Positions 1-64,000 of a stretch of 64,000 bases of DNA are shown here, in pieces. Both the position numbers and the translations under genes were made by a program. The stretch spans positions 1 to 64,000 of the IMG/VR virus record IMGVR_UViG_3300047625_000012; one strand, written 5' to 3'. Source of the DNA: a virus. Numbering within the stretch: the first letter of the stretch is position 1; every line of letters starts with the position of its first letter. The notes under the pieces are model-generated. The model saw only the letters and a program-made list of their open reading frames with translations. It did not search any database and was not told the DNA's origin.

Positions 1-2
1 GC

Positions 3-77
3 GCCGTCTGTCGGGCAACATTTCCTGAAGCACGTGAAGACATGCTCACAGACCAAATTCACCAAGGTATAACATGA
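3..77 (+). CDS. C-terminal end of an upstream gene (partial)
   Basis: An open frame enters from the left edge and stops at the TGA that overlaps the ATG of the next gene in the ATGA arrangement common in this genome. The visible tail, ending in LTDQIHQGIT, looks like ordinary protein. A second frame stopping at the TAA at 70-72 is also open, so the frame is not certain. Function unknown. Confidence 0.35.
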   Translation, partial: AVCRATFPEAREDMLTDQIHQGIT

Positions 78-307
78 GTCTGTCTTTCATACTCGTGTGC
101 GAAGAGACCCGGCAGAAACTGTGGGTAGGGCAGGGTCATCATGCCCCTGAAGCTCCGCACGCTCCGATGATGGATACGCTTTACACAGGTGAGCCTTATA
201 TAACGAAGCTGCAGCAGTTTCTGAATGAGACCCGCGGTAAGCCGCTCGTGCTGGCGGTAGAAGACTACGGTGAGCACTGCAGCCCTGACTGGACCAATTT
301 CGAATAA
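74..307 (+). CDS. Conserved phage protein of unknown function
   Basis: This 77-residue protein has no signal peptide or membrane segment. The order of motifs (CEETRQKLWVGQG near the N-terminus, then a YTGEP segment, a helix, and GKPLVLAVEDYGE near the C-terminus) resembles small phage proteins I have seen in early regions, but no function is known to me. An AGG lies about 7 bases before the ATG. The gene opens the visible rightward block. Confidence 0.7.
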   Translation: MSLSFILVCEETRQKLWVGQGHHAPEAPHAPMMDTLYTGEPYITKLQQFLNETRGKPLVLAVEDYGEHCSPDWTNFE

Positions 308-323
308 CTTAGGATCAACCAAC

Positions 324-665
324 ATGAATGATAAAGACAGAGAGTTACTGCAACAGATCCTGCAGGCAGGGGGTAGCGCCGCAGAAAAAGGCTTCCAACA
401 GCTGGTTCACTACCATTTCATAGACGGGCTCACTACCGTCCTGGTTTGTATCGCGCTGTTGATTCTCTCCGCAGCGCTTTTTGCAGGCTTGTTGCGTTGG
501 GACACCGAGGATGAGGACACCGGCGGCGCTGCGATAGCCAAAGGCGTGGGAATGGTCGTAGTTACCGTACTGGCCGTGATAATGCTTTGTTGCCTGCAAG
601 GCGGCTTCCGGGATATGTTAGCCCCCGAAGGGGCCGCAATCAGCGCACTGGTCACGAAATCATAA
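324..665 (+). CDS. Small membrane protein, two predicted TM helices
   Basis: 113 residues from ATG 324. The frame is open upstream, but the leader TAACTTAGGATCAACCAAC places AGGA at a good distance from 324, and a nearly identical leader precedes the next gene. The protein has a charged N-terminus, a strong hydrophobic segment around residues 34-58, a short acidic turn, and a second hydrophobic segment around residues 75-95. It is probably an inner-membrane protein of unknown role. Its early position argues against a lysis role. Confidence 0.7.
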   Translation: MNDKDRELLQQILQAGGSAAEKGFQQLVHYHFIDGLTTVLVCIALLILSAALFAGLLRWDTEDEDTGGAAIAKGVGMVVVTVLAVIMLCCLQGGFRDMLAPEGAAISALVTKS

Positions 666-681
666 CTTAGGACCAACCAAC

Positions 682-1374
682 ATGGCCGTTCGAAAGTTAA
701 CCAAGAAAGAACCCGCCCCGAGCAGTGTGACGCTTCCGTTTCCTGCCTCGGACCCTGAGTTGTCCGCGTCCGCCAAGCGCATGCTGGCCCAGGCGAAAGC
801 ACTTGAAGTTACTACGGCAGAGGACTACGAGTCAGCGGCTGAAGTATTGAAAAAGCTCACCGCGCGGGAAAAAGAAGTAGAAGCCCAGAAAGCCAAACTC
901 TGGGACCCTCTCGCAGTGCTCACCAAGAATGTGCAGGCTATTTTCAACCCGCCGCTGAAAGTGTTGGAGCAAGCCAAAAAACTGGTCAGCGAAAAGATGG
1001 GCCAGTACGCACTGGAGCAACGCAACATCGCAGCGGAGCGCCAGCGGCTCGCGGACCGGGAAGCGGAAGAGGCACGGGAGAAGCTCCTCGCGAAAGCTGA
1101 GAGAGCTGCAGACAACGGCCAGACGGAACGCGCCTACGTTCTGGAAGCCCGTGCGGCCAGCTTCCAGGCGCCGACGATCCAGATTGAGACACCGCAGGTT
1201 GCAGGAGTGCAGCTGCGGGAGCGCTGGCTGTTCGAGGTGACCGACCCGGACAAGGTGCCGCGTGAGTACCTGATGGTGGATGAGCGGCTGATCCGTGCGG
1301 AAGTCAACACCAGCGAAGGCAACACGAAAATCCCCGGGGTTCGCATCTGGTCGACGCTGAAGCCGCAGGGATGA
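682..1374 (+). CDS. Coiled-coil phage protein, DNA-metabolism region
   Basis: 230 residues. The middle (about residues 45-150) is a long charged coiled coil rich in E, K, A and R. The C-terminal 60 residues form a compact region with VPREYLMVDERLIRAEV and then a GNTKIPGVRIW segment. That layout is common in phage proteins encoded near single-strand annealing functions, and here a Sak4-like ATPase lies in the same block. The biochemical role is unknown. The leader repeats that of the preceding gene. Confidence 0.75.
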   Translation: MAVRKLTKKEPAPSSVTLPFPASDPELSASAKRMLAQAKALEVTTAEDYESAAEVLKKLTAREKEVEAQKAKLWDPLAVLTKNVQAIFNPPLKVLEQAKKLVSEKMGQYALEQRNIAAERQRLADREAEEAREKLLAKAERAADNGQTERAYVLEARAASFQAPTIQIETPQVAGVQLRERWLFEVTDPDKVPREYLMVDERLIRAEVNTSEGNTKIPGVRIWSTLKPQG

Positions 1375-1487
1375 GCGTCATGTGCGTCACCGAAGCAGAA
1401 CTCGCGCGGCTGGTCATAGCGTTTTTCCTGCTGTGTGCAGGAGTCTGGCTGGCCGTCAGTATGAACAGCCGACCAGGAGGAGAGTAA
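1371..1487 (+). CDS. Small single-span membrane protein
   Basis: 38 residues, starting at an ATG that overlaps the previous stop as ATGA. After a short polar N-terminus there is a hydrophobic helix of about 20 residues (LVIAFFLLCAGVWLAV) and a short charged tail. The translational coupling and clean transmembrane segment support it as a real gene. The function cannot be told from sequence. Confidence 0.5.
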   Translation: MSVMCVTEAELARLVIAFFLLCAGVWLAVSMNSRPGGE

Positions 1488-1624
1488 CCGTTTCGAGGCG
1501 CAGCGCGGCACCAGACTGAGAGCACAGCCCCATGTTCTCCCTTCAGGGGCCAGGGCTTGGAAGTACACCGGCGTCACCGGACGCGCTGCGCCTCTTTTTG
1601 ATTTCAATCACAGAGGACGAAACC

Positions 1625-1882
1625 ATGAAGAAGAGAGTTGCAAAAAAGAAGAAGCCGCACTACTACACCATCGGAGTACGCTTCCTGAGCAGTGTCATGG
1701 TAGCCCGTGTCTACACCTACAAGATGCGTAGTCGCACCTCGGTATACCTGGGTCAGGAGCTGGTGGCCGACAGTCCCCAGGGTCCGGCGGTTGTCGTAGT
1801 AGTGCGGGTCGACAAGGTACCCCAGGACAATGTTTACGGAGTGGAATACAAGTTCATCGAGAAAAAGGTCAGCGACCTGTAG
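1625..1882 (+). CDS. Small basic protein, unknown function
   Basis: 85 residues from ATG 1625, chosen because AGAGGA lies just upstream; the frame stays open for about 90 bases before it. The N-terminus is very basic (KKRVAKKKK) and the rest alternates polar and hydrophobic residues, suggesting a small beta-rich fold that might bind nucleic acid. Its TAG stop is in frame with the GTG start of the PhaR-like gene 9 bases later. Confidence 0.6.
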   Translation: MKKRVAKKKKPHYYTIGVRFLSSVMVARVYTYKMRSRTSVYLGQELVADSPQGPAVVVVVRVDKVPQDNVYGVEYKFIEKKVSDL

Positions 1883-1891
1883 GAGAGAGTC

Positions 1892-2137
1892 GTGCTCAAG
1901 AAATACGCGAACAGGCGCCTGTACGACACCGGAATAAAGCGCTACACCACGGTATCAGAGATCAGTGAGCGCGTCCTGAACGGTGAATCCGTACCTGCAC
2001 ACAACGGGGGCGATGCGACTTCAGAAGTGTTGCTGAGTATCATAGCCATGGATAAGCCGACCCCGGGTGAGCTGCGCGCCGCAATCAGAATGTACCGCTC
2101 CGTACGGCAAGGAAAGAGGGTGGGAGACCGCAAGTAG
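1892..2137 (+). CDS. PhaR-type DNA-binding domain protein (PHB_acc_N-like)
   Basis: 81 residues from GTG 1892, with AGGAGAG 5 bases upstream. Residues 3-30 contain [11 protein letters not shown] followed by [16 protein letters not shown], which is the signature of the N-terminal DNA-binding domain of PhaR, the repressor of polyhydroxyalkanoate granule genes in proteobacteria. The C-terminal phasin/PHA-binding half of PhaR is missing and replaced by a short tail. It sits directly before csrA. I infer that it binds host or phage operators related to PhaR sites; whether it represses or competes with host PhaR is unknown. Confidence 0.8.
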
Positions 2138-2177
2138 AAAGGTCAGGAATCATAGTCCGGATCAAGGAGAAACTGAC

Positions 2178-2372
2178 ATGCTGATACTGGCGAGACGGTG
2201 GGGTGAAACAATCATGATCGGGGATGAGATAACGATCACTGTGCTGGGGATTCAGGGGAATCAGGTACGGATCGGAATCAATGCCCCGAAGAGCGTTAAA
2301 GTACACCGCAAGGAGGTTTATGAGCGAATCCAACGAGAGTTGCAAGACGGTGAGAAGAGTGCGGCATCATGA
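2178..2372 (+). CDS. csrA: CsrA/RsmA-family RNA-binding regulator
   Basis: 64 residues and nearly identical in layout to bacterial Csr[17 protein letters not shown], then [12 protein letters not shown] and [12 protein letters not shown]4 and R44, which contact GGA motifs in RNA, are both present, so the dimer should be able to bind. CsrA controls translation and stability of many host mRNAs. Start chosen at ATG 2178, where AAGGAG lies 8-13 bases upstream and the protein begins at the family start. Its stop overlaps the next ATG. A phage copy could retarget host post-transcriptional control or regulate phage mRNAs. Confidence 0.95.
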
Positions 2373-3265
2373 CTGACGTGGGGTTGCGCCCGAATCTGGA
2401 AGCCCTTCTGCTGATCCTGGATGGGGTAGTATCGGTCGAGGCTGATCATGACGCCCTGGACCCCGACAAACCGACCTTCCGAGTGGTGTTGACGTTTGAC
2501 CGGTTGCGGTTGCCTGATAGCTGGCAGATTCCGAAGCCGACACACTGGCTGGAAGGTCTGGTGGAGGAACTGCGCCTGTGGAGCACCCAGAAAACCCGGG
2601 AGGCGCAATGGGTCTCGAAAGAAGAACGCATGGGCTCCTCGATCGATACCCTGATGGCGCACTTCACCGAAGAGCTGAAGAAAGCCCAACGTGCCACCCC
2701 GCAGAACGTCAAGACGCGGCTGGATCAGCGCATCTACGCGGATGCCATCCTGAGGCTGCAGGAGCTGAAAGAGCGCCGGGCCGCAGGGGGTGTGTACTCC
2801 CACACCGAGAGCCGCCGGGAGAAGGCGCGTAAGACGTGGGAAGAGGAGGAGTTCGAAGGCCCGAAGCGGGAGGAGGAGCAGGCTCGACAACGCGATTCTT
2901 ACAATTACCAGCAGAGATATCGCCCAGGGTATTCCGGCGATCCTTGGGAAGGAATTGATCCCGCGACACGCTCGAAGTACGAAGATATATTCCGCCAGTT
3001 CGGTGAAGGCAGATTCCGGGACGCGTTCACGCGAGGGTTCTACGGAAGCACACACACTCCGCCGCCGCCTCCACCGGACAACGCGAATAAACGGACATGG
3101 TACTCGGTGTTAGGCGTTACCCCGAAAGCGACGAAAAAAGAGATCACGCATGCCTACCGGAAGCTGGCTGCAAAGTATCACCCGGACCGCTACAAGGAGG
3201 CGGACGGGCATGAGCGCATGGCAGAGATCAACACCGCACGGGATACCGGGTTAGGTGGGCTATGA
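2369..3265 (+). CDS. C-terminal J-domain (DnaJ-like) protein
   Basis: 298 residues. The last 55 form a J-domain: WYSVLGV, a basic helix [13 protein letters not shown] containing the HPD tripeptide that stimulates Hsp70 ATPase activity, and a shortened final helix ending MAEINTARD. The N-terminal 150 residues carry no domain I recognise. The middle (about residues 150-245) is charged and rich in R, E, Y, F and G, like the linkers of J-proteins. It probably recruits host DnaK to a phage or host client bound by the N-terminal part. It is coupled to csrA by ATGA. Confidence 0.8.
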
Positions 3266-3387
3266 ACGGAGAGGGTTTCGCTTACTTCTGTTGGCACAGG
3301 CTAAACTGGCCTCATTGGACAGAGTGCCGGGGCGTTAACGACAACCGCATATGCTCGTATCGTTGGGCTGGACGGGTTTGGCGTTAA
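3262..3387 (+). CDS. Very small protein, unknown function
   Basis: 41 residues, rich in tryptophan, arginine and cysteine, beginning at an ATGA overlap with the J-domain gene and ending immediately before the ATG of the DNA polymerase. The exact fit between two coupled neighbours supports translation. No domain is recognised. Confidence 0.45.
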   Translation: MNGEGFAYFCWHRLNWPHWTECRGVNDNRICSYRWAGRVWR

Positions 3388-5946
3388 ATGCGCAACGCCA
3401 ACTGCAAGCTTTGTAGGCTCCATGAGCATGCGACCACGGTATGCATCAACGGAGACGGCCCCACAGATGCGGACATACTCGTAGTCGGGCAGAATCCGGG
3501 ACAGCAGGAGGACCGCAAAGGCAAACCGTTCATAGGCCCCTCAGGCAAGCTCCTGAAGAGTCAGATAGCCAAAGCTGACCTGGGCGATATGCGCATCCGC
3601 TACACCAACATCGTGCGGTGTCTGAGTCCCGACAACCGCGAGCCGACCGCGAAAGAGATCAAAGCCTGCAAGCCGTATCTGGATGCGGAAATCGCACGCG
3701 TCGACCCCCGGTACATTGTGCCTCTCGGGGCTCCTGCGACGAAAGCCGTTGCCAAAGCCAAGGTGAGCACCGCGCACGGACAGATGATCGGGAAAGACGG
3801 CCGCGTCATCGTCCCCAGTTATCATCCCGCGGCAACCTTCCGTGACCCCTCCAAGCTGCAGGTAATACAGCAGGACTTCGCACGGCTGAAACGCCACATC
3901 GACGGCACTCTCGGTGCGACTCAGGACAAGTTCCAGTACCGCGTCGTCACGGACCGCAGCGTGCTCCGCGAGTTTTTCGAGGCATTCGATGCGGCTGACG
4001 AGTACGCCTACGACACCGAGACGAACGGGCTCATCCATGCAGCTCCGGGGTTTCTCGTCCGTTGTATCGCATTCGCGTTTGAGGATTGTTCGTGGGTCAT
4101 ACCGCTCGAAATGCCGGGGAGTTTATATGCGAACGATTACCCTGCCCAGGCGGAGTTTTTCCGGGTGGTGGCACGTAAAGCTGCGGATAAATGGGCCGCG
4201 GTGTTCCACGGCAAGTTTGATGCTGGAGCGATCCGCCGCGTCTACAACGTGTCGTTACCGTACCATTTTGATGCCATGCTGGCCCACTATCTCCTGGACG
4301 AAAACCAGGACCATGATCTGAAGTATGTGTCGCGTGTTGAATTGGATTGCGAGGAGTACGACTTACCGAAGGAGTTGAAGCTCAGCGACACGCCGCAGTG
4401 GTCCGTACTGATGCAGAATATCGAGAACCGCAACAAGTACTGGAAATACAACGCCCGGGACGCCTGGAACACGCTGCATCTGGTGCCACGGTTCGCAAAA
4501 CGCCTGCGCCGCAACCCCGCACTCCAGCGGCTCTTCAATGAGCTGGTAATGCCGTCCTCGTACGCACTGGAGGCGATCGAAGCCCGGGGACTGCCGCTGG
4601 ACCTCGAACAGTACCGTGCGATGGAGATCCGGGTTGAGCTGGAGCGGGATGAGTCTGCGGAGAAACTGAACAAGCTGGCGGGACGGCGTATCAACTGGAA
4701 CTCGCGCGATCAGATTGCCGTCGTGCTGTTCGATGACCTGGGCCTGCCGGTGATGGCCAGAACACCCACCGGGGCGCCGTCGACCAGTGAGGAAGCGGTT
4801 GTCGACCTCAAGGGAAAGCACCCCATCATCAACGAGCTGCTGCACTACCGTGAGCTGGATAAGATCCTGGGGACATATCTGCAGGGGTGGCGTAAAAAAG
4901 GTCACGTCATCAAAGACAAGCTGTACCTCTCTTACAAACAGCCCGGCACGGTTACGGGTCGTTTCAGCTCCCGGCTGCACCAGATACCTACGGATGGAGA
5001 AATACGCTCCATAATCGCACTCCCGGACGGCACGCCTGTCGCCAGGGACTGGCAATTCGTAGCCGCGGATCTATCACAGGCAGAGCTGCGCATTGCCGCG
5101 GAGATGTCCGGCGACCCGAGTCTGATAGAAGCGTACCGCAGCGGTCGGGACGTGCACTGGGACACGGTGCTGTACATGGTCGCCGCGGGGCACATGGATG
5201 AATACGCCGATCAGGCTTTCGACACCGCGCGGGAGATTCAAGATCAGTTCTACGTAGCCAACGCGGGGAAGTACAAAAAGAAGTTTATTGACCTGAGTAC
5301 TGCGTTGGAGGTCATGCGGATAGCTGGCGTAGATAACTGTAAAAAACTCTGGAAAGGCTGGAAAGACGCCCGCGACTGTGCAAAGCGCATTAACTTCGGT
5401 TTCCTGTACGGCATGTACGAGAACACGTTTATCGAAAAAGCGAAAGTTGACTACGATTGGATGTGCACCTGGAAGCAGGCACACGCCTATCGCCAGGGGT
5501 TCTTCGAGCAGCGCCGCGGACTGGAGCCGTGGCACGAGCGGTGCAAGAAACTCGCACGGATCGATGGGCAGGTAACCGACATGTTCGGGCGCATCCGCAG
5601 ACTCCCGGCGATCCAGAGCAGTGACAAACTGGCGAAGATGGAGGCGGAGCGCCAGGCCATCAACGCCCCGGTACAGGGCACTATCGGGGATTGGAAAGCC
5701 GCTGCCATGGTCGAAATCCACGAGACAATCGATAGCGCTAAGTATAGACTCTGCGGCGAGCACCATGACGCACTCCTCGGGCTGGTCCGCCGGGGATATG
5801 AAGACGAAGTGCTCCCCAAGGTGCGTCGGATCATGGAGCGGCCACGGTTGCTGAAAACGTTCAGAATCAGAATGAAAGTCCCGATGGTGGTCGATGTGAA
5901 TGTCGGTCCGTGGGGAAAAGGGGCGGCGTATCATGACCCAAATTAG
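3388..5946 (+). CDS. Family A DNA polymerase fused to a UDG-like Fe-S domain
   Basis: 852 residues in three parts. Residues 1-172 look like a family 4/5 uracil-DNA glycosylase: C6, C9, C78 and C94 are spaced for a 4Fe-4S cluster, with GQNPGQQED (34-42) and YHPA (145-148). Residues 185-375 are a DEDDy 3'-5' exonuclease (D209/E211, D278, Y354/D358). The rest is a family A polymerase: TGRFSS, motif A with D561, motif B R662-K666-F670-Y674, motif C H793-D794. Motifs A and B lie about 50 residues further apart than in E. coli Pol I. This is the replicative polymerase; the N-terminal domain may read or exclude uracil. Phage SPO1 is the usual example of this fusion, from memory. Confidence 0.93.
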   Translation: MRNANCKLCRLHEHATTVCINGDGPTDADILVVGQNPGQQEDRKGKPFIGPSGKLLKSQIAKADLGDMRIRYTNIVRCLSPDNREPTAKEIKACKPYLDAEIARVDPRYIVPLGAPATKAVAKAKVSTAHGQMIGKDGRVIVPSYHPAATFRDPSKLQVIQQDFARLKRHIDGTLGATQDKFQYRVVTDRSVLREFFEAFDAADEYAYDTETNGLIHAAPGFLVRCIAFAFEDCSWVIPLEMPGSLYANDYPAQAEFFRVVARKAADKWAAVFHGKFDAGAIRRVYNVSLPYHFDAMLAHYLLDENQDHDLKYVSRVELDCEEYDLPKELKLSDTPQWSVLMQNIENRNKYWKYNARDAWNTLHLVPRFAKRLRRNPALQRLFNELVMPSSYALEAIEARGLPLDLEQYRAMEIRVELERDESAEKLNKLAGRRINWNSRDQIAVVLFDDLGLPVMARTPTGAPSTSEEAVVDLKGKHPIINELLHYRELDKILGTYLQGWRKKGHVIKDKLYLSYKQPGTVTGRFSSRLHQIPTDGEIRSIIALPDGTPVARDWQFVAADLSQAELRIAAEMSGDPSLIEAYRSGRDVHWDTVLYMVAAGHMDEYADQAFDTAREIQDQFYVANAGKYKKKFIDLSTALEVMRIAGVDNCKKLWKGWKDARDCAKRINFGFLYGMYENTFIEKAKVDYDWMCTWKQAHAYRQGFFEQRRGLEPWHERCKKLARIDGQVTDMFGRIRRLPAIQSSDKLAKMEAERQAINAPVQGTIGDWKAAAMVEIHETIDSAKYRLCGEHHDALLGLVRRGYEDEVLPKVRRIMERPRLLKTFRIRMKVPMVVDVNVGPWGKGAAYHDPN

Positions 5947-6034
5947 TTGCTTCATTGCGGGATTCTTCACGGGGATATTCTGTGTGTTTGCATCCATGCT
6001 GATAGCTGCAGTAGGGAGGAAATTACTACAATGA
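5933..6034 (+). CDS. Small single-span membrane protein
   Basis: 33 residues, starting within the last codons of the polymerase gene and ending at a TGA overlapping the next ATG. Almost the whole protein is one hydrophobic segment (FIAGFFTGIFCVFASMLIAAV) flanked by a few polar residues. A Shine-Dalgarno GGGAGGA for the following gene lies inside it. Function unknown. Confidence 0.45.
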   Translation: MTQISCFIAGFFTGIFCVFASMLIAAVGRKLLQ

Positions 6035-6327
6035 CTAGACGTAACAAAGACCTCTACGGGCTGTTGCCTCCAGCAGACCACGTCTGCGGCACCCCGGATG
6101 CGATGTGCGACACAGATTGTGTGGGGCGCGCCTACGCACCACTCAACCTGCATATGGTTGTGCAGTTACGGTTCGACCGCGAGGCGTTCACCGAGCTGAA
6201 AGAACTGCTGCGGGCTCATTCACAAGCCTCACGTACGGTGGAGCTGTCCCCTCAGGAGCGCCGCAGCCGGGACGCCCTGAAGCGGGTCTTTGACCAGATA
6301 CGCGACGTGGAGTATAGCGGTGTATAG
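6031..6327 (+). CDS. Conserved-looking small protein, unknown function
   Basis: 98 residues from ATG 6031, chosen for the GGGAGGA upstream and the ATGA overlap with the small membrane gene. The N-terminal part has several cysteines (CGTPDAMCDTDC); the C-terminal half is helical and charged. No domain recognised. The frame continues open upstream to the polymerase TAG, but nothing suggests that the stop is read through. Confidence 0.6.
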   Translation: MTRRNKDLYGLLPPADHVCGTPDAMCDTDCVGRAYAPLNLHMVVQLRFDREAFTELKELLRAHSQASRTVELSPQERRSRDALKRVFDQIRDVEYSGV

Positions 6328-6667
6328 CGCTACAAGACCTCCGCCGAATAAATGCAAACAGCCGGGACATGTATTCTCGGAAAAGACCGGTAAGTGCAAG
6401 ACGTGTCACGCCGAAGCCCAGCGCCGCAGACGTGGCTCATTGCACAAGACGGTACGGGGTGCCCCCCGGATAGCCGCCACGGTACAGGGCACCCCCTGTC
6501 GTACCTGCGGGGGCACGGAGCGGTACGCAAGCTGGGGCGGTTGCGTAGCGTGTCAGAGGCGGCACGGACTGCGGCACACTGTGAGCCGGACGCCGGATGT
6601 TCTGTATATTACGCTGACCCAGTGGCTCCTGAGCCCAGCACCGGAGATGTTACCCCATGAAGATTGA
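6320..6667 (+). CDS. Zinc-ribbon-like protein
   Basis: About 115 residues from a likely GTG at 6320 that overlaps the previous stop; a TTG at 6290 is the alternative. Two CxxC pairs (KCKTCHAEAQ, then PCRTCGG followed by GGCVACQRRHG) suggest two zinc knuckles around a basic arginine-rich patch, a pattern common in small phage nucleic-acid-binding or nuclease-like proteins. The last 10 bases overlap thyX. The catalytic histidine-asparagine pattern of an HNH nuclease is not convincing, so function is left open. Confidence 0.55.
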   Translation: MYSATRPPPNKCKQPGHVFSEKTGKCKTCHAEAQRRRRGSLHKTVRGAPRIAATVQGTPCRTCGGTERYASWGGCVACQRRHGLRHTVSRTPDVLYITLTQWLLSPAPEMLPHED

Positions 6668-7409
6668 AGTCCTGGATCACGGCTACGTCGAATTGATAGA
6701 GTGTTGGGGCACGGGTAAGGATGGAGTCGACTTTCAATTTGAACCCGAGGTCGTGCACGACTACGAAATCGGTATCGTCGAGGCGGCCCGACAGTCTACC
6801 CAAGGTAGTTTCCGCGGGTGGAAAGAAGATGCGCCATTGCTACGCAGACTCTATAAAAACAACCATGCTACTCCGTTCGAGTTCGCCGGCATGGTCATCG
6901 AAGTGCAGGCGCCGATCATGGTGTTCCGTGAATGGCACCGGCATCGCACGGAGTCGTACAACGAGATGAGCGCGCGGTACGCGCCACTCCCTGACCTGTA
7001 CTATGCGCCCGCCCGGGACGACGTGCTGTTGCGCGGAGAAAGAGCAGAGGTGACCCGAAACAGGCAGGAAGCGGGTACGGCGCCGTTTGACCCTGAGTAT
7101 GTCGACCGGTGGTTGGCGCAGGTTGAGCACGCATACCGTCAGCTGGAGGAGATCTATCAGAACGCGCTGGCGCACGGTATCCCCAAGGAGCTGGCCCGCA
7201 TCACCATGCCGGTCGGGCACTACAGCCGGATGCGCGCATCAGCCAACCTGCGCAACTGGCTTGCATTCCTGACGTTGCGGATGAGCTCGAATGCTCAGAA
7301 AGAGATCCGTTTGTATGCAACCGCAGTTTATAAAATAATGCTGCAACAATTCCCCCAGGTGATGAGCCTGTTCTACGATGCGTGGGTCGGGGTTCCAGAC
7401 AGTGTTTAA
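6657..7409 (+). CDS. thyX: Flavin-dependent thymidylate synthase ThyX
   Basis: 250 residues, the usual length. The ThyX motif RHR-x7-S is present at R95-H-R97 to S105 within RHRTESYNEMSARY, followed by the FAD/dUMP-binding region and a C-terminal segment RITMPVGHYSRMRASANLRNW typical of the family. It makes dTMP from dUMP using methylene-tetrahydrofolate and FAD, feeding phage DNA synthesis. It sits between the polymerase and recombination genes. A dUMP-using enzyme together with a uracil-recognising domain on the polymerase suggests that uracil in DNA matters for this phage. Confidence 0.95.
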   Translation: MKIEVLDHGYVELIECWGTGKDGVDFQFEPEVVHDYEIGIVEAARQSTQGSFRGWKEDAPLLRRLYKNNHATPFEFAGMVIEVQAPIMVFREWHRHRTESYNEMSARYAPLPDLYYAPARDDVLLRGERAEVTRNRQEAGTAPFDPEYVDRWLAQVEHAYRQLEEIYQNALAHGIPKELARITMPVGHYSRMRASANLRNWLAFLTLRMSSNAQKEIRLYATAVYKIMLQQFPQVMSLFYDAWVGVPDSV

Positions 7410-8379
7410 AACCGGCTTCAGCAAGGTCAAGGCCTGGCGGTTTTGCAACAAGCTGTATGAATTCAGCGTGATCCGCAATCTGCAGCCCCGCCGCCGTGCG
7501 GCTCCGCTGCTGCGCGGGACCATCCTGCACGAGATGCTTGCGGCCCGGGACATGAAAGGCCATGCCGCAGCTGTTGCGGTATACGTCGACTACCTGGAGA
7601 AGTATGGCAAGCTGTTCGAAGAAGAACGCGAGTTCTACGGCGAGCACTTCATGGAAGATATCTGGCGGATCTATCGGGGGTATCTGCGTACCTACCCGGA
7701 CGGGACTGCTCTGACATGGAAAGTACGCGCCACCGAAGGACGGGTACAGACGCAGCTCACACCGAAGATCCTGTTCGAGGGGCACTATGATCTGCGCGTG
7801 TTCTCGAACGGCAGGGAGTGGCTGGTAGACCGGAAATCGCACAAGGTGATCCCGACCGCAGAAGAACGCTTCAACAATTTCCAGCTGCTCCTGTACGCAG
7901 AAGCCTGGAACCGGGAGAACGAAGAGAAAGTCGACGGAATCATCTGGGATTACATCCGCACCAAAGCGCCTACGATCCCCGAGGTGCTGAAAGCCGGTAC
8001 CGCCCTGACCCGCCGTGCGGACTTGGACACAGACCTCTATACGTACCGTAAAGCGATCCGGGATAACGGGTTCGACGAGGACGGCTACGCGGTATACCTG
8101 AAGGAGCTGGCGAAGCGGCCACCCGACCGGTTCTACGCCCGGGTGCCTCTGCCGATCCCATCGAAGCAGATGACAAAAACCGTGGTCGAGGAGTTCACGC
8201 AGACGGCTGAGATGATGCGGACCGCGAAGCACTTCCCCCGCAATGCGACGTACCAGTGCAGCCGCTGCGACTTTTTCAAACTCTGCAACGCCGAATTATC
8301 TGGCATTAACGCTAATTTTGTGGAACGATCCGACTATGAGCAACGTCCGGAAGATATACGCGATACCGAAGCCGCCTGA
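7378..8379 (+). CDS. Cas4/RecB-like PD-(D/E)XK nuclease with Fe-S cysteines
   Basis: 333 residues from ATG 7378; a GTG at 7402 is an alternative start. RGTILHEML (residues 46-54) holds the conserved histidine of RecB-family nucleases. D138 and D151-R-K153 form the metal site. C23 together with C294, C297 and C303 gives the four-cysteine layout that holds an iron-sulphur cluster in Cas4/AddB-type nucleases. It probably resects DNA ends for recombination together with the Sak4-like ATPase and DUF669-like protein downstream. Confidence 0.85.
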   Translation: MRGSGFQTVFKTGFSKVKAWRFCNKLYEFSVIRNLQPRRRAAPLLRGTILHEMLAARDMKGHAAAVAVYVDYLEKYGKLFEEEREFYGEHFMEDIWRIYRGYLRTYPDGTALTWKVRATEGRVQTQLTPKILFEGHYDLRVFSNGREWLVDRKSHKVIPTAEERFNNFQLLLYAEAWNRENEEKVDGIIWDYIRTKAPTIPEVLKAGTALTRRADLDTDLYTYRKAIRDNGFDEDGYAVYLKELAKRPPDRFYARVPLPIPSKQMTKTVVEEFTQTAEMMRTAKHFPRNATYQCSRCDFFKLCNAELSGINANFVERSDYEQRPEDIRDTEAA

Positions 8380-8572
8380 TACGCAACCCCGTTGGGAGCG
8401 CTACGCCGAAAAGATGCTCGACGCAATGTGTTTTGCAATCACTTACTGGCTTACCTTCGGCGGGTGTTTCGTAGTAGCGTGGCTCCTGTCGGTTCCACCA
8501 CAGTACACGCTGCTGGCCCTGATCCTCTGGATGGTATTCCCCCGCAAAAACGAAAATGAAAAAGTTGACTAA
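8336..8572 (+). CDS. Small membrane protein, two TM segments
   Basis: 78 residues from ATG 8336, inside the end of the nuclease gene. After a polar N-terminus come two hydrophobic segments (about residues 30-50 and 52-68) and a short KNENEKVD tail. It overlaps the start of the Sak4-like gene. It resembles a holin in layout only; its position among recombination genes makes that unlikely. Confidence 0.55.
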   Translation: MSNVRKIYAIPKPPDTQPRWERYAEKMLDAMCFAITYWLTFGGCFVVAWLLSVPPQYTLLALILWMVFPRKNENEKVD

Positions 8573-9350
8573 AAAGCCCGCGCGTTCCATCGAAGATCGC
8601 ATCCAGCCTCTGTCCGAGGTTGATCGCAACGTCGCTGTTCTATGTTACGGTGACCAGAAAACCGGTAAGACCGTTTTCGGATGCTCATTCCCCAAGCCGC
8701 TGCTCCTCATCGACATCATGGAGCGCGGCACGGATTCTGTCATCGACGTAGCTGATGTTGACGTGGTCCACGCGGGCAGCACGGGCGACATGGAAGACCT
8801 GTATTGGCACCTTGAGGGTAAGACCCGGTACAAGTCCGTGGTGCTGGACCAGATGACCGGGTTGCAGAATCTCGTGATCCGCGAGATGAAGGAGAAGCGC
8901 AACCAGCGCTCCGACGACGTATTCTCGCAACGCGCCTACGGACAGCTGGGGGGCTGGATGACCCAGTGGATACTCAACTACAGTCTGCTGGTAGACCACG
9001 GCTACAATGTGTGCTTCCTGTCGCACCAGAAACGTATCGAGGCGCAGGAAGAGGACGACGACCGGCTGGCGCCTGAAGTCACCACGGCGCTGACGGGCTC
9101 CATCACGAATTTCCTGCTGGGTGCGGTGAGCGTGATAGGTAACCAGTTCATCCGCGAGAGCTACGACAAAAAGACCAAAGAGACCGAGATGCAGTACTGC
9201 ATGCGGCTGGTCTCCGGGTTCTACCGCTGCGGCATCCGCCGCCCGGTGAGTGCGGGTCCGGTACCGGAGTACGTCGTGAACCCCACCTACGACAAGATCA
9301 TGAAACTGTCCAAAGGCGAGTCACTGGCTCGGAAGGTCAAAAAGCTGTGA
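8556..9350 (+). CDS. Sak4-like RecA-fold ATPase
   Basis: 264 residues. A Walker A motif GDQKTGKT lies at residues 32-39 and SVVLDQMTG provides a Walker B-like acidic strand. Size, motif layout and context match the phage Sak4/AAA_24 ATPases, RecA-fold proteins that promote single-strand annealing with a cognate single-stranded-DNA-binding protein. A DUF669-like protein, the usual partner, follows four genes later, and a Cas4/RecB-like nuclease precedes it. Confidence 0.85.
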   Translation: MKKLTKKPARSIEDRIQPLSEVDRNVAVLCYGDQKTGKTVFGCSFPKPLLLIDIMERGTDSVIDVADVDVVHAGSTGDMEDLYWHLEGKTRYKSVVLDQMTGLQNLVIREMKEKRNQRSDDVFSQRAYGQLGGWMTQWILNYSLLVDHGYNVCFLSHQKRIEAQEEDDDRLAPEVTTALTGSITNFLLGAVSVIGNQFIRESYDKKTKETEMQYCMRLVSGFYRCGIRRPVSAGPVPEYVVNPTYDKIMKLSKGESLARKVKKL

Positions 9351-9616
9351 GCCGCTGGGACTACGCCCCTTTGCACGAGGCGCTTCACATCCCGGTAGGG
9401 CAAGTCCCGATCCAACCTACTACACCTACGGAGATGCGCAAGGCGATCGTAGAGGCGGGTCACCGCAGCAGCCCTTGGATACGTAGGGTATTCATCGAAG
9501 CGGATCTGCTGGGACTCAGTGGGGAGGATAGATACGTCCTGCTGGCGTTTCACATGCTGCTTGAGTGTGAGCGACGCCAGTGCCGAGACCTCGACGAAGT
9601 GATGCTGAAGCCATGA
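9347..9616 (+). CDS. Hypothetical protein
   Basis: 89 residues from a GTG overlapping the previous stop as GTGA. Mostly alpha-helical, with no membrane segment and no motif I recognise. It is coupled on both sides (its stop overlaps the next ATG), so it belongs to the recombination operon. Confidence 0.6.
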   Translation: MSRWDYAPLHEALHIPVGQVPIQPTTPTEMRKAIVEAGHRSSPWIRRVFIEADLLGLSGEDRYVLLAFHMLLECERRQCRDLDEVMLKP

Positions 9617-9951
9617 CAGCTTGCATCTTCAGGGGCGGTTGCGCCTACAGACCCGAATGCATTGATTACTGTCAGCACGTAGAGCGGACTTTCAATATGA
9701 GCAACATCAACAAAGTCTCCAACGAACTCTCCCTGGTCACGGTGGTCATGCCCCTGGTCCGAATTCTGGCGGATACCCGGCTGTCGTGGGCGGAACGCGA
9801 GAAGGTCTCCATGGCTATCTGCGTGACGCATCAACAGTGGACTGCGTTGGAGAAAGAGCGCCAGCTCCATCAGCAAGCCCAGGCGTCCGGCCAGCAAACT
9901 CAGAACGGCGGCACCGGCACGTTGAACCGACCACAGTATGATATCGGCTGA
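9613..9951 (+). CDS. Hypothetical protein with N-terminal cysteines
   Basis: 112 residues from ATG 9613 (ATGA overlap). The first 20 residues hold four cysteines (C4, C9, C16, C20) that could bind a metal; the middle is helical, and the tail is low-complexity and rich in Q, G and T. Function unknown. Confidence 0.55.
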   Translation: MTACIFRGGCAYRPECIDYCQHVERTFNMSNINKVSNELSLVTVVMPLVRILADTRLSWAEREKVSMAICVTHQQWTALEKERQLHQQAQASGQQTQNGGTGTLNRPQYDIG

Positions 9952-10183
9952 TTTATACAACACCATGAGTTTTACCTCTGTGACGATCTGCGATGGGTGT
10001 AAACAGAAATCCGACGGATTGTCGGCGGGCTGGTTCGAGCTGTCGACTTCGTCGGTTATTGTTTTTACCGTCAAAGATGAAGTGATTGGCGGCCCGAACA
10101 ACCCCTTAAAACAACTGAAAGGCCCGTTGCATTTCTGCAGTTTGAAGTGCTTCGGAAGGTTTTTAGGCCCAATCAATCCATGA
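9938..10183 (+). CDS. Small zinc-ribbon-like protein
   Basis: 81 residues from ATG 9938, or 72 from ATG 9965. A CDGC pair near the N-terminus and FCSLKC near the C-terminus could form one zinc site (CxxC...CxxxC). The first 27 bases of the longer form are nearly repeated at the start of the next gene (9938 versus 10180), so the region may be regulatory rather than coding. Function unknown. Confidence 0.6.
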   Translation: MISADLYNTMSFTSVTICDGCKQKSDGLSAGWFELSTSSVIVFTVKDEVIGGPNNPLKQLKGPLHFCSLKCFGRFLGPINP

Positions 10184-10206
10184 TACCGGCTGATTTATCC
10201 AACACC
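9938..10206 (+). repeat. Two copies of a 27-base direct repeat at gene starts
   Basis: The segment beginning ATGATATCGGCTGATTTATA at 9938 recurs at 10180 as ATGATACCGGCTGATTTATC, and both continue into CAACACC. Three bases differ. Each copy begins at an ATG that overlaps the previous stop and ends near a second in-frame ATG. The pair could encode similar N-termini, act as a translation-control leader, or be a recent local duplication. Confidence 0.6.
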
Positions 10207-10230
10207 AACCAAAGGAGCGAACAGTACCCC

Positions 10231-11010
10231 ATGGCAATCAAGAAACCCGCCCGACGCAAAAAGGGCAACGTCACCACTCTCGACTTCGCAGGCGTCAAGT
10301 CCGGCGGCACGATCCCTGACGGCCGCTACAAAGCCAAAATCATCGAGGTCAGTCAGGAGGAAGGTCAGGACTCCGGTGAGCCCTACATGAGTCTCACCTG
10401 GGAAATCACCTCTGAGAAGCGCAACGGACGTGAGGTGCGGTTCGATAACTACTCGCTGCAGCCGCAGGCACTCTGGCGCGTCAAGAGCCTCCTGGAGGCG
10501 ATGGAAGTCGAGGTACCGGACGGAGAGCACGAAGTCGACTGGGACGAGATGGTCTCGGACGAAGCCGAATGCATCATCGAGTTGACGGGAGAGAAGAACA
10601 GCGAGGGTAAGACTTATGCCCGTGTTACCGGGCATTACCCGCTGGAGGACGGCAACACCGTCGACGATGAGGAGGACGAGAAGCCTGCACGACGGAAGAA
10701 ACCGGCCAAGGATGAGGATGACGACGATGACGAACCGCCGAAGCGCCGGGGCAAACCGTCCAAAGACGATGATGACGATGAGCCCCCGAAACGCCGGGGG
10801 CGCAAAGACGAAGACGACGATGATGACGCGGACGACAGGCCTGCGCGGAACAAGAAGATCAAAAAGGGCGCTGAGGTGAAGTTCAAAAACGAAAAAAACA
10901 AATTCGTTACCGGCACCATCGAAAAGATCGACGGAGACCAGGCGACTGTGGTCACCGACCAGGATGACGCCTACGAGATCGACGTTGAAGAATTGACTGT
11001 CGTCGGCTGA
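10231..11010 (+). CDS. DUF669-like single-stranded-DNA-binding partner protein
   Basis: 259 residues from ATG 10231 (AAAGGAG upstream, though spacing is long); ATG 10180 in the same frame is possible. Residues 18-145 have the pattern of phage DUF669 proteins (IPDGRYKAKIIEV, then SLTWEIT, and FDNYSL). There follow alternating acidic runs and PPKRRG blocks (about residues 150-212) and a C-terminal KOW/Tudor-like segment (EVKFKNEKNKFVTGTIEKI). DUF669 proteins usually accompany Sak4 as the strand-binding partner. The charged linker probably gives flexible protein-protein or DNA contacts. Confidence 0.7.
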   Translation: MAIKKPARRKKGNVTTLDFAGVKSGGTIPDGRYKAKIIEVSQEEGQDSGEPYMSLTWEITSEKRNGREVRFDNYSLQPQALWRVKSLLEAMEVEVPDGEHEVDWDEMVSDEAECIIELTGEKNSEGKTYARVTGHYPLEDGNTVDDEEDEKPARRKKPAKDEDDDDDEPPKRRGKPSKDDDDDEPPKRRGRKDEDDDDDADDRPARNKKIKKGAEVKFKNEKNKFVTGTIEKIDGDQATVVTDQDDAYEIDVEELTVVG

Positions 11011-11120
11011 TCGAACCAGGCGCGCTACCCCTACGCACTATACGCCCGTCCATGTCCTGCAGAATGCCGCGTACAAGCCGGCGGGATATTCGGAGTGGTG
11101 CGTAGGGGTAATTCGAGACT
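11011..11120 (+). repeat. Intergenic region with a perfect 13-bp inverted repeat
   Basis: TACCCCTACGCAC at 11026-11038 is repeated as its exact reverse complement at 11098-11110, with a 59-base loop that holds further GC-rich pairing (GCCGC and GCGGG-type segments). A TCGAA/TTCGA pair lies outside the arms. This is the only gap over 100 bases in the left block and precedes the helicase. It is not a simple terminator because there is no T-run. It may be a protein-binding site, leader structure or replication element. Confidence 0.6.
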
Positions 11121-12467
11121 ATGAAACTACGTCCGTACCAGGAAGAATGTGTCGTCAAAGCCCTTTCCCTCATGCGGGATGGCGGAGGCTTCGGAATATG
11201 GTTGGAACAGCGCACAGGGAAGACGGTCACTGCGATAAAAATCGCGGACACAGTGCAACCAAAACACCTCTGGATAGTGTGCCCCAAAGCCGGCGGCGCA
11301 GCTCCTGAAGTCTGGTGGCGCGAGATCGGCAAATGGATGAAGGACCACCACGGACTTGATGACACGCAGATCCGGGTGATGAATTACGAGCAGTATGTCA
11401 GCAAGCGTCTCGCACTTTACAAGGAAGCCAAAACCCTCAGCGACCTGATGATCATCGGGGATGAGCTGCATTACATCAAAAGCCGCGGTGCGTCCCGCTC
11501 GCGTGTTGTGCGGCGCCTGGGGAAGTACGCCCGCTGGCGCCTGGGACTAACCGGAACTCCGATCGCACAGGGGATTCAGGATGCGTGGTCGTTGTTTGAT
11601 TTCCTGGACCCTGAAATATTCGGTCGGTTCGATAATCTGTATGAGGACCCCAAGCGTAAAAAAGGGCTCATCGAAGAAGGCTTCGAAGAACGTTATCTCG
11701 TCCGGGGCGGCTACAAACAACACGACGTAGTCGGGTTCAGGAACGAGAAAGAGTTCTATCGCAAGTTCCACGCGCACAGCTACCGTAAGACCCTGCGGGA
11801 GGCGCGCGACAAGCCCCTCATGATCAAGTACACGCAGATTCCCGTAGAGCTGAAGAAGAAGACCAGGGCCGCGTACGAGGAGCTGAAACACGACCTGATT
11901 ACCGAGGTCAATAAGACCAAGATCAAGGTCAAGAGCGTGCTTGCCAGCCTCATCAAACTCCAGCAGGTTACCGGCGGCAGTGTGCTGGTCGCATCCGAAC
12001 AGGAAGGCGAGAAGCCTTCGTTGTTGGATATCAGCCGGGAGAAGATCCACCAGCTGACAATCTCAGTCCGGAAGATCCCCGCAGGGGAGAAGTTCATCGT
12101 CATAGCGCGGTTCATCCACGAGATCGACCGCATTGCGGCCGAGCTGCGCCGCATGGGGTATCACACGGCGGTCGTGCGCGGCGGGGAGCCCTACGACGGT
12201 AAGTTCAAACAGGACTGCATCGTCATGCAGATTCAGTCCGGTATCGCCGTCGATATGTCCAAAGCCAATCACATCTTTTTCCACAGCATCGACTTCAGTT
12301 ACCTCAATTTCGAGCAGTCCCGGTTCCGCATCCTGGATTTCGAGAAGCCGGTGGGTCACTATTACTTCCTTAACGCTATGGACACCATCGACGAGGACAT
12401 CTACACTGCGGTGACGCGCAAGAAAAAAGTCGCAGAGCTGATCTGCGATACATACAGGACGAGTTGA
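11121..12467 (+). CDS. SF2/SNF2-type DNA helicase
   Basis: 448 residues. LRPYQEE at the N-terminus is the Q-like motif of SNF2 helicases. RTGKT (residues 31-35) is motif I, DELH (114-117) is motif II and GLTGTPI (142-148) is motif III. The second RecA lobe carries a QSRFRILDF motif VI-like segment near the C-terminus. It likely unwinds or translocates on DNA during replication or recombination. It is shorter than cellular SNF2 proteins but typical for phage versions. Confidence 0.9.
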   Translation: MKLRPYQEECVVKALSLMRDGGGFGIWLEQRTGKTVTAIKIADTVQPKHLWIVCPKAGGAAPEVWWREIGKWMKDHHGLDDTQIRVMNYEQYVSKRLALYKEAKTLSDLMIIGDELHYIKSRGASRSRVVRRLGKYARWRLGLTGTPIAQGIQDAWSLFDFLDPEIFGRFDNLYEDPKRKKGLIEEGFEERYLVRGGYKQHDVVGFRNEKEFYRKFHAHSYRKTLREARDKPLMIKYTQIPVELKKKTRAAYEELKHDLITEVNKTKIKVKSVLASLIKLQQVTGGSVLVASEQEGEKPSLLDISREKIHQLTISVRKIPAGEKFIVIARFIHEIDRIAAELRRMGYHTAVVRGGEPYDGKFKQDCIVMQIQSGIAVDMSKANHIFFHSIDFSYLNFEQSRFRILDFEKPVGHYYFLNAMDTIDEDIYTAVTRKKKVAELICDTYRTS

Positions 12468-12469
12468 CT

Positions 12470-12901
12470 ATGAAAGAAATACAACGGTATCACTACGTAG
12501 ACGATGGCGGCCCGTTCCCGTTGGCCACGTCACCCAACGGCACGGGGTGCCGGTGGTCGGATGTCGAAGCGCTCCAGAAAGAGCTGGTGGAGACTACCGC
12601 CAAAGCCCTTGCTGCGGTGTGGTTGATTCCCGAGGATCAGAACATCGCGGGGTTGAAGGATCTGTACGACGAAGCGCGACGCACTCTCATGGGGGGAGAC
12701 AAGAAGACGATTGCGAAGCTGCAGGACGATCTACGGTATGCACAGGAGGCATATCAGCATGCAGTCCGGCCCGAACGTCCGGGTATCAACATGGTGTATG
12801 GAGTAAACCCCAAAAATCCTGATTTACGTACTGTGCTGATGCTGACAGTTGTGCATCGGGATACCAACGGGGGTTTAGTCGTCGAGGTACAACTGCCGTG
12901 A
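12470..12901 (+). CDS. Hypothetical protein
   Basis: 143 residues from ATG 12470, just after the helicase stop. Soluble, with a helical middle (about residues 25-95) and a beta-rich C-terminus. No motif recognised. Its stop overlaps the GTG of the next gene. Confidence 0.6.
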   Translation: MKEIQRYHYVDDGGPFPLATSPNGTGCRWSDVEALQKELVETTAKALAAVWLIPEDQNIAGLKDLYDEARRTLMGGDKKTIAKLQDDLRYAQEAYQHAVRPERPGINMVYGVNPKNPDLRTVLMLTVVHRDTNGGLVVEVQLP

Positions 12902-13248
12902 CCGTGCGCAAGATAACTGACTTACGCAGCCGGGTCCGTAAGATAGTGAAATCCCGCCTGGGGCTGCGTGACTCTGGAGAAGTGTTATCGCCAGAAGAGA
13001 ACAACGCCGCCGAAATTCTCAAGAAAGAGCCGAAGCCGCAACGTCATCTGACCTACGCACTTACAAAGCCGCGTGTCGTTATCGGGTACGTGACACTGAC
13101 GCAGCTCGCGGCGGAGCGCGGCATGCAAGCCCAACTAGCGCGGATCTACATGAACCGTGCGGGAATTAAGAAACCCTTAGAGGGTTGGCGCTGGCTTGCG
13201 ACTGCACGAGCGCTCAAAAAGGTACGCAAAGCGTTGGGGTTGCTATGA
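12898..13248 (+). CDS. Small basic protein, unknown function
   Basis: 116 residues from a GTG that overlaps the previous stop. Strongly basic at both ends, with a central segment (TLTQLAAERGMQAQLARIYMNRAGI) that could be a helix-turn-helix: two helices with a turn followed by basic residues. DNA binding is plausible but not shown. Confidence 0.55.
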   Translation: MTVRKITDLRSRVRKIVKSRLGLRDSGEVLSPEENNAAEILKKEPKPQRHLTYALTKPRVVIGYVTLTQLAAERGMQAQLARIYMNRAGIKKPLEGWRWLATARALKKVRKALGLL

Positions 13249-13499
13249 CTCTCAACCGGCTCTGCAAGATTTTAGAAGAGCTGCGTGCGGAGAACGGGCG
13301 TTGCCGAGTCAGCATCGCGAAGGAGTCATTCCGAGACAACCGTGAGAACGATGGATGTACTATTCTCATGGTCTACGGGGTAGACGTTCGATGGATCAAC
13401 GATGCGGATGATGATGGAGGCACCGCTGTCAACAAAGACGGCTCCGAACGGGGACGCACGACTGTGATTCTCTTTGGAGACTCGTATGAGCGAGGCTAG
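13245..13499 (+). CDS. Hypothetical protein
   Basis: 84 residues from ATG 13245 (ATGA overlap). A basic helical N-terminus is followed by an acidic, glycine-containing middle (NDADDDGG) and a short beta tail. No family recognised. Confidence 0.55.
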   Translation: MTLNRLCKILEELRAENGRCRVSIAKESFRDNRENDGCTILMVYGVDVRWINDADDDGGTAVNKDGSERGRTTVILFGDSYERG

Positions 13500-13914
13500 C
13501 TTCTGGAAGTACCTCGTGAAGCTCCTCCCGAAAGCGGGGCACTATTCCCGCATCGAAGCGCCGGACACCGCTGTGGGGTTCCCGGATGTCCATTATACTT
13601 ACGAGGGACAAAGCGGTACCATCGAACTCAAGGATGCGAAGCGTCCCGGCGCCAAATACCCCTTCAGCGGTCAAAGCGGACTGCGTCGGAGCCAGCTCAC
13701 GTGGATGACACAGGAGTGTGATGCCGGCGGCGCCGTGTTTCTCGCACTCCAATGTTATGACCGCGTGTACATCCTGAAAGCGGATCTGTATTTCGATGAG
13801 CTGCACCGCATGACCGAGGAGCAGATTGCCCGGGTCGCTTCGATGCACTGGGTGAAACGCTCTTCAGATGTACTGTTGACCGAGCAGTTAGAGAATCTGT
13901 TGTACACCCCATGA
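13486..13914 (+). CDS. PD-(D/E)XK endonuclease (VRR-NUC/resolvase-like)
   Basis: 142 residues from ATG 13486. D34 in GFPD and E47-L-K49 make the PD-(D/E)XK catalytic core, and a following GLRRSQLTWMTQE segment with a GGAVFLAL strand fits the VRR-NUC/Holliday-junction-resolvase-like phage nucleases. It probably cuts branched or flap DNA during replication or recombination. The helicase gene lies three genes upstream. Confidence 0.8.
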   Translation: MSEASFWKYLVKLLPKAGHYSRIEAPDTAVGFPDVHYTYEGQSGTIELKDAKRPGAKYPFSGQSGLRRSQLTWMTQECDAGGAVFLALQCYDRVYILKADLYFDELHRMTEEQIARVASMHWVKRSSDVLLTEQLENLLYTP

Positions 13915-14162
13915 TTCTACCCGTCCCCCGCCTGGTGTTTGTCCCCTTCGAGTGGAACGGCGCGAAGTGGGTCAAGCGGGATGACATCCCCCGGTTCAAG
14001 GAACCCGAAGAGGCGCTACAGTGGGCGTGGGCCAACCCGGAGGCTCTCACCCGGGATGGAAAGCCTGTTTACTGGCAGTGGATCGAGTGCCACGAGCCTG
14101 AATTCATCAAGGAGTTCCTGCGCGGGGTAGGTACTCCTGAGTGGTTGACCCTGAAGCACTGA
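13911..14162 (+). CDS. Hypothetical protein
   Basis: 83 residues, ATGA-coupled to the nuclease. Rich in tryptophan and proline (PFEWNGAKWVKR at the start, TPEWLTL at the end). Looks like a small folded domain; family not recognised. Confidence 0.55.
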   Translation: MILPVPRLVFVPFEWNGAKWVKRDDIPRFKEPEEALQWAWANPEALTRDGKPVYWQWIECHEPEFIKEFLRGVGTPEWLTLKH

Positions 14163-14199
14163 CATGAACTGACACAGGATATACGAAAGGAAACACTCC

Positions 14200-14565
14200 A
14201 TGAAGACTGCCATACTCGCCTGCCTGCTGACTCTTTTCGCCTGTCCTGCGTTCGTCAGCGCGACCAACACCTGCTACGCCGCCCGGCTATACGTGAATCT
14301 GCCCGCCGAGGCCGCCGGCCACAACCTCCACCTGAGTCTCTACGACTTCACGGGCGATGGAACAAAGCGCCATGTGGTAGACGTACTCACTCAAGGCTCC
14401 TTGACCGTGGAGTATGCTCTGCACTGGTCAGATGTCTGGGAAGTGGGCCTGACACTAGCCGATGGTGAGATCGTGACGGGGCAGCTCACGGTCCCGGCCG
14501 AGACACAGTGCTGGTCCGCGACCAACGCGCCGGTCTACGTGCTGGACCTCTCAAACGCGACGTAG
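14200..14565 (+). CDS. Exported protein with signal peptide
   Basis: 121 residues. The N-terminus has a lysine, a hydrophobic core (AILACLLTLFACPAF) and a VSA cleavage-type site near residue 21, so it is likely exported by Sec. The mature part is beta-rich and ends VYVLDLSNAT, with two cysteines (C25 and C108) that could form a disulphide in the periplasm. An exported early phage protein may act on the envelope, for example in superinfection exclusion; that is inference. It has its own AAAGGAA ribosome site. Confidence 0.65.
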   Translation: MKTAILACLLTLFACPAFVSATNTCYAARLYVNLPAEAAGHNLHLSLYDFTGDGTKRHVVDVLTQGSLTVEYALHWSDVWEVGLTLADGEIVTGQLTVPAETQCWSATNAPVYVLDLSNAT

Positions 14566-14570
14566 CAGCA

Positions 14571-15635
14571 ATGAGCGACCGGACCTCAAAGGATGTCGTA
14601 TCTCTCTTCAACGCTTGGTATAAAAAAGCGCATTGGAGAACTGGTCCCGGCCCGGACGCCCGCGAAGGGTTTGAGGCTGGATATGCCGCAGGGAATTCAC
14701 GGGATGAGACCGCAGAGGGACGGAGCCACTTACACAACGCCCTGAGATGTTTGGAACTGAAAGACGGCGAATCTTTTCGCGTCCAAGTTAAAGAAGGAGA
14801 TGGTGAACAGTTTTGGTACTCACTTGCGCGAGCTTTCGAGACGAATCGAGGTTTACCGGTCGAGACGGCAGCGCCTCTGGCGACTGCATTGGCTCGCAAG
14901 GTCTATGTCACGTCAGAGCGGCACCTATCCGGGTATCGGCTCATCCTGGGGTTCGAGACGCTCTCCGATGTGCAAGCGGCTCATACAGAAGTCACACACA
15001 TAGGCTCATCGGAGGAACCGTCTGTAGCTCCAACCCCAGAGCACGCCAAGACCAGCACTTACATCACTATCGTCTGTGACGGATGCGGCGCCCGCGCAGA
15101 CCTTCCACGAGCCGGACGTGAAGGCGTACCGCATGAGACGCCGACCTCAAATGAGCGCGTATCAGACGACGCCCTTCGTCAGCAGCTCACTTACTGGCGT
15201 GAGCGGCGCGACAGCATGGGAGTGCAACTCGCGGCGCTGCTTTTCGAGCTTCAGGAGTCGCGCTCACACAAACGTGTCGTCACGCACGCACTCGGGGCTA
15301 TAGCAGGCGGCGATATCTATCCGCAAAAGCTGGCACGTGAGGCGCTCGATCTGATGCGACAACCGGTCGAGACGAACGGTCGCCTATGGACTCAAGCAGA
15401 GTGGACACTGAAAAACAAGCAGGTTGATGAGCTGGAGATTGAACTCAGACGCTATAAGAAGGCTCTCCAGACCGCAAACGGTTTCCTCATCATGAACAAC
15501 CTGGAGCCGGTGAAGTTGGAATACTCATCGGAGGAACCGGAAGTGCGCATTCCCGGGAATCCTGACAGTCCGGCGACGACCTATGGAACACCGTTGAAAG
15601 CCTCAGCGGTTACTGAGGACCCGCCAGAGGCATGA
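14571..15635 (+). CDS. Hypothetical protein with one CxxC and coiled coil
   Basis: 354 residues from ATG 14571. The N-terminal 150 residues are mixed helix and strand. VCDGCGARADLP near residue 173 is a zinc-knuckle-like CxxC that recalls the small protein at 9938. The C-terminal half has helical, coiled-coil-prone segments (KNKQVDELEIELRRYKKAL). It ends the rightward block and overlaps the convergent virion gene by 26 bases. Confidence 0.6.
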   Translation: MSDRTSKDVVSLFNAWYKKAHWRTGPGPDAREGFEAGYAAGNSRDETAEGRSHLHNALRCLELKDGESFRVQVKEGDGEQFWYSLARAFETNRGLPVETAAPLATALARKVYVTSERHLSGYRLILGFETLSDVQAAHTEVTHIGSSEEPSVAPTPEHAKTSTYITIVCDGCGARADLPRAGREGVPHETPTSNERVSDDALRQQLTYWRERRDSMGVQLAALLFELQESRSHKRVVTHALGAIAGGDIYPQKLAREALDLMRQPVETNGRLWTQAEWTLKNKQVDELEIELRRYKKALQTANGFLIMNNLEPVKLEYSSEEPEVRIPGNPDSPATTYGTPLKASAVTEDPPEA

Positions 15636-16260
15636 GCGTCCGATCCGTGTCGGCGCTGACAATCCCCGTGAGGTTACGCGTAGCGGGCGCAATCCCCGTT
15701 GACGAACGCAGCGACTGAGCTGCCTGTTGTACTACCGGATGTTGCATGGCTTCGGGAGACGAACGCAGCGTTGCGGCCGCAGAGGAGGCATCCCGGTTCG
15801 CCAGGTGCGACAACGCATCCTTGATCGCACTGATGGCCCGCGCACCGAGTTTTACTTCTCCCCCGTCTGCATAGCGCCCCCCGCGGGCCAGTCCTGCCTT
15901 CAGTGACGGCAGTTTCTCACGCGCGCCCGCCATGTGCTGGTCGATGTTGTGGAGCGCACCGCCGATCGGGATGTGGGGCATGCGCATATGCCCGGCGTAG
16001 CCTGCAGCCCCCATCGGGTTGCCGAGTTTGGGGAGCGTCGCCCGCATTGTCATGGGGTCGCCTACGAGCGAAGCCAGAGGAGAGATCGCACCGCCTGCGG
16101 CGTGGTGTTGCATAGCGTGACTCAGCAAGGCAGAGCCCTTGTCGGCCTGATTGAACTCTGTTGCGACAGCCCGCGAGGGTGCGTGCTTCAGGTTGTCCGG
16201 GTGCCACCCATGGGCAATCGCGGCCATGAGTCGGGCCTGGGGCTCGGTTTTGGACGGCAT
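15610..16260 (-). CDS. Virion-associated protein with GG motif
   Basis: 216 residues from ATG 16260, with GGAGGG upstream. The N-terminus (QARLMAAIAHGWHPDNL) resembles the start of several phage virion proteins, and YADGGEV near residue 132 matches a motif repeated in other proteins of the virion region. Last gene of the leftward block, next to the ejection-type proteins, so it is probably a minor internal virion protein. Confidence 0.6.
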   Translation of the reverse strand: MPSKTEPQARLMAAIAHGWHPDNLKHAPSRAVATEFNQADKGSALLSHAMQHHAAGGAISPLASLVGDPMTMRATLPKLGNPMGAAGYAGHMRMPHIPIGGALHNIDQHMAGAREKLPSLKAGLARGGRYADGGEVKLGARAISAIKDALSHLANRDASSAAATLRSSPEAMQHPVVQQAAQSLRSSTGIAPATRNLTGIVSADTDRTLMPLAGPQ

Positions 16261-16261
16261 G

Positions 16262-19156
16262 TCAATTCCCTCCTGCAGGCTGGCCTGAAGCACCCGCACC
16301 CCAGTTGAGCGCACGGCGTAGCATCGGTGCCTCCCCTGCAACCCGGGCTACCCCGAGCGGCGCCACGAGAGCCGGATCGGTCACCGCATCGAGCCCCACG
16401 TCCTCCAGGCTCTTAGGCGGCGCTACGCCGGCCGCCTGCTGGAGCCGCTGCTTGAGCTGCCCCAGACGCTGTGCCGCCTCGCGGGACGACTGAGGGTCGA
16501 TTGAGGCCCAGAATTTCTGCGCCCCCTCCCCAGGCAAGTACCTGTCGACCGCCTCAAGCGTTTTCGGGTCCACCACCTGAAGGGGGGAAGACGCATTCGC
16601 AGCTTGGGCCGCCTGGAGCAGCCGGTGCGGGATTCCTGAGATAGTAGCTCCAGCCTGGGCTAAGCCGTGAGGAACCGCGGAGAGCGCATCCAGGATGCCC
16701 GCAGGAGTGCCTCCCTGCCCGCGTGTCCACGCCCTGCCGCCAAGAGCGGGGTTGCCCTGGGCATCGAGACCGTAGGCGAGCGACGCAAGGTTTGTAGCGA
16801 CCCTGGCGCGGTCCTCCGCGGCCTGGGAGCCGGCGCTGGGATTGATCTGCCGCGCGTAATCCGCAAGCCGGCGTATGGACGACTGCGTGTCGTCCGGGGT
16901 ACCCCCTTCCGCCATCGTCTGCCGGCGGGTGAGGAACCCCGGCTGGAGGGGGTTCTGAGCGGGACTGGGTGGCAATGCCGGCCCCTGAGGCACCGGAGCT
17001 GCGGCTGGTGGCGGCGCCGCAGCCAGGGCCGGCTCATCCGGGCTCTGGATCAGAGGCAGCTTGGGCGCACGGTCCCCGATTGCCGCAGCCCGGGCGGCGC
17101 GCTCTTCGGCCAGCTTGTCGAGGTATTGCCCGATGCGTTCCATCAGCTCTACCCGGCCCCCGCCGGCATACTCCCCCGTAGTGTCGGGGACGGTTTTACC
17201 TTCCGGACCATCCGCATTGATGACCTGATTCTCGTACCCCTCACGCTCCGCTTGCAGCTCGCGGCGGGGTCGGTCTACAAAATAATCCTTGACCGCAGCG
17301 AGTGCGTCCCGCACAGCGCCTCCAAGCCCGGGGGATGCGGGAGACGAGGAACTTACCTCACCGCCGCCCGCAAACCCGCGCCCCCGCCGTGCAAGCGCTG
17401 CACGCAGTCGTTCGATCGGATCACCGGTGTTACCTCCAGGACCCTCCAGGCTCAAGTCTCCCGCGACCTTGCGCAGCCGGGCCGCAGCCTGTTGGTTGCG
17501 GAAGTTCATCTGCGCATCGGAAGGCTGAGGCAACCCCATGGGGGCTGTCTCAGGCGCCCCCGGAGGTGTACGCATCCTGTTCTGGTTAGGAGAAATCGAC
17601 GGGGGCCGGTAAGCTACTCCGGGAGCCCCCACCGGAGCGCGCTGTGTCCCCCCCTGTTCCAACACGTTTTCGAAAGGAACTCCTCCAGCCGTGGCCGGAG
17701 GCGCGCCGTTTTGTGGCGCAATTGAGAAATCCCCCCACTTCTGCGGCCCCTGGAAATCAACCGGCTCCGCGGGACGTTCCGGCACCTGTGCCAGCTGCTC
17801 ACGCAAAGCCTGCAGACGCGCACGGGCAGGATGCTGGGCCCCTGCGGCCTGCACATCCGGAGTAAGCCCCAGGCTTTCCAACGTGCCGGGGGTTGTCGCG
17901 CCGCCCCCTGCGTTCACCATGTCAGGCGACGGCAAGTAGCCTCCAAATTTCGGCGCAGGAGCCGGAGGGGGCGGTGAGAAGCTGCCCGGCATCCGCGCAG
18001 GAAACATCTGATTCGCCGCGGCCTGCGCTGCGTCAGGATCACCTGTCATCGAGCGTCGGGCCAGTTTACCCAACGCCGTGCGGACCCAGCTTGCGGGGTC
18101 TTTGAGACTGATATCCTGCAGATCGCGGGCCATACTCGGGGGGTTGTACCGGGTCGCCTGGGTCGGCAGAGAAGCAACCTCCGGGTGGGTATCATAGAAA
18201 TCCGCCAGCAACCGGGTACCCCCGTCCAGCAACTGAGGCTCCGCACGATACGCACGCGCCAATACTGACAAGTCAATATCGTTGCCCCGTAACGCACTCT
18301 GGATCGTCGCGTTTTTTGCCAGCGTCTTGCGTGCGTCTTCAAACTGTTCAGGAGTTACATCACTACCCGCGGGGATGCTGCTCTTGACGTGGTCCTCAAT
18401 CGCACGGGCGAACTGCAGTTGCGCACGGCCGATCTGCTGGTTGCTGACATCCTCGGAAGCGAGGTTGGTAAATCCTTCCTGACGCAATCCCCGCATCTCA
18501 TTAATGAAATTCTGCCCCGTGAATACCCGGGTCGGATTCAGCAGCTGCTGCTTCAGGTCCTCAATCTGCGCCTGGGCCACCGGAGAGCCTGCACTCATGC
18601 GTCCCTGGGCAGGATCACCCCCCTGTCGGATAGCGGTCTGAGCGTCCTCGTTCAGACTTCCGGAAGGTAATGAATTCGCCAGCCGGTTGTAGACCGAGTT
18701 GGGCTCCCGCTTTGCGTCCTGCAGAATACTCTGGGACAGCAGCGGTTCCTGATTTGCAGGGATACCGGCTTCGTTGGCTCCGATCGTATGTGCGATGTTC
18801 TGAGTATGCAGACGCAACGCCTCCATACCGGAAGGACCCGCGAGATTGCGCGCTACCGGCGAATTCTCAGCGGTACGCAAGCCTGCCCGCTCAAAGAGAG
18901 GCATTTCAGCATGCGTGTTGTTCGCACGGGCCAGACCCTCCTCTATCATGGAGCGCATTTCGGGGTATCTCAAAGCAGCAGCGGCCAGTGCGGTAGCCCC
19001 GACGCCTCCTGCTATCCCCAGGCCGATTGACGCACCAGAGGGGCGCCCCGTTACTGCAGCTCCCCCTGGGGGATTAGGTTGCGAGTCAACCCCCGCTGCG
19101 TGAGCTGCAGCGAGAAGCTGCTCATCCGACATGCTGTCGTAGTCTTGCTCAGCCAT
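16262..19156 (-). CDS. Large internal virion / DNA ejection-type protein
   Basis: 964 residues. Near the N-terminus (about 40-62) is a glycine/alanine hydrophobic stretch (GLGIAGGVGATALAAAALRY) that could enter a membrane. The rest is long, alanine- and proline-rich and helical, with low-complexity linkers and the motifs FAGGGEV, YAGGGRV and MAEGGTP. Size, composition and place after the tail genes fit podoviral proteins injected with the DNA. No transglycosylase motif was seen. Confidence 0.65.
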   Translation of the reverse strand: MAEQDYDSMSDEQLLAAAHAAGVDSQPNPPGGAAVTGRPSGASIGLGIAGGVGATALAAAALRYPEMRSMIEEGLARANNTHAEMPLFERAGLRTAENSPVARNLAGPSGMEALRLHTQNIAHTIGANEAGIPANQEPLLSQSILQDAKREPNSVYNRLANSLPSGSLNEDAQTAIRQGGDPAQGRMSAGSPVAQAQIEDLKQQLLNPTRVFTGQNFINEMRGLRQEGFTNLASEDVSNQQIGRAQLQFARAIEDHVKSSIPAGSDVTPEQFEDARKTLAKNATIQSALRGNDIDLSVLARAYRAEPQLLDGGTRLLADFYDTHPEVASLPTQATRYNPPSMARDLQDISLKDPASWVRTALGKLARRSMTGDPDAAQAAANQMFPARMPGSFSPPPPAPAPKFGGYLPSPDMVNAGGGATTPGTLESLGLTPDVQAAGAQHPARARLQALREQLAQVPERPAEPVDFQGPQKWGDFSIAPQNGAPPATAGGVPFENVLEQGGTQRAPVGAPGVAYRPPSISPNQNRMRTPPGAPETAPMGLPQPSDAQMNFRNQQAAARLRKVAGDLSLEGPGGNTGDPIERLRAALARRGRGFAGGGEVSSSSPASPGLGGAVRDALAAVKDYFVDRPRRELQAEREGYENQVINADGPEGKTVPDTTGEYAGGGRVELMERIGQYLDKLAEERAARAAAIGDRAPKLPLIQSPDEPALAAAPPPAAAPVPQGPALPPSPAQNPLQPGFLTRRQTMAEGGTPDDTQSSIRRLADYARQINPSAGSQAAEDRARVATNLASLAYGLDAQGNPALGGRAWTRGQGGTPAGILDALSAVPHGLAQAGATISGIPHRLLQAAQAANASSPLQVVDPKTLEAVDRYLPGEGAQKFWASIDPQSSREAAQRLGQLKQRLQQAAGVAPPKSLEDVGLDAVTDPALVAPLGVARVAGEAPMLRRALNWGAGASGQPAGGN

Positions 19157-19157
19157 C

Positions 19158-20552
19158 TTAAGGTGCCCCGGCAGGTTGCGTCTGTTTCTGCCTGATCATC
19201 TGGATAAGCGCTGCCCGTTGCTCAAGGGTCAATGCCCCGGGCGGATGAGCGTACCCCAACACATCCCGGGTGCGGGGGGTAAGGAACCGCGTCTCGAAAT
19301 CTGCCGGGTGGGACGGCAACTGCTCATATGAGAACTTTGTCCCATCCACCTGGTCTTTCAGAAACTTCAGGTAGTTCTGCACCGCCCCCTGTGCTTGCTG
19401 CGGGGAAGAGGTAGTAGAGAAATTTTTAGCGAACTCCTGACGCTCAGTTACACCTCCTCCTCCCGGGACGATGGACTTGGTCAGCTCATCCCCCAGGATA
19501 GGCGCGACTGCCTGAATATTAGTAGGGTCTGCACTGCCGAACCACGTAGCTATTTTATTCTTAGCGTAGTTTATGGCCTGCGGGTCTTTATTGTTGAGCG
19601 CCGTGAACAGATCGTTGAAGTCACTCAGATGGGCTACGACGCGATTAGTACTGGTCAACGCCTGCCCCGTTTTACCCCCGGGGGTAAAATCATTCTCTGC
19701 CTTCTGCTGACTCTTCAACAGCTGACTGTTAGCCATGATTGCCGCATCAGTTTTACCTTCCGCCGCAGAGCGTTGTGCAATATGACTCATGATGTCATTG
19801 ACCATCGCAGGGTTGCGGGAATACCCCGGGGGTAGGGCGTGCGTATTACCCCAATACTGGTACAGGTAGTCCATCGTCTGATCATCGATCTGCCCCGGAG
19901 CGGTTGGAGGTTTCGCTGTTTTAGCCACCGGAGCCAGCCCCGGTACCCGTTGCCCGGTGTGAGGGTCAGTAGGAACCAGTTCGCTCCCGGTATCCAACCA
20001 ATGAATATTCGCGGGCGGAGTCTCAGGCTTCGGGGGCTGTGCAGTCGCCTTCATGGCCGCATCCAGCATCGAAGTCTGGTTGCGCTCTTTCAGTTCCTGC
20101 AGCTGGAGTCTGGCTTTCAAGGAAGACGCATCCACGCCCGTCAGCTGCTGAGCCAGCGAATCATCCTGAGTCTGCTGACCTTGCTGAAACTGCTGGTTCT
20201 GCTGGCGCCAGTCTGCAACCGCGCCCATCGCGTTGCTGAGCTGGTTGGATATACCCCCCGCGTACCGGGATGGCGCCATCATTGCCTGGGCGACCCGCAT
20301 CCCTAACACACCGGGGTCCATCCGCTGGGCCGCAAGGTGCTCCCGGGCCGCGCGCAGTTGCTGGCGCGCCTGCTCCGCATTCGCCTCGAAGTCCTGGAAG
20401 ATCGAAGCTTCCCCGCGGGTGTCGACGCCTTCCGGATGCTCTTTGAGGTAGTTCTCTCCCCACGCGCGGCCCGCAGGGGACACGGGAGGCGCCTGCAACG
20501 AATCCAACGCACTTGGCTGCGGTGGAGAGCTGTCGTCCTGATCGTCAGCCAT
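19158..20552 (-). CDS. Probable internal virion / ejection protein
   Basis: 464 residues, soluble, with long glutamine/alanine-rich helices in the first half (about residues 55-190) and a more compact C-terminal half. No enzymatic motif. It lies between two other large low-complexity virion genes with only a few bases between them, so it is probably part of the same ejection complex. Confidence 0.6.
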   Translation of the reverse strand: MADDQDDSSPPQPSALDSLQAPPVSPAGRAWGENYLKEHPEGVDTRGEASIFQDFEANAEQARQQLRAAREHLAAQRMDPGVLGMRVAQAMMAPSRYAGGISNQLSNAMGAVADWRQQNQQFQQGQQTQDDSLAQQLTGVDASSLKARLQLQELKERNQTSMLDAAMKATAQPPKPETPPANIHWLDTGSELVPTDPHTGQRVPGLAPVAKTAKPPTAPGQIDDQTMDYLYQYWGNTHALPPGYSRNPAMVNDIMSHIAQRSAAEGKTDAAIMANSQLLKSQQKAENDFTPGGKTGQALTSTNRVVAHLSDFNDLFTALNNKDPQAINYAKNKIATWFGSADPTNIQAVAPILGDELTKSIVPGGGGVTERQEFAKNFSTTSSPQQAQGAVQNYLKFLKDQVDGTKFSYEQLPSHPADFETRFLTPRTRDVLGYAHPPGALTLEQRAALIQMIRQKQTQPAGAP

Positions 20553-20555
20553 GAT

Positions 20556-21797
20556 CTACGCCGCCTCCCGTAAATGATCCAGTGCGCTGCGCCGGTGCAG
20601 TCGGCGCCGCATGGAGCCGCCACGCGCCGCGCCTCCCAGCGCACTGCCTACGGAATTCGAATTGAGTGCCGCATAAAGCCCGAGGGACTGACTGAGCGGG
20701 GAAGCGCCGGTTGAAGGAGCATACGAGGTCTGCGATCCCTGTGTCTGTCCGGGTACGGTCGTCGGCGTCGCAGTGCCGCTCATCATCTGCGACAGCCATG
20801 ATGCCTGCTGGTACGGATACTGCTCCTGGTTGAGGAAGTCCTGACGTCCCACGTTGAGGTTCTGCTGATTGAGGTTCTGCTGTTCGGCGCCGATCGTATC
20901 GAGCGCGCCTGCACCCTGCAGCCCCAGCGTCTGCCCGGTAGACGCCAGCCCGCCCAGGGTACTCGCACCCTGCAGCCCCAGCGCTCCCTGCTCGTACCCG
21001 AGACCCCCGCCGATCTGACCCAGGGTGCCCAATGCACCCGCGCCTTGCAGACCCAGCGAGCCCTGCTGACCTGCAATGCCCGCGGCCGTCGACCCGAGTC
21101 CCTGTTCGATCTGCGCCCCCTGCAGCCCAGCCTGTTGAGCCTGGGTGTAGGCCTGTCCCAGGGCAGCATTGCCCGTAGCCTGGATACTCTCTGCGAGCTG
21201 GTTCGCCCCTTCCGTCTGGGCGCGCAGATCCGCAGAGGAGCCCGCCTGTCCGGCGGCGGCGTACTGCTGGTTGATCGAGGGCTGCAGCTGGTTCTGCCAG
21301 AACTGCTGAGCCTGGGTTTCGGCCTGTCCGATCACGTTCTGCGCATACGGGTTCATCTGCGCCGCAGTCGGCGCCATCCCTTGCTGCAGGTACTGTTGGG
21401 CCTGGGGCAGGTACCCCAACGCCCCCTGGTAGCCCTGATTTGCGGTCCCCAGCGCACTGCTGATCCCGGATGCAGCCTGCGGCAGATAGGACTGCGCGTT
21501 GGTGAGTGCTGCCGGGTTCGCGGAAGAAGTCGCAAGACTCTGAGCCTGACCCAGCGGCGTCTGATACTGACCCTGCAGATTCTGCACCGTACTCTGCGCC
21601 TGGGTCTGCGGAGCCGTGAACCCCGCAACCTGCGGACCCCCGTACGTCTGGTACGGCTGGGACGCCAGCACGTTGGCCTGATTCAGGATGCCCTGGGAGT
21701 AATCCTGCAGCCACGTGGGGACGTTGCTCTGACTGGAGCTGTAGTTGGTCCCCTGAGCCGGGGTCGACCCCTGGAACAGGAAGTCCAGTGCGCTCAT
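20556..21797 (-). CDS. Glutamine/glycine-rich probable ejection protein
   Basis: 413 residues, very rich in Q, A, G and S. The middle (about residues 200-320) has imperfect repeats around GLQGA, appearing in different contexts at least six times. Near the C-terminus are ARGGSM and a basic cluster (RRRLHRR) that could bind DNA. ATGA-coupled to the preceding gene. Probably an internal virion protein ejected with DNA. Confidence 0.6.
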   Translation of the reverse strand: MSALDFLFQGSTPAQGTNYSSSQSNVPTWLQDYSQGILNQANVLASQPYQTYGGPQVAGFTAPQTQAQSTVQNLQGQYQTPLGQAQSLATSSANPAALTNAQSYLPQAASGISSALGTANQGYQGALGYLPQAQQYLQQGMAPTAAQMNPYAQNVIGQAETQAQQFWQNQLQPSINQQYAAAGQAGSSADLRAQTEGANQLAESIQATGNAALGQAYTQAQQAGLQGAQIEQGLGSTAAGIAGQQGSLGLQGAGALGTLGQIGGGLGYEQGALGLQGASTLGGLASTGQTLGLQGAGALDTIGAEQQNLNQQNLNVGRQDFLNQEQYPYQQASWLSQMMSGTATPTTVPGQTQGSQTSYAPSTGASPLSQSLGLYAALNSNSVGSALGGAARGGSMRRRLHRRSALDHLREAA

Positions 21798-23857
21798 GAC
21801 GATTTACCTCCCCGGAGATAGGACTCCGCGGGCTTCGCCTTCATGAACTGCTTGCCCTTTACCAGCTGCTTACCGGCGTGCTTGCGGATACGTGCACGGA
21901 GCTGATCCAACGCACGGGAGCCTGCCTCGTTGGAACCGTTCCCGAGCATGGATACTGTTCCGGCGTCCATGACGTACTCACCTCCGGAGAGTTTGGCGTC
22001 GATGGCATCCGAGGTACCGTCCCCGTGTCCGGGATCTGCGACATAACTGTCTCCTTGAGTAGAGTCAAACGCGCCGCCTTCCGACATGCCCCGCATGGAA
22101 TTCAACAGATAAGGCTGGATGCCGATCGGCGGACTCTGCGGAGTGGTCGACCCTGCACCTCCGCCGGACGCCTGGGTAGCGCCCTGCGTGTTGGGGGAAA
22201 ACCCCTGCACGGTGGGCAGCTGGTTGTTGCTGAAGAAGCTCTGCTCCGGACCCTCTCCGTAGGTATACCAGTTCTGCACATTCGGCTGGGTATACTGCCG
22301 TGAGTAAGTCGCGGGGGCGTGGATGATGTTGGACGGTGAGCTGTTATAGCCTGATGGGGTAGCCGGAGCAGATGCCGGCTTGTTGCCCCCACCCGCAGCC
22401 GCCGCTAGCAACGGTGCAAGCGCGCCGTACTTCTGGAGGAGCTGACCCAGGGAAGACACTCCGAGCGCGCTCCCCAGCCCGCTCAGTATCCCGCCACCAC
22501 CACCACCTCCGCCGGACATACTACTGCCCGCGTACGGGTTGTTGATGTTGTCCACCCCGGACTGATTAGCCTCATCCAGCTGGGCATTCGCACTGCTCGT
22601 GTCGATCGGAACCAGACTGCTCTGGTCCGGCGGGGTATAGAAAGGGTCGGTCGCCTGCCACGTGGGGCTGTCCGACGACGGCGTAAAATAATCTACGTAG
22701 CCCCCGTCGTCGTAGTGACGCGCACGGTCTGCGAAAGAGCCTTCGTAGAGATGCTTCAACCGGCTGCGTACGTTGTTTTTACTCACATCGCCACCACTGC
22801 TGAATTTGGTAGAAGTCAGGGAACGGGGAGCCCGGCTCGCCAGCGCCGTAACATCCGCCGCGGTTGTCTTCTGGTCCTGGGCTTCCCGTTGAGCCGTAGC
22901 TGCCTGATACTGCGCCTGGAATGGGCTGTTTTTATAGATGTCCTGAAAGGGCGACTGTCCCCCGACAGAGGTCCAGTCGTGCGCGGCGTTGCCTGACATG
23001 TACTCATTCGTCATGTCCTGCAACAGCCCCTGGTTTGTCGCGGTGTAGGTCTGCCCTACATTGTTGTAGCCCGAGCCCATTGAATTGACCCAGGGGGATA
23101 CGACCTGGTTGTATACCGCATTCGGATTGTTGCCCAACGACGGGTTGGCCGTAACGGCCTGATTGATCTTACCCACCAGGTCGTTGGTGAACTGCTGCTC
23201 ACCCATGCGTCCATACTGCTGGTACTCAGGCAGCGTGGAGGAACGCCGGTCCATCAGGCCCGCCATCTCAAGGTATGGATTCTGAACGCTGGCGGCCACG
23301 CCCGGGTTGTTTCCATACTGCCCGGTCGCGTCGATCACGTTCTGGACCGCTGAAGTCTCAGCGTCTTTCTCTCCGGGGCCGAATGCGGAAGTCAACGCCC
23401 CCAGAGCCCCACCGACGACGCCCCCGACAACCGTTCCCAGGCCCGGGACGACTGAACCCACCGCTGCCCCGGTGGTCGCGCCGGCTTCAGCGTCGGATGC
23501 GGTATTCCCGGACTGCCAATTGTTGATTTCGTTATAGACATCCAGCGGAATGAGTATTCCACTGCCCGCAGTAGACAGAGCAGACTCACCGCCCAGCGCA
23601 CCCGCCATCTGAAGCGCGGAAGCAGCCGCCCGGGTGTCTCCTTGCCAGCCTCCCTGCTGTAACCCCTGGTATATCCCCAGAGCATCCAGCGCACCGGTGG
23701 CTCCGGTATTCAGCGCGGAATCCCCCATGTAGTTGCCTGCCAGCTTGGTAGCCTGCAACCCCGCACGGGTTTGTCCGATAGGATTCCCGGAGGTAGCCCC
23801 CCGGTACATGTTGTAGTCAGACAGACCCGATGAGATGTAATCCGCCGGGGTACTCAT
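21794..23857 (-). CDS. Probable internal virion protein with glycine-zipper membrane segment
   Basis: 687 residues from ATG 23857. Around residue 145 is a glycine-zipper-like hydrophobic segment (VVPGLGTVVGGVVGGALGAL) of the type that inserts into membranes. A polyglycine run follows near residue 445, and GG motifs appear in SSGGDVSKN, YDDGGYV and MSEGGAF. The C-terminus is basic. It could line the channel through the cell envelope during DNA entry. Start chosen by ATGA overlap. Confidence 0.6.
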   Translation of the reverse strand: MSTPADYISSGLSDYNMYRGATSGNPIGQTRAGLQATKLAGNYMGDSALNTGATGALDALGIYQGLQQGGWQGDTRAAASALQMAGALGGESALSTAGSGILIPLDVYNEINNWQSGNTASDAEAGATTGAAVGSVVPGLGTVVGGVVGGALGALTSAFGPGEKDAETSAVQNVIDATGQYGNNPGVAASVQNPYLEMAGLMDRRSSTLPEYQQYGRMGEQQFTNDLVGKINQAVTANPSLGNNPNAVYNQVVSPWVNSMGSGYNNVGQTYTATNQGLLQDMTNEYMSGNAAHDWTSVGGQSPFQDIYKNSPFQAQYQAATAQREAQDQKTTAADVTALASRAPRSLTSTKFSSGGDVSKNNVRSRLKHLYEGSFADRARHYDDGGYVDYFTPSSDSPTWQATDPFYTPPDQSSLVPIDTSSANAQLDEANQSGVDNINNPYAGSSMSGGGGGGGGILSGLGSALGVSSLGQLLQKYGALAPLLAAAAGGGNKPASAPATPSGYNSSPSNIIHAPATYSRQYTQPNVQNWYTYGEGPEQSFFSNNQLPTVQGFSPNTQGATQASGGGAGSTTPQSPPIGIQPYLLNSMRGMSEGGAFDSTQGDSYVADPGHGDGTSDAIDAKLSGGEYVMDAGTVSMLGNGSNEAGSRALDQLRARIRKHAGKQLVKGKQFMKAKPAESYLRGGKSS

Positions 23858-24078
23858 AGCTGCACACACTGTACGAAGCGCTCAGCCCAGCTGCGCCAAT
23901 CATGAAAACCCTTGGGCACAGGCGGGCTGGCCGTAGCGATCGAAGGAATGGAGATGACGCCTGCAGCCCAGGATTGCCAGTCCTCGCCCATCAACCGGGG
24001 TACCGGCGCTGCGGTAGATAACGTCAGACTCACCGCATCCGTCCACTGCTTGAGCGTGAGATGTCGCGGGTCGATCAC
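23854..24078 (-). CDS. Small virion-region protein
   Basis: 74 residues, ATGA-coupled on both sides, between the gp10-like tail protein and a probable ejection protein. Tryptophan-rich (WQSWAAG, DWRSWAERF). Probably a small structural or chaperone protein; no family recognised. Confidence 0.55.
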   Translation of the reverse strand: MIDPRHLTLKQWTDAVSLTLSTAAPVPRLMGEDWQSWAAGVISIPSIATASPPVPKGFHDWRSWAERFVQCVQL

Positions 24079-25640
24079 TTGGTGTACCTCCCGTCGGTCT
24101 CTTCAATATGCGCAAGCGTATTACCCAGGGTGTAGTCCCCGCCGGGCGTATTGGATTCAAACTGGAACGCCAGCAGCCGGGCGTTCTGCTTCAACAACGC
24201 AAGCTCCTGATCCGGGGTTGTAATCACCGCAGGGATGAGCGTAGCCGGAGACGACGAGTCCTGTGTCTCCCGGGCATTCGCACGGGAAAATACCGTCACG
24301 GTGAGATCGGTAGCCGCACTTCCTGCCGGAGTGAGATCAGGCTCCACCAGTGAGACCCGGTAAGCCTTGTCTTTCGGCGGGTTCCCGGTGATGGGGCTGA
24401 ATTCGGCTGTTTTGAAGTAAGAGCGTACCGGGAAGCTTGCTCCCGCCAGTACCTTGTCCGTCCCCGTTTCGTGCTGCCACAGGGTATAGCCCGTTGTCGT
24501 CTGCACAAGATCCGTAAAGTAGGGTTTGTTGAATACACGCGGGGACACCCCGGAGGACCGGCTCCCTCCACCGGTGCCGGAAACTGCATCCGGGAGCGGC
24601 GTGTCGTACCACGTGTTCAGGTACGTATTGTAGATGATGGCCCAGTTGCATTCGGTAGCCCCGAACATGGGCGCACACCACCAGATTTCTCCGAAAGACT
24701 GCACTTTTATTGCGTAGACTTTCTGACGCTGCGCCCAGGTCAGGTTTTTGAAAAACCACTCCACATTGAGCGGATTGGGTAGCTCGCGCACCACTCCGTT
24801 GAACATCGAGAAGTGATCTACTTCTGCCCAGTAGTAGATCCCGTCCATCTCAACGATCCCTTGCGAGGACAGCACAGAGACATCACTGGATACTGTGTTG
24901 AAGTTGAACGGGATACCCGCCAGCAGGTTCTGGTTGTACGTCGCAATGATGAGGTCCGACAAAGACCAGAAAACCACCGCAGGGCCCCCTGAACCGTTAC
25001 GCAACGGCAACCCCTTGACGATCTTCTGATCAGACAGGAACGCGGAGTTGAACGTGATACCCGAACCGATATTGTTGATCTGGGATACATCCACACGGCC
25101 GTTGATGCTGTACCCGAACAGATACGGCGCAACCGCAACGACTCCGCCTGCAACATTCGGCATGCCGCTCGCGACCAGCTGACTGGTAGCCGCATAGGGG
25201 CCGTAATAGATCGGCGTCTCCACCGTGTTAGTGATGTCGCTCAGGTTCTGACCTGCATTGGCTACCAGCGCCGTCTGTGCAGTTGCGGTGTTATAAAAAG
25301 AGTCAAAAGACCAGAGATCGTTGGCGTTTACCACAAACCCTGCGGGAGTCCTGTCCGATTGGAACCCCGGGTTGCCGTTCTGATCAGACTGCACCTGGAT
25401 ACAGAAACTCTGTGATCCCATGTGGATATAGTTGGTTCCACCGGAGAACAGTACGTCCATCCCCCGCATGACCTCCGGGAGCTGCGAAGTGATCGCCTTA
25501 TAACCCGGCATCTTGCGGGGCAAGCCGCGCCGGGTGAACCGGCACCACAAGCCGTCTTTGTACTCCTCACCCTCAAACAGGGTCCCGTCCCGCTTTATTC
25601 CGGGTTTTGAGAGAATGCGGAAAGGTTGCGCGGTAGGCAT
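24075..25640 (-). CDS. Tail hub/stabilisation protein, P22 gp10-like
   Basis: 521 residues, almost entirely beta-strand, with regularly spaced aromatic and glycine residues as in a beta-propeller. The start (IKRDGTLFEGEEYKDGLWCRF, then a PGYK segment) and the tail-gene position fit the P22 gp10-type protein that closes the podoviral tail and stabilises packaged DNA. The repeated FSLxDL/IYYWAEVDH-type blades support this, but the assignment is by pattern only. Confidence 0.65.
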   Translation of the reverse strand: MPTAQPFRILSKPGIKRDGTLFEGEEYKDGLWCRFTRRGLPRKMPGYKAITSQLPEVMRGMDVLFSGGTNYIHMGSQSFCIQVQSDQNGNPGFQSDRTPAGFVVNANDLWSFDSFYNTATAQTALVANAGQNLSDITNTVETPIYYGPYAATSQLVASGMPNVAGGVVAVAPYLFGYSINGRVDVSQINNIGSGITFNSAFLSDQKIVKGLPLRNGSGGPAVVFWSLSDLIIATYNQNLLAGIPFNFNTVSSDVSVLSSQGIVEMDGIYYWAEVDHFSMFNGVVRELPNPLNVEWFFKNLTWAQRQKVYAIKVQSFGEIWWCAPMFGATECNWAIIYNTYLNTWYDTPLPDAVSGTGGGSRSSGVSPRVFNKPYFTDLVQTTTGYTLWQHETGTDKVLAGASFPVRSYFKTAEFSPITGNPPKDKAYRVSLVEPDLTPAGSAATDLTVTVFSRANARETQDSSSPATLIPAVITTPDQELALLKQNARLLAFQFESNTPGGDYTLGNTLAHIEETDGRYTK

Positions 25641-26200
25641 CAGGGCGTCGCCGCCGGAGCCGGCTGCGCCTGCATCATGCTGGAGACTTGTTGAGTGAGA
25701 CTCTGTGCCCGTGCATTCAGATCCGCCAGCTTGGGACCTAACGGGGGGGATGCGTCGGGTGGGGGCAGGTTGAGGGAGTCCCCCCGCGCGACGCGCGAGC
25801 CCAGCAGATACGAAGTCGAAGACTGACCCGGGGTATACCGCCGGATGGAGTTGTCCTTCAGAAACCGGATGTAGCTCGGCACTTTGAGCTGATTCGCGAC
25901 GCTGAGGTCACCGGGAGAAAAGTACTGCCCCAGGTCGTCACTGCCCGGGTGACTGTGTACGATGCCCGCAAGCGTCACCCCCTTGGGCAGGCCTACCCGC
26001 ATGCCGAAGTTGTCATGGTCCGAGTTGGATACCGCTGCGGAATACGCATAGCGTCCGTCCGGACCTTTGAAGAGCGCGGCTGACTGCTCGACATCCGGCT
26101 GTTTGCCGAAGTCTTTGGACACTTCGTGCGCCGCCTGATCAAGGCTTTCAAAAGTAGGCCCCTGATTCAACGGGGTGACCATAGGGAATTGTTTTGGCAT
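25640..26200 (-). CDS. JAMM-like (DUF4329-type) metallopeptidase domain protein
   Basis: 186 residues. GIVHSHPGSDD around residue 84 gives the HxH of a JAB/MPN fold, followed by FSPGDLSVA where the S-x-x-D completes the JAMM pattern. This is the arrangement of DUF4329/RHS-associated JAB domains. In a tail gene cluster it may process a virion protein or degrade a host-surface or peptidoglycan crosslink; the substrate is unknown. The C-terminus is low-complexity and rich in Q, P and A. Confidence 0.7.
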   Translation of the reverse strand: MPKQFPMVTPLNQGPTFESLDQAAHEVSKDFGKQPDVEQSAALFKGPDGRYAYSAAVSNSDHDNFGMRVGLPKGVTLAGIVHSHPGSDDLGQYFSPGDLSVANQLKVPSYIRFLKDNSIRRYTPGQSSTSYLLGSRVARGDSLNLPPPDASPPLGPKLADLNARAQSLTQQVSSMMQAQPAPAATP

Positions 26201-26203
26201 GAC

Positions 26204-26824
26204 TCAGGTATAGTGAAAATAAAGCTGCGCGGTGCCGCCGCCCAGCGGGGCGATCGTAGGCGTCGGCAGCGTACCGCCCCGGCCGCCTGCGTTACCGTTT
26301 CCGATCGCATCCGTAAGCCCCGCACCGCCGGTACCGTTGACCTGGTTGCTTCCAGCGGTGCCGCTGTTACCCGTAGTGTTGGAGATATTTCCCCCGCTTG
26401 CGGTACCGCCTGCACCTCCTGCTGAAGTGGATGATCCGTTGATTCCCCCGCCCCCGCCGTTAGCTGTCATCGTCGTGATGGCCAACGTGCCGCTGCTCAC
26501 CGTGGAAGCTGTCCCCGCAGTGCCGCTGGTAGGCCCTGCGTTGCTGCCCGCGGAGCCCGCCGTGCCCAGAGCATACGCGATAGTCTTTCCGACCTGACCC
26601 GCCACGGAGTAGGACGACTTGGCTTGTCCCCCGCTCCCTCCACCCCCGCCTCCGTTGGCTCCGCTGTTGCCTCCACCCCCGCCTCCGCTCGTACCGTCCA
26701 ACACTATGGTTACCGTGTTATACCCTGCAGGGACCGTTTCATTTCCCGACCCCGTCGTATAGGTGCGCGTAATCGGGGGCGGTGTTCCGCCAGCTCCTAA
26801 CAGCATGTTCAGTATGCCGGTCAT
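26204..26824 (-). CDS. Glycine-rich tail adhesin
   Basis: 206 residues from ATG 26824 (TAATG overlap with the fibre gene). The N-terminus (TYTTGSGNETVPAGYNTVTIV) is a beta domain seen in glycine-rich phage tail proteins; then come runs such as GGGGGGNSG and GGGGGGSGG, with more glycine stretches to the end. The layout suggests polyglycine-II-like packing as in gp38-type adhesins. It probably caps or extends the tail fibre and contacts the receptor. Confidence 0.7.
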   Translation of the reverse strand: MTGILNMLLGAGGTPPPITRTYTTGSGNETVPAGYNTVTIVLDGTSGGGGGGNSGANGGGGGGSGGQAKSSYSVAGQVGKTIAYALGTAGSAGSNAGPTSGTAGTASTVSSGTLAITTMTANGGGGGINGSSTSAGGAGGTASGGNISNTTGNSGTAGSNQVNGTGGAGLTDAIGNGNAGGRGGTLPTPTIAPLGGGTAQLYFHYT

Positions 26825-29601
26825 TACGACAACCCACCACCGGTGATGTAGGCCTGAGTTCCTGACGCCCATAAAACAGTAGCCAGCCCTGCCCCGGTAA
26901 GCGTTCTGCTTCCGGTAGTAGACCCGTTTCCAACCCACTGCAGGGTTACGCCAGCTCCTTGCGCTACCGTGAGGGAGTTTCCAGGGCCTATAAGCAGTGA
27001 AATTACAGCGCCCGCGGAGAACACTCCGGTGTTGAGTGTCGCAGTAAGGCCGTTAGCGGTGAAAGCTATTGTTTTACCGCGATCGCTCGCAACGAGAGTG
27101 TAATTACCACTCTGTATACTGAGGGGAGTATCTTTGTACCCCAACTCAAACAAACTGGTACCGTCATTCCCCTGAACAACACCATCTCCACGTACTTGAA
27201 AATAAGTAGTTGTCGTAGCAGCGTTATTGACTCTGAAAGAGTAATCGGAGGAATTTGTACCGGCTTGAATTATCTCCCCAAATGATTGACTGGCTGTGTT
27301 GGGTGCGTTTACTACTAAACCGTTGGCGTTAGCTACAGACGTAATTGTAAAAGCGTTACCGCTGGAGGGAGCCGCAACACTCGCTGCACCTGTGGTAGCT
27401 ATCTGAAAGGCGGTGCCCGAAGCTCCCCCCGCAAAGATAGCCCCGTCTCCTCTGACTTCGAAACGCGCTACTGCTGAGGCATTCTGAATCAGAAATGCAA
27501 CATCAGATGAGTTAGTGCCGCCCGTCACAGCTAGGCCAAACGATTGACCTGCAGTGCTGGAAGCATCAATTTGAGCTACGTAAGAATTAGCAATCCCTGT
27601 AACAACCAGGGCACTCCCACTGGAAGGGGCATTTATAGTTACCCCACCGGTAGTACCGCTCACCAGCAGACTATTGTTGCCCGGCCCCATGCTGACGCCG
27701 CCAATACCGCTAACCCCGAAAAAGTTAACTGAGCCGGCTCTGTTTTGGATAAGAAAAGCCGTATCGGTTATTACCGCACCAGCATTTATGATTACTCCGT
27801 TCTCAACGCCGGATGAACCGCTGAGTACCTGCACAGCATAAGAACCGCCTACCCCAGTAACTGTTAGCCCAACACCGCTACTCGGTGCCGCGACAGAAAC
27901 ATTCCCCGCTGCGGTACCTGTAAGAGTCGGTCCTAAGTTGAAATGCCCATCCCCCCAAAGCTGGAACAGATTAGCGGTAACCGCTTGATTGCGGATATCT
28001 AACGCAAGGTCCCCCGAAGTCGTACCTGCAACAATCTGTATACCATTCGATTGACCCGAGGTAGATGCGCCATTGAAGCGGCCTGCATAGCTGTTAGCAA
28101 CAGCCGTAGCAGTCAAAGAGTTATTTCCAGTAGTCGGGGCGTTGATTGTGACGCTGCCCGCGTTTGCTACGACGACCCGCGTTGTCGAGTTAGTTCCTAG
28201 AACCAATGCCCCCGCACGGGAAGTAACCCCAAAATCGGCTGCGTTTCCCCCTACTGCAAAGTCTCCTGACCCTACATCTCCTACAGTAGTTCCAGTACGG
28301 CTGATGGATATGCCGGAGCTTGAACCGCTACCCGCAAAAATAGCTACGGCGGCTGCAGCCCCGTTGACTATTAAAGCGTTGCCGCTAGTCGGCGCGTTCA
28401 GGGTCCACTGTCCCACAGCGTTGATGTTGCCGCGCGCAGTACCCGCAGTAGAAAACGCAAGCGTATCAACGCCGGCCTTATACAACCCCATCTGGGTATC
28501 AGACGCCCAGGTGAGCCCCGGCGCTGCGGCAGATCCGTCCGCAACCAGCGTAGTGCCCCCCGTACCTGCGGAGACCGCGTTGACGATGTTGAGCCCATCG
28601 CAGTACAAAATAACCCGGTTCGCTTGGGGCACGACGAAAGTAGCCCCTGCGCCGCCGGCAGAAATCGTCAGTGTGAACGCCCCCGTCGTCTCGTTATCTA
28701 CCCAATATTGTTGGATAGATGCGGGCACTATAACCGTAGTGTTTCCCGCAAGAGCCCCGGTGAACTTGTATGAGATACGGTTGAGCTGGGCGCCCGCCAG
28801 CGTTACGTTACCGGAAGCTCCCGCAAGGCTGATGGTTACAAAGTTGAATGAAGAGGCAACCGACTGACCGAAGCCGATGGAAAAGAAATTCGTGCCGTCC
28901 GTAGCAATAATGGCGGAGTCGTTCGGGTTGAACGTCATGGACGCGGAGCCGTTGATCGTCCCCGAGCCCGGAGTCAGCGTGAGGACCCCCGTACCTCCAT
29001 TCTTGATGTAACAGAACCACCCGGTACCGAGCGTAGGCGCTGTCGAGGTTGTGAATGTCCCCCCCGAGCCGCCGGTCCACTCTACGCACGATGCCCGGTC
29101 CTGATTGGTGCCGCTGCCGATCGTATAGTTGACCGCCTGCGCATTGATCAGGATCTGTTCATTGAGCGTCGCACTGATGGCCTTCAGCCCCGCACCGGCC
29201 AATGCCGCAGCGTTGGCGACTGAAACGGACGCCCCGTACTGGAACACGCGCCACGTGCCTTGCAGGGTCGAGTTATCCGCAAGGTAGATCTGCCACGCCG
29301 CACCTGGAGCCGGGGCCATCAGGGTATTGCCCTGGGCATCCAGAAGCGTAAAGGTGTTTCCCCCCACGTTGTTGAACAGCGCACAGTAGCCCGTACCGAC
29401 CTGACGCGCATCCGAGAGCTGTATCGTCAACCCCGGAGCCGTCGCGGTTACATCGATAATCTCCGCAGCCGCAGGGGACGTGATGTTGGACTCCAGCGGC
29501 CAGCCCAGAACAGTATTCGCAGAGATGTTGAGCGCAAGGTAGGTAGGTAGCGCTGGGGCTACGAGATGGCCACCGAACACTGTCTGATAAATACTGCCCA
29601 T
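26824..29601 (-). CDS. Tail fibre with repeated beta segments
   Basis: 925 residues, beta-rich. The N-terminal 200 residues probably attach to the tail. From about residue 405 to 845 there are at least five imperfect repeats of 65-80 residues, each with an APxSG(N/S)AL-type strand, TSSD or similar, and a FxVxGDG turn. The C-terminus is different. The DNA for the repeats (about 27000-28350) looks less GC-rich than its surroundings, which suggests module exchange. Likely receptor-binding. Confidence 0.8.
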   Translation of the reverse strand: MGSIYQTVFGGHLVAPALPTYLALNISANTVLGWPLESNITSPAAAEIIDVTATAPGLTIQLSDARQVGTGYCALFNNVGGNTFTLLDAQGNTLMAPAPGAAWQIYLADNSTLQGTWRVFQYGASVSVANAAALAGAGLKAISATLNEQILINAQAVNYTIGSGTNQDRASCVEWTGGSGGTFTTSTAPTLGTGWFCYIKNGGTGVLTLTPGSGTINGSASMTFNPNDSAIIATDGTNFFSIGFGQSVASSFNFVTISLAGASGNVTLAGAQLNRISYKFTGALAGNTTVIVPASIQQYWVDNETTGAFTLTISAGGAGATFVVPQANRVILYCDGLNIVNAVSAGTGGTTLVADGSAAAPGLTWASDTQMGLYKAGVDTLAFSTAGTARGNINAVGQWTLNAPTSGNALIVNGAAAAVAIFAGSGSSSGISISRTGTTVGDVGSGDFAVGGNAADFGVTSRAGALVLGTNSTTRVVVANAGSVTINAPTTGNNSLTATAVANSYAGRFNGASTSGQSNGIQIVAGTTSGDLALDIRNQAVTANLFQLWGDGHFNLGPTLTGTAAGNVSVAAPSSGVGLTVTGVGGSYAVQVLSGSSGVENGVIINAGAVITDTAFLIQNRAGSVNFFGVSGIGGVSMGPGNNSLLVSGTTGGVTINAPSSGSALVVTGIANSYVAQIDASSTAGQSFGLAVTGGTNSSDVAFLIQNASAVARFEVRGDGAIFAGGASGTAFQIATTGAASVAAPSSGNAFTITSVANANGLVVNAPNTASQSFGEIIQAGTNSSDYSFRVNNAATTTTYFQVRGDGVVQGNDGTSLFELGYKDTPLSIQSGNYTLVASDRGKTIAFTANGLTATLNTGVFSAGAVISLLIGPGNSLTVAQGAGVTLQWVGNGSTTGSRTLTGAGLATVLWASGTQAYITGGGLS

Positions 29602-29602
29602 C

Positions 29603-30265
29603 TCAATCCTCGTTACGCACGGCCGCGCGGTCTACAGAACGCATCAGGTCTTCTTTTTCAAGCAGCGTCACCCCTTCCTCGTAAAACTTCTCCCATACCG
29701 GGATACGCTCATCGTTCTTCAGAAAAGGCGTGCACTCCAGCAACGCGCGGTACAGGAGTGTTTCGGGAGCGTAATTCGTCCAGAAGTTGGTCTGGTTGGA
29801 GTTGTCCAGAAGCTGAGGCAACCCGTAATAGAGAATCTGCCACGGATAGCTGATGACCGGCGTCGGCACGATGAGCCAGTGCTCGTAGTCGTAATCCGCG
29901 TAGTACTGCGGCTGTGCAGTCAACGTCAGATCCGGCCAGTAACTCAGACAGTATTCATACTGACGCGGGAATAAAGGCGTTGCGCTGTTCTGTGCCGGAT
30001 CAGCCGCGGTTGCAACCCCGAAGTTCATGGAGATGGTCCGGCGCCAGCCGTTGGGTTTCGGATAGACCGCATTGTTGGCACTCAGAGAGCCTACAAGGGG
30101 AATATTCATCCCGAGGATCTTCAACCGCCGGGCCAGCGCGCGTTCCGCATTGTTGATCAGTAACGGAAACTGACTGAACACCGAAGGATCGGTTGAGGCA
30201 CCACCACGTTCCAGATACACCTGGAGTGTAGCCTGCAGAGCCGTGAACGTGGTGGCGACCGGCAT
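29603..30265 (-). CDS. Head-tail adaptor-like protein
   Basis: 220 residues. An N-terminal helical part (ATLQVYLERGG, FPLLINNAERALARRL) and a C-terminal part with many aromatics (YADYDYEHWLIVP, YAPETLLYRALLECTPFLKND) match the gp4/gp6-like adaptor family of podoviral and some siphoviral connectors, found beneath the portal. Located beside the lysis genes rather than beside the portal. Confidence 0.65.
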   Translation of the reverse strand: MPVATTFTALQATLQVYLERGGASTDPSVFSQFPLLINNAERALARRLKILGMNIPLVGSLSANNAVYPKPNGWRRTISMNFGVATAADPAQNSATPLFPRQYEYCLSYWPDLTLTAQPQYYADYDYEHWLIVPTPVISYPWQILYYGLPQLLDNSNQTNFWTNYAPETLLYRALLECTPFLKNDERIPVWEKFYEEGVTLLEKEDLMRSVDRAAVRNED

Positions 30266-30268
30266 CAG

Positions 30269-30547
30269 TTACTCCACATCCCCGATTCCAGGCGTCTTGT
30301 TGACTACTTCATTTAGCCCGGGAGGCACTGTCGCTGCAGTTACTCCGCCTGTCTGGCCGACCGTAGTTACGTTGACCGAAGATGCCGGTGGCTCCTGAGC
30401 GGGGCGCGCGCGGCCCTGCATCAATGCAGCCTTCGCTGCCTGTACCTCCCCGATCGTCTGCGCCAGTGGCATGAACTCGCCCCACATCGGATGACTGCGG
30501 GACATCAGGAGCGCTTCTATGTTGTTCAGAGTCTGCAATGAAAGCAT
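30269..30547 (-). CDS. Small virion-region protein
   Basis: 92 residues. The N-terminal half is helical (LQTLNNIEALLMSRSHPMWGE), the C-terminal half is disordered and rich in P, V and T. Between holin and adaptor genes. Similar short proteins occur in podoviral morphogenesis clusters; function unknown. Confidence 0.55.
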   Translation of the reverse strand: MLSLQTLNNIEALLMSRSHPMWGEFMPLAQTIGEVQAAKAALMQGRARPAQEPPASSVNVTTVGQTGGVTAATVPPGLNEVVNKTPGIGDVE

Positions 30548-30559
30548 TTTTCGTCCTCT

Positions 30560-30913
30560 TTACTGGTTTACTTTCTGATACACGTGCATACCGCCCAACC
30601 CCAGCATCCCCAGGGTGAGCGCGGAAAGTGGTTCGATGTCGATCGTAGGGATATGCAGGCCTAACGCGTTCCCCCACGGCATCAGCACGAAGTTGTTGAA
30701 GTACGCGAGCGCACAGACCCAGCCCATCGCACCGCGCCAGTGCTCAAGGGGGTCACTGGATTGCGCCTCCGCCTTGTTGATGTCCGTCTGTGCCTGGACA
30801 AGTGCCAGAGCCGCCGCGAGCTGCGACTTCTCCTGCTCGGTCTTGTCCGGAAAGATCATGGCCAGAATTTTCTGAGCCGCGGTCGCCGCTTCTCCGATAC
30901 CTGTGATATCCAT
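30560..30913 (-). CDS. Holin, 3TM family-like
   Basis: 117 residues. A polar helical N-terminus of about 60 residues is followed by a short charged segment (DPLEHWRG) and two or three hydrophobic segments (GWVCALAYFNNFVLMPWGNAL; LSALTLGMLGLGG) and a short tail. The layout with WRGAMGWVCAL and LTLGMLGLGG is typical of the Holin_3TM family. It would form the membrane lesions that trigger lysis. It is coupled to the endolysin gene. Confidence 0.75.
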   Translation of the reverse strand: MDITGIGEAATAAQKILAMIFPDKTEQEKSQLAAALALVQAQTDINKAEAQSSDPLEHWRGAMGWVCALAYFNNFVLMPWGNALGLHIPTIDIEPLSALTLGMLGLGGMHVYQKVNQ

Positions 30914-31374
30914 CAGCCTGCCCCATCCAGAAATAACGCTTTTTCGAGCTGTCTACGCTTCAGGAGCCCTTTATTAGGCGCGCCGTTGATGTGATCCCAC
31001 TGCAGGAACTCGTCCGCAGCCTGCGCGGTCCGCCCCGTATTCAACAGCCGTAGCAGTGTTGAATCGGTCCAGGTTTCTCCCGTTTTGTGTTCCAAAGCGG
31101 CGGTGCCGGCGTTATAGACCAGACTTACCAGGGCATCAAACTCGTGCGGAAACAGCTGCACCGTGACATCACGGATCACCGCGTTTTCTGCGTCGGTGAT
31201 GTCTTCCTTGAGCCATTGCAGTGCGGTTTCTGGCGTGCAGGTTGTATCCTCGGTCACGCCTTTCGTATGACCGTAACCGCACGTCCACGGCTCGTGCGGG
31301 AACCGCCGGTACGCTTTGTCGGCGTAGTCCTCGAAGAACTGCAGTAAGGCGATCCCCAGGGGGCTCATGTTCAT
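30913..31374 (-). CDS. Endolysin, GH24 lysozyme
   Basis: 153 residues. E15 within FFEDYADKAYR, followed by WTCGYGHT, is the catalytic glutamate and Gly-Tyr-Gly-His-Thr segment of T4-type (glycoside hydrolase 24) lysozymes; LVSLVYNAG and GLLKRRQLEKALF near the end are typical of the family. It cuts the glycan of peptidoglycan. There is no signal peptide, so it needs the adjacent holin. Confidence 0.9.
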   Translation of the reverse strand: MNMSPLGIALLQFFEDYADKAYRRFPHEPWTCGYGHTKGVTEDTTCTPETALQWLKEDITDAENAVIRDVTVQLFPHEFDALVSLVYNAGTAALEHKTGETWTDSTLLRLLNTGRTAQAADEFLQWDHINGAPNKGLLKRRQLEKALFLDGAG

Positions 31375-31700
31375 AACTGTCTCCGATGCGCTCCGGTATC
31401 TTCAGTATCCCCATTACGGGGAGGTAAGCGCTCACGCAGGACCGCAACCTTGGTACGTATCTCCGCCAGAGAGTCGCCCACCAGCTGACGATGCAACGTA
31501 GCGGATTCATTCTGCTTCTCCAACGTCTGTTGGATACGCTCCAGTTTCCGGGTCAGCTCGTGGTTGGACTTATCGCAGATTTCCGTATGCTCCTTACGGG
31601 TCATCCGGGCATTCAAACGCCGTTCCAGTGTCATAAGCCAACCCACAACGCCTCCTAAACCTGCTACTGCACTCCAGAAAGTCTCATCGGGTATAGTCAT
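31371..31700 (-). CDS. Membrane-anchored coiled-coil protein (possible spanin-type lysis protein)
   Basis: 109 residues from ATG 31700 (no strong ribosome site; TTG 31715 is the alternative). A hydrophobic segment lies around residues 7-25 (SAVAGLGGVVGWLMTLERR), then a long charged coiled coil. A single N-terminal anchor plus coiled coil beside holin and endolysin suggests a spanin-type protein, but a matching outer-membrane lipoprotein was not found, so this remains tentative. Confidence 0.55.
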   Translation of the reverse strand: MTIPDETFWSAVAGLGGVVGWLMTLERRLNARMTRKEHTEICDKSNHELTRKLERIQQTLEKQNESATLHRQLVGDSLAEIRTKVAVLRERLPPRNGDTEDTGAHRRQL

Positions 31701-31715
31701 TATTGGTTGTTTCAA

Positions 31716-32003
31716 TCAGCCGCTGCTGTTGGCGATCAACGTACGGTCCTGTGCGGCCAGTGCTGCGGGCACGTCGATATTCGTATCCGGGCGCACGAAG
31801 GGTAGATTGATCTCTTCAGTCTCCCGTGCAGGCAGACGCCACGGGTCCAGCACGTCGAGGTCATCGACGCACACCATGAGCCCGGGAGAATTCGGATCCG
31901 AGTGCAGTTCTGCCAGCGGCAGTTTCGCACTGCACCGGCCGCACAGACCCACGCCCAGAGTGGGTTGCCCGGTTGTATCCAGATGGTACATGGGAGAGCG
32001 CAT
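31716..32003 (-). CDS. Zinc-ribbon-like virion-region protein
   Basis: 95 residues. A CGRC pair (C21, C24), then a single cysteine near residue 45 (LMVCVDDLD), and DPWRLPARETEEINLPFVRPD later; this order is found in small proteins beside podoviral connector genes. A complete zinc site would need a fourth ligand, perhaps a histidine. Probably a minor structural or assembly protein. Confidence 0.6.
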   Translation of the reverse strand: MRSPMYHLDTTGQPTLGVGLCGRCSAKLPLAELHSDPNSPGLMVCVDDLDVLDPWRLPARETEEINLPFVRPDTNIDVPAALAAQDRTLIANSSG

Positions 32004-32007
32004 GGTG

Positions 32008-33099
32008 TTACCTCGTGTAAGCTCTAATCATGGGCCGCATCATCACCGGTGATCCGTCCGACTCGGACGCCCAACCTTCGTTCCAGCGGTTGGTGTCCTC
32101 CGCGATCAGAATCTGCTTGTCCGTATCCCCCATACCTTTGCCCGCTTCAGGAATCATGAGCATGAGTTCCTTCGCCAGCCGGGTCATGATCGGAAGGAAC
32201 CAGCGCTGCGGCACCTCAACTGTCTGAGTCAGCGTCCCGACATCCTGTAAGTATCTCTGCGTATAGAGAACTATTTGAGAAAAGGTAAACTGCAACGCTG
32301 GGGCGGGCCATAGTGTCAGCGTCGGCTGGGGTTGGGTCTTGTTGTACCAGAACTGCAGCGGACGCCCCGTGAACCACTTGTTAGGCAGATTCGAGTAGTC
32401 GTCCCGGTTGATTTTGGCGATAGGGATTTCCTGTGGAGCAGCCCCGGTCACAAATTCGGTCACGTTCAGAGTCGTGCCGCCGGAAGCCTGCAGACGCACG
32501 TAAAGAACGCCTGCCTCCGGGATGCCTTCAACATCCTGCCAGAACCACGCGCCGGCTACTGCAGATAGAGCCGTGTTGGAGTAGACCGTCGTCCAGGTAA
32601 CTCCGTCATTGGAGGTCTGGATAGTAATGTTCCAGGAAGCAGTAGCGTTGGGGAGGATGCCGAACACCACCGGCTGGCCCACAGCAGGGTATTGAACCTG
32701 GAGGAAACCGTTGGGGGCTGTCTGTGTACAGGCTGTCGACAGGTTGTTGTCGAACGCATTCGCCGCGATGCCCCCCGCTGAGGAGGTATACACAATACCG
32801 GGTGCGGGAAGCTGTATTTGTGTGATGCTGCGCAGGTTGGCATTGAGCACATCTACGGTGCCCAGGGGGGCCAGTACGTCCTGCGTAGCATCGTAGAGGG
32901 GTAGGATGACTTTCTGCTGCGCCCACAGTGCGATCCCTTTGCTGGCGATCGTAGACAGTGACAGGTAGAGCAGATCCTGCGCAATCGCGATGTACTCAGG
33001 CGTGATCTTCTGAGGCGCGAGTTGACACCGGCCGAAAGCCCGGTCGATCAATTTCCCGGTGTTGAAGACTGTTGTAGAAACGGTACCGCTGGTCGTCAC
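32008..33099 (-). CDS. Head-tail connector-region structural protein with discoidin-like insert
   Basis: 363 residues from GTG 33099, preferred over 33132 because AGGAG lies upstream. The two ends (about 1-85 and 240-363) resemble phage connector-region proteins (QDLLYLSLSTIASKG; ELMLMIPEAGKG). In between (about residues 100-210) is a beta-rich segment with an FDNNLSTAC start and ITIQTSNDG-type strands, as in F5/8 C (discoidin) carbohydrate-binding domains. That insert may decorate the particle. Confidence 0.55.
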   Translation of the reverse strand: MTTSGTVSTTVFNTGKLIDRAFGRCQLAPQKITPEYIAIAQDLLYLSLSTIASKGIALWAQQKVILPLYDATQDVLAPLGTVDVLNANLRSITQIQLPAPGIVYTSSAGGIAANAFDNNLSTACTQTAPNGFLQVQYPAVGQPVVFGILPNATASWNITIQTSNDGVTWTTVYSNTALSAVAGAWFWQDVEGIPEAGVLYVRLQASGGTTLNVTEFVTGAAPQEIPIAKINRDDYSNLPNKWFTGRPLQFWYNKTQPQPTLTLWPAPALQFTFSQIVLYTQRYLQDVGTLTQTVEVPQRWFLPIMTRLAKELMLMIPEAGKGMGDTDKQILIAEDTNRWNEGWASESDGSPVMMRPMIRAYTR

Positions 33100-33250
33100 T
33101 TCGCGCTCTCCTGAAGGAAAGCGCGCCTGCACATCAGTCGCGGCACACTAGCGGAGCAGAATACCCCGCCGCGGGTCAGCCTAGCGGCTTGAACTGCGCG
33201 TTACAAGGGGTAAGACATCCTTGTCTATCCGCGGAGTCCTTACCCGAAGT
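33100..33250 (-). repeat. Intergenic region with overlapping inverted repeats
   Basis: CGGAGTCC (33232-33239) pairs perfectly with GGACTCCG (33256-33263, reaching into the end of the upstream gene) over a 16-base loop. GGGTAAG (33208-33214) pairs with CTTACCC (33239-33245) over 24 bases. The two hairpins share a base and cannot form together, as in an attenuator. No T-run follows. The rest of the gap holds the ribosome site of the next gene. Confidence 0.5.
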
Positions 33251-34021
33251 CTACCGGACTCCGTGACCCCGCGGGGGCGGCCTGCGGACGTGCTTGGCCA
33301 CTTCCTGCCTAGCGACCTTGCGCATGGGGACGGTACCCCCTTCAGCCCGCATGAGCGGCTGCGGGCCGGGCATGACCATGGGCCGACGCATGGGCGGACC
33401 CGCACGGACAGGAAGCCCTGTAGGACGCCGCTGTAGCGGCCCCGACGCCCCGCCAGCGCCCGGAGGAAGTGCCGGCCGCGCCATGGCTCCCATCTGAGGC
33501 GCCATGCCCACTACCGGGCCGCCCGGGGCGTACATCGCGCCGCCTGCGTTCTTATGGACAGGCTTGGTCTTACCCCCCTTGGCATAGTCAGGGCCGCCGG
33601 CCGGGACCTCGGTGCAGTCGTGCACGTGGCCCCCGTCCGCAAACTTCTCCGCGTGTTTCTCCATGACGCCATAAGAATGGCTCACCGAGTGCGTGCGGCC
33701 GCCCTTCGCGTGGAAATGCTTGTGCACATGGAAGTGCTTGGCCGGACCGCCTTTCTTGAACTTGGAGATGAGCGGCGACTTGCCGCCGTGCTCCTCCAGC
33801 TCCTGGGTCGGCGACTCCTTGCGCAGCGTGAGCGCGTTGCCGTCCATCCGGTTACCTTCTTTCGGGAAGACTTCCGCATGTCCGGGGCTGGAGTCGATCT
33901 TGTCGACCGCACCGCCGCGGGACAGCCGGTTGATCGTCCCGCCGGTACCGCCTCCGATCGAGCCCCCACCCCAGTGGTGGTGCCCCGAGACAGTCTTCGT
34001 CGTGTTTTTGAAGCCCGACAT
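33251..34021 (-). CDS. Histidine/glycine-rich probable virion protein with GG motifs
   Basis: 256 residues, basic, with almost no hydrophobic core. It carries LSRGGAV, FKKGGPA, HAKGGRT, FADGGHV, YAKGGKT and MRAEGGTV, histidine clusters (SGHHHW, KHFHVHKHFH), and a proline/arginine-rich C-terminus. It is probably an unfolded internal head or tail protein; the histidines could bind metal. Second member of the motif family with the protein at 41264. Confidence 0.6.
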   Translation of the reverse strand: MSGFKNTTKTVSGHHHWGGGSIGGGTGGTINRLSRGGAVDKIDSSPGHAEVFPKEGNRMDGNALTLRKESPTQELEEHGGKSPLISKFKKGGPAKHFHVHKHFHAKGGRTHSVSHSYGVMEKHAEKFADGGHVHDCTEVPAGGPDYAKGGKTKPVHKNAGGAMYAPGGPVVGMAPQMGAMARPALPPGAGGASGPLQRRPTGLPVRAGPPMRRPMVMPGPQPLMRAEGGTVPMRKVARQEVAKHVRRPPPRGHGVR

Positions 34022-34030
34022 AGAAATACC

Positions 34031-35278
34031 TCAGTTGATGACGGTACAGCCCACCGTAGCCGTGATCGGTCCTGTGGTGACCACAGCCTGCAGGCGCCAC
34101 GTACGGGGTAAGGGCATATCCACTGCGCCTCCAAGCGTTGGGGTACTTGCAAAACTCACCGTGCCTGGATAAATAGTGAGCTGTTGAAACCCGGTCGCCG
34201 CAATTGCTCCAGAGATAGCCGCTACCGGAGTACTCGCAGGGGCAGTTATAGTGTAATACGTACCCGAGACGATATCCTTACCCTGAACCGCGACTGTGTA
34301 AGCCCCTGCCGCATCCACCGTTGTATTGATGGGGATGATCAGGCCGCGTCCGTTGGTGTTGATCTGATCGATGCTGTTGACCGTACCCGCACCCTGGGCG
34401 GTCAGGGTAAGCGCCGCCGAATTGCAGTCACTGTTAGACCGCTGGTTCTCATACGTGAATCCGTTGTACAGATTCTGCGTCGTCGCAGTATGCGACGTAT
34501 CCCCCAGGCTGACACCGTTGACCTGCAGCGTAGGTGCAGTGACTGCGCTGTTGGAGACGACCTGGAACAAGACGGGCAGAAGATTGTTATCCGGCCCCGA
34601 CGCTCCGGTCTGGAAGTTCGCAACGACGTTGTCTTTGTCGTCGATTGCCCAGTACGTGATGTCCCCGCGGAAGTAGATGAAGTACTTGTGGGCCGCTGTA
34701 TCCGTAGGGGCGTAGCCTGCGTTCGTCAGGTCTGCAATGAGGACCCGGGTACCCGTCTGGTACACCACCGCTGCAAGGTGCCCTGTAGTCGTCTCTTCGA
34801 AACAGACGCACTGGGTGACCGGTGAGGCGATGGTGGGCGTAGCCGGAGTGGTGCCCAGGCCCCAGTCCGCCAGCCCCGAGGTCACCCCCAGTGCCGGAAT
34901 GACATTCATCTGCGTTTTGAACAGCAGGTACCCCGGGTCGCTGGGTACGAACAGGCCTACGCCGGTAGGCAACAAAGAGGTCAGCTTGGAGAACCCGTTG
35001 ACCGTCGTACCACCGCTCAGGACCGTAGCGCCTACTGCGTTGGTCGGAGAAACTCCGCCGCCCCCGTTTGATACCGACCACCGGTTGACCGTATCGAGGG
35101 TCGCAAGACTGAAGGTATCCAGAAACAGCTGGGACGCCGGGTTCTCGACCCGCAGCTCCCCCAGCGGACTGACAGTCGCCCCGTTGCCGTACACCGGGCC
35201 TTGAATCGTAACCGGTGAGCCCGCACTGGCAGGTAATGTGCACAGTGCCGCCAGCAGGAATAAGAGCAGCTTCTTCAT
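34031..35278 (-). CDS. Beta-rich virion-region protein with Sec signal peptide
   Basis: 415 residues. The first 20 residues (KKLLLFLLAALCTLPASAGS) are a textbook signal peptide with an ASA cleavage site, unusual among virion genes. The mature protein is beta-rich, with a segment around residues 55-260 like a concanavalin/LamG-type sandwich, and a C-terminal Ig-like part. It may coat the particle or act in the periplasm. Confidence 0.6.
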   Translation of the reverse strand: MKKLLLFLLAALCTLPASAGSPVTIQGPVYGNGATVSPLGELRVENPASQLFLDTFSLATLDTVNRWSVSNGGGGVSPTNAVGATVLSGGTTVNGFSKLTSLLPTGVGLFVPSDPGYLLFKTQMNVIPALGVTSGLADWGLGTTPATPTIASPVTQCVCFEETTTGHLAAVVYQTGTRVLIADLTNAGYAPTDTAAHKYFIYFRGDITYWAIDDKDNVVANFQTGASGPDNNLLPVLFQVVSNSAVTAPTLQVNGVSLGDTSHTATTQNLYNGFTYENQRSNSDCNSAALTLTAQGAGTVNSIDQINTNGRGLIIPINTTVDAAGAYTVAVQGKDIVSGTYYTITAPASTPVAAISGAIAATGFQQLTIYPGTVSFASTPTLGGAVDMPLPRTWRLQAVVTTGPITATVGCTVIN

Positions 35279-35280
35279 GA

Positions 35281-35913
35281 TCAGATCCCCGCAAGTCCTG
35301 CCTGCGCCACGATCAACGCGACAGTACCTGTACCTGAATTGGTCAACGTACGGTAAGCCCGCACTGCCTGCGTTGTCGGAACGACCTGGTTGGTAGTCTG
35401 TGCCAGCAGCCCCGTGACGGAATTCCAGACGAACGGTCCCGGTCCCCCGAAGACGTTATCCATGGTGTACTGGATCGTGTAGTTGACATTCCCGGTGACT
35501 TCCGTCGCCAGCGTCACGTTGAACTGATTGATGTACAGATCAACCGGAATCTCTTGGGATGCCCCGGTAACCACCGTGTCCGCCGTGACGGCGCTACCCA
35601 CCGCAGCACTGACGGCGATGCCGGTGATGGTCTTGTAGTTGAGTACCGAGGAAACGGTGTTGGCGTTCGGCCCTGCCAGTACCTCGGAAATAACGCGCCC
35701 CTGCTGATCCGTCCCGGTGAGCGTGAAATTGACGGCCGACAGGTTGCCTGCGGAAGTCAACCCTACAGTACGCTGGGTATCCAGGGTCGCGACACCCGCC
35801 GTAGCCAGGGTACCGTTGATGAGCAAGTTGCCCGCACCCGCCGTCGTCTGGGATGCCGCGATGGCGCCGACGACGGCTGCGACGAGGGTACGGGTTACTG
35901 TAACAGGACGCAT
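35281..35913 (-). CDS. Beta-rich structural protein
   Basis: 210 residues. The N-terminus is somewhat hydrophobic (TRTLVAAVVGAIAAS) and could be a weak membrane or signal segment. The rest is alternating beta strands with many T, V and A, as in phage decoration or tail proteins. It lies between the capsid cluster and the beta-rich protein at 34031. Confidence 0.55.
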   Translation of the reverse strand: MRPVTVTRTLVAAVVGAIAASQTTAGAGNLLINGTLATAGVATLDTQRTVGLTSAGNLSAVNFTLTGTDQQGRVISEVLAGPNANTVSSVLNYKTITGIAVSAAVGSAVTADTVVTGASQEIPVDLYINQFNVTLATEVTGNVNYTIQYTMDNVFGGPGPFVWNSVTGLLAQTTNQVVPTTQAVRAYRTLTNSGTGTVALIVAQAGLAGI

Positions 35914-35923
35914 GTCGGTTCCT

Positions 35924-36712
35924 TCAGAACGGCGGGGTTTGAGTGAAGTTGGTGCGATCCTTCAACCCGTACCAGTAATCAACCTGCAACGCGCGGGCCG
36001 CGGCCGTTGAGGGATTCACGCCTGACAGGAACGCAAGCAGCGTAGCCCCCGGGAAGTTCACAGGCGCCGGTACAGAGCCCCGGGCGTTGGCGGTGATCCC
36101 CGAAGTCACGCCGAACGGCGGAGGCCCGCACTCCCATACGATTGCCCCGTTTGGCTGGTGCGCCGCGTACAAAGCCCCGTCCCAATACGCCCCGAGGGTT
36201 GCGAAGCCGCCTCCGATCAAACTCACCCCGCAGGAGTTTGTCGTGACCACTCCGCCGACTGCGACATTGAAACTCAACGCTCCCGTATTCGTCGAAGAGA
36301 ACCAGACTCCGTCCGTGAGCTGACCCCCGGTGAATGGAGTCGCGGTGACGTTGGTAGTACCCGCCAGCACCAGCCCGAGTACGTTGTCGACAGAGATTAG
36401 CTGCCGGATGAAGGTACGCAAGCCGGCCTTGATCGAGAAGTGCCCCTGTTTCTGCAGCGAGGTCGCCGTTGATGCCGCCGCGTTGATGCTGATGACGCCG
36501 CCGTCCACGTTGGGCTGCGTGACGGTCGACCCCGCACCTGAGAGCGTAAAGCCGCCAGCGGTTCCCGGAGCAACCGGTCCGAAATAATCGTCGAAGTCCT
36601 GAAAATAGTTGTGGTTTTTGGTCCAGTCGTCCACCGGCTGATCCGAGAACAGCTCGGTGTCGCGGGTGTTGTTGAACCCGAACTGCGAGCGGGTTATCTG
36701 TAAATCAAGCAT
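35924..36712 (-). CDS. Beta-sandwich structural protein, possible decoration/spike protein
   Basis: 262 residues. After a short polar N-terminus there is a glycine-rich beta region (about residues 45-215) with strands such as GHFSIKAGLRTFIRQLISV and VWFSSTNTGALSFNVAVGG, consistent with a jelly-roll or concanavalin-like sandwich. The C-terminus has a tyrosine/tryptophan patch (YWYGLKDRTNF). Just downstream of the capsid gene, so it is probably on the head surface. Confidence 0.55.
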   Translation of the reverse strand: MLDLQITRSQFGFNNTRDTELFSDQPVDDWTKNHNYFQDFDDYFGPVAPGTAGGFTLSGAGSTVTQPNVDGGVISINAAASTATSLQKQGHFSIKAGLRTFIRQLISVDNVLGLVLAGTTNVTATPFTGGQLTDGVWFSSTNTGALSFNVAVGGVVTTNSCGVSLIGGGFATLGAYWDGALYAAHQPNGAIVWECGPPPFGVTSGITANARGSVPAPVNFPGATLLAFLSGVNPSTAAARALQVDYWYGLKDRTNFTQTPPF

Positions 36713-36724
36713 GGTCGATCACCT

Positions 36725-37012
36725 TCAATTGTGGAATTCCGCGAAAGACACGACGCCGCTCGCACCGCACGCCTGCGCGTACACCGCGTCCTGTGTCGGA
36801 AGATCGTAGTTGACGCCGCCGTTATTGGTCCCGAACGGAGAGTATCCGGACGGTGCTCCTAACGCGGTGTCCGCAATATAGATCGGTACACTGCTCGCGA
36901 TTGTCAGCTTCGTCCGGGTCGCCAACGCGGGACGGATCTGCACAGCTGCGCCCGAGGTCACCGCTACCTGTCCGGTGGCAAGCGTAGTAGCTGTGTCATT
37001 GATCGTTGCCAT
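36725..37012 (-). CDS. Small head protein, unknown
   Basis: 95 residues, beta-rich, beginning TINDTATTLATGQVAV and ending VSFAEFHN. Small proteins of this size and composition beside the capsid gene are often decoration proteins. No catalytic motif. Confidence 0.55.
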   Translation of the reverse strand: MATINDTATTLATGQVAVTSGAAVQIRPALATRTKLTIASSVPIYIADTALGAPSGYSPFGTNNGGVNYDLPTQDAVYAQACGASGVVSFAEFHN

Positions 37013-37015
37013 ACG

Positions 37016-37114
37016 CTATGCCGCCTCAGAAGAAGCGCCCCGCGCAATCCGTGGCTTCCTGACGGGAGGACGAATCTCCGCCAGGTGGTACACGCGTGAA
37101 GCGGGGCGCTCCAT
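37016..37114 (-). CDS. Possible very small protein between capsid and head genes
   Basis: A 32-residue frame with ATG at 37114 and an AAGGG about 9 bases upstream fills most of the gap after the capsid gene. It is basic (RPPVRKPRIARG). The fit between neighbours supports it, but such a short frame could be chance in GC-rich DNA. Confidence 0.35.
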   Translation of the reverse strand: MERPASRVYHLAEIRPPVRKPRIARGASSEAA

Positions 37115-37133
37115 ACTGATAGCCCTTGCGGGG

Positions 37134-38054
37134 TTACAGGCCCGGAGTACCGTACAGACAGCGGGGGTCGGTGAAGGAGGGGATATACCGCTCCGTCGCC
37201 TTGTACCGCATGCTGTCGGTCTCGAAGTCTCCCTCCATGCTCTTTTCCAGCGTCCGGCGCATGGCCAGCTTGAGCCCCTGACGCACATCGGTCTGGATAA
37301 ACCATGCCGTCTGTGAGGTAAGGCGCGCGATGTTAGCCTGACCCTTGGGCAGCAGCCCCAGGGACTTGATCGGGTTTACATCGTTGTTCGCGGTTCCCGC
37401 ACGCAACACGCTCTTGAGGAGCACTTCGCCCTGCATGACGTTGGACGGGGAAGTGACCAGCTGCAACGGAGTCAGGCGGATGCGCTTGCCGTTGTTGTCC
37501 ACCGCATTGCGGACCTGAATGAGCATCTGCTCCAGGGAGGTCTGCGAGAGCGCGGCCGCGGTCGTCAGCTGGTTCGAGAACGAACCGGCCGGGGGGGCCA
37601 GCGGATGGTTGGTCGCAATCAGTGCGACACCGTCACCGCCGGGGAAGGACGCATTGAACGCGTTGTTGATGACGTTCGCGCACAGCGTCTCTTTCGTCTC
37701 CACCAGCGACTGCGCCAGATGTTCGGCGTAGATGGTGCCGATCTTGATGTGGTCACCGTCCTCGACCAGTACTTTGGTCAACGCAAAAGCCAACCCGAAG
37801 ACGGCGTACAGGTAGCGTTGGATGAACAGCACGCCTCCTGACTGGTAGGTAACCGGGGTGCCGTCAGGCAGTGCGGGAGCCGCACCCATCCCGAAGAGCA
37901 CCGGCTCCTCGTGGTAGTTGCGCGGGGTGCCGCGGAACTCGCGGAATATCATCTTCCACTCATCGGCGCGTTGATCGTAGATACCATCGAAGGTTTCGTT
38001 GAGGATCGGCTCAACGACTGAGCGGAAGTCTGTACTCCGCATTGGAAGTGCCAT
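37134..38054 (-). CDS. Major capsid protein, Mu gpT-like
   Basis: 306 residues. IGTIYAEHLAQSLVETKETL (105-124) followed by VINNAFN, GGDGVALIATNHPL (139-152), SFSNQL, SLEQML and LQLVTSP are the conserved segments of Mu gpT-like phage capsid proteins. It forms the shell, next to a scaffold and a decoration-type protein. Two pieces of this sequence recur in small genes at 49079-49743. Confidence 0.85.
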   Translation of the reverse strand: MALPMRSTDFRSVVEPILNETFDGIYDQRADEWKMIFREFRGTPRNYHEEPVLFGMGAAPALPDGTPVTYQSGGVLFIQRYLYAVFGLAFALTKVLVEDGDHIKIGTIYAEHLAQSLVETKETLCANVINNAFNASFPGGDGVALIATNHPLAPPAGSFSNQLTTAAALSQTSLEQMLIQVRNAVDNNGKRIRLTPLQLVTSPSNVMQGEVLLKSVLRAGTANNDVNPIKSLGLLPKGQANIARLTSQTAWFIQTDVRQGLKLAMRRTLEKSMEGDFETDSMRYKATERYIPSFTDPRCLYGTPGL

Positions 38055-38091
38055 GGTGTTATCTCCTGTGGCTTAAGATTGCGGAGTTTGG

Positions 38092-38766
38092 TTAGTACGC
38101 TACGCCCGGCAGCGGCAGATCCTGGTGTAGAGCGATCTCAACAACCACCTGCGTGAACGCGTCTGCCGGGTTGTTGTCGATGCGCTGCGAGAACCCTACG
38201 ATGCGCAACTGGTTCAAGAAGGTTGGGTTTGTCGTGCCGGGGTTCGTGAAGTTACCCGCAGTCGCAATATCGAGTCCGACTGTAGAGAATCCCGTAGTCG
38301 CGTTGCCGTTGGCCGAGCCGTTGGCGGTGAAAGATGCCAACGTACCCATATAGGTAGCCGGTACCGACCCGTTGGCCTGGATCTCATAACGAATACGTGG
38401 GTCACGGGTGATCCACGCAACCGTCTGGCTACCCGCGAACGGCACCGTACCCGCAGGCCAGAAGGGGGACACCGTGCGTCGACCGGTCGCGAGCGTGAAT
38501 TCAACGCCTTGGAATGCCCCCAACAGCTTGTTGGCCAGGGTAGGCGTAGCCACTGATGGACCCTGCGCCGCTGCCAACACAATGTTGGAGGACGGCGTAG
38601 CCGAATCAATTGCGATCGGCGAGCCCAGGAAAATATTGTTGGCGTAGCCGCTGGCGATGGTATAGCCGCCAAGAGGCTGACCACCACCGGAGCCGAACGC
38701 AGGCCGGACTATGCCGGATTCATGAGCAGTAGGAATCAGCCCATACGGATTGTATGCAAGTGACAC
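38092..38766 (-). CDS. Capsid-associated / decoration-type protein
   Basis: 224 residues with no membrane segment. Beta-rich, with a conserved-looking N-terminus (LAYNPYGLIPTAHESG) and a middle rich in A, G, N and T. This type of protein stands next to the capsid gene in many podoviruses and is often found in virions. Exact role (decoration or stabilisation) not shown. Confidence 0.6.
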   Translation of the reverse strand: MSLAYNPYGLIPTAHESGIVRPAFGSGGGQPLGGYTIASGYANNIFLGSPIAIDSATPSSNIVLAAAQGPSVATPTLANKLLGAFQGVEFTLATGRRTVSPFWPAGTVPFAGSQTVAWITRDPRIRYEIQANGSVPATYMGTLASFTANGSANGNATTGFSTVGLDIATAGNFTNPGTTNPTFLNQLRIVGFSQRIDNNPADAFTQVVVEIALHQDLPLPGVAY

Positions 38767-38799
38767 GGTGGGAGCCTCACAGATGAGATAGTCATCCGC

Positions 38800-39375
38800 T
38801 CAGCCCTCTTCTTCTGTTTCGCAGAAGTTGGGGGCCTCACGGGCCTGTCCCAGCTCCTCAGTGCCTGAATCAACCACCGGCGCACGCATCTTGCCGCCAC
38901 GTTTCGCAGCCTGTGCTGCGGTCTCCCCTGCCTGAAGCGCCTCGTTGTAGATAGCTTCTTCGTTACGGGCAGGCTCGTTGTGGTGCAGCTCCTCCATGAA
39001 CAGCTGATAGGTACTCAACGGAATTTTCATTCCGACCATTTCACGCCACGTGATGATACCGGGGTAATCCGCCGACTTCTGATCCGTGTAGGTGAACTCG
39101 GGCGCTTCAGCGCGCTCGATGAAGGTGTACCCCAACTGCTCACGCCCCTGCGGCGTGTCGGAGGGATGCGTCGTGGATACCCAGCACACATGATAGCCGG
39201 GAATCCGCGGCAGGTTAGGCAAAGAGGACTGGAAATTCGCACGTTTCAACAATTCAACGCGCTCGCCGTCAGTCAACTGCCTACGCTGCGTAATCGCACG
39301 ATCAGTCATCGCGCGATCTTCGCGGTTAGCCGCATCCTTCCGTACTTGCTTTATCGATCGTCTTGGGTTTGCCAT
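38800..39375 (-). CDS. Conserved head-morphogenesis-region protein
   Basis: 191 residues. LPNLPRIPGYHVCWVSTTH and then a GYTFIERAEAPEF segment and MVGMKIPLSTYQLFMEELHHNEP are a recognisable order for a phage protein encoded between scaffold and capsid genes. Acidic C-terminus. Function not established; it may be an assembly protein. Confidence 0.65.
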   Translation of the reverse strand: MANPRRSIKQVRKDAANREDRAMTDRAITQRRQLTDGERVELLKRANFQSSLPNLPRIPGYHVCWVSTTHPSDTPQGREQLGYTFIERAEAPEFTYTDQKSADYPGIITWREMVGMKIPLSTYQLFMEELHHNEPARNEEAIYNEALQAGETAAQAAKRGGKMRAPVVDSGTEELGQAREAPNFCETEEEG

Positions 39376-39390
39376 GATAGTGGTGTCTCG

Positions 39391-40452
39391 TTACCTCGGA
39401 CGCCTACTGGCTTCCCGGTCGTACCGCTGGTACGACTCCAAATACTTTTGTCGCAACTTTGGATCGTCCCACACGCCCGCCTCAATCATGGCGGCTTTGC
39501 GATCCTCGTCGATATACACCTCGCCCTTGCCCAGGGTGCGCTCCCGACCGCCTACCTTGATGGTAGGGCCTGTCGCACGGCGGGGGGTGTTTCCGTTACC
39601 GTTCGTACGGCCATTGCCGTTCGCGCGACGTTGAGTGCGTGGTTCGCCCTCATCGTCATCCGCATCGCGTCCCCCGTAACGCTCCGGAAGGCGGTGCGAC
39701 AGGCGGCGATCCAGCTCATCCCAGTACGCATCACTTTTCGGGTCGAGACGCCCCTCATTGAACAACCTGCGCTCGATAGCGCCCGCGATGACCGAATCCT
39801 CGTCTCCGCTTTGCGGGTTGAACCAAGAGTTTTCGCGCTGCCACACGGACGCACGAGCTTGGATACCGGGGTCTGTTGTCGGGGGTTGATTCGCGGCGGT
39901 CTGGCGCTGCTGCGCGGCCCGTTGTGTCTGCTGCTTGAGCCCCCTGAGGTTGTTGAGTCCCGCACTCAGGCTGTCGCGGACCCGCAGGGCTTCGATTTCA
40001 GAATCGGGGTCATTCTTGCGTCGCGCCTCGACGTAAAGCGTCTCAGCTTCCCGGAGGTTGGCTTCCGCCTGACTGATACGGCTGTCGATCGCGAGGACAT
40101 CGTTCTGAGTTTGACGGTTCTCGATCGATGCAAGCTGTTGGGAACGCTCACGCTCCAACTGCTCATTGCGGGCGCGAAGAAAACCCAGCTCCCGCTGACT
40201 CTCCTCATACGCTGCGCGCTTACGACGGCGGCGTTTCTGCTCCCGGCTTAAATGGCCTTCCCCTTCCGGCTCCTCCTCGCCGTGCCCGGTACGCTCATCG
40301 CCGGCTTGCTGTTCCCTGCCTTCCCCTTCTTCCTCGTAGGTATACCCGTCCCCCTCCGCGGAGGTGTCGGCGGCGCCCTGCGTATCCTCGTCGGCGCCGG
40401 GGCCTACGGGAGTGATCTCGTCTTTGTCGTTTTTGGTGTCTTTATCAGCCAT
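39391..40452 (-). CDS. Scaffolding protein
   Basis: 353 residues. An acidic, disordered N-terminus (about 1-65), a long charged coiled coil (about 70-200), and a basic glycine/arginine/asparagine-rich linker (around 275-298) before a compact C-terminus. Helical charge pattern, length and place just before the capsid genes are those of a scaffold. The coiled coil should dimerise; the C-terminus would bind the capsid shell. Confidence 0.75.
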   Translation of the reverse strand: MADKDTKNDKDEITPVGPGADEDTQGAADTSAEGDGYTYEEEGEGREQQAGDERTGHGEEEPEGEGHLSREQKRRRRKRAAYEESQRELGFLRARNEQLERERSQQLASIENRQTQNDVLAIDSRISQAEANLREAETLYVEARRKNDPDSEIEALRVRDSLSAGLNNLRGLKQQTQRAAQQRQTAANQPPTTDPGIQARASVWQRENSWFNPQSGDEDSVIAGAIERRLFNEGRLDPKSDAYWDELDRRLSHRLPERYGGRDADDDEGEPRTQRRANGNGRTNGNGNTPRRATGPTIKVGGRERTLGKGEVYIDEDRKAAMIEAGVWDDPKLRQKYLESYQRYDREASRRPR

Positions 40453-40516
40453 CTTTTAGTTGGAGACGGGACGCCTCACGGCGATCCGCTCCACCTCTCT
40501 GTCGTCCTCAGATAGG

Positions 40517-41047
40517 TTAAATGTAAGCTACCACGCTCAAAACCCGGTCCTCGGGGATACGCCCCTTCATGACAAGATCATCAAACAGAACAAACAACGC
40601 CTTGCCGTCCTCGCTGCCCGGCACATCCACCCACCACCGATCACCGCCGTATTTGGGCACCCGCACGTAATCCCCAACCTTGCACCAGGCGCCTTCCGGC
40701 CACGGCTTCAACGTCTCACGGTTGCAAAACGCCACCGGCCCCAGAGCGATCACCTTGGCAACCTGCATGTTCCACAGGTCGGTTTCGCGCGACTCCTCCG
40801 GGAGGTAGATACCGCCCTTGGTCCGCATCCGCGGCGTGCGGATCTGCACGAGGACATCAGTACCGAACGGAATCAGGTCAGGATCAGCGACCGGAAACGC
40901 CTGCTCCAGCGTGTCGTAGGCGATGGATGACTTCGCGAACTTCGCAACGGCGAGGTGGTCCAGGTTTTCGAGGGGAACCTCCCGGCTCACCCGCCCCGTA
41001 AACTCGGACTTCTTCTCACGTCTTGCTGCGGTTTCGTCCCGGCTCAT
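40517..41047 (-). CDS. GroES-like co-chaperonin
   Basis: 176 residues from ATG 41047. The core has PFGTDVLVQIRTPRM, RTKGGIYLPEE, WNMQVAKVIALGP and GDYVRVPKYGGD, the layout of the GroES fold: mobile loop (the KGGI region) and a beta-barrel. The N-terminal 55 residues and C-terminal tail are extra. Like T4 gp31, it could cap host GroEL and alter folding of the capsid protein. It lies between portal and scaffold genes, right for head assembly. Confidence 0.8.
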   Translation of the reverse strand: MSRDETAARREKKSEFTGRVSREVPLENLDHLAVAKFAKSSIAYDTLEQAFPVADPDLIPFGTDVLVQIRTPRMRTKGGIYLPEESRETDLWNMQVAKVIALGPVAFCNRETLKPWPEGAWCKVGDYVRVPKYGGDRWWVDVPGSEDGKALFVLFDDLVMKGRIPEDRVLSVVAYI

Positions 41048-41231
41048 CCTCGTCCTCACGCACAGTCAACACTCTGTTCAGCGTTTCCTCAGCGAGCCTC
41101 AACCCTTCCAACCGACCTACGGCTACGCCCAATGCGTAGGCGGTCTTGTCGGGAGGGTTGGTCAGGCTGTCCACAGCTACTTTGCTGTGCAGCTCCTGCA
41201 GCTCACCGATATACCGATCTAAAACGGACAC
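41016..41231 (-). CDS. Small helical protein, unknown
   Basis: 71 residues from GTG 41231, overlapping the GroES-like gene by 32 bases. All helical, with an acidic end (REDEDEPGRNRSKT). No family recognised. Confidence 0.5.
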   Translation of the reverse strand: MSVLDRYIGELQELHSKVAVDSLTNPPDKTAYALGVAVGRLEGLRLAEETLNRVLTVREDEDEPGRNRSKT

Positions 41232-41263
41232 GACGTTAGTGCTTTGGCGGAAAAAGTCAAGCT

Positions 41264-41629
41264 CTAGAGCCGGTTACGCGTCCCGCCCGTCCCTTTGCCG
41301 CCGCTCCCCTCGTGGGACGCTGCGCCTTCTGCGACGTGCTCCGTGTGGGTATGCATGGTGTGTTCCGGGGTATTTTTCCCTTCATGAACAAGGGTATGCA
41401 CACCGTGGCCGCTGTGCCCGCTGTGGCCCGCGCCGGGGTCGGTGTGGTGCTCGTGCGGCCCCTTGTGCCCGTGGGTCCCGTGTCCGTGGTGCTGCCCGTG
41501 GTGGTGCTTCATCGACGTGTGACCTCCGCTGGAATGATGCACCGAGCCGCCCTTCGCGTAGCCTTCCACGTGCCCGGTCTGCGCCAGCTGCTGGTGCTTG
41601 TTGACCGGGCCGCCGTATTTTTCCGCCAT
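41264..41629 (-). CDS. Extremely histidine-rich protein with GG motif
   Basis: 121 residues, of which about a quarter are histidine, in runs such as KHHHGQHHGHGTHGHKGPHEHH. It starts with KYGGPV and YAKGGSV motifs of the same type as other proteins in the virion region. It is probably unfolded and may bind Ni, Zn, Cu or Co, or buffer charge inside the head. It is flanked by morphogenesis genes. The two-codon histidine runs also make a repetitive DNA track. Confidence 0.65.
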   Translation of the reverse strand: MAEKYGGPVNKHQQLAQTGHVEGYAKGGSVHHSSGGHTSMKHHHGQHHGHGTHGHKGPHEHHTDPGAGHSGHSGHGVHTLVHEGKNTPEHTMHTHTEHVAEGAASHEGSGGKGTGGTRNRL

Positions 41630-41689
41630 GATGACGACCTCGTGCGAGATGTATGCGCGCCTGAGCCTAGCTGTTTCAATTCTGGAAAG

Positions 41690-41890
41690 CTACTTCTGCT
41701 GGACGACGTGCCGAAGTGCCCACATTCCCGCTTGCTCCATGTTGGTAATAGCGAGCGACAACTCCCGGCTTTTGCCAATACGGTTGCACAGGTTGACGAA
41801 GTCTGTTTCCAACCCCTGGAACTCCGTGAGCAACATCTGCTGCTCACGCGACATCACCTTGTCAGCGTTGCTGGCGGGTTCGTCCGTCAT
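41690..41890 (-). CDS. Small helical head-region protein
   Basis: 66 residues from ATG 41890 (ATGA overlap). Helical throughout (LLTEFQGLETDFVNLCNRIGKSRELS), ending MWALRHVVQQK. Small helical proteins beside the portal gene are common in phages; role unknown. Confidence 0.55.
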   Translation of the reverse strand: MTDEPASNADKVMSREQQMLLTEFQGLETDFVNLCNRIGKSRELSLAITNMEQAGMWALRHVVQQK

Positions 41891-42198
41891 AACACTGACT
41901 TGACCCGGGCCGCGACCCGCTCTGCCCATGCAACAAACTTGCTGTGCCCCGCCGCCCGGCTGAACTCAGTAAGTGTATGCACCACACTCTCCAGTTCCGT
42001 GAGTCGCGCTTCGAGTAGATTCAACGTCTCCTCGGGCGCAACAAACAGAGGTGCCGGGTGCGTGACGGTGTCCTGCGCGAGCGCCGCATCCGCAGACTGC
42101 GCGGATGCCACAGAAGCGTCCTTGGGCGGCACGTTCGGATAGGACACTGCGGTAAAACGCGCCGCGCCTGCCGGTTCGGTCTGAGTCGCATCAGTCAT
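41887..42198 (-). CDS. Small portal-adjacent protein
   Basis: 103 residues from ATG 42198 with GGAG upstream. Disordered alanine/proline-rich first half, helical second half (TLNLLEARLTELESVVHTLTEF) like a coiled coil. Possibly an assembly factor or internal head protein; function unknown. Confidence 0.55.
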   Translation of the reverse strand: MTDATQTEPAGAARFTAVSYPNVPPKDASVASAQSADAALAQDTVTHPAPLFVAPEETLNLLEARLTELESVVHTLTEFSRAAGHSKFVAWAERVAARVKSVL

Positions 42199-42245
42199 AT
42201 TCAACTCCAGATAATAGGTTGGTGGGGTCAGAAAATACCGGGACA

Positions 42246-44837
42246 TCACGCACCTGAGCCGCCTGTTTCGTGTCCGCCGATACCGGTACCCGTAGACAGG
42301 TCAGTCGAGTGTCCCGTCTCGATCTTGGCGGCTGCGATCTCCAGTGCGGTGGTGTTGTCGGCCTGATTGATTTTCTCGTGAGAGGCAATCTCTGCCTGCG
42401 TGTTCTGCGCCTCGCCCTGCTGCTCAACAACTGTCTGCTGCAGTTTCGCCTGATTCTCCGCAGCCTGCGACTGCTGATCCTGCTGACCCTTGGACTGCTG
42501 CAGCTGTTGCTTGCCCTGGTTGTTGGCGTTGGCAACCGCAATCGCGGTCTGTCCCGGGTCCATCGGAGGCGGCGGCATGAACTTCTGCAGCACAGCCTGT
42601 GCCTGCTGGATCGCAGGGGGGATCTTGGCCAACACCTGTTTTGACGCGTCCATGACGTGATGCGAGATTTCCGCCAGCGTGTGGTCCATCTCTTTCTGCG
42701 TCTTGGGGTCTTTGTACTGGGTCAGCTCGCCTAAGTCTACCGGCTTACCCGCAACCGCCTCCAGCGCTTTCGAGCCCGTCTCAACAACTTGTGACAGGTA
42801 CCAGTATGCAATATGCTCCACGAGGTGTTGCAGACACGCGGGAATGAATTTCGGCGCAATGATCGAGAGCATCCCGAAGAACGGGCTCATCATGTAATCA
42901 AGATGCACCTGGATGTGCGCAAGCTGGTCCTGCTCGGGGAATGCACCCACCGGCCGCCCCAGGGTCATCGCGACATTCTCGTTGACGGCATTCAACTCCT
43001 GCATCTGCTGCTGCGGTTTCAGGAGGTCTACCGCGTTGGGGATCTTGGTCCGCTCTAGGATCAGCTCTTCTACCTTGCGAGCGTCGTACAGCTCCGGGTG
43101 CAGGTCGGCACGTTGTTGGATAATCTGCAGTTGCGCAAAACGCTGTACGTCGCTGAAGACTTGCGGATCAGAGACAGGGACCACGTCGACCGGTCCTTCA
43201 TAATCCGACCGGTAGGCGAGCATTTCGCCCGTATCATCAAAAATTTCCTCATCCGTGATGTACATCCGGTTGATGCGGTGGAGGATACCGATCAACCGAT
43301 CCATCGCCGCGTGCAGCCGTTGGTGGATCGCCGACAGGACTTTCATGCCCTGCTCGATCAACGCGAGCGTCGTGCCCACCGGCATGTTGGGAGAGCCGTC
43401 CTCCGACAGGTTCTCAAACGTGGTGCGGATGAGCGCTTCACCCTGCTCGGTGCACCACCCCAACAGCTGATACAACATCGTGGACGGCGGGTTGAACGGT
43501 ACGGCCATCAGGATCTTGCGGATGTCCTGATCCCCGATCGCAGCGCCTTCGATCTCCGTGACCCCGCACACGTTGAGATTGAGCGTTTCGCCGTTACCTC
43601 CGCCCCCTTTCAGGCGCAGCAGCGTCGGCAGATTCTGGATCATGGAGGTATCCAGGAGCCCGCGCAGGCTCCCGGTAGCCGCTCCGGCCAGCGAACCGGC
43701 ATAGTGGAGCAGGCCCACGGACTGCGCGCCGCGCCACGGCAGGCACTCGAAGTCCACGAGCCAGCACATGTTCTCGCACTGGGGGTCGTCCTCTTCCCAG
43801 TTGCGCACCACGCGTAAACACTCACGCGAGACCGGATCGATGTCGACGAGATAGGGTTTCGGCCCCTCGCGCATCGCGACCGCCTCGGGGTCTGAATTGC
43901 GCCGGTCACCTGCCACCCGCAGCTGATCCGTGTCCTCAAGCTCCGCCAGCACCTCGCACACCAGGATGCGGCGCAAGCCGTCTTTGTTGTCGGCGGTGAT
44001 GCTGCTCTTGCCTTCGACTTTGTCCGTCGCCTTTTCTGCCCGCGTTTTCTCCGGCATCTGCGCCGGGGCCATGAGCGGCACCTTGACGTAGTAATCCTGC
44101 CGGATGCGGGATTCCAACTCGTGCTGGGTAATCGTATCCACCAGGGTGCGCCGCTCAGCCGAATAGAAATCGCTCGCCGCTTCGGGTATCAACACCTGAT
44201 CGATCGGCCAGAATGTCGGGACGGGCCGCTTCTTATCCGAGTCGTACACGAGGCGCATGTACTGCGAGCCGGCGGGCAGCTGCTGCGAGAGCAGCTTCTC
44301 CAGCTGCGAGCGGAATTCCGGCATCTGCTTCCGGAACTGCCAGTTCATGTGCGCGGTCTTGCGGTCCGCCTTCTGCAACCGGTCCGGGGTCTGTTTGCCC
44401 GGTATCCATGACTTCGTAGGGCCGTTGGGCGGCATCAGCTCGCCGATCGTGTGTGACTGGTAATACACGATCGCTTTGGACATCATCGGGTGAGTCACTT
44501 TCGAACCTGCATCAAACGCAGGCGCGCTGACGCTTTCCCCCGCAAGCCCGGTGCGTTTGATTCCTTCCTCGTACTGTTTGTCCCGGTCCGCGCGCGACTG
44601 CTTGTCGTACTCAATGCGTTCCAACAGCTCCGTGGTGAATCCCTGCAGCTGGGTAGAGTCCAGCTCGGGGACCAGGTTGCGGTAGAACTCCGTCTCATCC
44701 GCAGGAGGCTTGTCGTCGCCTTCGTCTTCCGTCTTGACGATCGCACCGCCGTCGTCGGTGTCGGTCACTCCGGGGGAGGATTCGTTGGGCTCCCCATCCG
44801 AGGGGTAGGAGCTGTTCTCTCCGTCGTCAAGTGCCAT
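42246..44837 (-). CDS. Portal protein
   Basis: 863 residues, soluble. The acidic N-terminus is followed by the portal body with HMNWQFRKQMPEFRSQLEKL, QYMRLVYDSD, WLVDFECLPWRGAQSVGLLH and long helices near 460-620, then a glutamine-rich C-terminal coiled coil (QQSKGQQDQQSQAAE) and LSTGTGIGGHETGGSGA. Size, gene order after the large terminase, and helical crown fit the podoviral portal (head-to-tail connector). The dodecamer is the DNA entry and exit gate. Confidence 0.85.
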   Translation of the reverse strand: MALDDGENSSYPSDGEPNESSPGVTDTDDGGAIVKTEDEGDDKPPADETEFYRNLVPELDSTQLQGFTTELLERIEYDKQSRADRDKQYEEGIKRTGLAGESVSAPAFDAGSKVTHPMMSKAIVYYQSHTIGELMPPNGPTKSWIPGKQTPDRLQKADRKTAHMNWQFRKQMPEFRSQLEKLLSQQLPAGSQYMRLVYDSDKKRPVPTFWPIDQVLIPEAASDFYSAERRTLVDTITQHELESRIRQDYYVKVPLMAPAQMPEKTRAEKATDKVEGKSSITADNKDGLRRILVCEVLAELEDTDQLRVAGDRRNSDPEAVAMREGPKPYLVDIDPVSRECLRVVRNWEEDDPQCENMCWLVDFECLPWRGAQSVGLLHYAGSLAGAATGSLRGLLDTSMIQNLPTLLRLKGGGGNGETLNLNVCGVTEIEGAAIGDQDIRKILMAVPFNPPSTMLYQLLGWCTEQGEALIRTTFENLSEDGSPNMPVGTTLALIEQGMKVLSAIHQRLHAAMDRLIGILHRINRMYITDEEIFDDTGEMLAYRSDYEGPVDVVPVSDPQVFSDVQRFAQLQIIQQRADLHPELYDARKVEELILERTKIPNAVDLLKPQQQMQELNAVNENVAMTLGRPVGAFPEQDQLAHIQVHLDYMMSPFFGMLSIIAPKFIPACLQHLVEHIAYWYLSQVVETGSKALEAVAGKPVDLGELTQYKDPKTQKEMDHTLAEISHHVMDASKQVLAKIPPAIQQAQAVLQKFMPPPPMDPGQTAIAVANANNQGKQQLQQSKGQQDQQSQAAENQAKLQQTVVEQQGEAQNTQAEIASHEKINQADNTTALEIAAAKIETGHSTDLSTGTGIGGHETGGSGA

Positions 44838-44872
44838 CAGCGACGCCTCCCGGCGATGCGATCAACCAAAAT

Positions 44873-45031
44873 TCAAGGTTCGATGGGGTCGGTAGGATGT
44901 TCGTACGTTCGCGACGTAGGCCAACCCCGGATGTGCGTTACATAGAGACGGTCTCTTTCGAAGTCAACCTCAGTCTCAACGCCCTGACGCGCCAAGTACT
45001 CTTTCATTTCTTGAACCGTCATTTTATCCAT
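44873..45031 (-). CDS. Small protein between portal and TerL
   Basis: 52 residues from ATG 45031, overlapping the end of the large terminase by 8 bases. Starts MDKMTVQEMKEYLARQGVE, like a SAP or helical hairpin domain, and ends acidic. No strong match. Confidence 0.5.
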   Translation of the reverse strand: MDKMTVQEMKEYLARQGVETEVDFERDRLYVTHIRGWPTSRTYEHPTDPIEP

Positions 45032-46565
45032 CGTAAGGGTTACTTCGTTTCCGTTGCTTGAGCCGCTCAGCCGCCGCCACGACGGCCTTAATCGGATCGG
45101 CGCGCACTGTCAAGCGGATATTGAACTTCCGCATGAACAAAAGCAAAGCCTGGGTCCCCGTATCGAGCAGGTCATCATGCTCCAGCGACCCCTCCCCCAC
45201 GTAGGTGCAGAACTGGTTGATGACGGGCTCTGCCCAGTCCCTGGGCTGGCTCGGGCGCTTCAAAGACTCGACCGCCCATACCCTCCCATGGGGGAACAAC
45301 GGCGAGGCGCCATGGAGCTTGGAAAGCTTGTCCATGTCGGTAGGGAAGCGCTCCGCCAGAATCCCCTCCGTGGCGAGCTGCTGGACCAGAGACTTGCCCG
45401 AGCCGGTATCTTCGATCAGCAGCAGATCAATGGTCCGGCCCTGGTGGGACGGCCGCTGTGCGCGGGAGATGAGCGCGGGGCGCAGGAGGGGCTCTTCGGT
45501 ATCCCCGTACGTGAAAGTCCGCTCGTGTTTCACCTTGCGCACCAGATCCGGAAAGCCCAGGTACTCTTCCCAGGCGTCCAGCAACATGATGTGGTCACGC
45601 CGTTCGTACTCAAACAAACCCCACACGGTACAGGCGGTCGGGTCGCCGGTCTGCTCCTTCTTGTTCCAGGTCTCCTCGGTAAAAGCCGTATCAAGTGACA
45701 TTACTACGAAGCGGAATTTCGGCAACGGCTTTTTCGCCGGCCACAGCCGCCAGTCGCTGCGCTTGACGAACCCGGCTTCTTCCGGGTCGATTACCTCCCC
45801 GTAGATTTCCTGCCGCCCGATCCGGGTGCCTTCGTACTTGGCGATATTCTCGTAGAAAATATCCGACAGGTTTTCGGCGTTCTCGTAGGTACTGCCCGAT
45901 ATCGTGATGGAGTTTTTCAACGCCATCAGCATCTTGATGAACGGCTTGGGCTTCGGGGTGCCCGTCCAGAACACCTGCGGGTGTTTGCCTAACCGCAACC
46001 CGAATATGAAATTGTCAAACGCCTTTTCCGCGTAGCGCCAGGACGCAACCTCATCGAGCCAGCCCCGGTGACACTGCGGGCCGCGCAGACGCTCCGGCAC
46101 ATCCGCAGAGAAGCCCAGAATCTTCGCATCGTTGTAGAGGGTTATTTCCGGCGGTGACTTGGTCGAGTGTTTGATCAGCTTCCGGGGCAGCACCGGGTAC
46201 TGCTTTCCCGGCGGTCCGATCAGCCCGGCTTTATCCTCATACGCACCATGAAGTCCTGTCGGCCCGTAGAAGCACGTCTTGATCAGATCTTCATGGGTAG
46301 GAGCGATGACAAAGTTATACGAGCCTGGATCGGTAGCCGCCATGTCCGCGATCCAGCGGGCACCGGATACCGTCTTACCGAATCCGCGTCCGGATTTGAT
46401 CCCGAAGAAGTCCCACTTGTTATCGTCCGGGGGCAGCTGCTTGGCCCGGGCGAGCGCCTTCCAGCGCAACCGCGCGCCGAGAAGCTCCAGGTCTTCATCC
46501 GAGAAACGGGACAGCTTGTCGCGCAGTTCGCGCGGGTCTTCGAAGGGGAGTTTGACAGCGGCCAT
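45024..46565 (-). CDS. Terminase large subunit (TerL)
   Basis: 513 residues. ATPase: SGRGFGKT (58-65, Walker A) and WLDEVAS (169-175, Walker B with catalytic E172), SGSTYENAENL coupling region. Nuclease: SLDTAF, IEDTGSGKSL and HDDLLDT supply the RNase H-type acidic residues. It pumps DNA into the head and cuts it. The small terminase lies about 8.8 kb upstream instead of next to it. Confidence 0.93.
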   Translation of the reverse strand: MAAVKLPFEDPRELRDKLSRFSDEDLELLGARLRWKALARAKQLPPDDNKWDFFGIKSGRGFGKTVSGARWIADMAATDPGSYNFVIAPTHEDLIKTCFYGPTGLHGAYEDKAGLIGPPGKQYPVLPRKLIKHSTKSPPEITLYNDAKILGFSADVPERLRGPQCHRGWLDEVASWRYAEKAFDNFIFGLRLGKHPQVFWTGTPKPKPFIKMLMALKNSITISGSTYENAENLSDIFYENIAKYEGTRIGRQEIYGEVIDPEEAGFVKRSDWRLWPAKKPLPKFRFVVMSLDTAFTEETWNKKEQTGDPTACTVWGLFEYERRDHIMLLDAWEEYLGFPDLVRKVKHERTFTYGDTEEPLLRPALISRAQRPSHQGRTIDLLLIEDTGSGKSLVQQLATEGILAERFPTDMDKLSKLHGASPLFPHGRVWAVESLKRPSQPRDWAEPVINQFCTYVGEGSLEHDDLLDTGTQALLLFMRKFNIRLTVRADPIKAVVAAAERLKQRKRSNPYDG

Positions 46566-46585
46566 GAGCGCGTCAACGTAACAGC

Positions 46586-46792
46586 TTAAGCGGGGGCGTC
46601 AACCGCTTTCCGCATTGCTTCGCGCAGATTCCTGTCCTTATCTTCATCCAGAAGATCAATCAGCCTTAACTCGTGAGCACGCGTCGGGTCCAATGAGTTC
46701 CAGTAATCAATGTCTTCTAACAGACACATATAGGCGCCGTGCCGCCCCACATACAGACAACGCCAGGGGCGCGGGTCATCTGTGTCAGTCAT
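46586..46792 (-). CDS. Small hypothetical protein
   Basis: 68 residues from ATG 46792. Starts polar, contains WRCLYVGRHGAYMCLLEDIDYWN and an acidic helical end. It overlaps its upstream gene by 8 bases. Start of the island of small genes between TerL and TerS (as read along the map). Function unknown. Confidence 0.5.
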   Translation of the reverse strand: MTDTDDPRPWRCLYVGRHGAYMCLLEDIDYWNSLDPTRAHELRLIDLLDEDKDRNLREAMRKAVDAPA

Positions 46793-46979
46793 GTGCCCGT
46801 GCCCTGCGACGACGCTCCTCCAGCTCCCCGCAGATCGTACGCATGTCTTCAATTACGCTGCCCGGCATACGGACTACTACCGAAGACCGGAACCAACCTT
46901 GGTACTTGAGTGCAGACAGCTCCTGCAGAATCTCCGACAGCCTCGGGTCACTGACCGGTGGGCGTAACAGCCGACGCAT
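46785..46979 (-). CDS. Small helical protein
   Basis: 64 residues, helical, basic in its last third (ELEERRRRARAHD). No family recognised. Overlaps both neighbours. Confidence 0.45.
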   Translation of the reverse strand: MRRLLRPPVSDPRLSEILQELSALKYQGWFRSSVVVRMPGSVIEDMRTICGELEERRRRARAHD

Positions 46980-47553
46980 TCTGCGCGCTCCGTAATTTAG
47001 CGTTGTCTTCCAACAGCGCCGCGATCTGCATCGACATGCGGCTCAGGGTCTGGGTCATCTCCGCATTCTGCTTGAGCAGCTCATCCAGCCGCCCATTCAA
47101 CTGTTTGTTCTGCTCCATCGTCTCGGAAAGCCTGCGGTCATCGCCCTGCGCGTGGGGGGACACAGAAGGACGGTTGCCCGCAAGCTTCCCGAGACTTTCC
47201 TTTACTTCAGGCTGGTACGACGCACGCATGTTGGCCATCTGAGCGCGCTGCGCTATCTGTGCATCCGACAGATTCAGGTGTTTGTAGACCGCACCGGCTT
47301 TGCGCGCATCATCCGGCGGGTTGCAGGCAAGACAACGCACCCAGGCCCACTTCATGAGACGCTTGGCGCCGACTCCGCCCGCACCGAACAGCGGCTGCGC
47401 TTTGTTGCCCCCGCCGGCTGCGACGAGTCCCGGGGTCATGCCGTTCTGGCATTCCGGATTACGGCAGTCCGATCTTGCGCGGCGTGTCTGCGGACCGGCC
47501 TGGGCACGTGCTGCCAGCTCCCCCAGGCCTACGCTTTTATCCTGCGTAGCCAC
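46948..47553 (-). CDS. Zinc-binding, coiled-coil protein of unknown function
   Basis: 201 residues from GTG 47553. Two cysteine pairs (DCRNPECQNG near residue 30 and RCLACN near 75) suggest a zinc site. The C-terminal 60 residues form a coiled coil (QLNGRLDELLKQNAEM). A virion or DNA-packaging accessory role is possible from position only. Confidence 0.55.
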   Translation of the reverse strand: MATQDKSVGLGELAARAQAGPQTRRARSDCRNPECQNGMTPGLVAAGGGNKAQPLFGAGGVGAKRLMKWAWVRCLACNPPDDARKAGAVYKHLNLSDAQIAQRAQMANMRASYQPEVKESLGKLAGNRPSVSPHAQGDDRRLSETMEQNKQLNGRLDELLKQNAEMTQTLSRMSMQIAALLEDNAKLRSAQNASAVTPTGQ

Positions 47554-47556
47554 TCC

Positions 47557-48051
47557 CTACTCCTGTAACACCATAATACTGTTGATACCGTCATTACGGA
47601 ACACCAGCTCGTTAACGACCTTGAAATCTGCCTCAGGGATAGCGATACGAGTACGAATCTTATACTTCGTCTCGGTAACCGGAAGGCCTTCATAGACTAC
47701 GCTGCCCGGCCCGCAGCTATCCTCCTCAATCCGCATCTCCTTGGCGTACCGCCAGTACAATACGGGGCGCGCTGACTTACAGGTAGCGTGGAGTTTAAAG
47801 AGCGCCGTATACAAAGTCTGCCGCAGTTGTTCCGCTGCGTTCTCTATAGAAGCCGGCGCAATAGCCGCCAGTGTCATGTAAGGATAGTCTTGATATCTCC
47901 TTACAGCGTAGTCCCACTCAGCATGCCATGCGCGATGATCCCCATCCTTACAATCAAACATGCGTTCGATCTGCAATACTAATGCTTCTATAGACCCGAA
48001 CGGCGCTTTGCGCGGTGCGGGCTCCCCAGAGCTGTTGGTTTCGTCACTCAT
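47557..48051 (-). CDS. Hypothetical protein
   Basis: 164 residues, ATGA-coupled. Helical N-terminal two thirds, with an ENAAEQLRQTLYTALFKLH helix and a YWRYAKEMR segment, then a beta C-terminus ending in IMVLQE. Unrecognised. Confidence 0.5.
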   Translation of the reverse strand: MSDETNSSGEPAPRKAPFGSIEALVLQIERMFDCKDGDHRAWHAEWDYAVRRYQDYPYMTLAAIAPASIENAAEQLRQTLYTALFKLHATCKSARPVLYWRYAKEMRIEEDSCGPGSVVYEGLPVTETKYKIRTRIAIPEADFKVVNELVFRNDGINSIMVLQE

Positions 48052-48467
48052 AACACCGGTACCTTACGGCCGTTCTCAGGCCACCATCCGACCTTGCGCC
48101 CGAGGATCAGCGCCTGCGGGCCTTTGCTCCAGGCGAATACATACTTCAGGTTGTCGCACGAATTGCGCCACGCTGACCAGCAGTACGCACGCCACCACGC
48201 AGGCGCATCGGGCATGTAAGGCGACAGTACCCCGTTGATCCAGATGAGCGCGTAGATCCCGCTCACGCCGTCTTCCGGGTTGTCGTAAAGGAAGCCCACC
48301 GGAGCAAACCGCCAACGGTCGACTCTACGCTGGTTATCTTTTACAGACGGAATAGCGCTGACGTACCAAGCATGCGTCAGGCAGAACGGAATGAGCACGA
48401 CCCAGCCCAATACTGTGGCCAACAGCTGTATCAACTGCACAACGGTGAACCACAACCAGCCGATCAC
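48048..48467 (-). CDS. Membrane protein with N-terminal TM hairpin
   Basis: 139 residues. Residues 4-40 are hydrophobic (LWFTVVQLIQLLATVLGWVVL and PFCLTHAWYVS), then a soluble part with VDRWRFAPVGFLYDNPEDGVSG and WWRAYCWSAWRNSCDNLKYVFAW. That tryptophan-rich pattern occurs in a phage protein family near lysis or packaging genes. No enzymatic residues obvious. It may affect the inner membrane. Confidence 0.55.
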   Translation of the reverse strand: MIGWLWFTVVQLIQLLATVLGWVVLIPFCLTHAWYVSAIPSVKDNQRRVDRWRFAPVGFLYDNPEDGVSGIYALIWINGVLSPYMPDAPAWWRAYCWSAWRNSCDNLKYVFAWSKGPQALILGRKVGWWPENGRKVPVL

Positions 48468-48727
48468 GGTAACGCCTCGTACGCCTCTTGCAGCGACTTA
48501 CCGGACAGCAACAGTTTCTCGAACTTATCTATATCTTTATCCCGCAGCCGTTCGCCCCAGCCTTCCGCCTCAACTGCTGACATCACGTAGGTCGTCTCAG
48601 TCATGATCCGCATGTCCCGCGTGACCAGCAAGCACGTATCTCCTTCTCCTACCTTGCGCGCCTTGAAAAGATGGAATGCACACTGGTGATCACAGTTGCA
48701 GGCTTCTTTGGCTCGATCCCAACTCAC
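48464..48727 (-). CDS. Small hypothetical protein
   Basis: 87 residues from the GTG at 48727 (GTGA overlap). An upstream in-frame ATG at 48772 would add a CREC pair; with the following CNCDHQC that would complete a four-cysteine site, so the longer form deserves consideration. The C-terminal half is helical and charged. Function unknown. Confidence 0.5.
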   Translation of the reverse strand: MSWDRAKEACNCDHQCAFHLFKARKVGEGDTCLLVTRDMRIMTETTYVMSAVEAEGWGERLRDKDIDKFEKLLLSGKSLQEAYEALP

Positions 48728-49101
48728 GGCATTGCACTCCCGACACGTCTGTCGTTGGCTTCCAGCACCCATTCGGACTCGTCCAGTGCGGGCGCCTCGA
48801 CGATATTGACATACGGCGCGAACGGATTCGACTTGGTATGAGCCAGGATCGAGAACACCACATTACGCGCCTGCTGTAGCCGGATGGTGTGTACGTACAG
48901 GATATACGCGAACGAGGGGCCTACGTCCCGCGCGGCCATCTCCAGCGACATCCTGTTGAGCATGAAGTAGGTCGGCTCCCTGCGGAGGTCACGCAACGGC
49001 TCATAATCCGGACGCTCTTCGCACAGGTCAAAGAACCGTTTGGAGCGCGCCCGCTCCGCGATCTCATCATTGAGCCGGTCAACTCCGCCGCGTCGTGTCA
49101 T
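48724..49101 (-). CDS. Protein with capsid-C-terminus-like tail, paralogue of the gene at 53464
   Basis: 125 residues from ATG 49101 (GTG 49131 possible). The second half (AYILYVHTIRLQQARNVVF, then HTKSNPFAPYVNIVE and DESEWVLEA) aligns with the protein at 53464-53760 (SYVLYV, EHPFAPYISLV, EPQEW). The PFAPYVNIVE...W pattern also resembles the C-terminal strands of many phage capsid proteins (PFxxxLEVVVDPRL...W). It follows the two capsid-like fragments in the right order to be the C-terminal piece. Function unknown. Confidence 0.5.
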   Translation of the reverse strand: MTRRGGVDRLNDEIAERARSKRFFDLCEERPDYEPLRDLRREPTYFMLNRMSLEMAARDVGPSFAYILYVHTIRLQQARNVVFSILAHTKSNPFAPYVNIVEAPALDESEWVLEANDRRVGSAMP

Positions 49102-49474
49102 AGAGCCCCAGCTCTTCGGGAAGATATTCACCGTTCAATGCCATCTCAGCCGCGCGTCGGATGACGGGGTCAGTGTCGATGAGCTTTTTTATTTTTGGGG
49201 AGACGATCAGCTGACGCGGTACGATCGTAAGCCTGGACCACTCACCTGCTTTTTTCAGGTTTACCAACATCTCCTCAAGCGATTCCTGCGTGAGACTCGC
49301 TGCGGCTGCGTTGGAAAAATTACTGTTTGTCGTGTTCCAATAAGTACCGTTCGGCCATACGAACAGCTTCGATCGTGGCGGCAACGAGATGACCGGCTCA
49401 ACCGTTCCGCGCCACGGGACGAGTACCGCACCGGCGCTGCCGGCCAACAGCGATATGAAACCCCGCCGGTTCAC
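49079..49474 (-). CDS. Twin-arginine-like N-terminus joined to a middle piece of capsid-like sequence
   Basis: 131 residues from GTG 49474 (GTGA overlap). The N-terminus MNRRGFISLLAGSAGAVLV has the RRGF plus hydrophobic helix of a Tat signal. From residue 50 on, SNFSNAAAASLTQESLEEML and LTIVPRQLIVSP match SFSNQL, SLEQML and LQLVTSP of the phage capsid (residues 158-204). The segments before and after the match are unrelated to it. Product could be a periplasmic decoy or a remnant. Confidence 0.55.
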   Translation of the reverse strand: MNRRGFISLLAGSAGAVLVPWRGTVEPVISLPPRSKLFVWPNGTYWNTTNSNFSNAAAASLTQESLEEMLVNLKKAGEWSRLTIVPRQLIVSPKIKKLIDTDPVIRRAAEMALNGEYLPEELGLYDTTRRS

Positions 49475-49743
49475 TCGACATCCTGAGTCAACATGAACGT
49501 CTCTCCGTAGACGACATGCTCGTACGACGGCGGGTTGAAAGCGGTGTTTAGTATGTTGTGCACCAGGCTTTCTTCAGTCTCGATCATCGAGCGCGCCAGG
49601 TGTTCCGCATAGAGCCGGCCGATCTTTTCCCAATCCGGCTCGACCGCGCGCAATGCCGTCTGTGCCAGCTTGGTCTGAGATGCAAACGCAACGACGGCAG
49701 TCGCCGCAAGCGCTTTGAAAAAGCCTCTGCGGTTCACGGACAT
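49471..49743 (-). CDS. Twin-arginine-like N-terminus joined to an N-terminal-middle piece of capsid-like sequence
   Basis: 90 residues from ATG 49743; a GTG at 49737 in the GTGA overlap gives MNRRGFFKALAATAVVAF, a Tat-type signal. Residues 45-75 (EKIGRLYAEHLARSMIETEE and ILNTAFN) match capsid residues 103-134 at more than half of positions. The hydrophobic stretch before it also resembles the capsid segment VFGLAFALTK, so the signal may be partly inherited from the capsid. Followed directly by the next piece at 49079-49474. Confidence 0.55.
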   Translation of the reverse strand: MSVNRRGFFKALAATAVVAFASQTKLAQTALRAVEPDWEKIGRLYAEHLARSMIETEESLVHNILNTAFNPPSYEHVVYGETFMLTQDVE

Positions 49744-49949
49744 TCCCCCAGCTTCATCAGCTCCAAAGCGCAATCAGCTTGTGCAGGCGGCTTGCGCAAG
49801 GGGTTCACGTCGCAGTCTGCGATTCCAGTACGACAACCCTCACAGCACGGGTTCAAATAGCCGTTCCACCACTCCGCAATGCCCTTACGACGGAATGCCT
49901 CACGAAAGCCCGACGGCAATCTACGACGGTAAAACTCACTGGGTCTCAC
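49734..49949 (-). CDS. Small cysteine-rich protein
   Basis: 71 residues from GTG 49949 (GTGA overlap). Six cysteines, including NPCCEGC, ADCD, ADCA and GECP; the spacing could hold one or two metal ions or disulphides. First part is basic and aromatic (EFYRRRL, EWWNGY). Unknown. Confidence 0.45.
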   Translation of the reverse strand: MRPSEFYRRRLPSGFREAFRRKGIAEWWNGYLNPCCEGCRTGIADCDVNPLRKPPAQADCALELMKLGECP

Positions 49950-50143
49950 GGCCGACCCAACGCATGCCACAGGTGCCAGAGCGGGTCACGCCAGGGAGGC
50001 ACCCGGTAATCCGCCGGCAGATTGTTGGTCTGAAAACCCCACCGGATGAAGCGTTCACGCGCGACGTTGTGGCGCAGGCGGATCACCGCACGGCGGGTAC
50101 GCTTACCCAGCTTCGGCGGGATCGTCCCCCTCCGGAGTCTCAT
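49946..50143 (-). CDS. Small basic protein
   Basis: 65 residues, strongly basic first half (RLRRGTIPPKLGKRTRRAVIRLRH) and a tryptophan-rich end (WRDPLWHLWHALGRP). Could bind nucleic acid. Coupled to the gp49-like gene by ATGA. Confidence 0.45.
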   Translation of the reverse strand: MRLRRGTIPPKLGKRTRRAVIRLRHNVARERFIRWGFQTNNLPADYRVPPWRDPLWHLWHALGRP

Positions 50144-50541
50144 CGTCCCTCCTCATCCCGTCCCGGCTGTTTCGGTCGACCGTACGGGTACTCGAACAGC
50201 TCCTGCTTGAGCAGGTAACCTTCCAGCAACCACACCTTGCTGACGGCGTCCGCGCGTGCAGCCATACGCCCGACATTTGAATCGAAGTTGGTCAGGGAAG
50301 ACGGCGCAGACATGCCCGTGACCTTGAACCCGTTCCTGAGCACCAGCACGCACACGGTGAGCGCCGGCATCTCACCGCTTATGAACTTCGGGTCCACCTC
50401 CGGGTTGGTGAGCCAGATGGGGATCGCATCGCCTGTGATATAGGCTTCGGCGACGATCGTCGCCTCGACGTGCGCCAGCGTAATGCGCGGTGCGGTGAGC
50501 CCCTTCGCCTGGATCTCCGTCTCGATCTCGTTATCCGTCAT
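50140..50541 (-). CDS. Gp49/Sf6 gp66-family phage protein
   Basis: 133 residues from ATG 50541. EIQAKGLTAPRITLAHVEA, then LTVCVLVLRNGFKVTGMSA and FDSNVGRMAARADAVSKVW with LEGYLLKQEL are the recognised segments of the phage gp49/Sf6 gene 66 family. Function of the family is unknown, but it is common in podoviruses. Confidence 0.8.
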   Translation of the reverse strand: MTDNEIETEIQAKGLTAPRITLAHVEATIVAEAYITGDAIPIWLTNPEVDPKFISGEMPALTVCVLVLRNGFKVTGMSAPSSLTNFDSNVGRMAARADAVSKVWLLEGYLLKQELFEYPYGRPKQPGRDEEGR

Positions 50542-50606
50542 GGTGCAAACCCTTTGTAGTGTTCGTAGTGTACCGCCCAGAACTCGCGCTTGACGACATA
50601 AGCGAC

Positions 50607-50837
50607 CTAGTCCACGCACTCGTTGCAGATACAGACCCCGTCGTGATGAACCAGCAGCTCGGTATTGTCCTGCAGACTCGCGCAGTAATGACAGCGGCGT
50701 TCCTGCCTGATCAGGATGCTGATCTCCTCCAGAGCGTGGGGAGAAAGACGCGGACGGCGCCAGCGGCCCCACAGCCACCAGCGTACCGGGTTGGATCGCG
50801 GATGAGCCGTAGAACAGAGCGCAACGCCGTCCGACAT
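50607..50837 (-). CDS. ClpX-type C4 zinc-binding protein, C-terminus likely cut by a TAG
   Basis: 76 residues from ATG 50837 with AGGAG upstream. CHYCASLQD...ICNECVD is the four-cysteine zinc-binding pattern of the ClpX N-terminal domain. A TAG at 50607-50609 ends the frame, but the same frame then continues 22 sense codons (AYVVKREFWAVHYEHYKGFAP) to a TGA at 50538-50540, exactly at the ATGA of the next gene. The short frame therefore looks truncated by a nonsense change or is read through. Confidence 0.55.
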   Translation of the reverse strand: MSDGVALCSTAHPRSNPVRWWLWGRWRRPRLSPHALEEISILIRQERRCHYCASLQDNTELLVHHDGVCICNECVD

Positions 50838-50913
50838 CTTCACTCCTTACAACACGCCTGACACGGCTTGCACCGTGCCCGCCAGCGTTCAGGTAGCCGG
50901 CAGATCCAGCGCA

Positions 50914-51279
50914 CTAGCCAAGCTGGATAGGCGCACCCAGTTGAGGAGGGACGACAGTGTCCACCGTCGCGGTGATCGGCGGCGAGAAGTCACCCTCGTT
51001 GCCCTGCGCGTCCATCAGTGTGAACACGAAGTCGTAGGAGCCGTTACCCAGTCCCCCGGGCAGCTCGGTGGAGATGGGATCGTCCCAGTACTGCACAGGC
51101 GGTGTGCCCACGGTCTTCGTGGTCAGTGCGGACACCGGCCCGGCATCGATACGCGCCGCCTGGGTATAGGACGGCGTGAGCGGTGTGGGGCCGTAGTACA
51201 CGATCAGGTGATCGGTACCCGGCGGCGCAGGCGTGGGGATGGGAATGCCGAAATCCTTCAAAGGCACAGTCTTGGACAT
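50914..51279 (-). CDS. Ig/FN3-like beta protein
   Basis: 121 residues from ATG 51279. Proline-rich start (PIPTPAPPG), then a fibronectin/Ig-like sandwich: LIVYYGP, SYDFVFTLMDAQGNEGDFS, ITATVDTV. Neighbour at 51293 is also FN3-like, so the pair may work together on the virion or cell surface. Confidence 0.55.
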   Translation of the reverse strand: MSKTVPLKDFGIPIPTPAPPGTDHLIVYYGPTPLTPSYTQAARIDAGPVSALTTKTVGTPPVQYWDDPISTELPGGLGNGSYDFVFTLMDAQGNEGDFSPPITATVDTVVPPQLGAPIQLG

Positions 51280-51292
51280 GAGGTCGACTCCT

Positions 51293-51676
51293 CTAGTGGG
51301 TCGGTTTGGAAAGCGTGGAAGGGATGGGAACGCCGATGCTGTTGGCGTACACCGGAGCAGACATGACACCCGCGGAGTTCACCGCGAAAATCTGCACGCA
51401 CACCGGGTTCAGATTCGTGGGGTAGATCGGCGACCGGGTCGCAGTCGCTGCCGCGTTGATACCGCCCTGGACCGTACTGACCGTATGGGAAGCCGTGCAC
51501 GAGCCCCACTCGATGCGGTAGCCGGTAAGGTCGGTGAGCGGCGTTCCATCGCTGTTCTGTACCGGCGCCGTCCAGCCGACGAACAGTTTGGCCGCGTATA
51601 CCGGGTAGGCCGCACCGACGAAGATCGCGGTGCATAGCGCTACGATGATCAACAGCAGAAGCGGTGTGCGTTTCAT
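51293..51676 (-). CDS. Exported FN3-like protein
   Basis: 127 residues. A signal peptide (RTPLLLLIIVALCTAIFVG, then YPVYA-A) is followed by a single fibronectin type III-like domain: LFVGWTAPVQNSDGTPLTDL, GYRIEWG, VCVQIFAVNSAG. Probably exported to the periplasm or outer surface. Overlaps the exonuclease stop by ATGA. Confidence 0.65.
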   Translation of the reverse strand: MKRTPLLLLIIVALCTAIFVGAAYPVYAAKLFVGWTAPVQNSDGTPLTDLTGYRIEWGSCTASHTVSTVQGGINAAATATRSPIYPTNLNPVCVQIFAVNSAGVMSAPVYANSIGVPIPSTLSKPTH

Positions 51677-52380
51677 CGCACGATTCCCAGGCCGCCCGGA
51701 ATCGCCGACGTAGCGCTGACAGTAGTCTCGCTGCTGGTTATCTGACCCGCACCGTACTGCCGGCCTTTAGCCGTTACGCTCAACGACGCCCATTCATCCG
51801 GGACCACGGGGTGCAAACCGTCTACGAGGGAGCCCGGGTGGTTGAATACCGGCTTACCCTGGAGCACGTGCAACAACAACGACCCTTCCATCCACACATC
51901 GTTGCAGCAATAGTCGATGACCTTGCCGCGTTTACCCTGTTGCCACCACACCGGCGCCAGCGCACCGTGGCCGGTCTTGCGGATACCGAGGGTAGCCTGA
52001 CACACCGCATCCAGGCCCCAGCCGCCGTGCGTACGCGGGTTGAATGTATCCGGGTTCAGGTCGAGCGCGATCCAGATCCCGCGCAGGATATCGTAGTGAT
52101 GCTCCGCATCGACGACGATGTCATGCTCCAGAAGCAGCCGGTTGTCGAAATTGACGGTGTTGAAGCCCGCGGTCCACTTGCCTGCGATGTACGCCTGGAA
52201 GTCTTCCAGGTCCTCTTCGAGAAATACGCGCGTCAGGTGCGTGACGATGTCGTACGTACAGACGCATGCGATACCCATGTTGGCGAAGTCGCGCCACCCG
52301 TCGCAGTACTCGATGCCTTCGAGACGCTCTTCGGTGCGGCTCCGGATGGCTTTCTTGATCTCAACATCAACTACGATCAT
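51673..52380 (-). CDS. DEDD 3'-5' exonuclease-like protein
   Basis: 235 residues from ATG 52380. VVDVEIKKAI (D5, E7) is ExoI; GFNTVNFDNRLL is ExoII; IDYCCNDVWM is ExoIII with D. These belong to the DEDD (RNase H-like) exonuclease superfamily; Y-x-x-x-D rather than H-x-x-x-x-D makes it DEDDy-like. It degrades DNA or RNA from 3' ends. It sits in the small-gene island, away from the replication genes. A C-terminal tail of about 60 residues extends past the fold. Confidence 0.75.
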   Translation of the reverse strand: MIVVDVEIKKAIRSRTEERLEGIEYCDGWRDFANMGIACVCTYDIVTHLTRVFLEEDLEDFQAYIAGKWTAGFNTVNFDNRLLLEHDIVVDAEHHYDILRGIWIALDLNPDTFNPRTHGGWGLDAVCQATLGIRKTGHGALAPVWWQQGKRGKVIDYCCNDVWMEGSLLLHVLQGKPVFNHPGSLVDGLHPVVPDEWASLSVTAKGRQYGAGQITSSETTVSATSAIPGGLGIVR

Positions 52381-52637
52381 GTGCCGTACTCCGAATTCAT
52401 ACAAACCAACACGTGTTCCTTGCTGGGGGCGTCTTCAAGGCTACCTTCGACATCGATCGCGACGAACCGGGTGTGACCATAACAATAGCCTTCACGCCAT
52501 GCCGGATCGGTAACGCCCGGGAAAGCCAACGAACGACTGCAGTCGCACGCGCCGTTACCCTCCGTCCACCAGAATACCGACATGTCAGCGCCCTTGGCGG
52601 TCTTTCCGGTACGTAGATCAAGAAATGTCGGGATCAC
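52377..52637 (-). CDS. Hypothetical protein
   Basis: 86 residues from GTG 52637. Contains CDCSRS and YCYGH, with an acidic C-terminus (DVEGSLEDAPSKEHVL). Coupled to the exonuclease gene by ATGA. Unrecognised. Confidence 0.5.
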   Translation of the reverse strand: MIPTFLDLRTGKTAKGADMSVFWWTEGNGACDCSRSLAFPGVTDPAWREGYCYGHTRFVAIDVEGSLEDAPSKEHVLVCMNSEYGT

Positions 52638-52864
52638 GATGGCGTGCCTTGTGAAAGCTGTTTCAATTGCGCGCCCAGCTGCCCGATGTTATCCCCGAAA
52701 GGTACACCGAACTTCGCACAGCCGATATGGAAATACAATGAGCGCAGCATCTGTGCGCTGAGCCGTACCGGGCTTTGCGTTTCCAACAGATCGAACTGCC
52801 ACTGGTTGTTGCGCAGGTACGCAAAGCACTCATCAAGTGAGTGTACCGGGGTATCGCGGTTCAC
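52634..52864 (-). CDS. Hypothetical protein
   Basis: 76 residues from GTG 52864. Helical (LDECFAYLRNNQWQFDLLETQ, then LSAQMLRSLYFHIGC), soluble. GTGA overlap on both sides. Unknown. Confidence 0.5.
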   Translation of the reverse strand: MNRDTPVHSLDECFAYLRNNQWQFDLLETQSPVRLSAQMLRSLYFHIGCAKFGVPFGDNIGQLGAQLKQLSQGTPS

Positions 52865-53037
52865 GCGGCGTACTCCCCACCCAGATTTTCGCGCATGGTC
52901 AGCGGCTTGCGCCTGGCGCGCACTTCGGCTTTCTCATCCTCACTGAACTCACGCACTTCACCGTTGGGCAGGATCTCCAGCATGACTTCATCCTCGCGTT
53001 CCAACATGCGCGCGAGTTCGTCGATGGTAGGCTTCAT
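52861..53037 (-). CDS. Small acidic protein
   Basis: 58 residues from ATG 53037, ATGA-coupled to the upstream gene, GTGA-coupled downstream. Very acidic helical start (KPTIDELARMLEREDEVMLE) and a basic middle. Exact fit between neighbours supports it. Unknown. Confidence 0.5.
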   Translation of the reverse strand: MKPTIDELARMLEREDEVMLEILPNGEVREFSEDEKAEVRARRKPLTMRENLGGEYAA

Positions 53038-53282
53038 TTCGGCGGCCCGTTGGGTGCATTCCTGTGCCAGCTGCGTGAGCGGTTGTTGCTCGGCACATGG
53101 CGCTCATCCTGCGAGGGGAGCTTGGCGCACTGGCACGTCGCACAGTGTACTTGCCCCGCTTTGTCCAATTCCGCCAGCGCGTGGACAGTTCCGAGGTAGT
53201 GTGCGCTTCCTGTAGCCCCTTCCGCCTCGAACAAGGTTTTCAAGCTCTCCAGCTGTGCGCGCGCAATCAACAATGCAGTCAT
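53034..53282 (-). CDS. Small protein with CxxCxC
   Basis: 82 residues from ATG 53282 (ATGA). Helical first half (LIARAQLESLKTLFEAEG), CATCQC in the middle, basic tail. Looks like a small metal-binding protein; unknown. Confidence 0.45.
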   Translation of the reverse strand: MTALLIARAQLESLKTLFEAEGATGSAHYLGTVHALAELDKAGQVHCATCQCAKLPSQDERHVPSNNRSRSWHRNAPNGPPK

Positions 53283-53464
53283 AACCCCTCGTCCTCCTTC
53301 ACAACAGTCCCGGGCATGAGGAACGCGAAGAAGACTTCCGCGCGCTGCACGATCGCAGCGGTATCCTGCGGAGCAATCCCTTGGAAAGCCTCGTGGAGTG
53401 CCAGCTCCAATGCTTTGGTGCGCAGTTCGGCTTCTACCGTCACGCTCCAGGAGTTCCTGGGCAT
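53279..53464 (-). CDS. Small hypothetical protein
   Basis: 61 residues from ATG 53464 (TAATG overlap). Amphipathic helix (ELRTKALELALHEAFQGI) then PGTVVKEDEGL. Unknown. Confidence 0.45.
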   Translation of the reverse strand: MPRNSWSVTVEAELRTKALELALHEAFQGIAPQDTAAIVQRAEVFFAFLMPGTVVKEDEGL

Positions 53465-53760
53465 TACAGTCCCTCCGATCCCCATGACTCATCCTCACCG
53501 TTGGTGATGCACCACTCCTGCGGTTCGAGCCTGCCATCGTAGACGAGGCTGATATACGGCGCGAAAGGGTGCTCCTGCGTGGTAGCGCCGATGGTCTTCA
53601 ACAGCCTTGCTGCCCAGGGGTGCAGACGCTCACCGACATACAACACATAGGAACGTGAAGGACGCATACGCAGCGCGCATTCCTCCAGTGAGGTGACCGA
53701 CAGGGTGCACGTCGTCGGCAACCGCGAATAAAGCCTGAGTTCCTGCGCCTTCGTTGTCAC
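53464..53760 (-). CDS. Paralogue of the protein at 48724
   Basis: 98 residues from GTG 53760. CTLSVTSLEECALRMRPSR, YVLYVGERLHPW, then a TQEHPFAPYISLV stretch and EPQEWCITNGED align with the C-terminal half of the protein at 48724. Either an internal duplication in the island or two imports of one family. Possible capsid-C-terminus-like fold; function unknown. Confidence 0.5.
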   Translation of the reverse strand: MTTKAQELRLYSRLPTTCTLSVTSLEECALRMRPSRSYVLYVGERLHPWAARLLKTIGATTQEHPFAPYISLVYDGRLEPQEWCITNGEDESWGSEGL

Positions 53761-54086
53761 AGTCCTTCAACCTCCGGGTGCAGGAAGTGCTGGATGGTTG
53801 CAGGATAATCGAGCAGCCGCTGCAACCTGCGATCATACGTGATGTGCTCAGACGGGTAGATCCGCACCGAGCCGCGGGTGCCTTCGAAGTGCAGCGCATC
53901 CGGGGTGACCCGCGCGTTGTGATCGCGCTCCCGGTCCAGACTCTGCCCCAGGAAAGCCAGCACGTCCTGTTTCATGGAAGGGTACGGCACGATGACGATC
54001 GCGACTTCACCGTTACGGGCTACGCGCAGTGCGTGTTGCAACCGGGCTTTGAACAGGTCGCGGCTGCGTTCGTGGTGCTCGCTCAT
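53757..54086 (-). CDS. Hypothetical protein
   Basis: 109 residues from ATG 54086. Helix-strand alternation (LFKARLQHALRVARNGEVAI, VIVPYPSMKQDVLAFLG) suggests a small alpha/beta fold. Coupled by ATGA. Not recognised. Confidence 0.5.
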   Translation of the reverse strand: MSEHHERSRDLFKARLQHALRVARNGEVAIVIVPYPSMKQDVLAFLGQSLDRERDHNARVTPDALHFEGTRGSVRIYPSEHITYDRRLQRLLDYPATIQHFLHPEVEGL

Positions 54087-54388
54087 GGCGACACCTTCAG
54101 CCGCTCATAGTTGAGTGCGGCTTCCCAGGCGTTCAGGATCAACCGGGCGTTGATGACCCAGCGTCTCTCAACCTCACCTTCCCCGCGCCCGCTTGCCCGG
54201 GTCATAAACCCGAAGAGCTGCTCTGCAATCTGCTGTGAGGTTACTTTGTACGCGTCCGGTTGCCAGCCACGGTAAGGGAAAGACAGCAGAACGATCTTGC
54301 GCCCTTCACTGTCGACGGCCATCGAAGCAGCCATCAGTGCCGCTTCAAACTCCGCTTCCGCACAACGTAACGCTCTGGAGTCAGTCAT
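54083..54388 (-). CDS. Hypothetical helical protein
   Basis: 101 residues. Helical with one strand (RKIVLLSFPYRGW). Coupled to neighbours on both sides. Unknown. Confidence 0.5.
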   Translation of the reverse strand: MTDSRALRCAEAEFEAALMAASMAVDSEGRKIVLLSFPYRGWQPDAYKVTSQQIAEQLFGFMTRASGRGEGEVERRWVINARLILNAWEAALNYERLKVSP

Positions 54389-54822
54389 TCGCCGTCATCC
54401 TTGTTGAACTGCGGGTGCTTGAGCTTCATGTGCGCCGCAAGTTGTTTGAACGTGCGGTGACAGCACGGGCATACACCGTGTCTGATCCGGTTGCGCAATC
54501 GGGTGTTGACGCCCTTGCGCGCGGTAAGTCTCCGCTCGGTGTGCTCACGGGCTTTGCGTTCCGCGGCAGCATTCTCCCGGGCGAAGTCCAGTGCGCGTTG
54601 GCGCGCGGCCAGCTCCTTATCCTTGATCTCCAGCTGTCTTTGGAGCTTCTGAGCTTCGGTCTCCCCGTAGCTCTGTCTATGGCCGTTCGGGCAATGAAAC
54701 GTAGTCCCGTCACGCAGCCACATGGCCCGGGATTGACTGTCGACCGCGAACACGATGCCGCCCTGGCAACATGCGAGCGTCTCGAACGTCTGATTGAGGT
54801 TGATGCAATGAACAACACTCAT
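54385..54822 (-). CDS. C2H2-type zinc-finger protein with coiled coil
   Basis: 145 residues from ATG 54822 (ATGA). HCPNGH in the first third, a coiled coil in the middle (KLQRQLEIKDKELAARQRAL), and a classical zinc finger at the end: CPCCHRTFKQLAAHMKLKHP (C-x2-C ... H-x4-H). Single C2H2 fingers of this kind recur in phages. It likely binds DNA or a protein partner. Basic region LRNRIRH precedes the finger. Confidence 0.65.
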   Translation of the reverse strand: MSVVHCINLNQTFETLACCQGGIVFAVDSQSRAMWLRDGTTFHCPNGHRQSYGETEAQKLQRQLEIKDKELAARQRALDFARENAAAERKAREHTERRLTARKGVNTRLRNRIRHGVCPCCHRTFKQLAAHMKLKHPQFNKDDGE

Positions 54823-55001
54823 GACAGCCTCGTGGGCATCCCGTCCCGCACCCACGGGGTCGACAGGGGCGTAATGATGTACAGCGGAAACACGCTGTGT
54901 GTTTCAGGCGTGCGAATCCAACAGCGGTGGTGCGCGTTGTAACGGTAGCGCGGCTTGACCCCCATGGGCCATACGTTGCGCGAAAGACGCGGCAGGGTCA
55001 C
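54819..55001 (-). CDS. Small basic protein
   Basis: 60 residues from GTG 55001 (GTGA). Contains CWIRTPETHSVFPLYIITPL. Coupled on both sides. Unknown. Confidence 0.45.
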   Translation of the reverse strand: MTLPRLSRNVWPMGVKPRYRYNAHHRCWIRTPETHSVFPLYIITPLSTPWVRDGMPTRLS

Positions 55002-55192
55002 AACGCGCTCCGGGTGAGCAGCTGGTCAATCTGGTGCGGTGTCAGCTCACCGAAACCAACCAGGATCTCGTGCTGGATCTCACTCGCACAGACGCGGTCC
55101 ATGTCGCGGTGCGCGTCCTCCAGCCACTGCAGCAGCCCGGACAGCTCGCGCGAGGGTTCCGGATACGGAATGGTTTCGATGCGCTCGGTCAT
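54998..55192 (-). CDS. Small helical acidic protein
   Basis: 64 residues from ATG 55192 (ATGA). Helices with a charged surface (LLQWLEDAHRDMDRV) and LTPHQIDQLLTRSAL near the end. Unknown. Confidence 0.45.
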   Translation of the reverse strand: MTERIETIPYPEPSRELSGLLQWLEDAHRDMDRVCASEIQHEILVGFGELTPHQIDQLLTRSAL

Positions 55193-55401
55193 GTGCTCTC
55201 GTCCACGGTCGGCACATCGCGCCACTCAACCGGGCGATCGAACGACATGCCCGGCTCGGACCGGAAATGCTCTTCCCAACGCTGCTGTAGTACCCACACG
55301 GTCGGACCTCTCCCGCTACCCGGGTCCTGCGAGTCATCCGTGCGGATCAACCAACGCAGTTGAGCCGTACACACCCACCAGCTGCGCTCATCGTCACTCA
55401 T
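55189..55401 (-). CDS. Small tryptophan-rich protein
   Basis: 70 residues from ATG 55401 (ATGA with the small terminase stop). Tryptophans spread through it (RSWWVCTAQLRWL, VWVLQQRWEEHF). May be a small folded domain; unknown. Confidence 0.5.
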   Translation of the reverse strand: MSDDERSWWVCTAQLRWLIRTDDSQDPGSGRGPTVWVLQQRWEEHFRSEPGMSFDRPVEWRDVPTVDEST

Positions 55402-56024
55402 CGTTCCCGCGGCTCCTCGGTTCGTCCTGACGGTTTCGTCTTGCCGTCAGCCTTTGGAGAAACTAACTTTACGATCGAATCAATCAGCGCGTTGCGCTCC
55501 TCCACCTTGACGGCCAGGCCGTCAGGCGTGCGCAGGTCAACTTCACTGCGTTCACCGTAGACCGCACGCAGCACCTTCTGCGCCATCCATTTGCGCGACT
55601 CAACACGCAGCCTGGAGCGCTCGAAGTGCTCGCGGTCAAACACCCGCAGGACGCCTTTCTTCGTCACCCGGTTGACGTAGTCATTGGTCGCGTTGTCCGC
55701 GATCGTGACGATGTCGCCGACCATGTGCTCGCAGCAGCTCTCCCACGCGATCCGGAAGCGTTTCTCGAAGTCCTCGTTCTGTCGTCGCCAGCGCCCCAGC
55801 ACGCGCCAGGTGGGCATGCCCGGGTCATCACGGCAGATCTGCGTAGGAGGCTCCCCGTCTGCTACCCGGTCGAGCAACGCCTCAGCTACGTCTTTCGAGA
55901 ACGTGCGCGGGCGTACGGCGGGCGGCGGTTCGGGCGCCTTCGGGCGATCTACCTTGCGGAGCTTGCGGACAACACGTTTCGGACCTCGTCTGCGCTTTTT
56001 CGTGATCTTGCGTGCGGGAGCCAA
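55398..56024 (-). CDS. Terminase small subunit (Sf6-type)
   Basis: 208 residues from TTG 56024 with AGGGGC upstream. A basic N-terminal tail is followed by a helix-turn-helix: LLDRVADGEPPTQICRD and MPTWRVLGRWRR, then ESCCEHMVGDIVTIADNAT, VESRKWMAQKVL and YGERSEVDL. This order is that of the Sf6-type small terminase, which binds the packaging site. It would recruit TerL (45024-46565). Confidence 0.75.
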   Translation of the reverse strand: MAPARKITKKRRRGPKRVVRKLRKVDRPKAPEPPPAVRPRTFSKDVAEALLDRVADGEPPTQICRDDPGMPTWRVLGRWRRQNEDFEKRFRIAWESCCEHMVGDIVTIADNATNDYVNRVTKKGVLRVFDREHFERSRLRVESRKWMAQKVLRAVYGERSEVDLRTPDGLAVKVEERNALIDSIVKLVSPKADGKTKPSGRTEEPRER

Positions 56025-56181
56025 TACGCGCCCCTACGGTTAAACGTCGCGGAAGGTACCACGGTCAAGCTGAGGTGTAAAGGCGGGGCGCGGGTTCCGC
56101 TTGCCCGGATACCGGGTGCGCCTGCCCGCACGGTTCACGCAGGCTGCAGTCACGTTCACCGCATTGCCGCGTATAGCCCCT
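56025..56181. other. Intergenic region before the small terminase
   Basis: Holds the candidate promoter listed separately. I see no tRNA, terminator or open frame with a ribosome site in it on the minus strand. Confidence 0.5.
56053..56081 (-). promoter_or_regulatory. Candidate sigma-70-like promoter for the terminase operon
   Basis: On the minus strand TTTACA (56081-56076) and TACCTT (56058-56053) are 17 bases apart, leaving about 30 bases to the TTG of the small terminase. A second possible -35 (TTGACC, 56068-56063) with TTTAAC as -10 overlaps it. The -10 is weak. It is the largest upstream gap in the leftward block, a sensible place for a late promoter. Confidence 0.4.
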
Positions 56182-56418
56182 TCAAACAAAGCAAGGAGGT
56201 TTTCCGGACCCCCAGGCAAACCGGGCCGTAACTTTGTCCAACGCCACGGCTCGGGCGATACGGCCTTCCTTCGATCGAATACGCATCAGGAGAGGATCAG
56301 GTTGTCCAGCGTCCCGATCCTGATACACGGGCAGACCAGCCGCTGGCGCCGGTAGCCGAGCCGTGCCCCGCGTCAGTTCGCGGGTCTCCCCCGATACATA
56401 CTCGAAAAAGGGCGGCAC
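56182..56418 (-). CDS. Possible small protein downstream of the tRNA-like element
   Basis: About 78 residues from GTG 56418, which lies inside the 5' half of the tRNA-like element. The protein (starting PPFFEYVSGETRELTRGTA, later LLMRIRSKEGRIARAVALDK) looks plausible. The GGGGAG in the D-loop could be its ribosome site, so translation and tRNA folding would exclude each other. Much of this region also folds well as RNA (CCCGCG/CGCGGG, 56367-56384), so it may instead be noncoding. Confidence 0.4.
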   Translation of the reverse strand: MPPFFEYVSGETRELTRGTARLPAPAAGLPVYQDRDAGQPDPLLMRIRSKEGRIARAVALDKVTARFAWGSGKPPCFV

Positions 56419-56490
56419 TCTCCCCGACTGAGCTAATCAGGCAGCGTTGCGCCTGATGTTGGATTTGAACCAGCGACCTCCCGCCTGAGC
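56404..56490 (-). tRNA. tRNA-like element with permuted halves
   Basis: On the minus strand the 3' half comes first: GGCGG (anticodon stem), GAGGTC, GCTGG-TTCAAAT-CCAAC (T arm, one C-A mismatch), ATCAGGC (acceptor), ending at 56451. Eight bases later the 5' half starts: GCCTGAT (acceptor, perfect 7 bp to ATCAGGC), TA, GCTC-AGTCGGGGA-GAGT (D arm), G, CCGCC (perfect 5 bp to GGCGG). T8, the GG of the D loop and the TTCRANY T loop are all there. Only the order is swapped, as in permuted tRNA genes of algae and archaea and in two-piece tmRNA. The anticodon lies at the ends and cannot be read; the 5' half ends CTTTTTC. No CCA is encoded. Confidence 0.6.
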
Positions 56491-56501
56491 GTGATCCTAA
56501 T

Positions 56502-56729
56502 TCAGGTCCGGTTGTCTTTCAACTGCCGGCACCATTTGCGGAAGCGTTCCGACTGGCGCGGGTCAGGCCCCATGGTGTAGCGCTGATACCCGGCGCGTTT
56601 CAACACCCTGGCCCAGCCGTCCGCGAGCGGCCCGTCGACGCACACGACATAGGGCGAGTTTGACAGTGACACGCCGTTGACCTCGATGAGGACGCCGGGA
56701 GTATGGATGAAAGTACGGTGAGCGGGCAT
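56502..56729 (-). CDS. Small hypothetical protein upstream of the tRNA-like element
   Basis: 75 residues from ATG 56729 with AGGAGG upstream, so well translated. Beta-rich first part (GVLIEVNGVSLSNSPYVVCV), helical basic end (RQSERFRKWCRQLKDNRT). Its TGA is only about 17 bases before the tRNA-like 3' half. Confidence 0.6.
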   Translation of the reverse strand: MPAHRTFIHTPGVLIEVNGVSLSNSPYVVCVDGPLADGWARVLKRAGYQRYTMGPDPRQSERFRKWCRQLKDNRT

Positions 56730-56730
56730 A

Positions 56731-57015
56731 TCAGCGCCTCCTGTAAGGGTCGAAGTAGTCCGACAGGATACTGACATTGCCTGACGGCAGAGGCGTAGCG
56801 CTATTTAGCGAATTATGTGCCGCCCATGCGTCGCATTGCTGGCGGTAGGTCATCGGCGCCCCCTTCGCCCGCAGAAATCCCTGCCGCATCTCCCACCAGG
56901 TGCGCTCTTTATTGCCCCGGGCATCCTGGAATACCGCACCGGACATCCTGCGCCCGATCCAGGCATCGAGCAGCGCCCGGTTGGTCTGTGACAATTCGGT
57001 ATCAATGTATTTCAT
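56731..57015 (-). CDS. Hypothetical protein
   Basis: 94 residues (ATGA overlap). Helical, with TWWEMRQGFLRAKG and YRQQCDAWAAHNS. Soluble. Unknown. Confidence 0.55.
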   Translation of the reverse strand: MKYIDTELSQTNRALLDAWIGRRMSGAVFQDARGNKERTWWEMRQGFLRAKGAPMTYRQQCDAWAAHNSLNSATPLPSGNVSILSDYFDPYRRR

Positions 57016-57371
57016 GGCTGCTTCTCCGGAGACCCGTCGATCGCTTTATCCAACAGTTCGCCGCTGTAGGTCTGCACCCCGACATTCACGGTGAATGTGT
57101 CGACCACACAGAGCTGCGTATCGGTCCAGTGCATCGCACGCAGTTTGCGGTAGCGTTCCGCATCTTTTCTCAGCCGCTTGAACTCGTTCATGCCGTCCGT
57201 GGCGGTAACGGTGGAGAACAGCTCATTGAGCTTCTCTTCGAGACAGCGCTCCAGTGTATCGAGTCGATCGTCCAGGGTTATTTCCGGCATGTCAGTTACC
57301 TTCAGTTGATAAGAATCCCCGAAAAGCTGCGTTCTCAGGTACCAGTCCACCACGTCTGCTTTACCACTCAT
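57012..57371 (-). CDS. Hypothetical coiled-coil protein
   Basis: 119 residues from ATG 57371 (GGAG 9 bases upstream; GTG 57386 is the longer form). Central coiled coil (LDTLERCLEEKLNELFSTV), then MNEFKRLRKDAERYRKLRAM, and a beta end. Function unknown. Confidence 0.55.
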   Translation of the reverse strand: MSGKADVVDWYLRTQLFGDSYQLKVTDMPEITLDDRLDTLERCLEEKLNELFSTVTATDGMNEFKRLRKDAERYRKLRAMHWTDTQLCVVDTFTVNVGVQTYSGELLDKAIDGSPEKQP

Positions 57372-57386
57372 GTTGGGTTTCTCCAC

Positions 57387-57447
57387 TTACGCTACAGTGT
57401 GTATCTGTTGGTATATCGTAGTGCGATGTATTGTACGTATACACTGA
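57387..57447 (-). repeat. Short AT-richer intergenic region with inverted repeat
   Basis: CAGTGT and ACACTG (around 57395 and 57440) form the outer arms and alternating purine-pyrimidine steps (GTATAT, ATGTATTGTACGTATAC) fill the space between. It may hold a promoter, but no clear -35/-10 pair was found. It shares the GTAT/TGTA flavour of the array at 57726-57855. Confidence 0.35.
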
Positions 57448-57666
57448 CTAATCGATGACTGCGATGTTTATACCCGTCGTCCGGGCAAAATCAGACAAGC
57501 ACTCATTGCGCCACTTACGGTACCCCACCAGAAATGCCTTCGCCTGCTCCGGGGTGAACTGCGGAGTGCGCGGTGACCACTCCAGAGTCATCCCACTCAT
57601 GCTGACGCGCAATGTAGCTCGGTAACCGCCGGCAAATTCTGCGCTGTATTCGTGTAAATCGCTCAT
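57448..57666 (-). CDS. Hypothetical protein
   Basis: 72 residues from ATG 57666, with AGAGGA upstream. Beta-rich first half (GYRATLRVSMSGMTLEWSP), helix (PEQAKAFLVGYRKWRNE), end TTGINIAVID. First gene after the iteron-like array. Unknown. Confidence 0.55.
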   Translation of the reverse strand: MSDLHEYSAEFAGGYRATLRVSMSGMTLEWSPRTPQFTPEQAKAFLVGYRKWRNECLSDFARTTGINIAVID

Positions 57667-57725
57667 TTTCGTCCTCTCTGCAATTTTGCACTCTCAGGGT
57701 CGCGCGCACGCGCGTACATATGGGA

Positions 57726-57855
57726 CTACATATACATATACATACATATCACTACACATTAGGGGTTGTATAGAGGAATGTGTAGTGATGTGTAGTGGGG
57801 GGTATATAGGGACCCAATGTAGGCTTGTGTAGTAATATGTAGCGATGTGTAGTCA
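57726..57855. repeat. Iteron-like array with a 13-bp hairpin; possible replication origin
   Basis: TGTGTAGTGA and TGTGTAGTGG stand head to tail at 57779-57798. After 17 bases come four more 10-base units in strict phase (57816, 57826, 57836, 57846), each with TGTAG at offset 3: AATGTAGGCT, TGTGTAGTAA, TATGTAGCGA, TGTGTAGTCA. CTACA in inverse orientation occurs at 57726 and 57752. ATCACTACACATT (57748-57760) pairs perfectly with AATGTGTAGTGAT (57777-57789). An AT-rich run (TATACATATACATACATATC) lies beside it. The array ends in the stop of the primase/helicase gene. Ten-base phasing puts the sites on one DNA face, as iterons do. Confidence 0.55.
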
Positions 57856-59850
57856 TGTCAACCGCCGCAGTTTCCGCTTAGCGTTAAAGGTGTTCATTTT
57901 CTCCAGCATGATGCCGCCGGTACGCCCTTTGCGCGTCAGAATCCTGTACCCGTTCCATTGAGTACGTCCCTCTTTCATCATCTTCGCAATCGACTTGCGC
58001 ACGCTGACATGATGTTTGCCCATCGACTTCGCCAGGTCATGCGCCGAAACGAATTCCCCCAACCCGACATCTCCCTCCTCGATCCACTCCTTGAGTTCGG
58101 TAAGCAGCTCCTGTTCCGCCAGCGTCTGTTGCATCTGGAAATACACCCCCTCATTGATGAACCGTACCCCTGACCGGTTCAGAATCAACAGTACATCCTC
58201 TTCCACATCCCGCCCCCGCACCCCGAACAGCCTGCGGTGCTCATTCGGGTCAAGCCGGTCCGCATCGGGCAGGTCACCCAGCACGATCGAGCCGGATACC
58301 CCTGCAAGGGCGGTGTTGGTACGATTGATGATCTCGTGAACATCGAAGCTCTCTCCGACCTTCGCCTTGTTCTTGGAGGCATGGTTGGATAACAGAATCG
58401 CACACCCGTGACGCAGCGCTATCTGATCAAACTTTGAAGTCTGCTCGTAATCCACCACCGTGAGCCGGCTGGAGCGCTGCTCCGGGAGCTGCTTCGTTTT
58501 CCAGACAAACCGTGTTACCTCTTCTGTATCCAGCACAACGATCTTGTACCGCGGGTTGGCCGTGAGGTACGCATCCAGAAAAGCCGGGAAGTCTCCCTGG
58601 TCTGCATGTTTCTGCGCCAGTTCCAGAAAACGCTCACGGTTCAACGTGTGGATCGATGCAGGCATATCCCCGTACTCATCGGCGCGATTCTTCAAGCGCG
58701 CGTCATCATCCTCCGCGAACACCGCAAGAATCTTCTCATCCTCACCCAACCGCGTCTCGAAGTTGAGAAACCGCTTGCCGCGACCCAGCTGGATCAGCAG
58801 CTGCAGCAGCAACCAGCTTTTACCGACCTTGGGGCGGCCCACTACGAGCCATGCGCCGGGATACAACCACTCCCCCACCCAGCAGGTTTTCGCCTTCAAA
58901 CGCTTCTTCTGGATCTTCGCCAGCGGCTCGAAGGTGAGCCCCTCGAAAGAATCGGGGTTGAAACCCGCGGGCTTTTTTTCCCCCTCATCCGTCTTCAGGT
59001 GCGCTTTCTTGCGTGCGATATACAGCACCTTGTGTTTGCCATCCGTCTCCTGATACGGGGGTACACAGTGCTCCAGGTCATACTTCAGCAGGGCCGCCCC
59101 TAACTCCTGAGTCGACATCCCCATGCGATGGTAGTAATACGCCCGCCGCGCAAGGGCTGCATTACGTTCCCCGTCCCGGAACCTGCGCTCATCCCGGCTG
59201 TCAGACGGCTCGGTATCCCGGTTGAGTCTGTGCGCGCCCGGTTTGGTGGGAGACGCACACTTTCTCTCAAGCCACCCGGGCAGCTCCCCCGGACTGCCCA
59301 CCGGGTGCGCCCCGTGTGCGGCCCACCAGATGATGTAGCCCCCCTCACCGCGCACGTCGACCCCGGGAGCGACCACACCGGCACTGTTGCCGATCGCCTG
59401 CCCGTTCATGCGGTACAGGAGGTGCTTGCCGCGTCGGGTCTGATGCGTCCGGTGGACGCCCAGGCGTTCACGGTGCTCCCGGTACCAATCCACCCCTTCC
59501 GGGTCCACGTCAATGACTACCAGGCCGCTGGCTGAGCCCGTAGGCACCCCGATCAGGGCTTCCGGGTACCTGCGCCACCACCTGGCCACCCGGGACGGCT
59601 CCCGGGACGCCTCCTTGAACCCGTGCTTCGTAAGCGGCCGCTTACTGACCCCGTCACAGGGGAATACGGGGTAGTCCTGAGCGACCCGCAGCGCGTTGCG
59701 CTGGGCCGCCGTCAGCTCCTCCCCGTTGACATCGAAACGATCGTGTGATTGACGCCCTACCCGTTCATCGGATATTTTTCGCATGTTCGCTCGCGTTCGT
59801 GTCAGACCCAGGGAACCCCGCTGTGGTAGTCGCTCACCGCAGTGGGTCAT
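57853..59850 (-). CDS. Primase-polymerase/helicase (bifunctional replication protein)
   Basis: 665 residues from ATG 59850; ATG 59784 is the alternative. Residues 45-220 are a Prim-Pol (AEP) domain: YPVFPCDGVSKRPLTKHG, LVVIDVDPEGVD (the DxD metal pair) and GVDVRGEGGYIIWW. The C-terminal 330 residues are a RecA-fold helicase: GRPKVGKSW (Walker A), LDTEEV (Walker B-like) and ILLSNHAS. Residues 575-650 look like a helix-turn-helix (LAKSMGKHHVSVRKSIAK). It can start and drive replication, probably at the array that overlaps its stop. Confidence 0.88.
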   Translation of the reverse strand: MTHCGERLPQRGSLGLTRTRANMRKISDERVGRQSHDRFDVNGEELTAAQRNALRVAQDYPVFPCDGVSKRPLTKHGFKEASREPSRVARWWRRYPEALIGVPTGSASGLVVIDVDPEGVDWYREHRERLGVHRTHQTRRGKHLLYRMNGQAIGNSAGVVAPGVDVRGEGGYIIWWAAHGAHPVGSPGELPGWLERKCASPTKPGAHRLNRDTEPSDSRDERRFRDGERNAALARRAYYYHRMGMSTQELGAALLKYDLEHCVPPYQETDGKHKVLYIARKKAHLKTDEGEKKPAGFNPDSFEGLTFEPLAKIQKKRLKAKTCWVGEWLYPGAWLVVGRPKVGKSWLLLQLLIQLGRGKRFLNFETRLGEDEKILAVFAEDDDARLKNRADEYGDMPASIHTLNRERFLELAQKHADQGDFPAFLDAYLTANPRYKIVVLDTEEVTRFVWKTKQLPEQRSSRLTVVDYEQTSKFDQIALRHGCAILLSNHASKNKAKVGESFDVHEIINRTNTALAGVSGSIVLGDLPDADRLDPNEHRRLFGVRGRDVEEDVLLILNRSGVRFINEGVYFQMQQTLAEQELLTELKEWIEEGDVGLGEFVSAHDLAKSMGKHHVSVRKSIAKMMKEGRTQWNGYRILTRKGRTGGIMLEKMNTFNAKRKLRRLT

Positions 59851-59904
59851 CCCTTCATGAAACTGTAAAACCGGCCCGACGCTACGCCTGAGTCCGGGAA
59901 CCGG

Positions 59905-60498
59905 TCAAGACAGACCTCCCCACTGGTCCGCCATCGCAGCCGCCACCCCGGGCAGGAACCGCGCGCGTGTTTTCCAGCGGTCTTTCCCCGGAGCGGCGAA
60001 GTGCACCCGCGGGACGCGGCCGCTGACAACCCGTGTTGGAACCAGCGCCGGCAGATTCTTCAGCTGCAGTGAGATGCACTTGGTTTCCCCGTGCCCGAAC
60101 ATCCACGGCTGGACCTTCTGGTCAGGCTTTCCGCACAGCTCCAGGGCGTACGGGTGCATCTCGCTGTTCTCAAGGGCGATGCGCGGGATGTCGGCGGCTT
60201 TCAAACTGTTATAAAACGCAGCCGCCTCGCGCATCCGGCGCCATCTCAACGGCGCGATCCCGTTGGCAAGGCGCCCGTCCCTGTACAGCCAGCGCAGTCC
60301 GGCCTTGTTGAGATACGTGCACGGCGGATGCCCGATCATCAGGTCCCAGCCACTGGCGAGGTAACGCAGCACGTCTCCGCGGATGTGCGGGGCGCCGGCT
60401 TCACACGGTAACAGGTCGCAGCTCCAGGCATCATGCCCGCGGGCACGGAATGCGTCTCTCACCACGCCTGAGAATTCACACGCAACGAGCACTCTCAT
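59905..60498 (-). CDS. C5-cytosine methyltransferase-like protein
   Basis: 197 residues from ATG 60498. VACEFSGVVRDAFRARGHDAWSCDL is the SAM-binding motif (FxG...AF, then acidic strand) and GHPPCTYLN holds the PPC of motif IV. ALENSEMHPYALE and IQ/VQPWMFGHGETK follow as in small phage C5-methyltransferase-like proteins. At 197 residues it lacks the large target-recognition domain, so it may need a partner or modify cytosine nucleotides or DNA non-specifically. Confidence 0.65.
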   Translation of the reverse strand: MRVLVACEFSGVVRDAFRARGHDAWSCDLLPCEAGAPHIRGDVLRYLASGWDLMIGHPPCTYLNKAGLRWLYRDGRLANGIAPLRWRRMREAAAFYNSLKAADIPRIALENSEMHPYALELCGKPDQKVQPWMFGHGETKCISLQLKNLPALVPTRVVSGRVPRVHFAAPGKDRWKTRARFLPGVAAAMADQWGGLS

Positions 60499-60665
60499 TT
60501 CAACTGCGGTTTCACGCGCAACGGGGAGTCCGCACCCAGCATGTGGACACGGCACCAGATGCACCCCTCCCGGTCACACCGCACGGGCCAGAAGCATCGG
60601 ACAGGGATGGCCGGTGCGATCGGTTTCAGCTCCGGGCATCTGCGCCTGACAAGCCGGGCCGTCAT
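60495..60665 (-). CDS. Small cysteine-rich protein
   Basis: 56 residues from ATG 60665 (ATGA). Four cysteines in CFWPVRCDREGCIWC, spaced for one zinc. Coupled to the methyltransferase-like gene by ATGA. Unknown. Confidence 0.5.
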   Translation of the reverse strand: MTARLVRRRCPELKPIAPAIPVRCFWPVRCDREGCIWCRVHMLGADSPLRVKPQLK

Positions 60666-60925
60666 TTGAGCCGGATCACTTTCCGCTGCCGGGCAGCGTT
60701 GCGCAGCTCCTCCGTGAGAGCCTGCCGGCCCCGGACGACCGCTTCCGTCACGGCATTGTCGAGGTGTGAGACCAGCACCTGGAAACACAGACGTGTCATG
60801 TTGTTTTTGTCACAGAATGCCGCAATCGACTTCACGGCTTCCGAATACTTCGGCCGCTCCGGATCGAGGCGTTCCGTGACGTGCGGGGAGTGGCCGTTGC
60901 CGCGTCGGACGAGTCTGACGGTCAT
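60662..60925 (-). CDS. Small basic helical protein
   Basis: 87 residues, ATGA-coupled. Helical (EAVKSIAAFCDKNNMTRL, ALTEELRNAARQRKVIRL). May bind nucleic acid; unknown. Confidence 0.5.
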   Translation of the reverse strand: MTVRLVRRGNGHSPHVTERLDPERPKYSEAVKSIAAFCDKNNMTRLCFQVLVSHLDNAVTEAVVRGRQALTEELRNAARQRKVIRLK

Positions 60926-61164
60926 CCGAAAGATCTCCGGGCGTCCGTCTCATTATCAAACAATCGGCAACCCCAGTAAGTGAGCCGCTCAGGGTCAAAG
61001 CACGCCGCGAATTCTGCATCCTCCAACGCCAGCTCACCACACGCAGATGGGAAATCCGGCGCCTCGATTGCACCATGCCGCATCGCCTGTCCCGAGTCAC
61101 CGCTGGCGGCGTAACCCTCGCTCCAGATTTCCCAAGTCTTCAAATTATCCACAGACTTACTCAC
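60922..61164 (-). CDS. Hypothetical protein
   Basis: 80 residues from GTG 61164. Contains ETWEIWSEGYAASG-like start (KTWEIWSEGYAASGD) and FDPERLTYWGCRLFDNET. Second gene of the leftward block. Unknown. Confidence 0.5.
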   Translation of the reverse strand: MSKSVDNLKTWEIWSEGYAASGDSGQAMRHGAIEAPDFPSACGELALEDAEFAACFDPERLTYWGCRLFDNETDARRSFG

Positions 61165-61364
61165 AGTACGACCAGCTTCTCGGTGCTGCGTAATCCCAGC
61201 TTTTCCAGTAACTTACCGCTGGGGCTCATATGCTTTCCTTCCCGTAATTTCCACAGGTAAGAGCGGTGCACCCCCAGGGAGCGCGCTGCGGCTAGCATTC
61301 CTCCGTGTTCTGCTATGTATTTGATTACCCGTCGTTGCAGGAGAGTGAGGCTTTGTGGTTTCAT
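61161..61364 (-). CDS. Small HTH regulator at the divergent junction
   Basis: 67 residues from ATG 61364 (an upstream in-frame ATG at 61409 would add 15). LLQRRVIKYIAEHGGMLAAARSLGVHRSYLWKLREGKHMSPSGKLL holds a Fis/NtrC- or Cro-like helix-turn-helix: helix 2 GMLAAARSLG, turn VHR, recognition helix SYLWKLREG. It lies between the two divergent transcripts and first in the leftward one, the usual place of a switch repressor. No ribosome site is clear and a TATGTT lies only 9 bases before the ATG, so the mRNA may be leaderless. Confidence 0.7.
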   Translation of the reverse strand: MKPQSLTLLQRRVIKYIAEHGGMLAAARSLGVHRSYLWKLREGKHMSPSGKLLEKLGLRSTEKLVVL

Positions 61365-61403
61365 AGAAGCGAAACATAGCATGAAGCGGGGAGATAAAAA
61401 AGG

Positions 61404-61432
61404 TTGCATGGCTACGAAACCTATGGTCTAAT
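61404..61432 (+). promoter_or_regulatory. Candidate promoter of the rightward group
   Basis: TTGCAT (61404-61409) and TCTAAT (61427-61432) are separated by 17 bases, giving a -10 with 5 of 6 matches and a -35 beginning TTG. The transcript would start near 61440, about 40 bases before the ATG at 61478. The site lies in the gap between the divergent HTH gene and the rightward genes, so the HTH protein may control it. Confidence 0.5.
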
Positions 61433-61477
61433 GTCCCTCAACGCGGAAAGACTCGCACAACGGATGGTAGAACGAAC

Positions 61478-61711
61478 ATGAAAACTCCCACATCAAACGC
61501 GCCTCCTCTTTATGTGTATGTGTACCCCACCGGAATGGAGCAATTTCCGGATGCCCTTGCGCAGGTTCGCGATCGGCTCGCACAAGGAGCCACGCTCAAT
61601 CTTGACACGTGCCGTAAGGCAGCACAGCCGTTTGGCTTGCACTCGGGGGCCTTCCTCGTAGAATTCGTAGACTATGTAGAGAAGCAAACGGGGATGGAAG
61701 TAACCCGCTGA
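61478..61711 (+). CDS. Hypothetical protein
   Basis: 77 residues. LYVYVYPTGMEQFPDALAQVRDRLAQG and later FLVEFVDYVEKQTGMEV; soluble, alpha/beta. First rightward gene after the divergent junction. Unknown. Confidence 0.55.
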   Translation: MKTPTSNAPPLYVYVYPTGMEQFPDALAQVRDRLAQGATLNLDTCRKAAQPFGLHSGAFLVEFVDYVEKQTGMEVTR

Positions 61712-61730
61712 CCCGCTTGACCGTAGAGCC

Positions 61731-61932
61731 CTGTAGTCAGACTGGAGACCCCGGTGAATAAGAACCTAAGCGACGTTCCGGATAGTGTGGTCAGCGCTCA
61801 TCACAGACGCTTGGCAGAGAAGGCCGAACTGATGCGGCACGGGTGGTATCCGGGGATGTCCGCGCGCCAGACCCGGGAGTTGAAAGCGGAGATCCAGGCC
61901 AGAAAAGACGCTAAGAAATAGTCTGTAGTCAG
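61731..61932 (+). repeat. Two copies of CTGTAGTCAG
   Basis: CTGTAGTCAG occurs at 61731-61740 and at 61923-61932, each right after a gene stop or just before the next gene. Its core TGTAGTCA is the same as in the last unit of the iteron-like array (57848-57855). It may be a shared protein-binding site. Confidence 0.45.
61754..61921 (+). CDS. Small protein
   Basis: 55 residues from GTG 61754 with GGAG 7 bases upstream. Helical, basic end (KAEIQARKDAKK). Contains HHRRLAEKAELMRHGWYPG. Real by ribosome site and fit. Unknown. Confidence 0.55.
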   Translation: MNKNLSDVPDSVVSAHHRRLAEKAELMRHGWYPGMSARQTRELKAEIQARKDAKK

Positions 61933-62025
61933 CTCGAAAGCGTACGGCACCCGCCGCGCGCTTTCAGATGCCGACAGGCACCAACGACGCCCCCGTGATG
62001 CGGGCACTTTTGAAGGAATACGAAC
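61922..62025 (+). promoter_or_regulatory. Leader of the DUF932 gene with hairpins
   Basis: GAAAGCG and CGCTTTC form a 7-bp stem, followed by a short CCCG/CGGG hairpin (CCCGTGATGCGGG), then GGAA upstream of ATG 62026. The structure could adjust translation of the abundant-looking DUF932 product. No clear promoter. Confidence 0.4.
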
Positions 62026-63138
62026 ATGTCAGTTACTCTCATGCAGGCTTCTCACCAGTGGTCCACCCGTCCTTCCGATGAGCGTTTCGTGTCGCTCACG
62101 GACCTGGACGCGCACTGTCAGAACGTCAGGAGCCGCTCGCGCGCCATGACGCTCGATACCAAATCGATCAAGGCGGCCCCCGTCGAAGGCGACAACAACG
62201 GACTCGTGCTCACCGGCCCGAACGGCGCCGCGGTTGCCCCGACGCACTGGGCGTTCGGCCAGCTGGCGCAGCGTGCGGGGGCTCCCGCCGGCTACATCCG
62301 CGATTTGCCCGCACCGCTGGCGGCCGATTGCATCAACTACGGACTCACCACCCGCAGCGTCGAGGATATCGGCGTGCTGCTGTATAAGAACGGCGGCGCA
62401 CCCGAAATCAAGGCGGTCACGGGTCCGGACTACGGACGCATCTGGAACGCTTCGATCACACACGCCCTGGTGGACCGCTTCGGGGACGGGCTCACCGGCC
62501 CTTTCAAGGTCCCGGGTGAGTTCGGCAAACGGGTTGCGGTCACCAAAGACAACACGACCCTCTACGCGTCCGACCGTGACATGTTCGTGTTTCTGGCGGA
62601 TGAGGAGCATCGCATCGACGTACCCAACCGTCGTGACGGAAAATCCGGCTCGCTGTCGCGCGGGTTCTTCGTGTGGAACTCCGAAGTAGGCAAGTGCAAA
62701 TTCGGGATCGCCACGTTCCTGTTTGACTATGTGTGCTGCAACCGGATCGTCTGGGGTGCGGAAGGCTACGAGGAGATCACCATCCGCCACACCTCACGGG
62801 CTCCGGAGCGCTGGGTTGATCAGGCGCTGCCTGCCCTGCAGGACTACGCCAACAGCTCCACAGCCGGCGTACGGACTGCGATCGAGCACGCCATGGGCGC
62901 CAAGATCGGTAACGCGGAAACCCGCGCAGAGGACGTACAGAATTTTCTGGCGGCCCGGTTCACGAAGTCCGAAGTCTCGGCGATCAAGGCGGCGCACCTG
63001 AGTGACGAGGGTCGGCCGATCGAGACCCTCTGGGACGCGGCAACCGGTGTGACGGCGTACGCCCGTTCGATTCCCTACCAGGATGAGCGCGTGACGCTGG
63101 AGCGCGAAGGCGGCAAGATCCTGAAGCTGGCGGCGTAA
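62026..63138 (+). CDS. DUF932-family protein
   Basis: 370 residues. WAFGQLAQRAGAPAGYIRDLP, GLTTRSVEDIG, KAVTGPDYGRIWN, TLYASDRDMFVFLADE, RGFFVWNSEVG and FGIATFLFDYVCCNRIVWG are the ordered motifs of DUF932 proteins, found in phages, plasmids and mobile elements and near replication and recombination genes. Exact activity not established. The length is complete. Confidence 0.85.
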   Translation: MSVTLMQASHQWSTRPSDERFVSLTDLDAHCQNVRSRSRAMTLDTKSIKAAPVEGDNNGLVLTGPNGAAVAPTHWAFGQLAQRAGAPAGYIRDLPAPLAADCINYGLTTRSVEDIGVLLYKNGGAPEIKAVTGPDYGRIWNASITHALVDRFGDGLTGPFKVPGEFGKRVAVTKDNTTLYASDRDMFVFLADEEHRIDVPNRRDGKSGSLSRGFFVWNSEVGKCKFGIATFLFDYVCCNRIVWGAEGYEEITIRHTSRAPERWVDQALPALQDYANSSTAGVRTAIEHAMGAKIGNAETRAEDVQNFLAARFTKSEVSAIKAAHLSDEGRPIETLWDAATGVTAYARSIPYQDERVTLEREGGKILKLAA

Positions 63139-63196
63139 CTCACAACAACCGGGAGGGGTGCCCGCGGCCCCTCTTGAGCTACGGACAACCCCGCAA

Positions 63197-63631
63197 ATGA
63201 ACGCTACAAAATTCGTGCTGATTTTCCCCGCTCAATGGAAAGATGCCCGAGACCTTTGGGAAACTGTGCTCAACAGTGAGTGCGGTTCCTTGGCTCAAGC
63301 CGAAGGGTTCCTACATGACCGCCGTGCCAACGGGGAAGCCTTTGATGGGGAGCAGATATTAGAGTTGGAGAGTAAAGCCGAAAGAGTCTCAAACGTGAAT
63401 ATGCTGGATATGCTAGGTATCTCCATGGAGGAGCTACGCCACCTAGAGAACCGTGTAGCCGCGATAGAGGCCCCAGGGCCGCGTGAAGAAGCCTGCAACG
63501 TGTTCTGCGCGCGTCTGCAGGCAGCTGCGATGATCTACACCACCAACAAACTGCAGGATGCGTTGGATGGAGTAGCAGCTACGATCGACAGCGCGACGAC
63601 CCGTACTCTTGAAGAAGGACGAAAACTATGA
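63197..63631 (+). CDS. Hypothetical protein
   Basis: 144 residues from ATG 63197 (a GTG at 63158 would lengthen it but its ribosome site would be too close). Starts TKFVLIFPAQWKDARDLWETV, helical and acidic after that (EQILELESKAERVSNVNML). Coupled to the LuxR-type gene by ATGA. Unknown. Confidence 0.55.
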   Translation: MNATKFVLIFPAQWKDARDLWETVLNSECGSLAQAEGFLHDRRANGEAFDGEQILELESKAERVSNVNMLDMLGISMEELRHLENRVAAIEAPGPREEACNVFCARLQAAAMIYTTNKLQDALDGVAATIDSATTRTLEEGRKL

Positions 63632-63894
63632 CTCCGCTTGAATTCGTAGACCATATGACCCCTTCGCAGCTGCACGTAACTGAGCAGCTGATCAAGGGCA
63701 GAACCAACCTGGAGATCGCCAACGCATTGCTCTTGAGTGAGAAGACTGTCAAGGCGCATCTGTCGGCGGTCTACAAGGGCACCGAATGCGCCAACGCGCG
63801 GCAGTTCATCGTCTGGTACCTGACAGGTAACCGCCCCTGGATGCCCGAGCCGGCCAGCGACGTTGTAGCGTCTTCCGCAACGGTGACGACATGA
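63628..63894 (+). CDS. LuxR/GerE-type HTH protein
   Basis: 88 residues. LTPSQLHVTEQLIKG-like start (TPSQLHVTEQLIKGRTNLEI), ANALLLSEKTVKAHLSAVYKG is the LuxR-type helix-turn-helix with the KTVKxH signature. No sensor or receiver domain, so it is a stand-alone DNA-binding protein. C-terminal tail disordered (PEPASDVVASSA). It may regulate host or phage promoters, or bind a host LuxR-type partner. Confidence 0.85.
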   Translation: MTPLEFVDHMTPSQLHVTEQLIKGRTNLEIANALLLSEKTVKAHLSAVYKGTECANARQFIVWYLTGNRPWMPEPASDVVASSATVTT

Positions 63895-64000
63895 CGTACA
63901 GAACACCGGAAGAACTGACGCGGGTGCGCAGCAGAACGGGCGTCTTGCCGCTAAACGAGACGCACGCCGTAAACATGGAAAAGGAGTTCCAGGCCGGCAT
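63891..64000 (+). CDS. Partial gene running off the right edge
   Basis: ATG 63891 overlaps the previous stop as ATGA; at least 36 residues (starting TYRTPEELTRVRSRTG) before the edge. Basic, helical. The rightward direction suits a link to the left-edge gene if the molecule is circular. Confidence 0.5.
   Translation, partial: MTYRTPEELTRVRSRTGVLPLNETHAVNMEKEFQAG

What the first reader, a model, noticed from the sequence alone, without database searches (positions are those of the whole stretch)
56404..56490. tRNA-like element with its 3' half placed before its 5' half
The two halves form all stems of a tRNA only when read in swapped order: 7-bp acceptor (GCCTGAT/ATCAGGC), 5-bp anticodon stem (CCGCC/GGCGG), complete D and T arms with consensus loop bases. 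The chance of both perfect pairings between unrelated pieces is small. Permuted tRNA genes are established in red algae and archaea, where splicing endonuclease and a ligase act on them. In bacteria the known permuted case is two-piece tmRNA, which has no proper D arm. Here the hairpin joining the acceptor strands (GCAACGCT) could be cut by RNase P and RNase Z/E, giving a nicked two-piece tRNA. The start codon of the next gene (GTG 56418) and its GGGGAG lie in the D arm, so folding could also control translation. I looked for group I intron core sequences on both sides and did not find convincing ones.
Basis: partly seen in the sequence, partly recalled or inferred. Interest (0 to 1): 0.88.

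Follow-up and report, generated by a model that had tools for sequence, protein, structure and literature searches.

The report
Phage tRNA-mimic RNA resembling Y RNA
This phage carries a small, conserved RNA element that looks like a tRNA cut at its anticodon and sealed at its amino-acid end; it is not a scrambled tRNA gene but the tRNA-mimicking part of a bacterial Y RNA, found here without the Ro60 protein that normally accompanies it.

Summary
At 56411-56485 (- strand) the 3' half of a tRNA precedes its 5' half, with every stem pairable. A covariance model built only from other sequences finds it at 57.2 bits, E 4.8e-17. The permuted-tRNA-gene reading is not supported: the acceptor is closed by an 8-nt loop, there is no CCA, the anticodon loop is not conserved, and one relative has an 11-nt T loop. 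The same permuted module is the tRNA-like module of bacterial Y RNAs (YrlA). Of viral records with such elements, 14 of 22 encode Ro60, against 0 of 20 control records. Of 80 bacterial Ro60 loci, 57 have a model hit less than 1 kb upstream, on the same strand. In the window's own phage group the element recurs in three other records, with compensated stems, and in two of them just upstream of the small terminase gene as in the window. This group has no Ro60 gene and no significant Ro-binding basal stem. Best reading: a Ro60-less, YrlA-like tRNA-mimic RNA, a new variant of a known kind. Its partner and function are inferred, not shown.

The parts
56411..56485 (-). whole permuted tRNA-like core (3' half, linker, 5' half)
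56481..56485 (-). GGCGG, 3' strand of the anticodon-type closing stem (pairs with 56411-56415)
   Evidence: 5 of 5 pairs; also 5 of 5 in L153, L154, L155 with changes GGCGG/TCGCT and GCAGG/CCTGC
56475..56480 (-). GAGGTC, variable-loop equivalent
   Evidence: R1 columns 1-6
56458..56474 (-). T arm GCTGG-TTCAAAT-CCAAC, one C-A mismatch
56451..56457 (-). ATCAGGC, acceptor 3' strand
   Evidence: 7 of 7 pairs with 56436-56442
56443..56450 (-). GCAACGCT linker closing the acceptor; no CCA
56436..56442 (-). GCCTGAT, acceptor 5' strand
56417..56433 (-). D arm GCTC-AGTCGGGGA-GAGT
56411..56415 (-). CCGCC, 5' strand of the anticodon-type closing stem
56404..56410 (-). CTTTTTC, U-run directly after the closing stem (possible 3' end; inferred)
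   Evidence: sequence
56494..56522 (-). sigma-70-like promoter TTGAAA-17-TAGGAT; would start the RNA at or within 1-2 nt of the closing stem (inferred)
   Evidence: 1 found, 0.1 expected
55398..56024 (-). terminase small subunit gene downstream of the element
   Evidence: PF20901, phrog_1482; same neighbour in G047 and G051

Best explanation
It is a phage RNA element whose fold is the tRNA-like module of bacterial Y RNAs (YrlA): T arm, acceptor helix closed by a loop, D arm, and an anticodon-type closing stem, in circularly permuted order. Unlike known Y RNAs it sits in a phage group without a Ro60 gene and shows no recognisable Ro-binding basal stem. Shown: structure, covariation, conservation in kin phages, absence of Ro60 from the records. 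Inferred: it is transcribed as a stable RNA of about 80-95 nt from the promoter abutting it, cannot be aminoacylated because the acceptor is closed, and works as a tRNA elbow mimic that engages host proteins which read that shape. For YrlA these are TruB, DusA and PNPase (PMC8394870). Most likely it occupies or redirects such a host protein during infection; I give that functional step about 0.35.
For: Model R1 from other phage elements hits the window at 57.2 bits, E 4.8e-17. R1 is a Y RNA model by association: Ro60 (PF05731) in 14 of 22 viral records with permuted elements against 0 of 20 tandem-tRNA controls (Fisher p 6.8e-6), and R1 hits within 1 kb upstream of 57 of 80 bacterial Ro60 genes. 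Best Rfam match is YrlA for the window (lowest E-value, 20.1 bits) and for relatives L153-L155 (26-33 bits, E down to 3e-4). The element recurs in G043, G047 and G051 with different but paired acceptors: GCCTGAT/ATCAGGC, CGGGCG/CGCCCG, CGCTG/CAGCG. The closing stem pairs 5 of 5 in all four (chance about 0.016 each). R1's acceptor helix covaries at all 7 pairs. No Ro60 in the window or kin. Flank pairing is not significant for the group (shuffle fractions 0.68, 0.10, 0.19, 0.18) but is for most bacterial Y RNAs.
Against: The window alone scores far below Rfam's YrlA cut-off (20.1 against 69), though Ro60-linked phage and bacterial copies I scanned also stay below it. The single window copy does not fold best as a cloverleaf. 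Records may be incomplete, so Ro60 absence is not proven. G046, a 63-kb relative, lacks the element. A host Ro60 could serve it, and a weak flank helix (GATCACGCTC/GAGTATGTATC) exists. No transcription data.
Confidence: 0.72

Rival explanations
1. A full Y RNA that uses a host-encoded Ro60, with a diverged basal stem formed by GATCACGCTC and GAGTATGTATC around the core.
For: Weak flank helix next to the closing stem; the G043 copy aligns over the whole YrlA model, including an ACUUG-type 3' strand; Ro60 with Y RNAs occurs in alphaproteobacterial contigs L234 and L235, and the nearest named phages infect Caulobacter.
Against: Flank pairing is no better than shuffles or random sites; the conserved flank motifs seen in 23 of 28 bacterial Y RNAs are absent; the promoter-like site would start the RNA inside the would-be stem.
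Confidence: 0.2
2. A cis-acting tRNA-like leader of the terminase small subunit transcript, controlling its expression or marking the packaging region.
For: Just upstream of the small terminase gene, same strand, in the window, G047 and G051.
Against: In G043 it lies about 20 kb away from that gene, on the opposite strand, while the terminase leader there lacks it; in G046 the leader has none; the other homologues of the module are Y RNAs.
Confidence: 0.13
3. A permuted tRNA gene cut in the acceptor loop and joined or left nicked at the anticodon.
For: All tRNA stems pair when the halves are swapped, and ARAGORN then calls a tRNA; the closing stem has tRNA geometry.
Against: No CCA; linkers of 8 to about 18 nt that form their own hairpins in relatives; acceptor only 5-6 bp in relatives; 11-nt T loop in G043; no consistent U33 or anticodon; the same module accompanies Ro60 elsewhere.
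Confidence: 0.06
4. A decaying relic of a Y RNA or tRNA without present function.
For: C-A mismatch in the T stem, poor folding of the window copy, T-loop duplication in G043, absence in G046 and only a partial match in G048.
Against: Acceptor and closing stems stay paired while their sequences change across four phages.
Confidence: 0.1
5. A permuted group I intron-exon arrangement making a circular tRNA.
For: The exon order would be the same (general knowledge of permuted intron-exon designs); no tool result supports it.
Against: No intron family match in the window or relatives up to E 10, 5 and 1; only 16 nt separate the element from the upstream gene.
Confidence: 0.01

Closest known systems
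Bacterial Y RNA, YrlA (Rfam RF02553), partner of Ro60/Rsr
   Same: Permuted T arm, loop-closed acceptor helix and D arm; some bacterial copies also have a 5-bp anticodon-type closing stem. Best Rfam match for the window and relatives.
   Different: No Ro60 gene in the phage group, no significant basal stem, flank motifs of bacterial Y RNAs absent; below the family cut-off.
Y RNAs carried with Ro60 by phages (mycobacteriophages per PMC12282133 citing Chen 2014; 14 viral records here)
   Same: Same core module, phage-borne.
   Different: Those records have a Ro60 gene, often have long pairing flanks, often show an anticodon-arm-like hairpin on the 5' side and may hold several copies; the window has one copy and none of these.
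Circularly permuted tRNA genes of red algae and archaea
   Same: Order of halves.
   Different: No maturation features; not a decoding tRNA.
Two-piece (permuted) tmRNA
   Same: Permuted acceptor region closed by a loop in the precursor (general knowledge).
   Different: No tmRNA match in the window, complete D arm.

Membership tests
YrlA bacterial Y RNA (RF02553) | tRNA-like module: T arm, loop-closed acceptor helix, D arm in permuted order | tested here: met
   R1 57.2 bits; YrlA positions 24-84 aligned
YrlA bacterial Y RNA (RF02553) | Rfam gathering score 69 | tested here: not met
   20.1 bits in the window, 26-33 in relatives; Ro60-linked copies scanned here also miss it
YrlA bacterial Y RNA (RF02553) | Long basal stem that binds Ro60/Rsr | tested here: not met
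   Flank pairing not above shuffles, window 0.68; motifs absent
YrlA bacterial Y RNA (RF02553) | Ro60/Rsr gene in the same genome | tested here: not met
   No TROVE in the window record or kin; host unknown
Permuted tRNA gene | Halves form a complete tRNA when swapped | tested here: met
   ARAGORN on the swapped sequence
Permuted tRNA gene | Acceptor able to mature (7-bp acceptor, CCA or trimmed linker) and a conserved anticodon loop | tested here: not met
   No CCA, 5-6 bp acceptors and structured linkers in relatives, no consistent loop
Permuted tRNA gene | Processed to a charged tRNA in vivo | not testable with these tools
   needs RNA experiments
Group I permuted intron-exon | Group I intron halves on both sides | tested here: not met
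   no match
Two-piece tmRNA | tmRNA model match | tested here: not met
   none in the window

The most novel reading that the evidence does not exclude
A Ro60-independent class of tRNA-mimic RNA, a Y RNA reduced to its tRNA-like head, that a phage group keeps as a free-standing RNA to capture or mislead host proteins that read tRNA (PNPase, modification enzymes, RNA-repair sensors or anticodon nucleases).
Probability: 0.35. Interest if true: 0.72.

Novelty: new variant of a known kind. Interest (0 to 1): 0.47.

Why it matters
Bacterial Y RNAs are understood as a Ro60-binding stem carrying a tRNA-like head. A phage group that keeps the head without Ro60 or the stem would show that the mimic has a use of its own and offers a small natural construct to find what it binds. 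The survey also indicates that tRNA finders and the current Rfam YrlA threshold miss phage and bacterial Y RNAs: 14 viral records with Ro60 carry permuted elements, and no copy scanned here reached the cut-off.

Tried and rejected
Rfam at gathering threshold: nothing in the window. Group I intron halves: none. Nucleotide similarity to known phages: none. A strict DNA pattern in viral contigs: no match. A hidden Ro60 in the window, searched with a phage TROVE profile: none. Basal Y stem: a visible helix, but not significant. Translation control of the 78-aa ORF at GTG 56418: ORF not conserved. A common promoter position: a 9-of-12 site in the window, but none at the threshold beside the G043 copy, and in G047 the best site lies over 100 nt upstream, before a hairpin with a T run; so promoter placement remains only suggestive. 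A wider terminase search for more kin returned the same eight records. The element is absent from Caulobacter phage RW.

Full report
What is there. The element lies on the - strand at 56411-56485 of a 64,182-base virus record of which the window is nearly all. Reading 5' to 3' it is GGCGG GAGGTC GCTGG TTCAAAT CCAAC ATCAGGC GCAACGCT GCCTGAT TA GCTC AGTCGGGGA GAGT G CCGCC. ARAGORN sees no tRNA in the window but does when the halves are swapped. The T-arm-then-D-arm pattern occurs once and never in shuffles. One T-stem pair is C-A. The window copy alone does not fold best into this shape (z 0.09), so the case rests on relatives.

Independent relatives. The best Rfam match by E-value, far below threshold, was YrlA, the bacterial Y RNA, whose tRNA-like domain mimics the D, T and acceptor arms (PMC8394870). 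A pattern scan of viral contigs for a T arm followed by a D arm, filtered for acceptor pairing and absence of normal tandem tRNAs, left about 22 records with permuted elements. Their acceptor helix covaries at all seven pairs. I asked whether these records encode Ro60, the Y RNA partner: 14 of 22 do, against 0 of 20 control records with ordinary tandem tRNAs (Fisher p 6.8e-6). In many of them the gene is close to the RNAs.

Model test. Model R1, built from 26 of these elements without the window, hits the window at 57.2 bits, E 4.8e-17. Run on 80 bacterial Ro60 loci found separately, R1 hits within 1 kb upstream and on the same strand in 57. R1 therefore describes the tRNA-like module of Y RNAs. 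R1 also responds to tandem tRNA arrays, but the window has no tRNAs.

The window's own group. Relatives by terminase were searched whole. G043, G047 and G051 carry the element (50.7, 56.8, 51.5 bits); G046 does not; G048 matches only the T arm and acceptor hairpin. The stems change but stay paired: acceptors GCCTGAT/ATCAGGC, CGGGCG/CGCCCG, CGCTG/CAGCG; closing stems GGCGG/CCGCC, GCAGG/CCTGC, GGCGG/TCGCT. L154 and L155 fold directly into the four-way junction. In the window, G047 and G051 the element is just upstream of the small terminase gene; in G043 it lies elsewhere. None of these records has a Ro60 gene, also not with a phage-derived profile for the window. The gene order resembles Caulobacter phage RW, which lacks the element.

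Two architectures. Ro60-linked phage Y RNAs rarely have a paired anticodon-type closing stem: none of those listed reaches 5 of 5, and several form an anticodon-arm-like hairpin on the 5' side. Many have significant flank pairing. Bacterial Y RNAs mostly have significant flank pairing and recurrent flank motifs, and some also have the closing stem. The window group has the closing stem in all four members and neither significant flank pairing nor both motifs. A similar closing stem occurs in L028, also without Ro60.

Interpretation. A decoding tRNA is unlikely: no CCA, a closed acceptor with variable and structured linkers, 5-6 bp acceptors in relatives, an 11-nt T loop in G043, no constant anticodon loop. 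A group I or tmRNA origin has no support. The GTG ORF in the D arm is not conserved. What fits is a tRNA mimic of the YrlA kind without Ro60. The promoter-like site abutting the window element suggests a free-standing RNA, but comparable sites are weak or absent in relatives, so transcription is inferred. What it binds is inferred from YrlA, which is modified by TruB and DusA and whose tRNA-like domain binds PNPase (PMC8394870).

Limits. Records may be incomplete; hosts are unknown; the group is small; no RNA data. Some window-group numbers, such as flank significance, come from simple shuffles.

Noticed in passing
L041, L058, L061, L074, L084, L095, L112 (viral contigs): Phages with Ro60 genes carry two Y-RNA-like elements each close to the Ro60 gene; several have a 5' hairpin with a tRNA-type anticodon loop (such as CTTGTAA, CTTTTAA, CTTGGGA).
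   Followed up: partly
L028:9218-9295 (+); L077 has the same core: Permuted tRNA-like element with a paired anticodon-type stem GCTGG/CCAGC and a 3-5 nt acceptor loop, in two large records with tRNAs and no Ro60.
   Followed up: partly
L156:1480-1592 (+), record G048: T arm plus acceptor hairpin followed by a different hairpin, all enclosed by a GGGGGU/ACCCCC stem (z -2.2): perhaps a diverged Y-RNA-like RNA in a kin phage.
   Followed up: partly
window 56038-56060 (-): Block GGTACCTTCCGCGACGTTTAACC just before the small terminase gene is conserved in kin phages (L237-L240); possible promoter or packaging site.
   Followed up: no
window 56284-56330 (-): Hairpin-like repeat with ATCAGG and CCTGAT between the element and the terminase gene; these words also occur in the element's acceptor stem.
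   Followed up: no
window 3388-5946 (+): Uracil-DNA glycosylase domain fused to a family A DNA polymerase in one 852-aa protein.
   Followed up: no
L155:1501-1530 (record G043): T loop enlarged to 11 nt by a tandem AATC duplication.
   Followed up: partly
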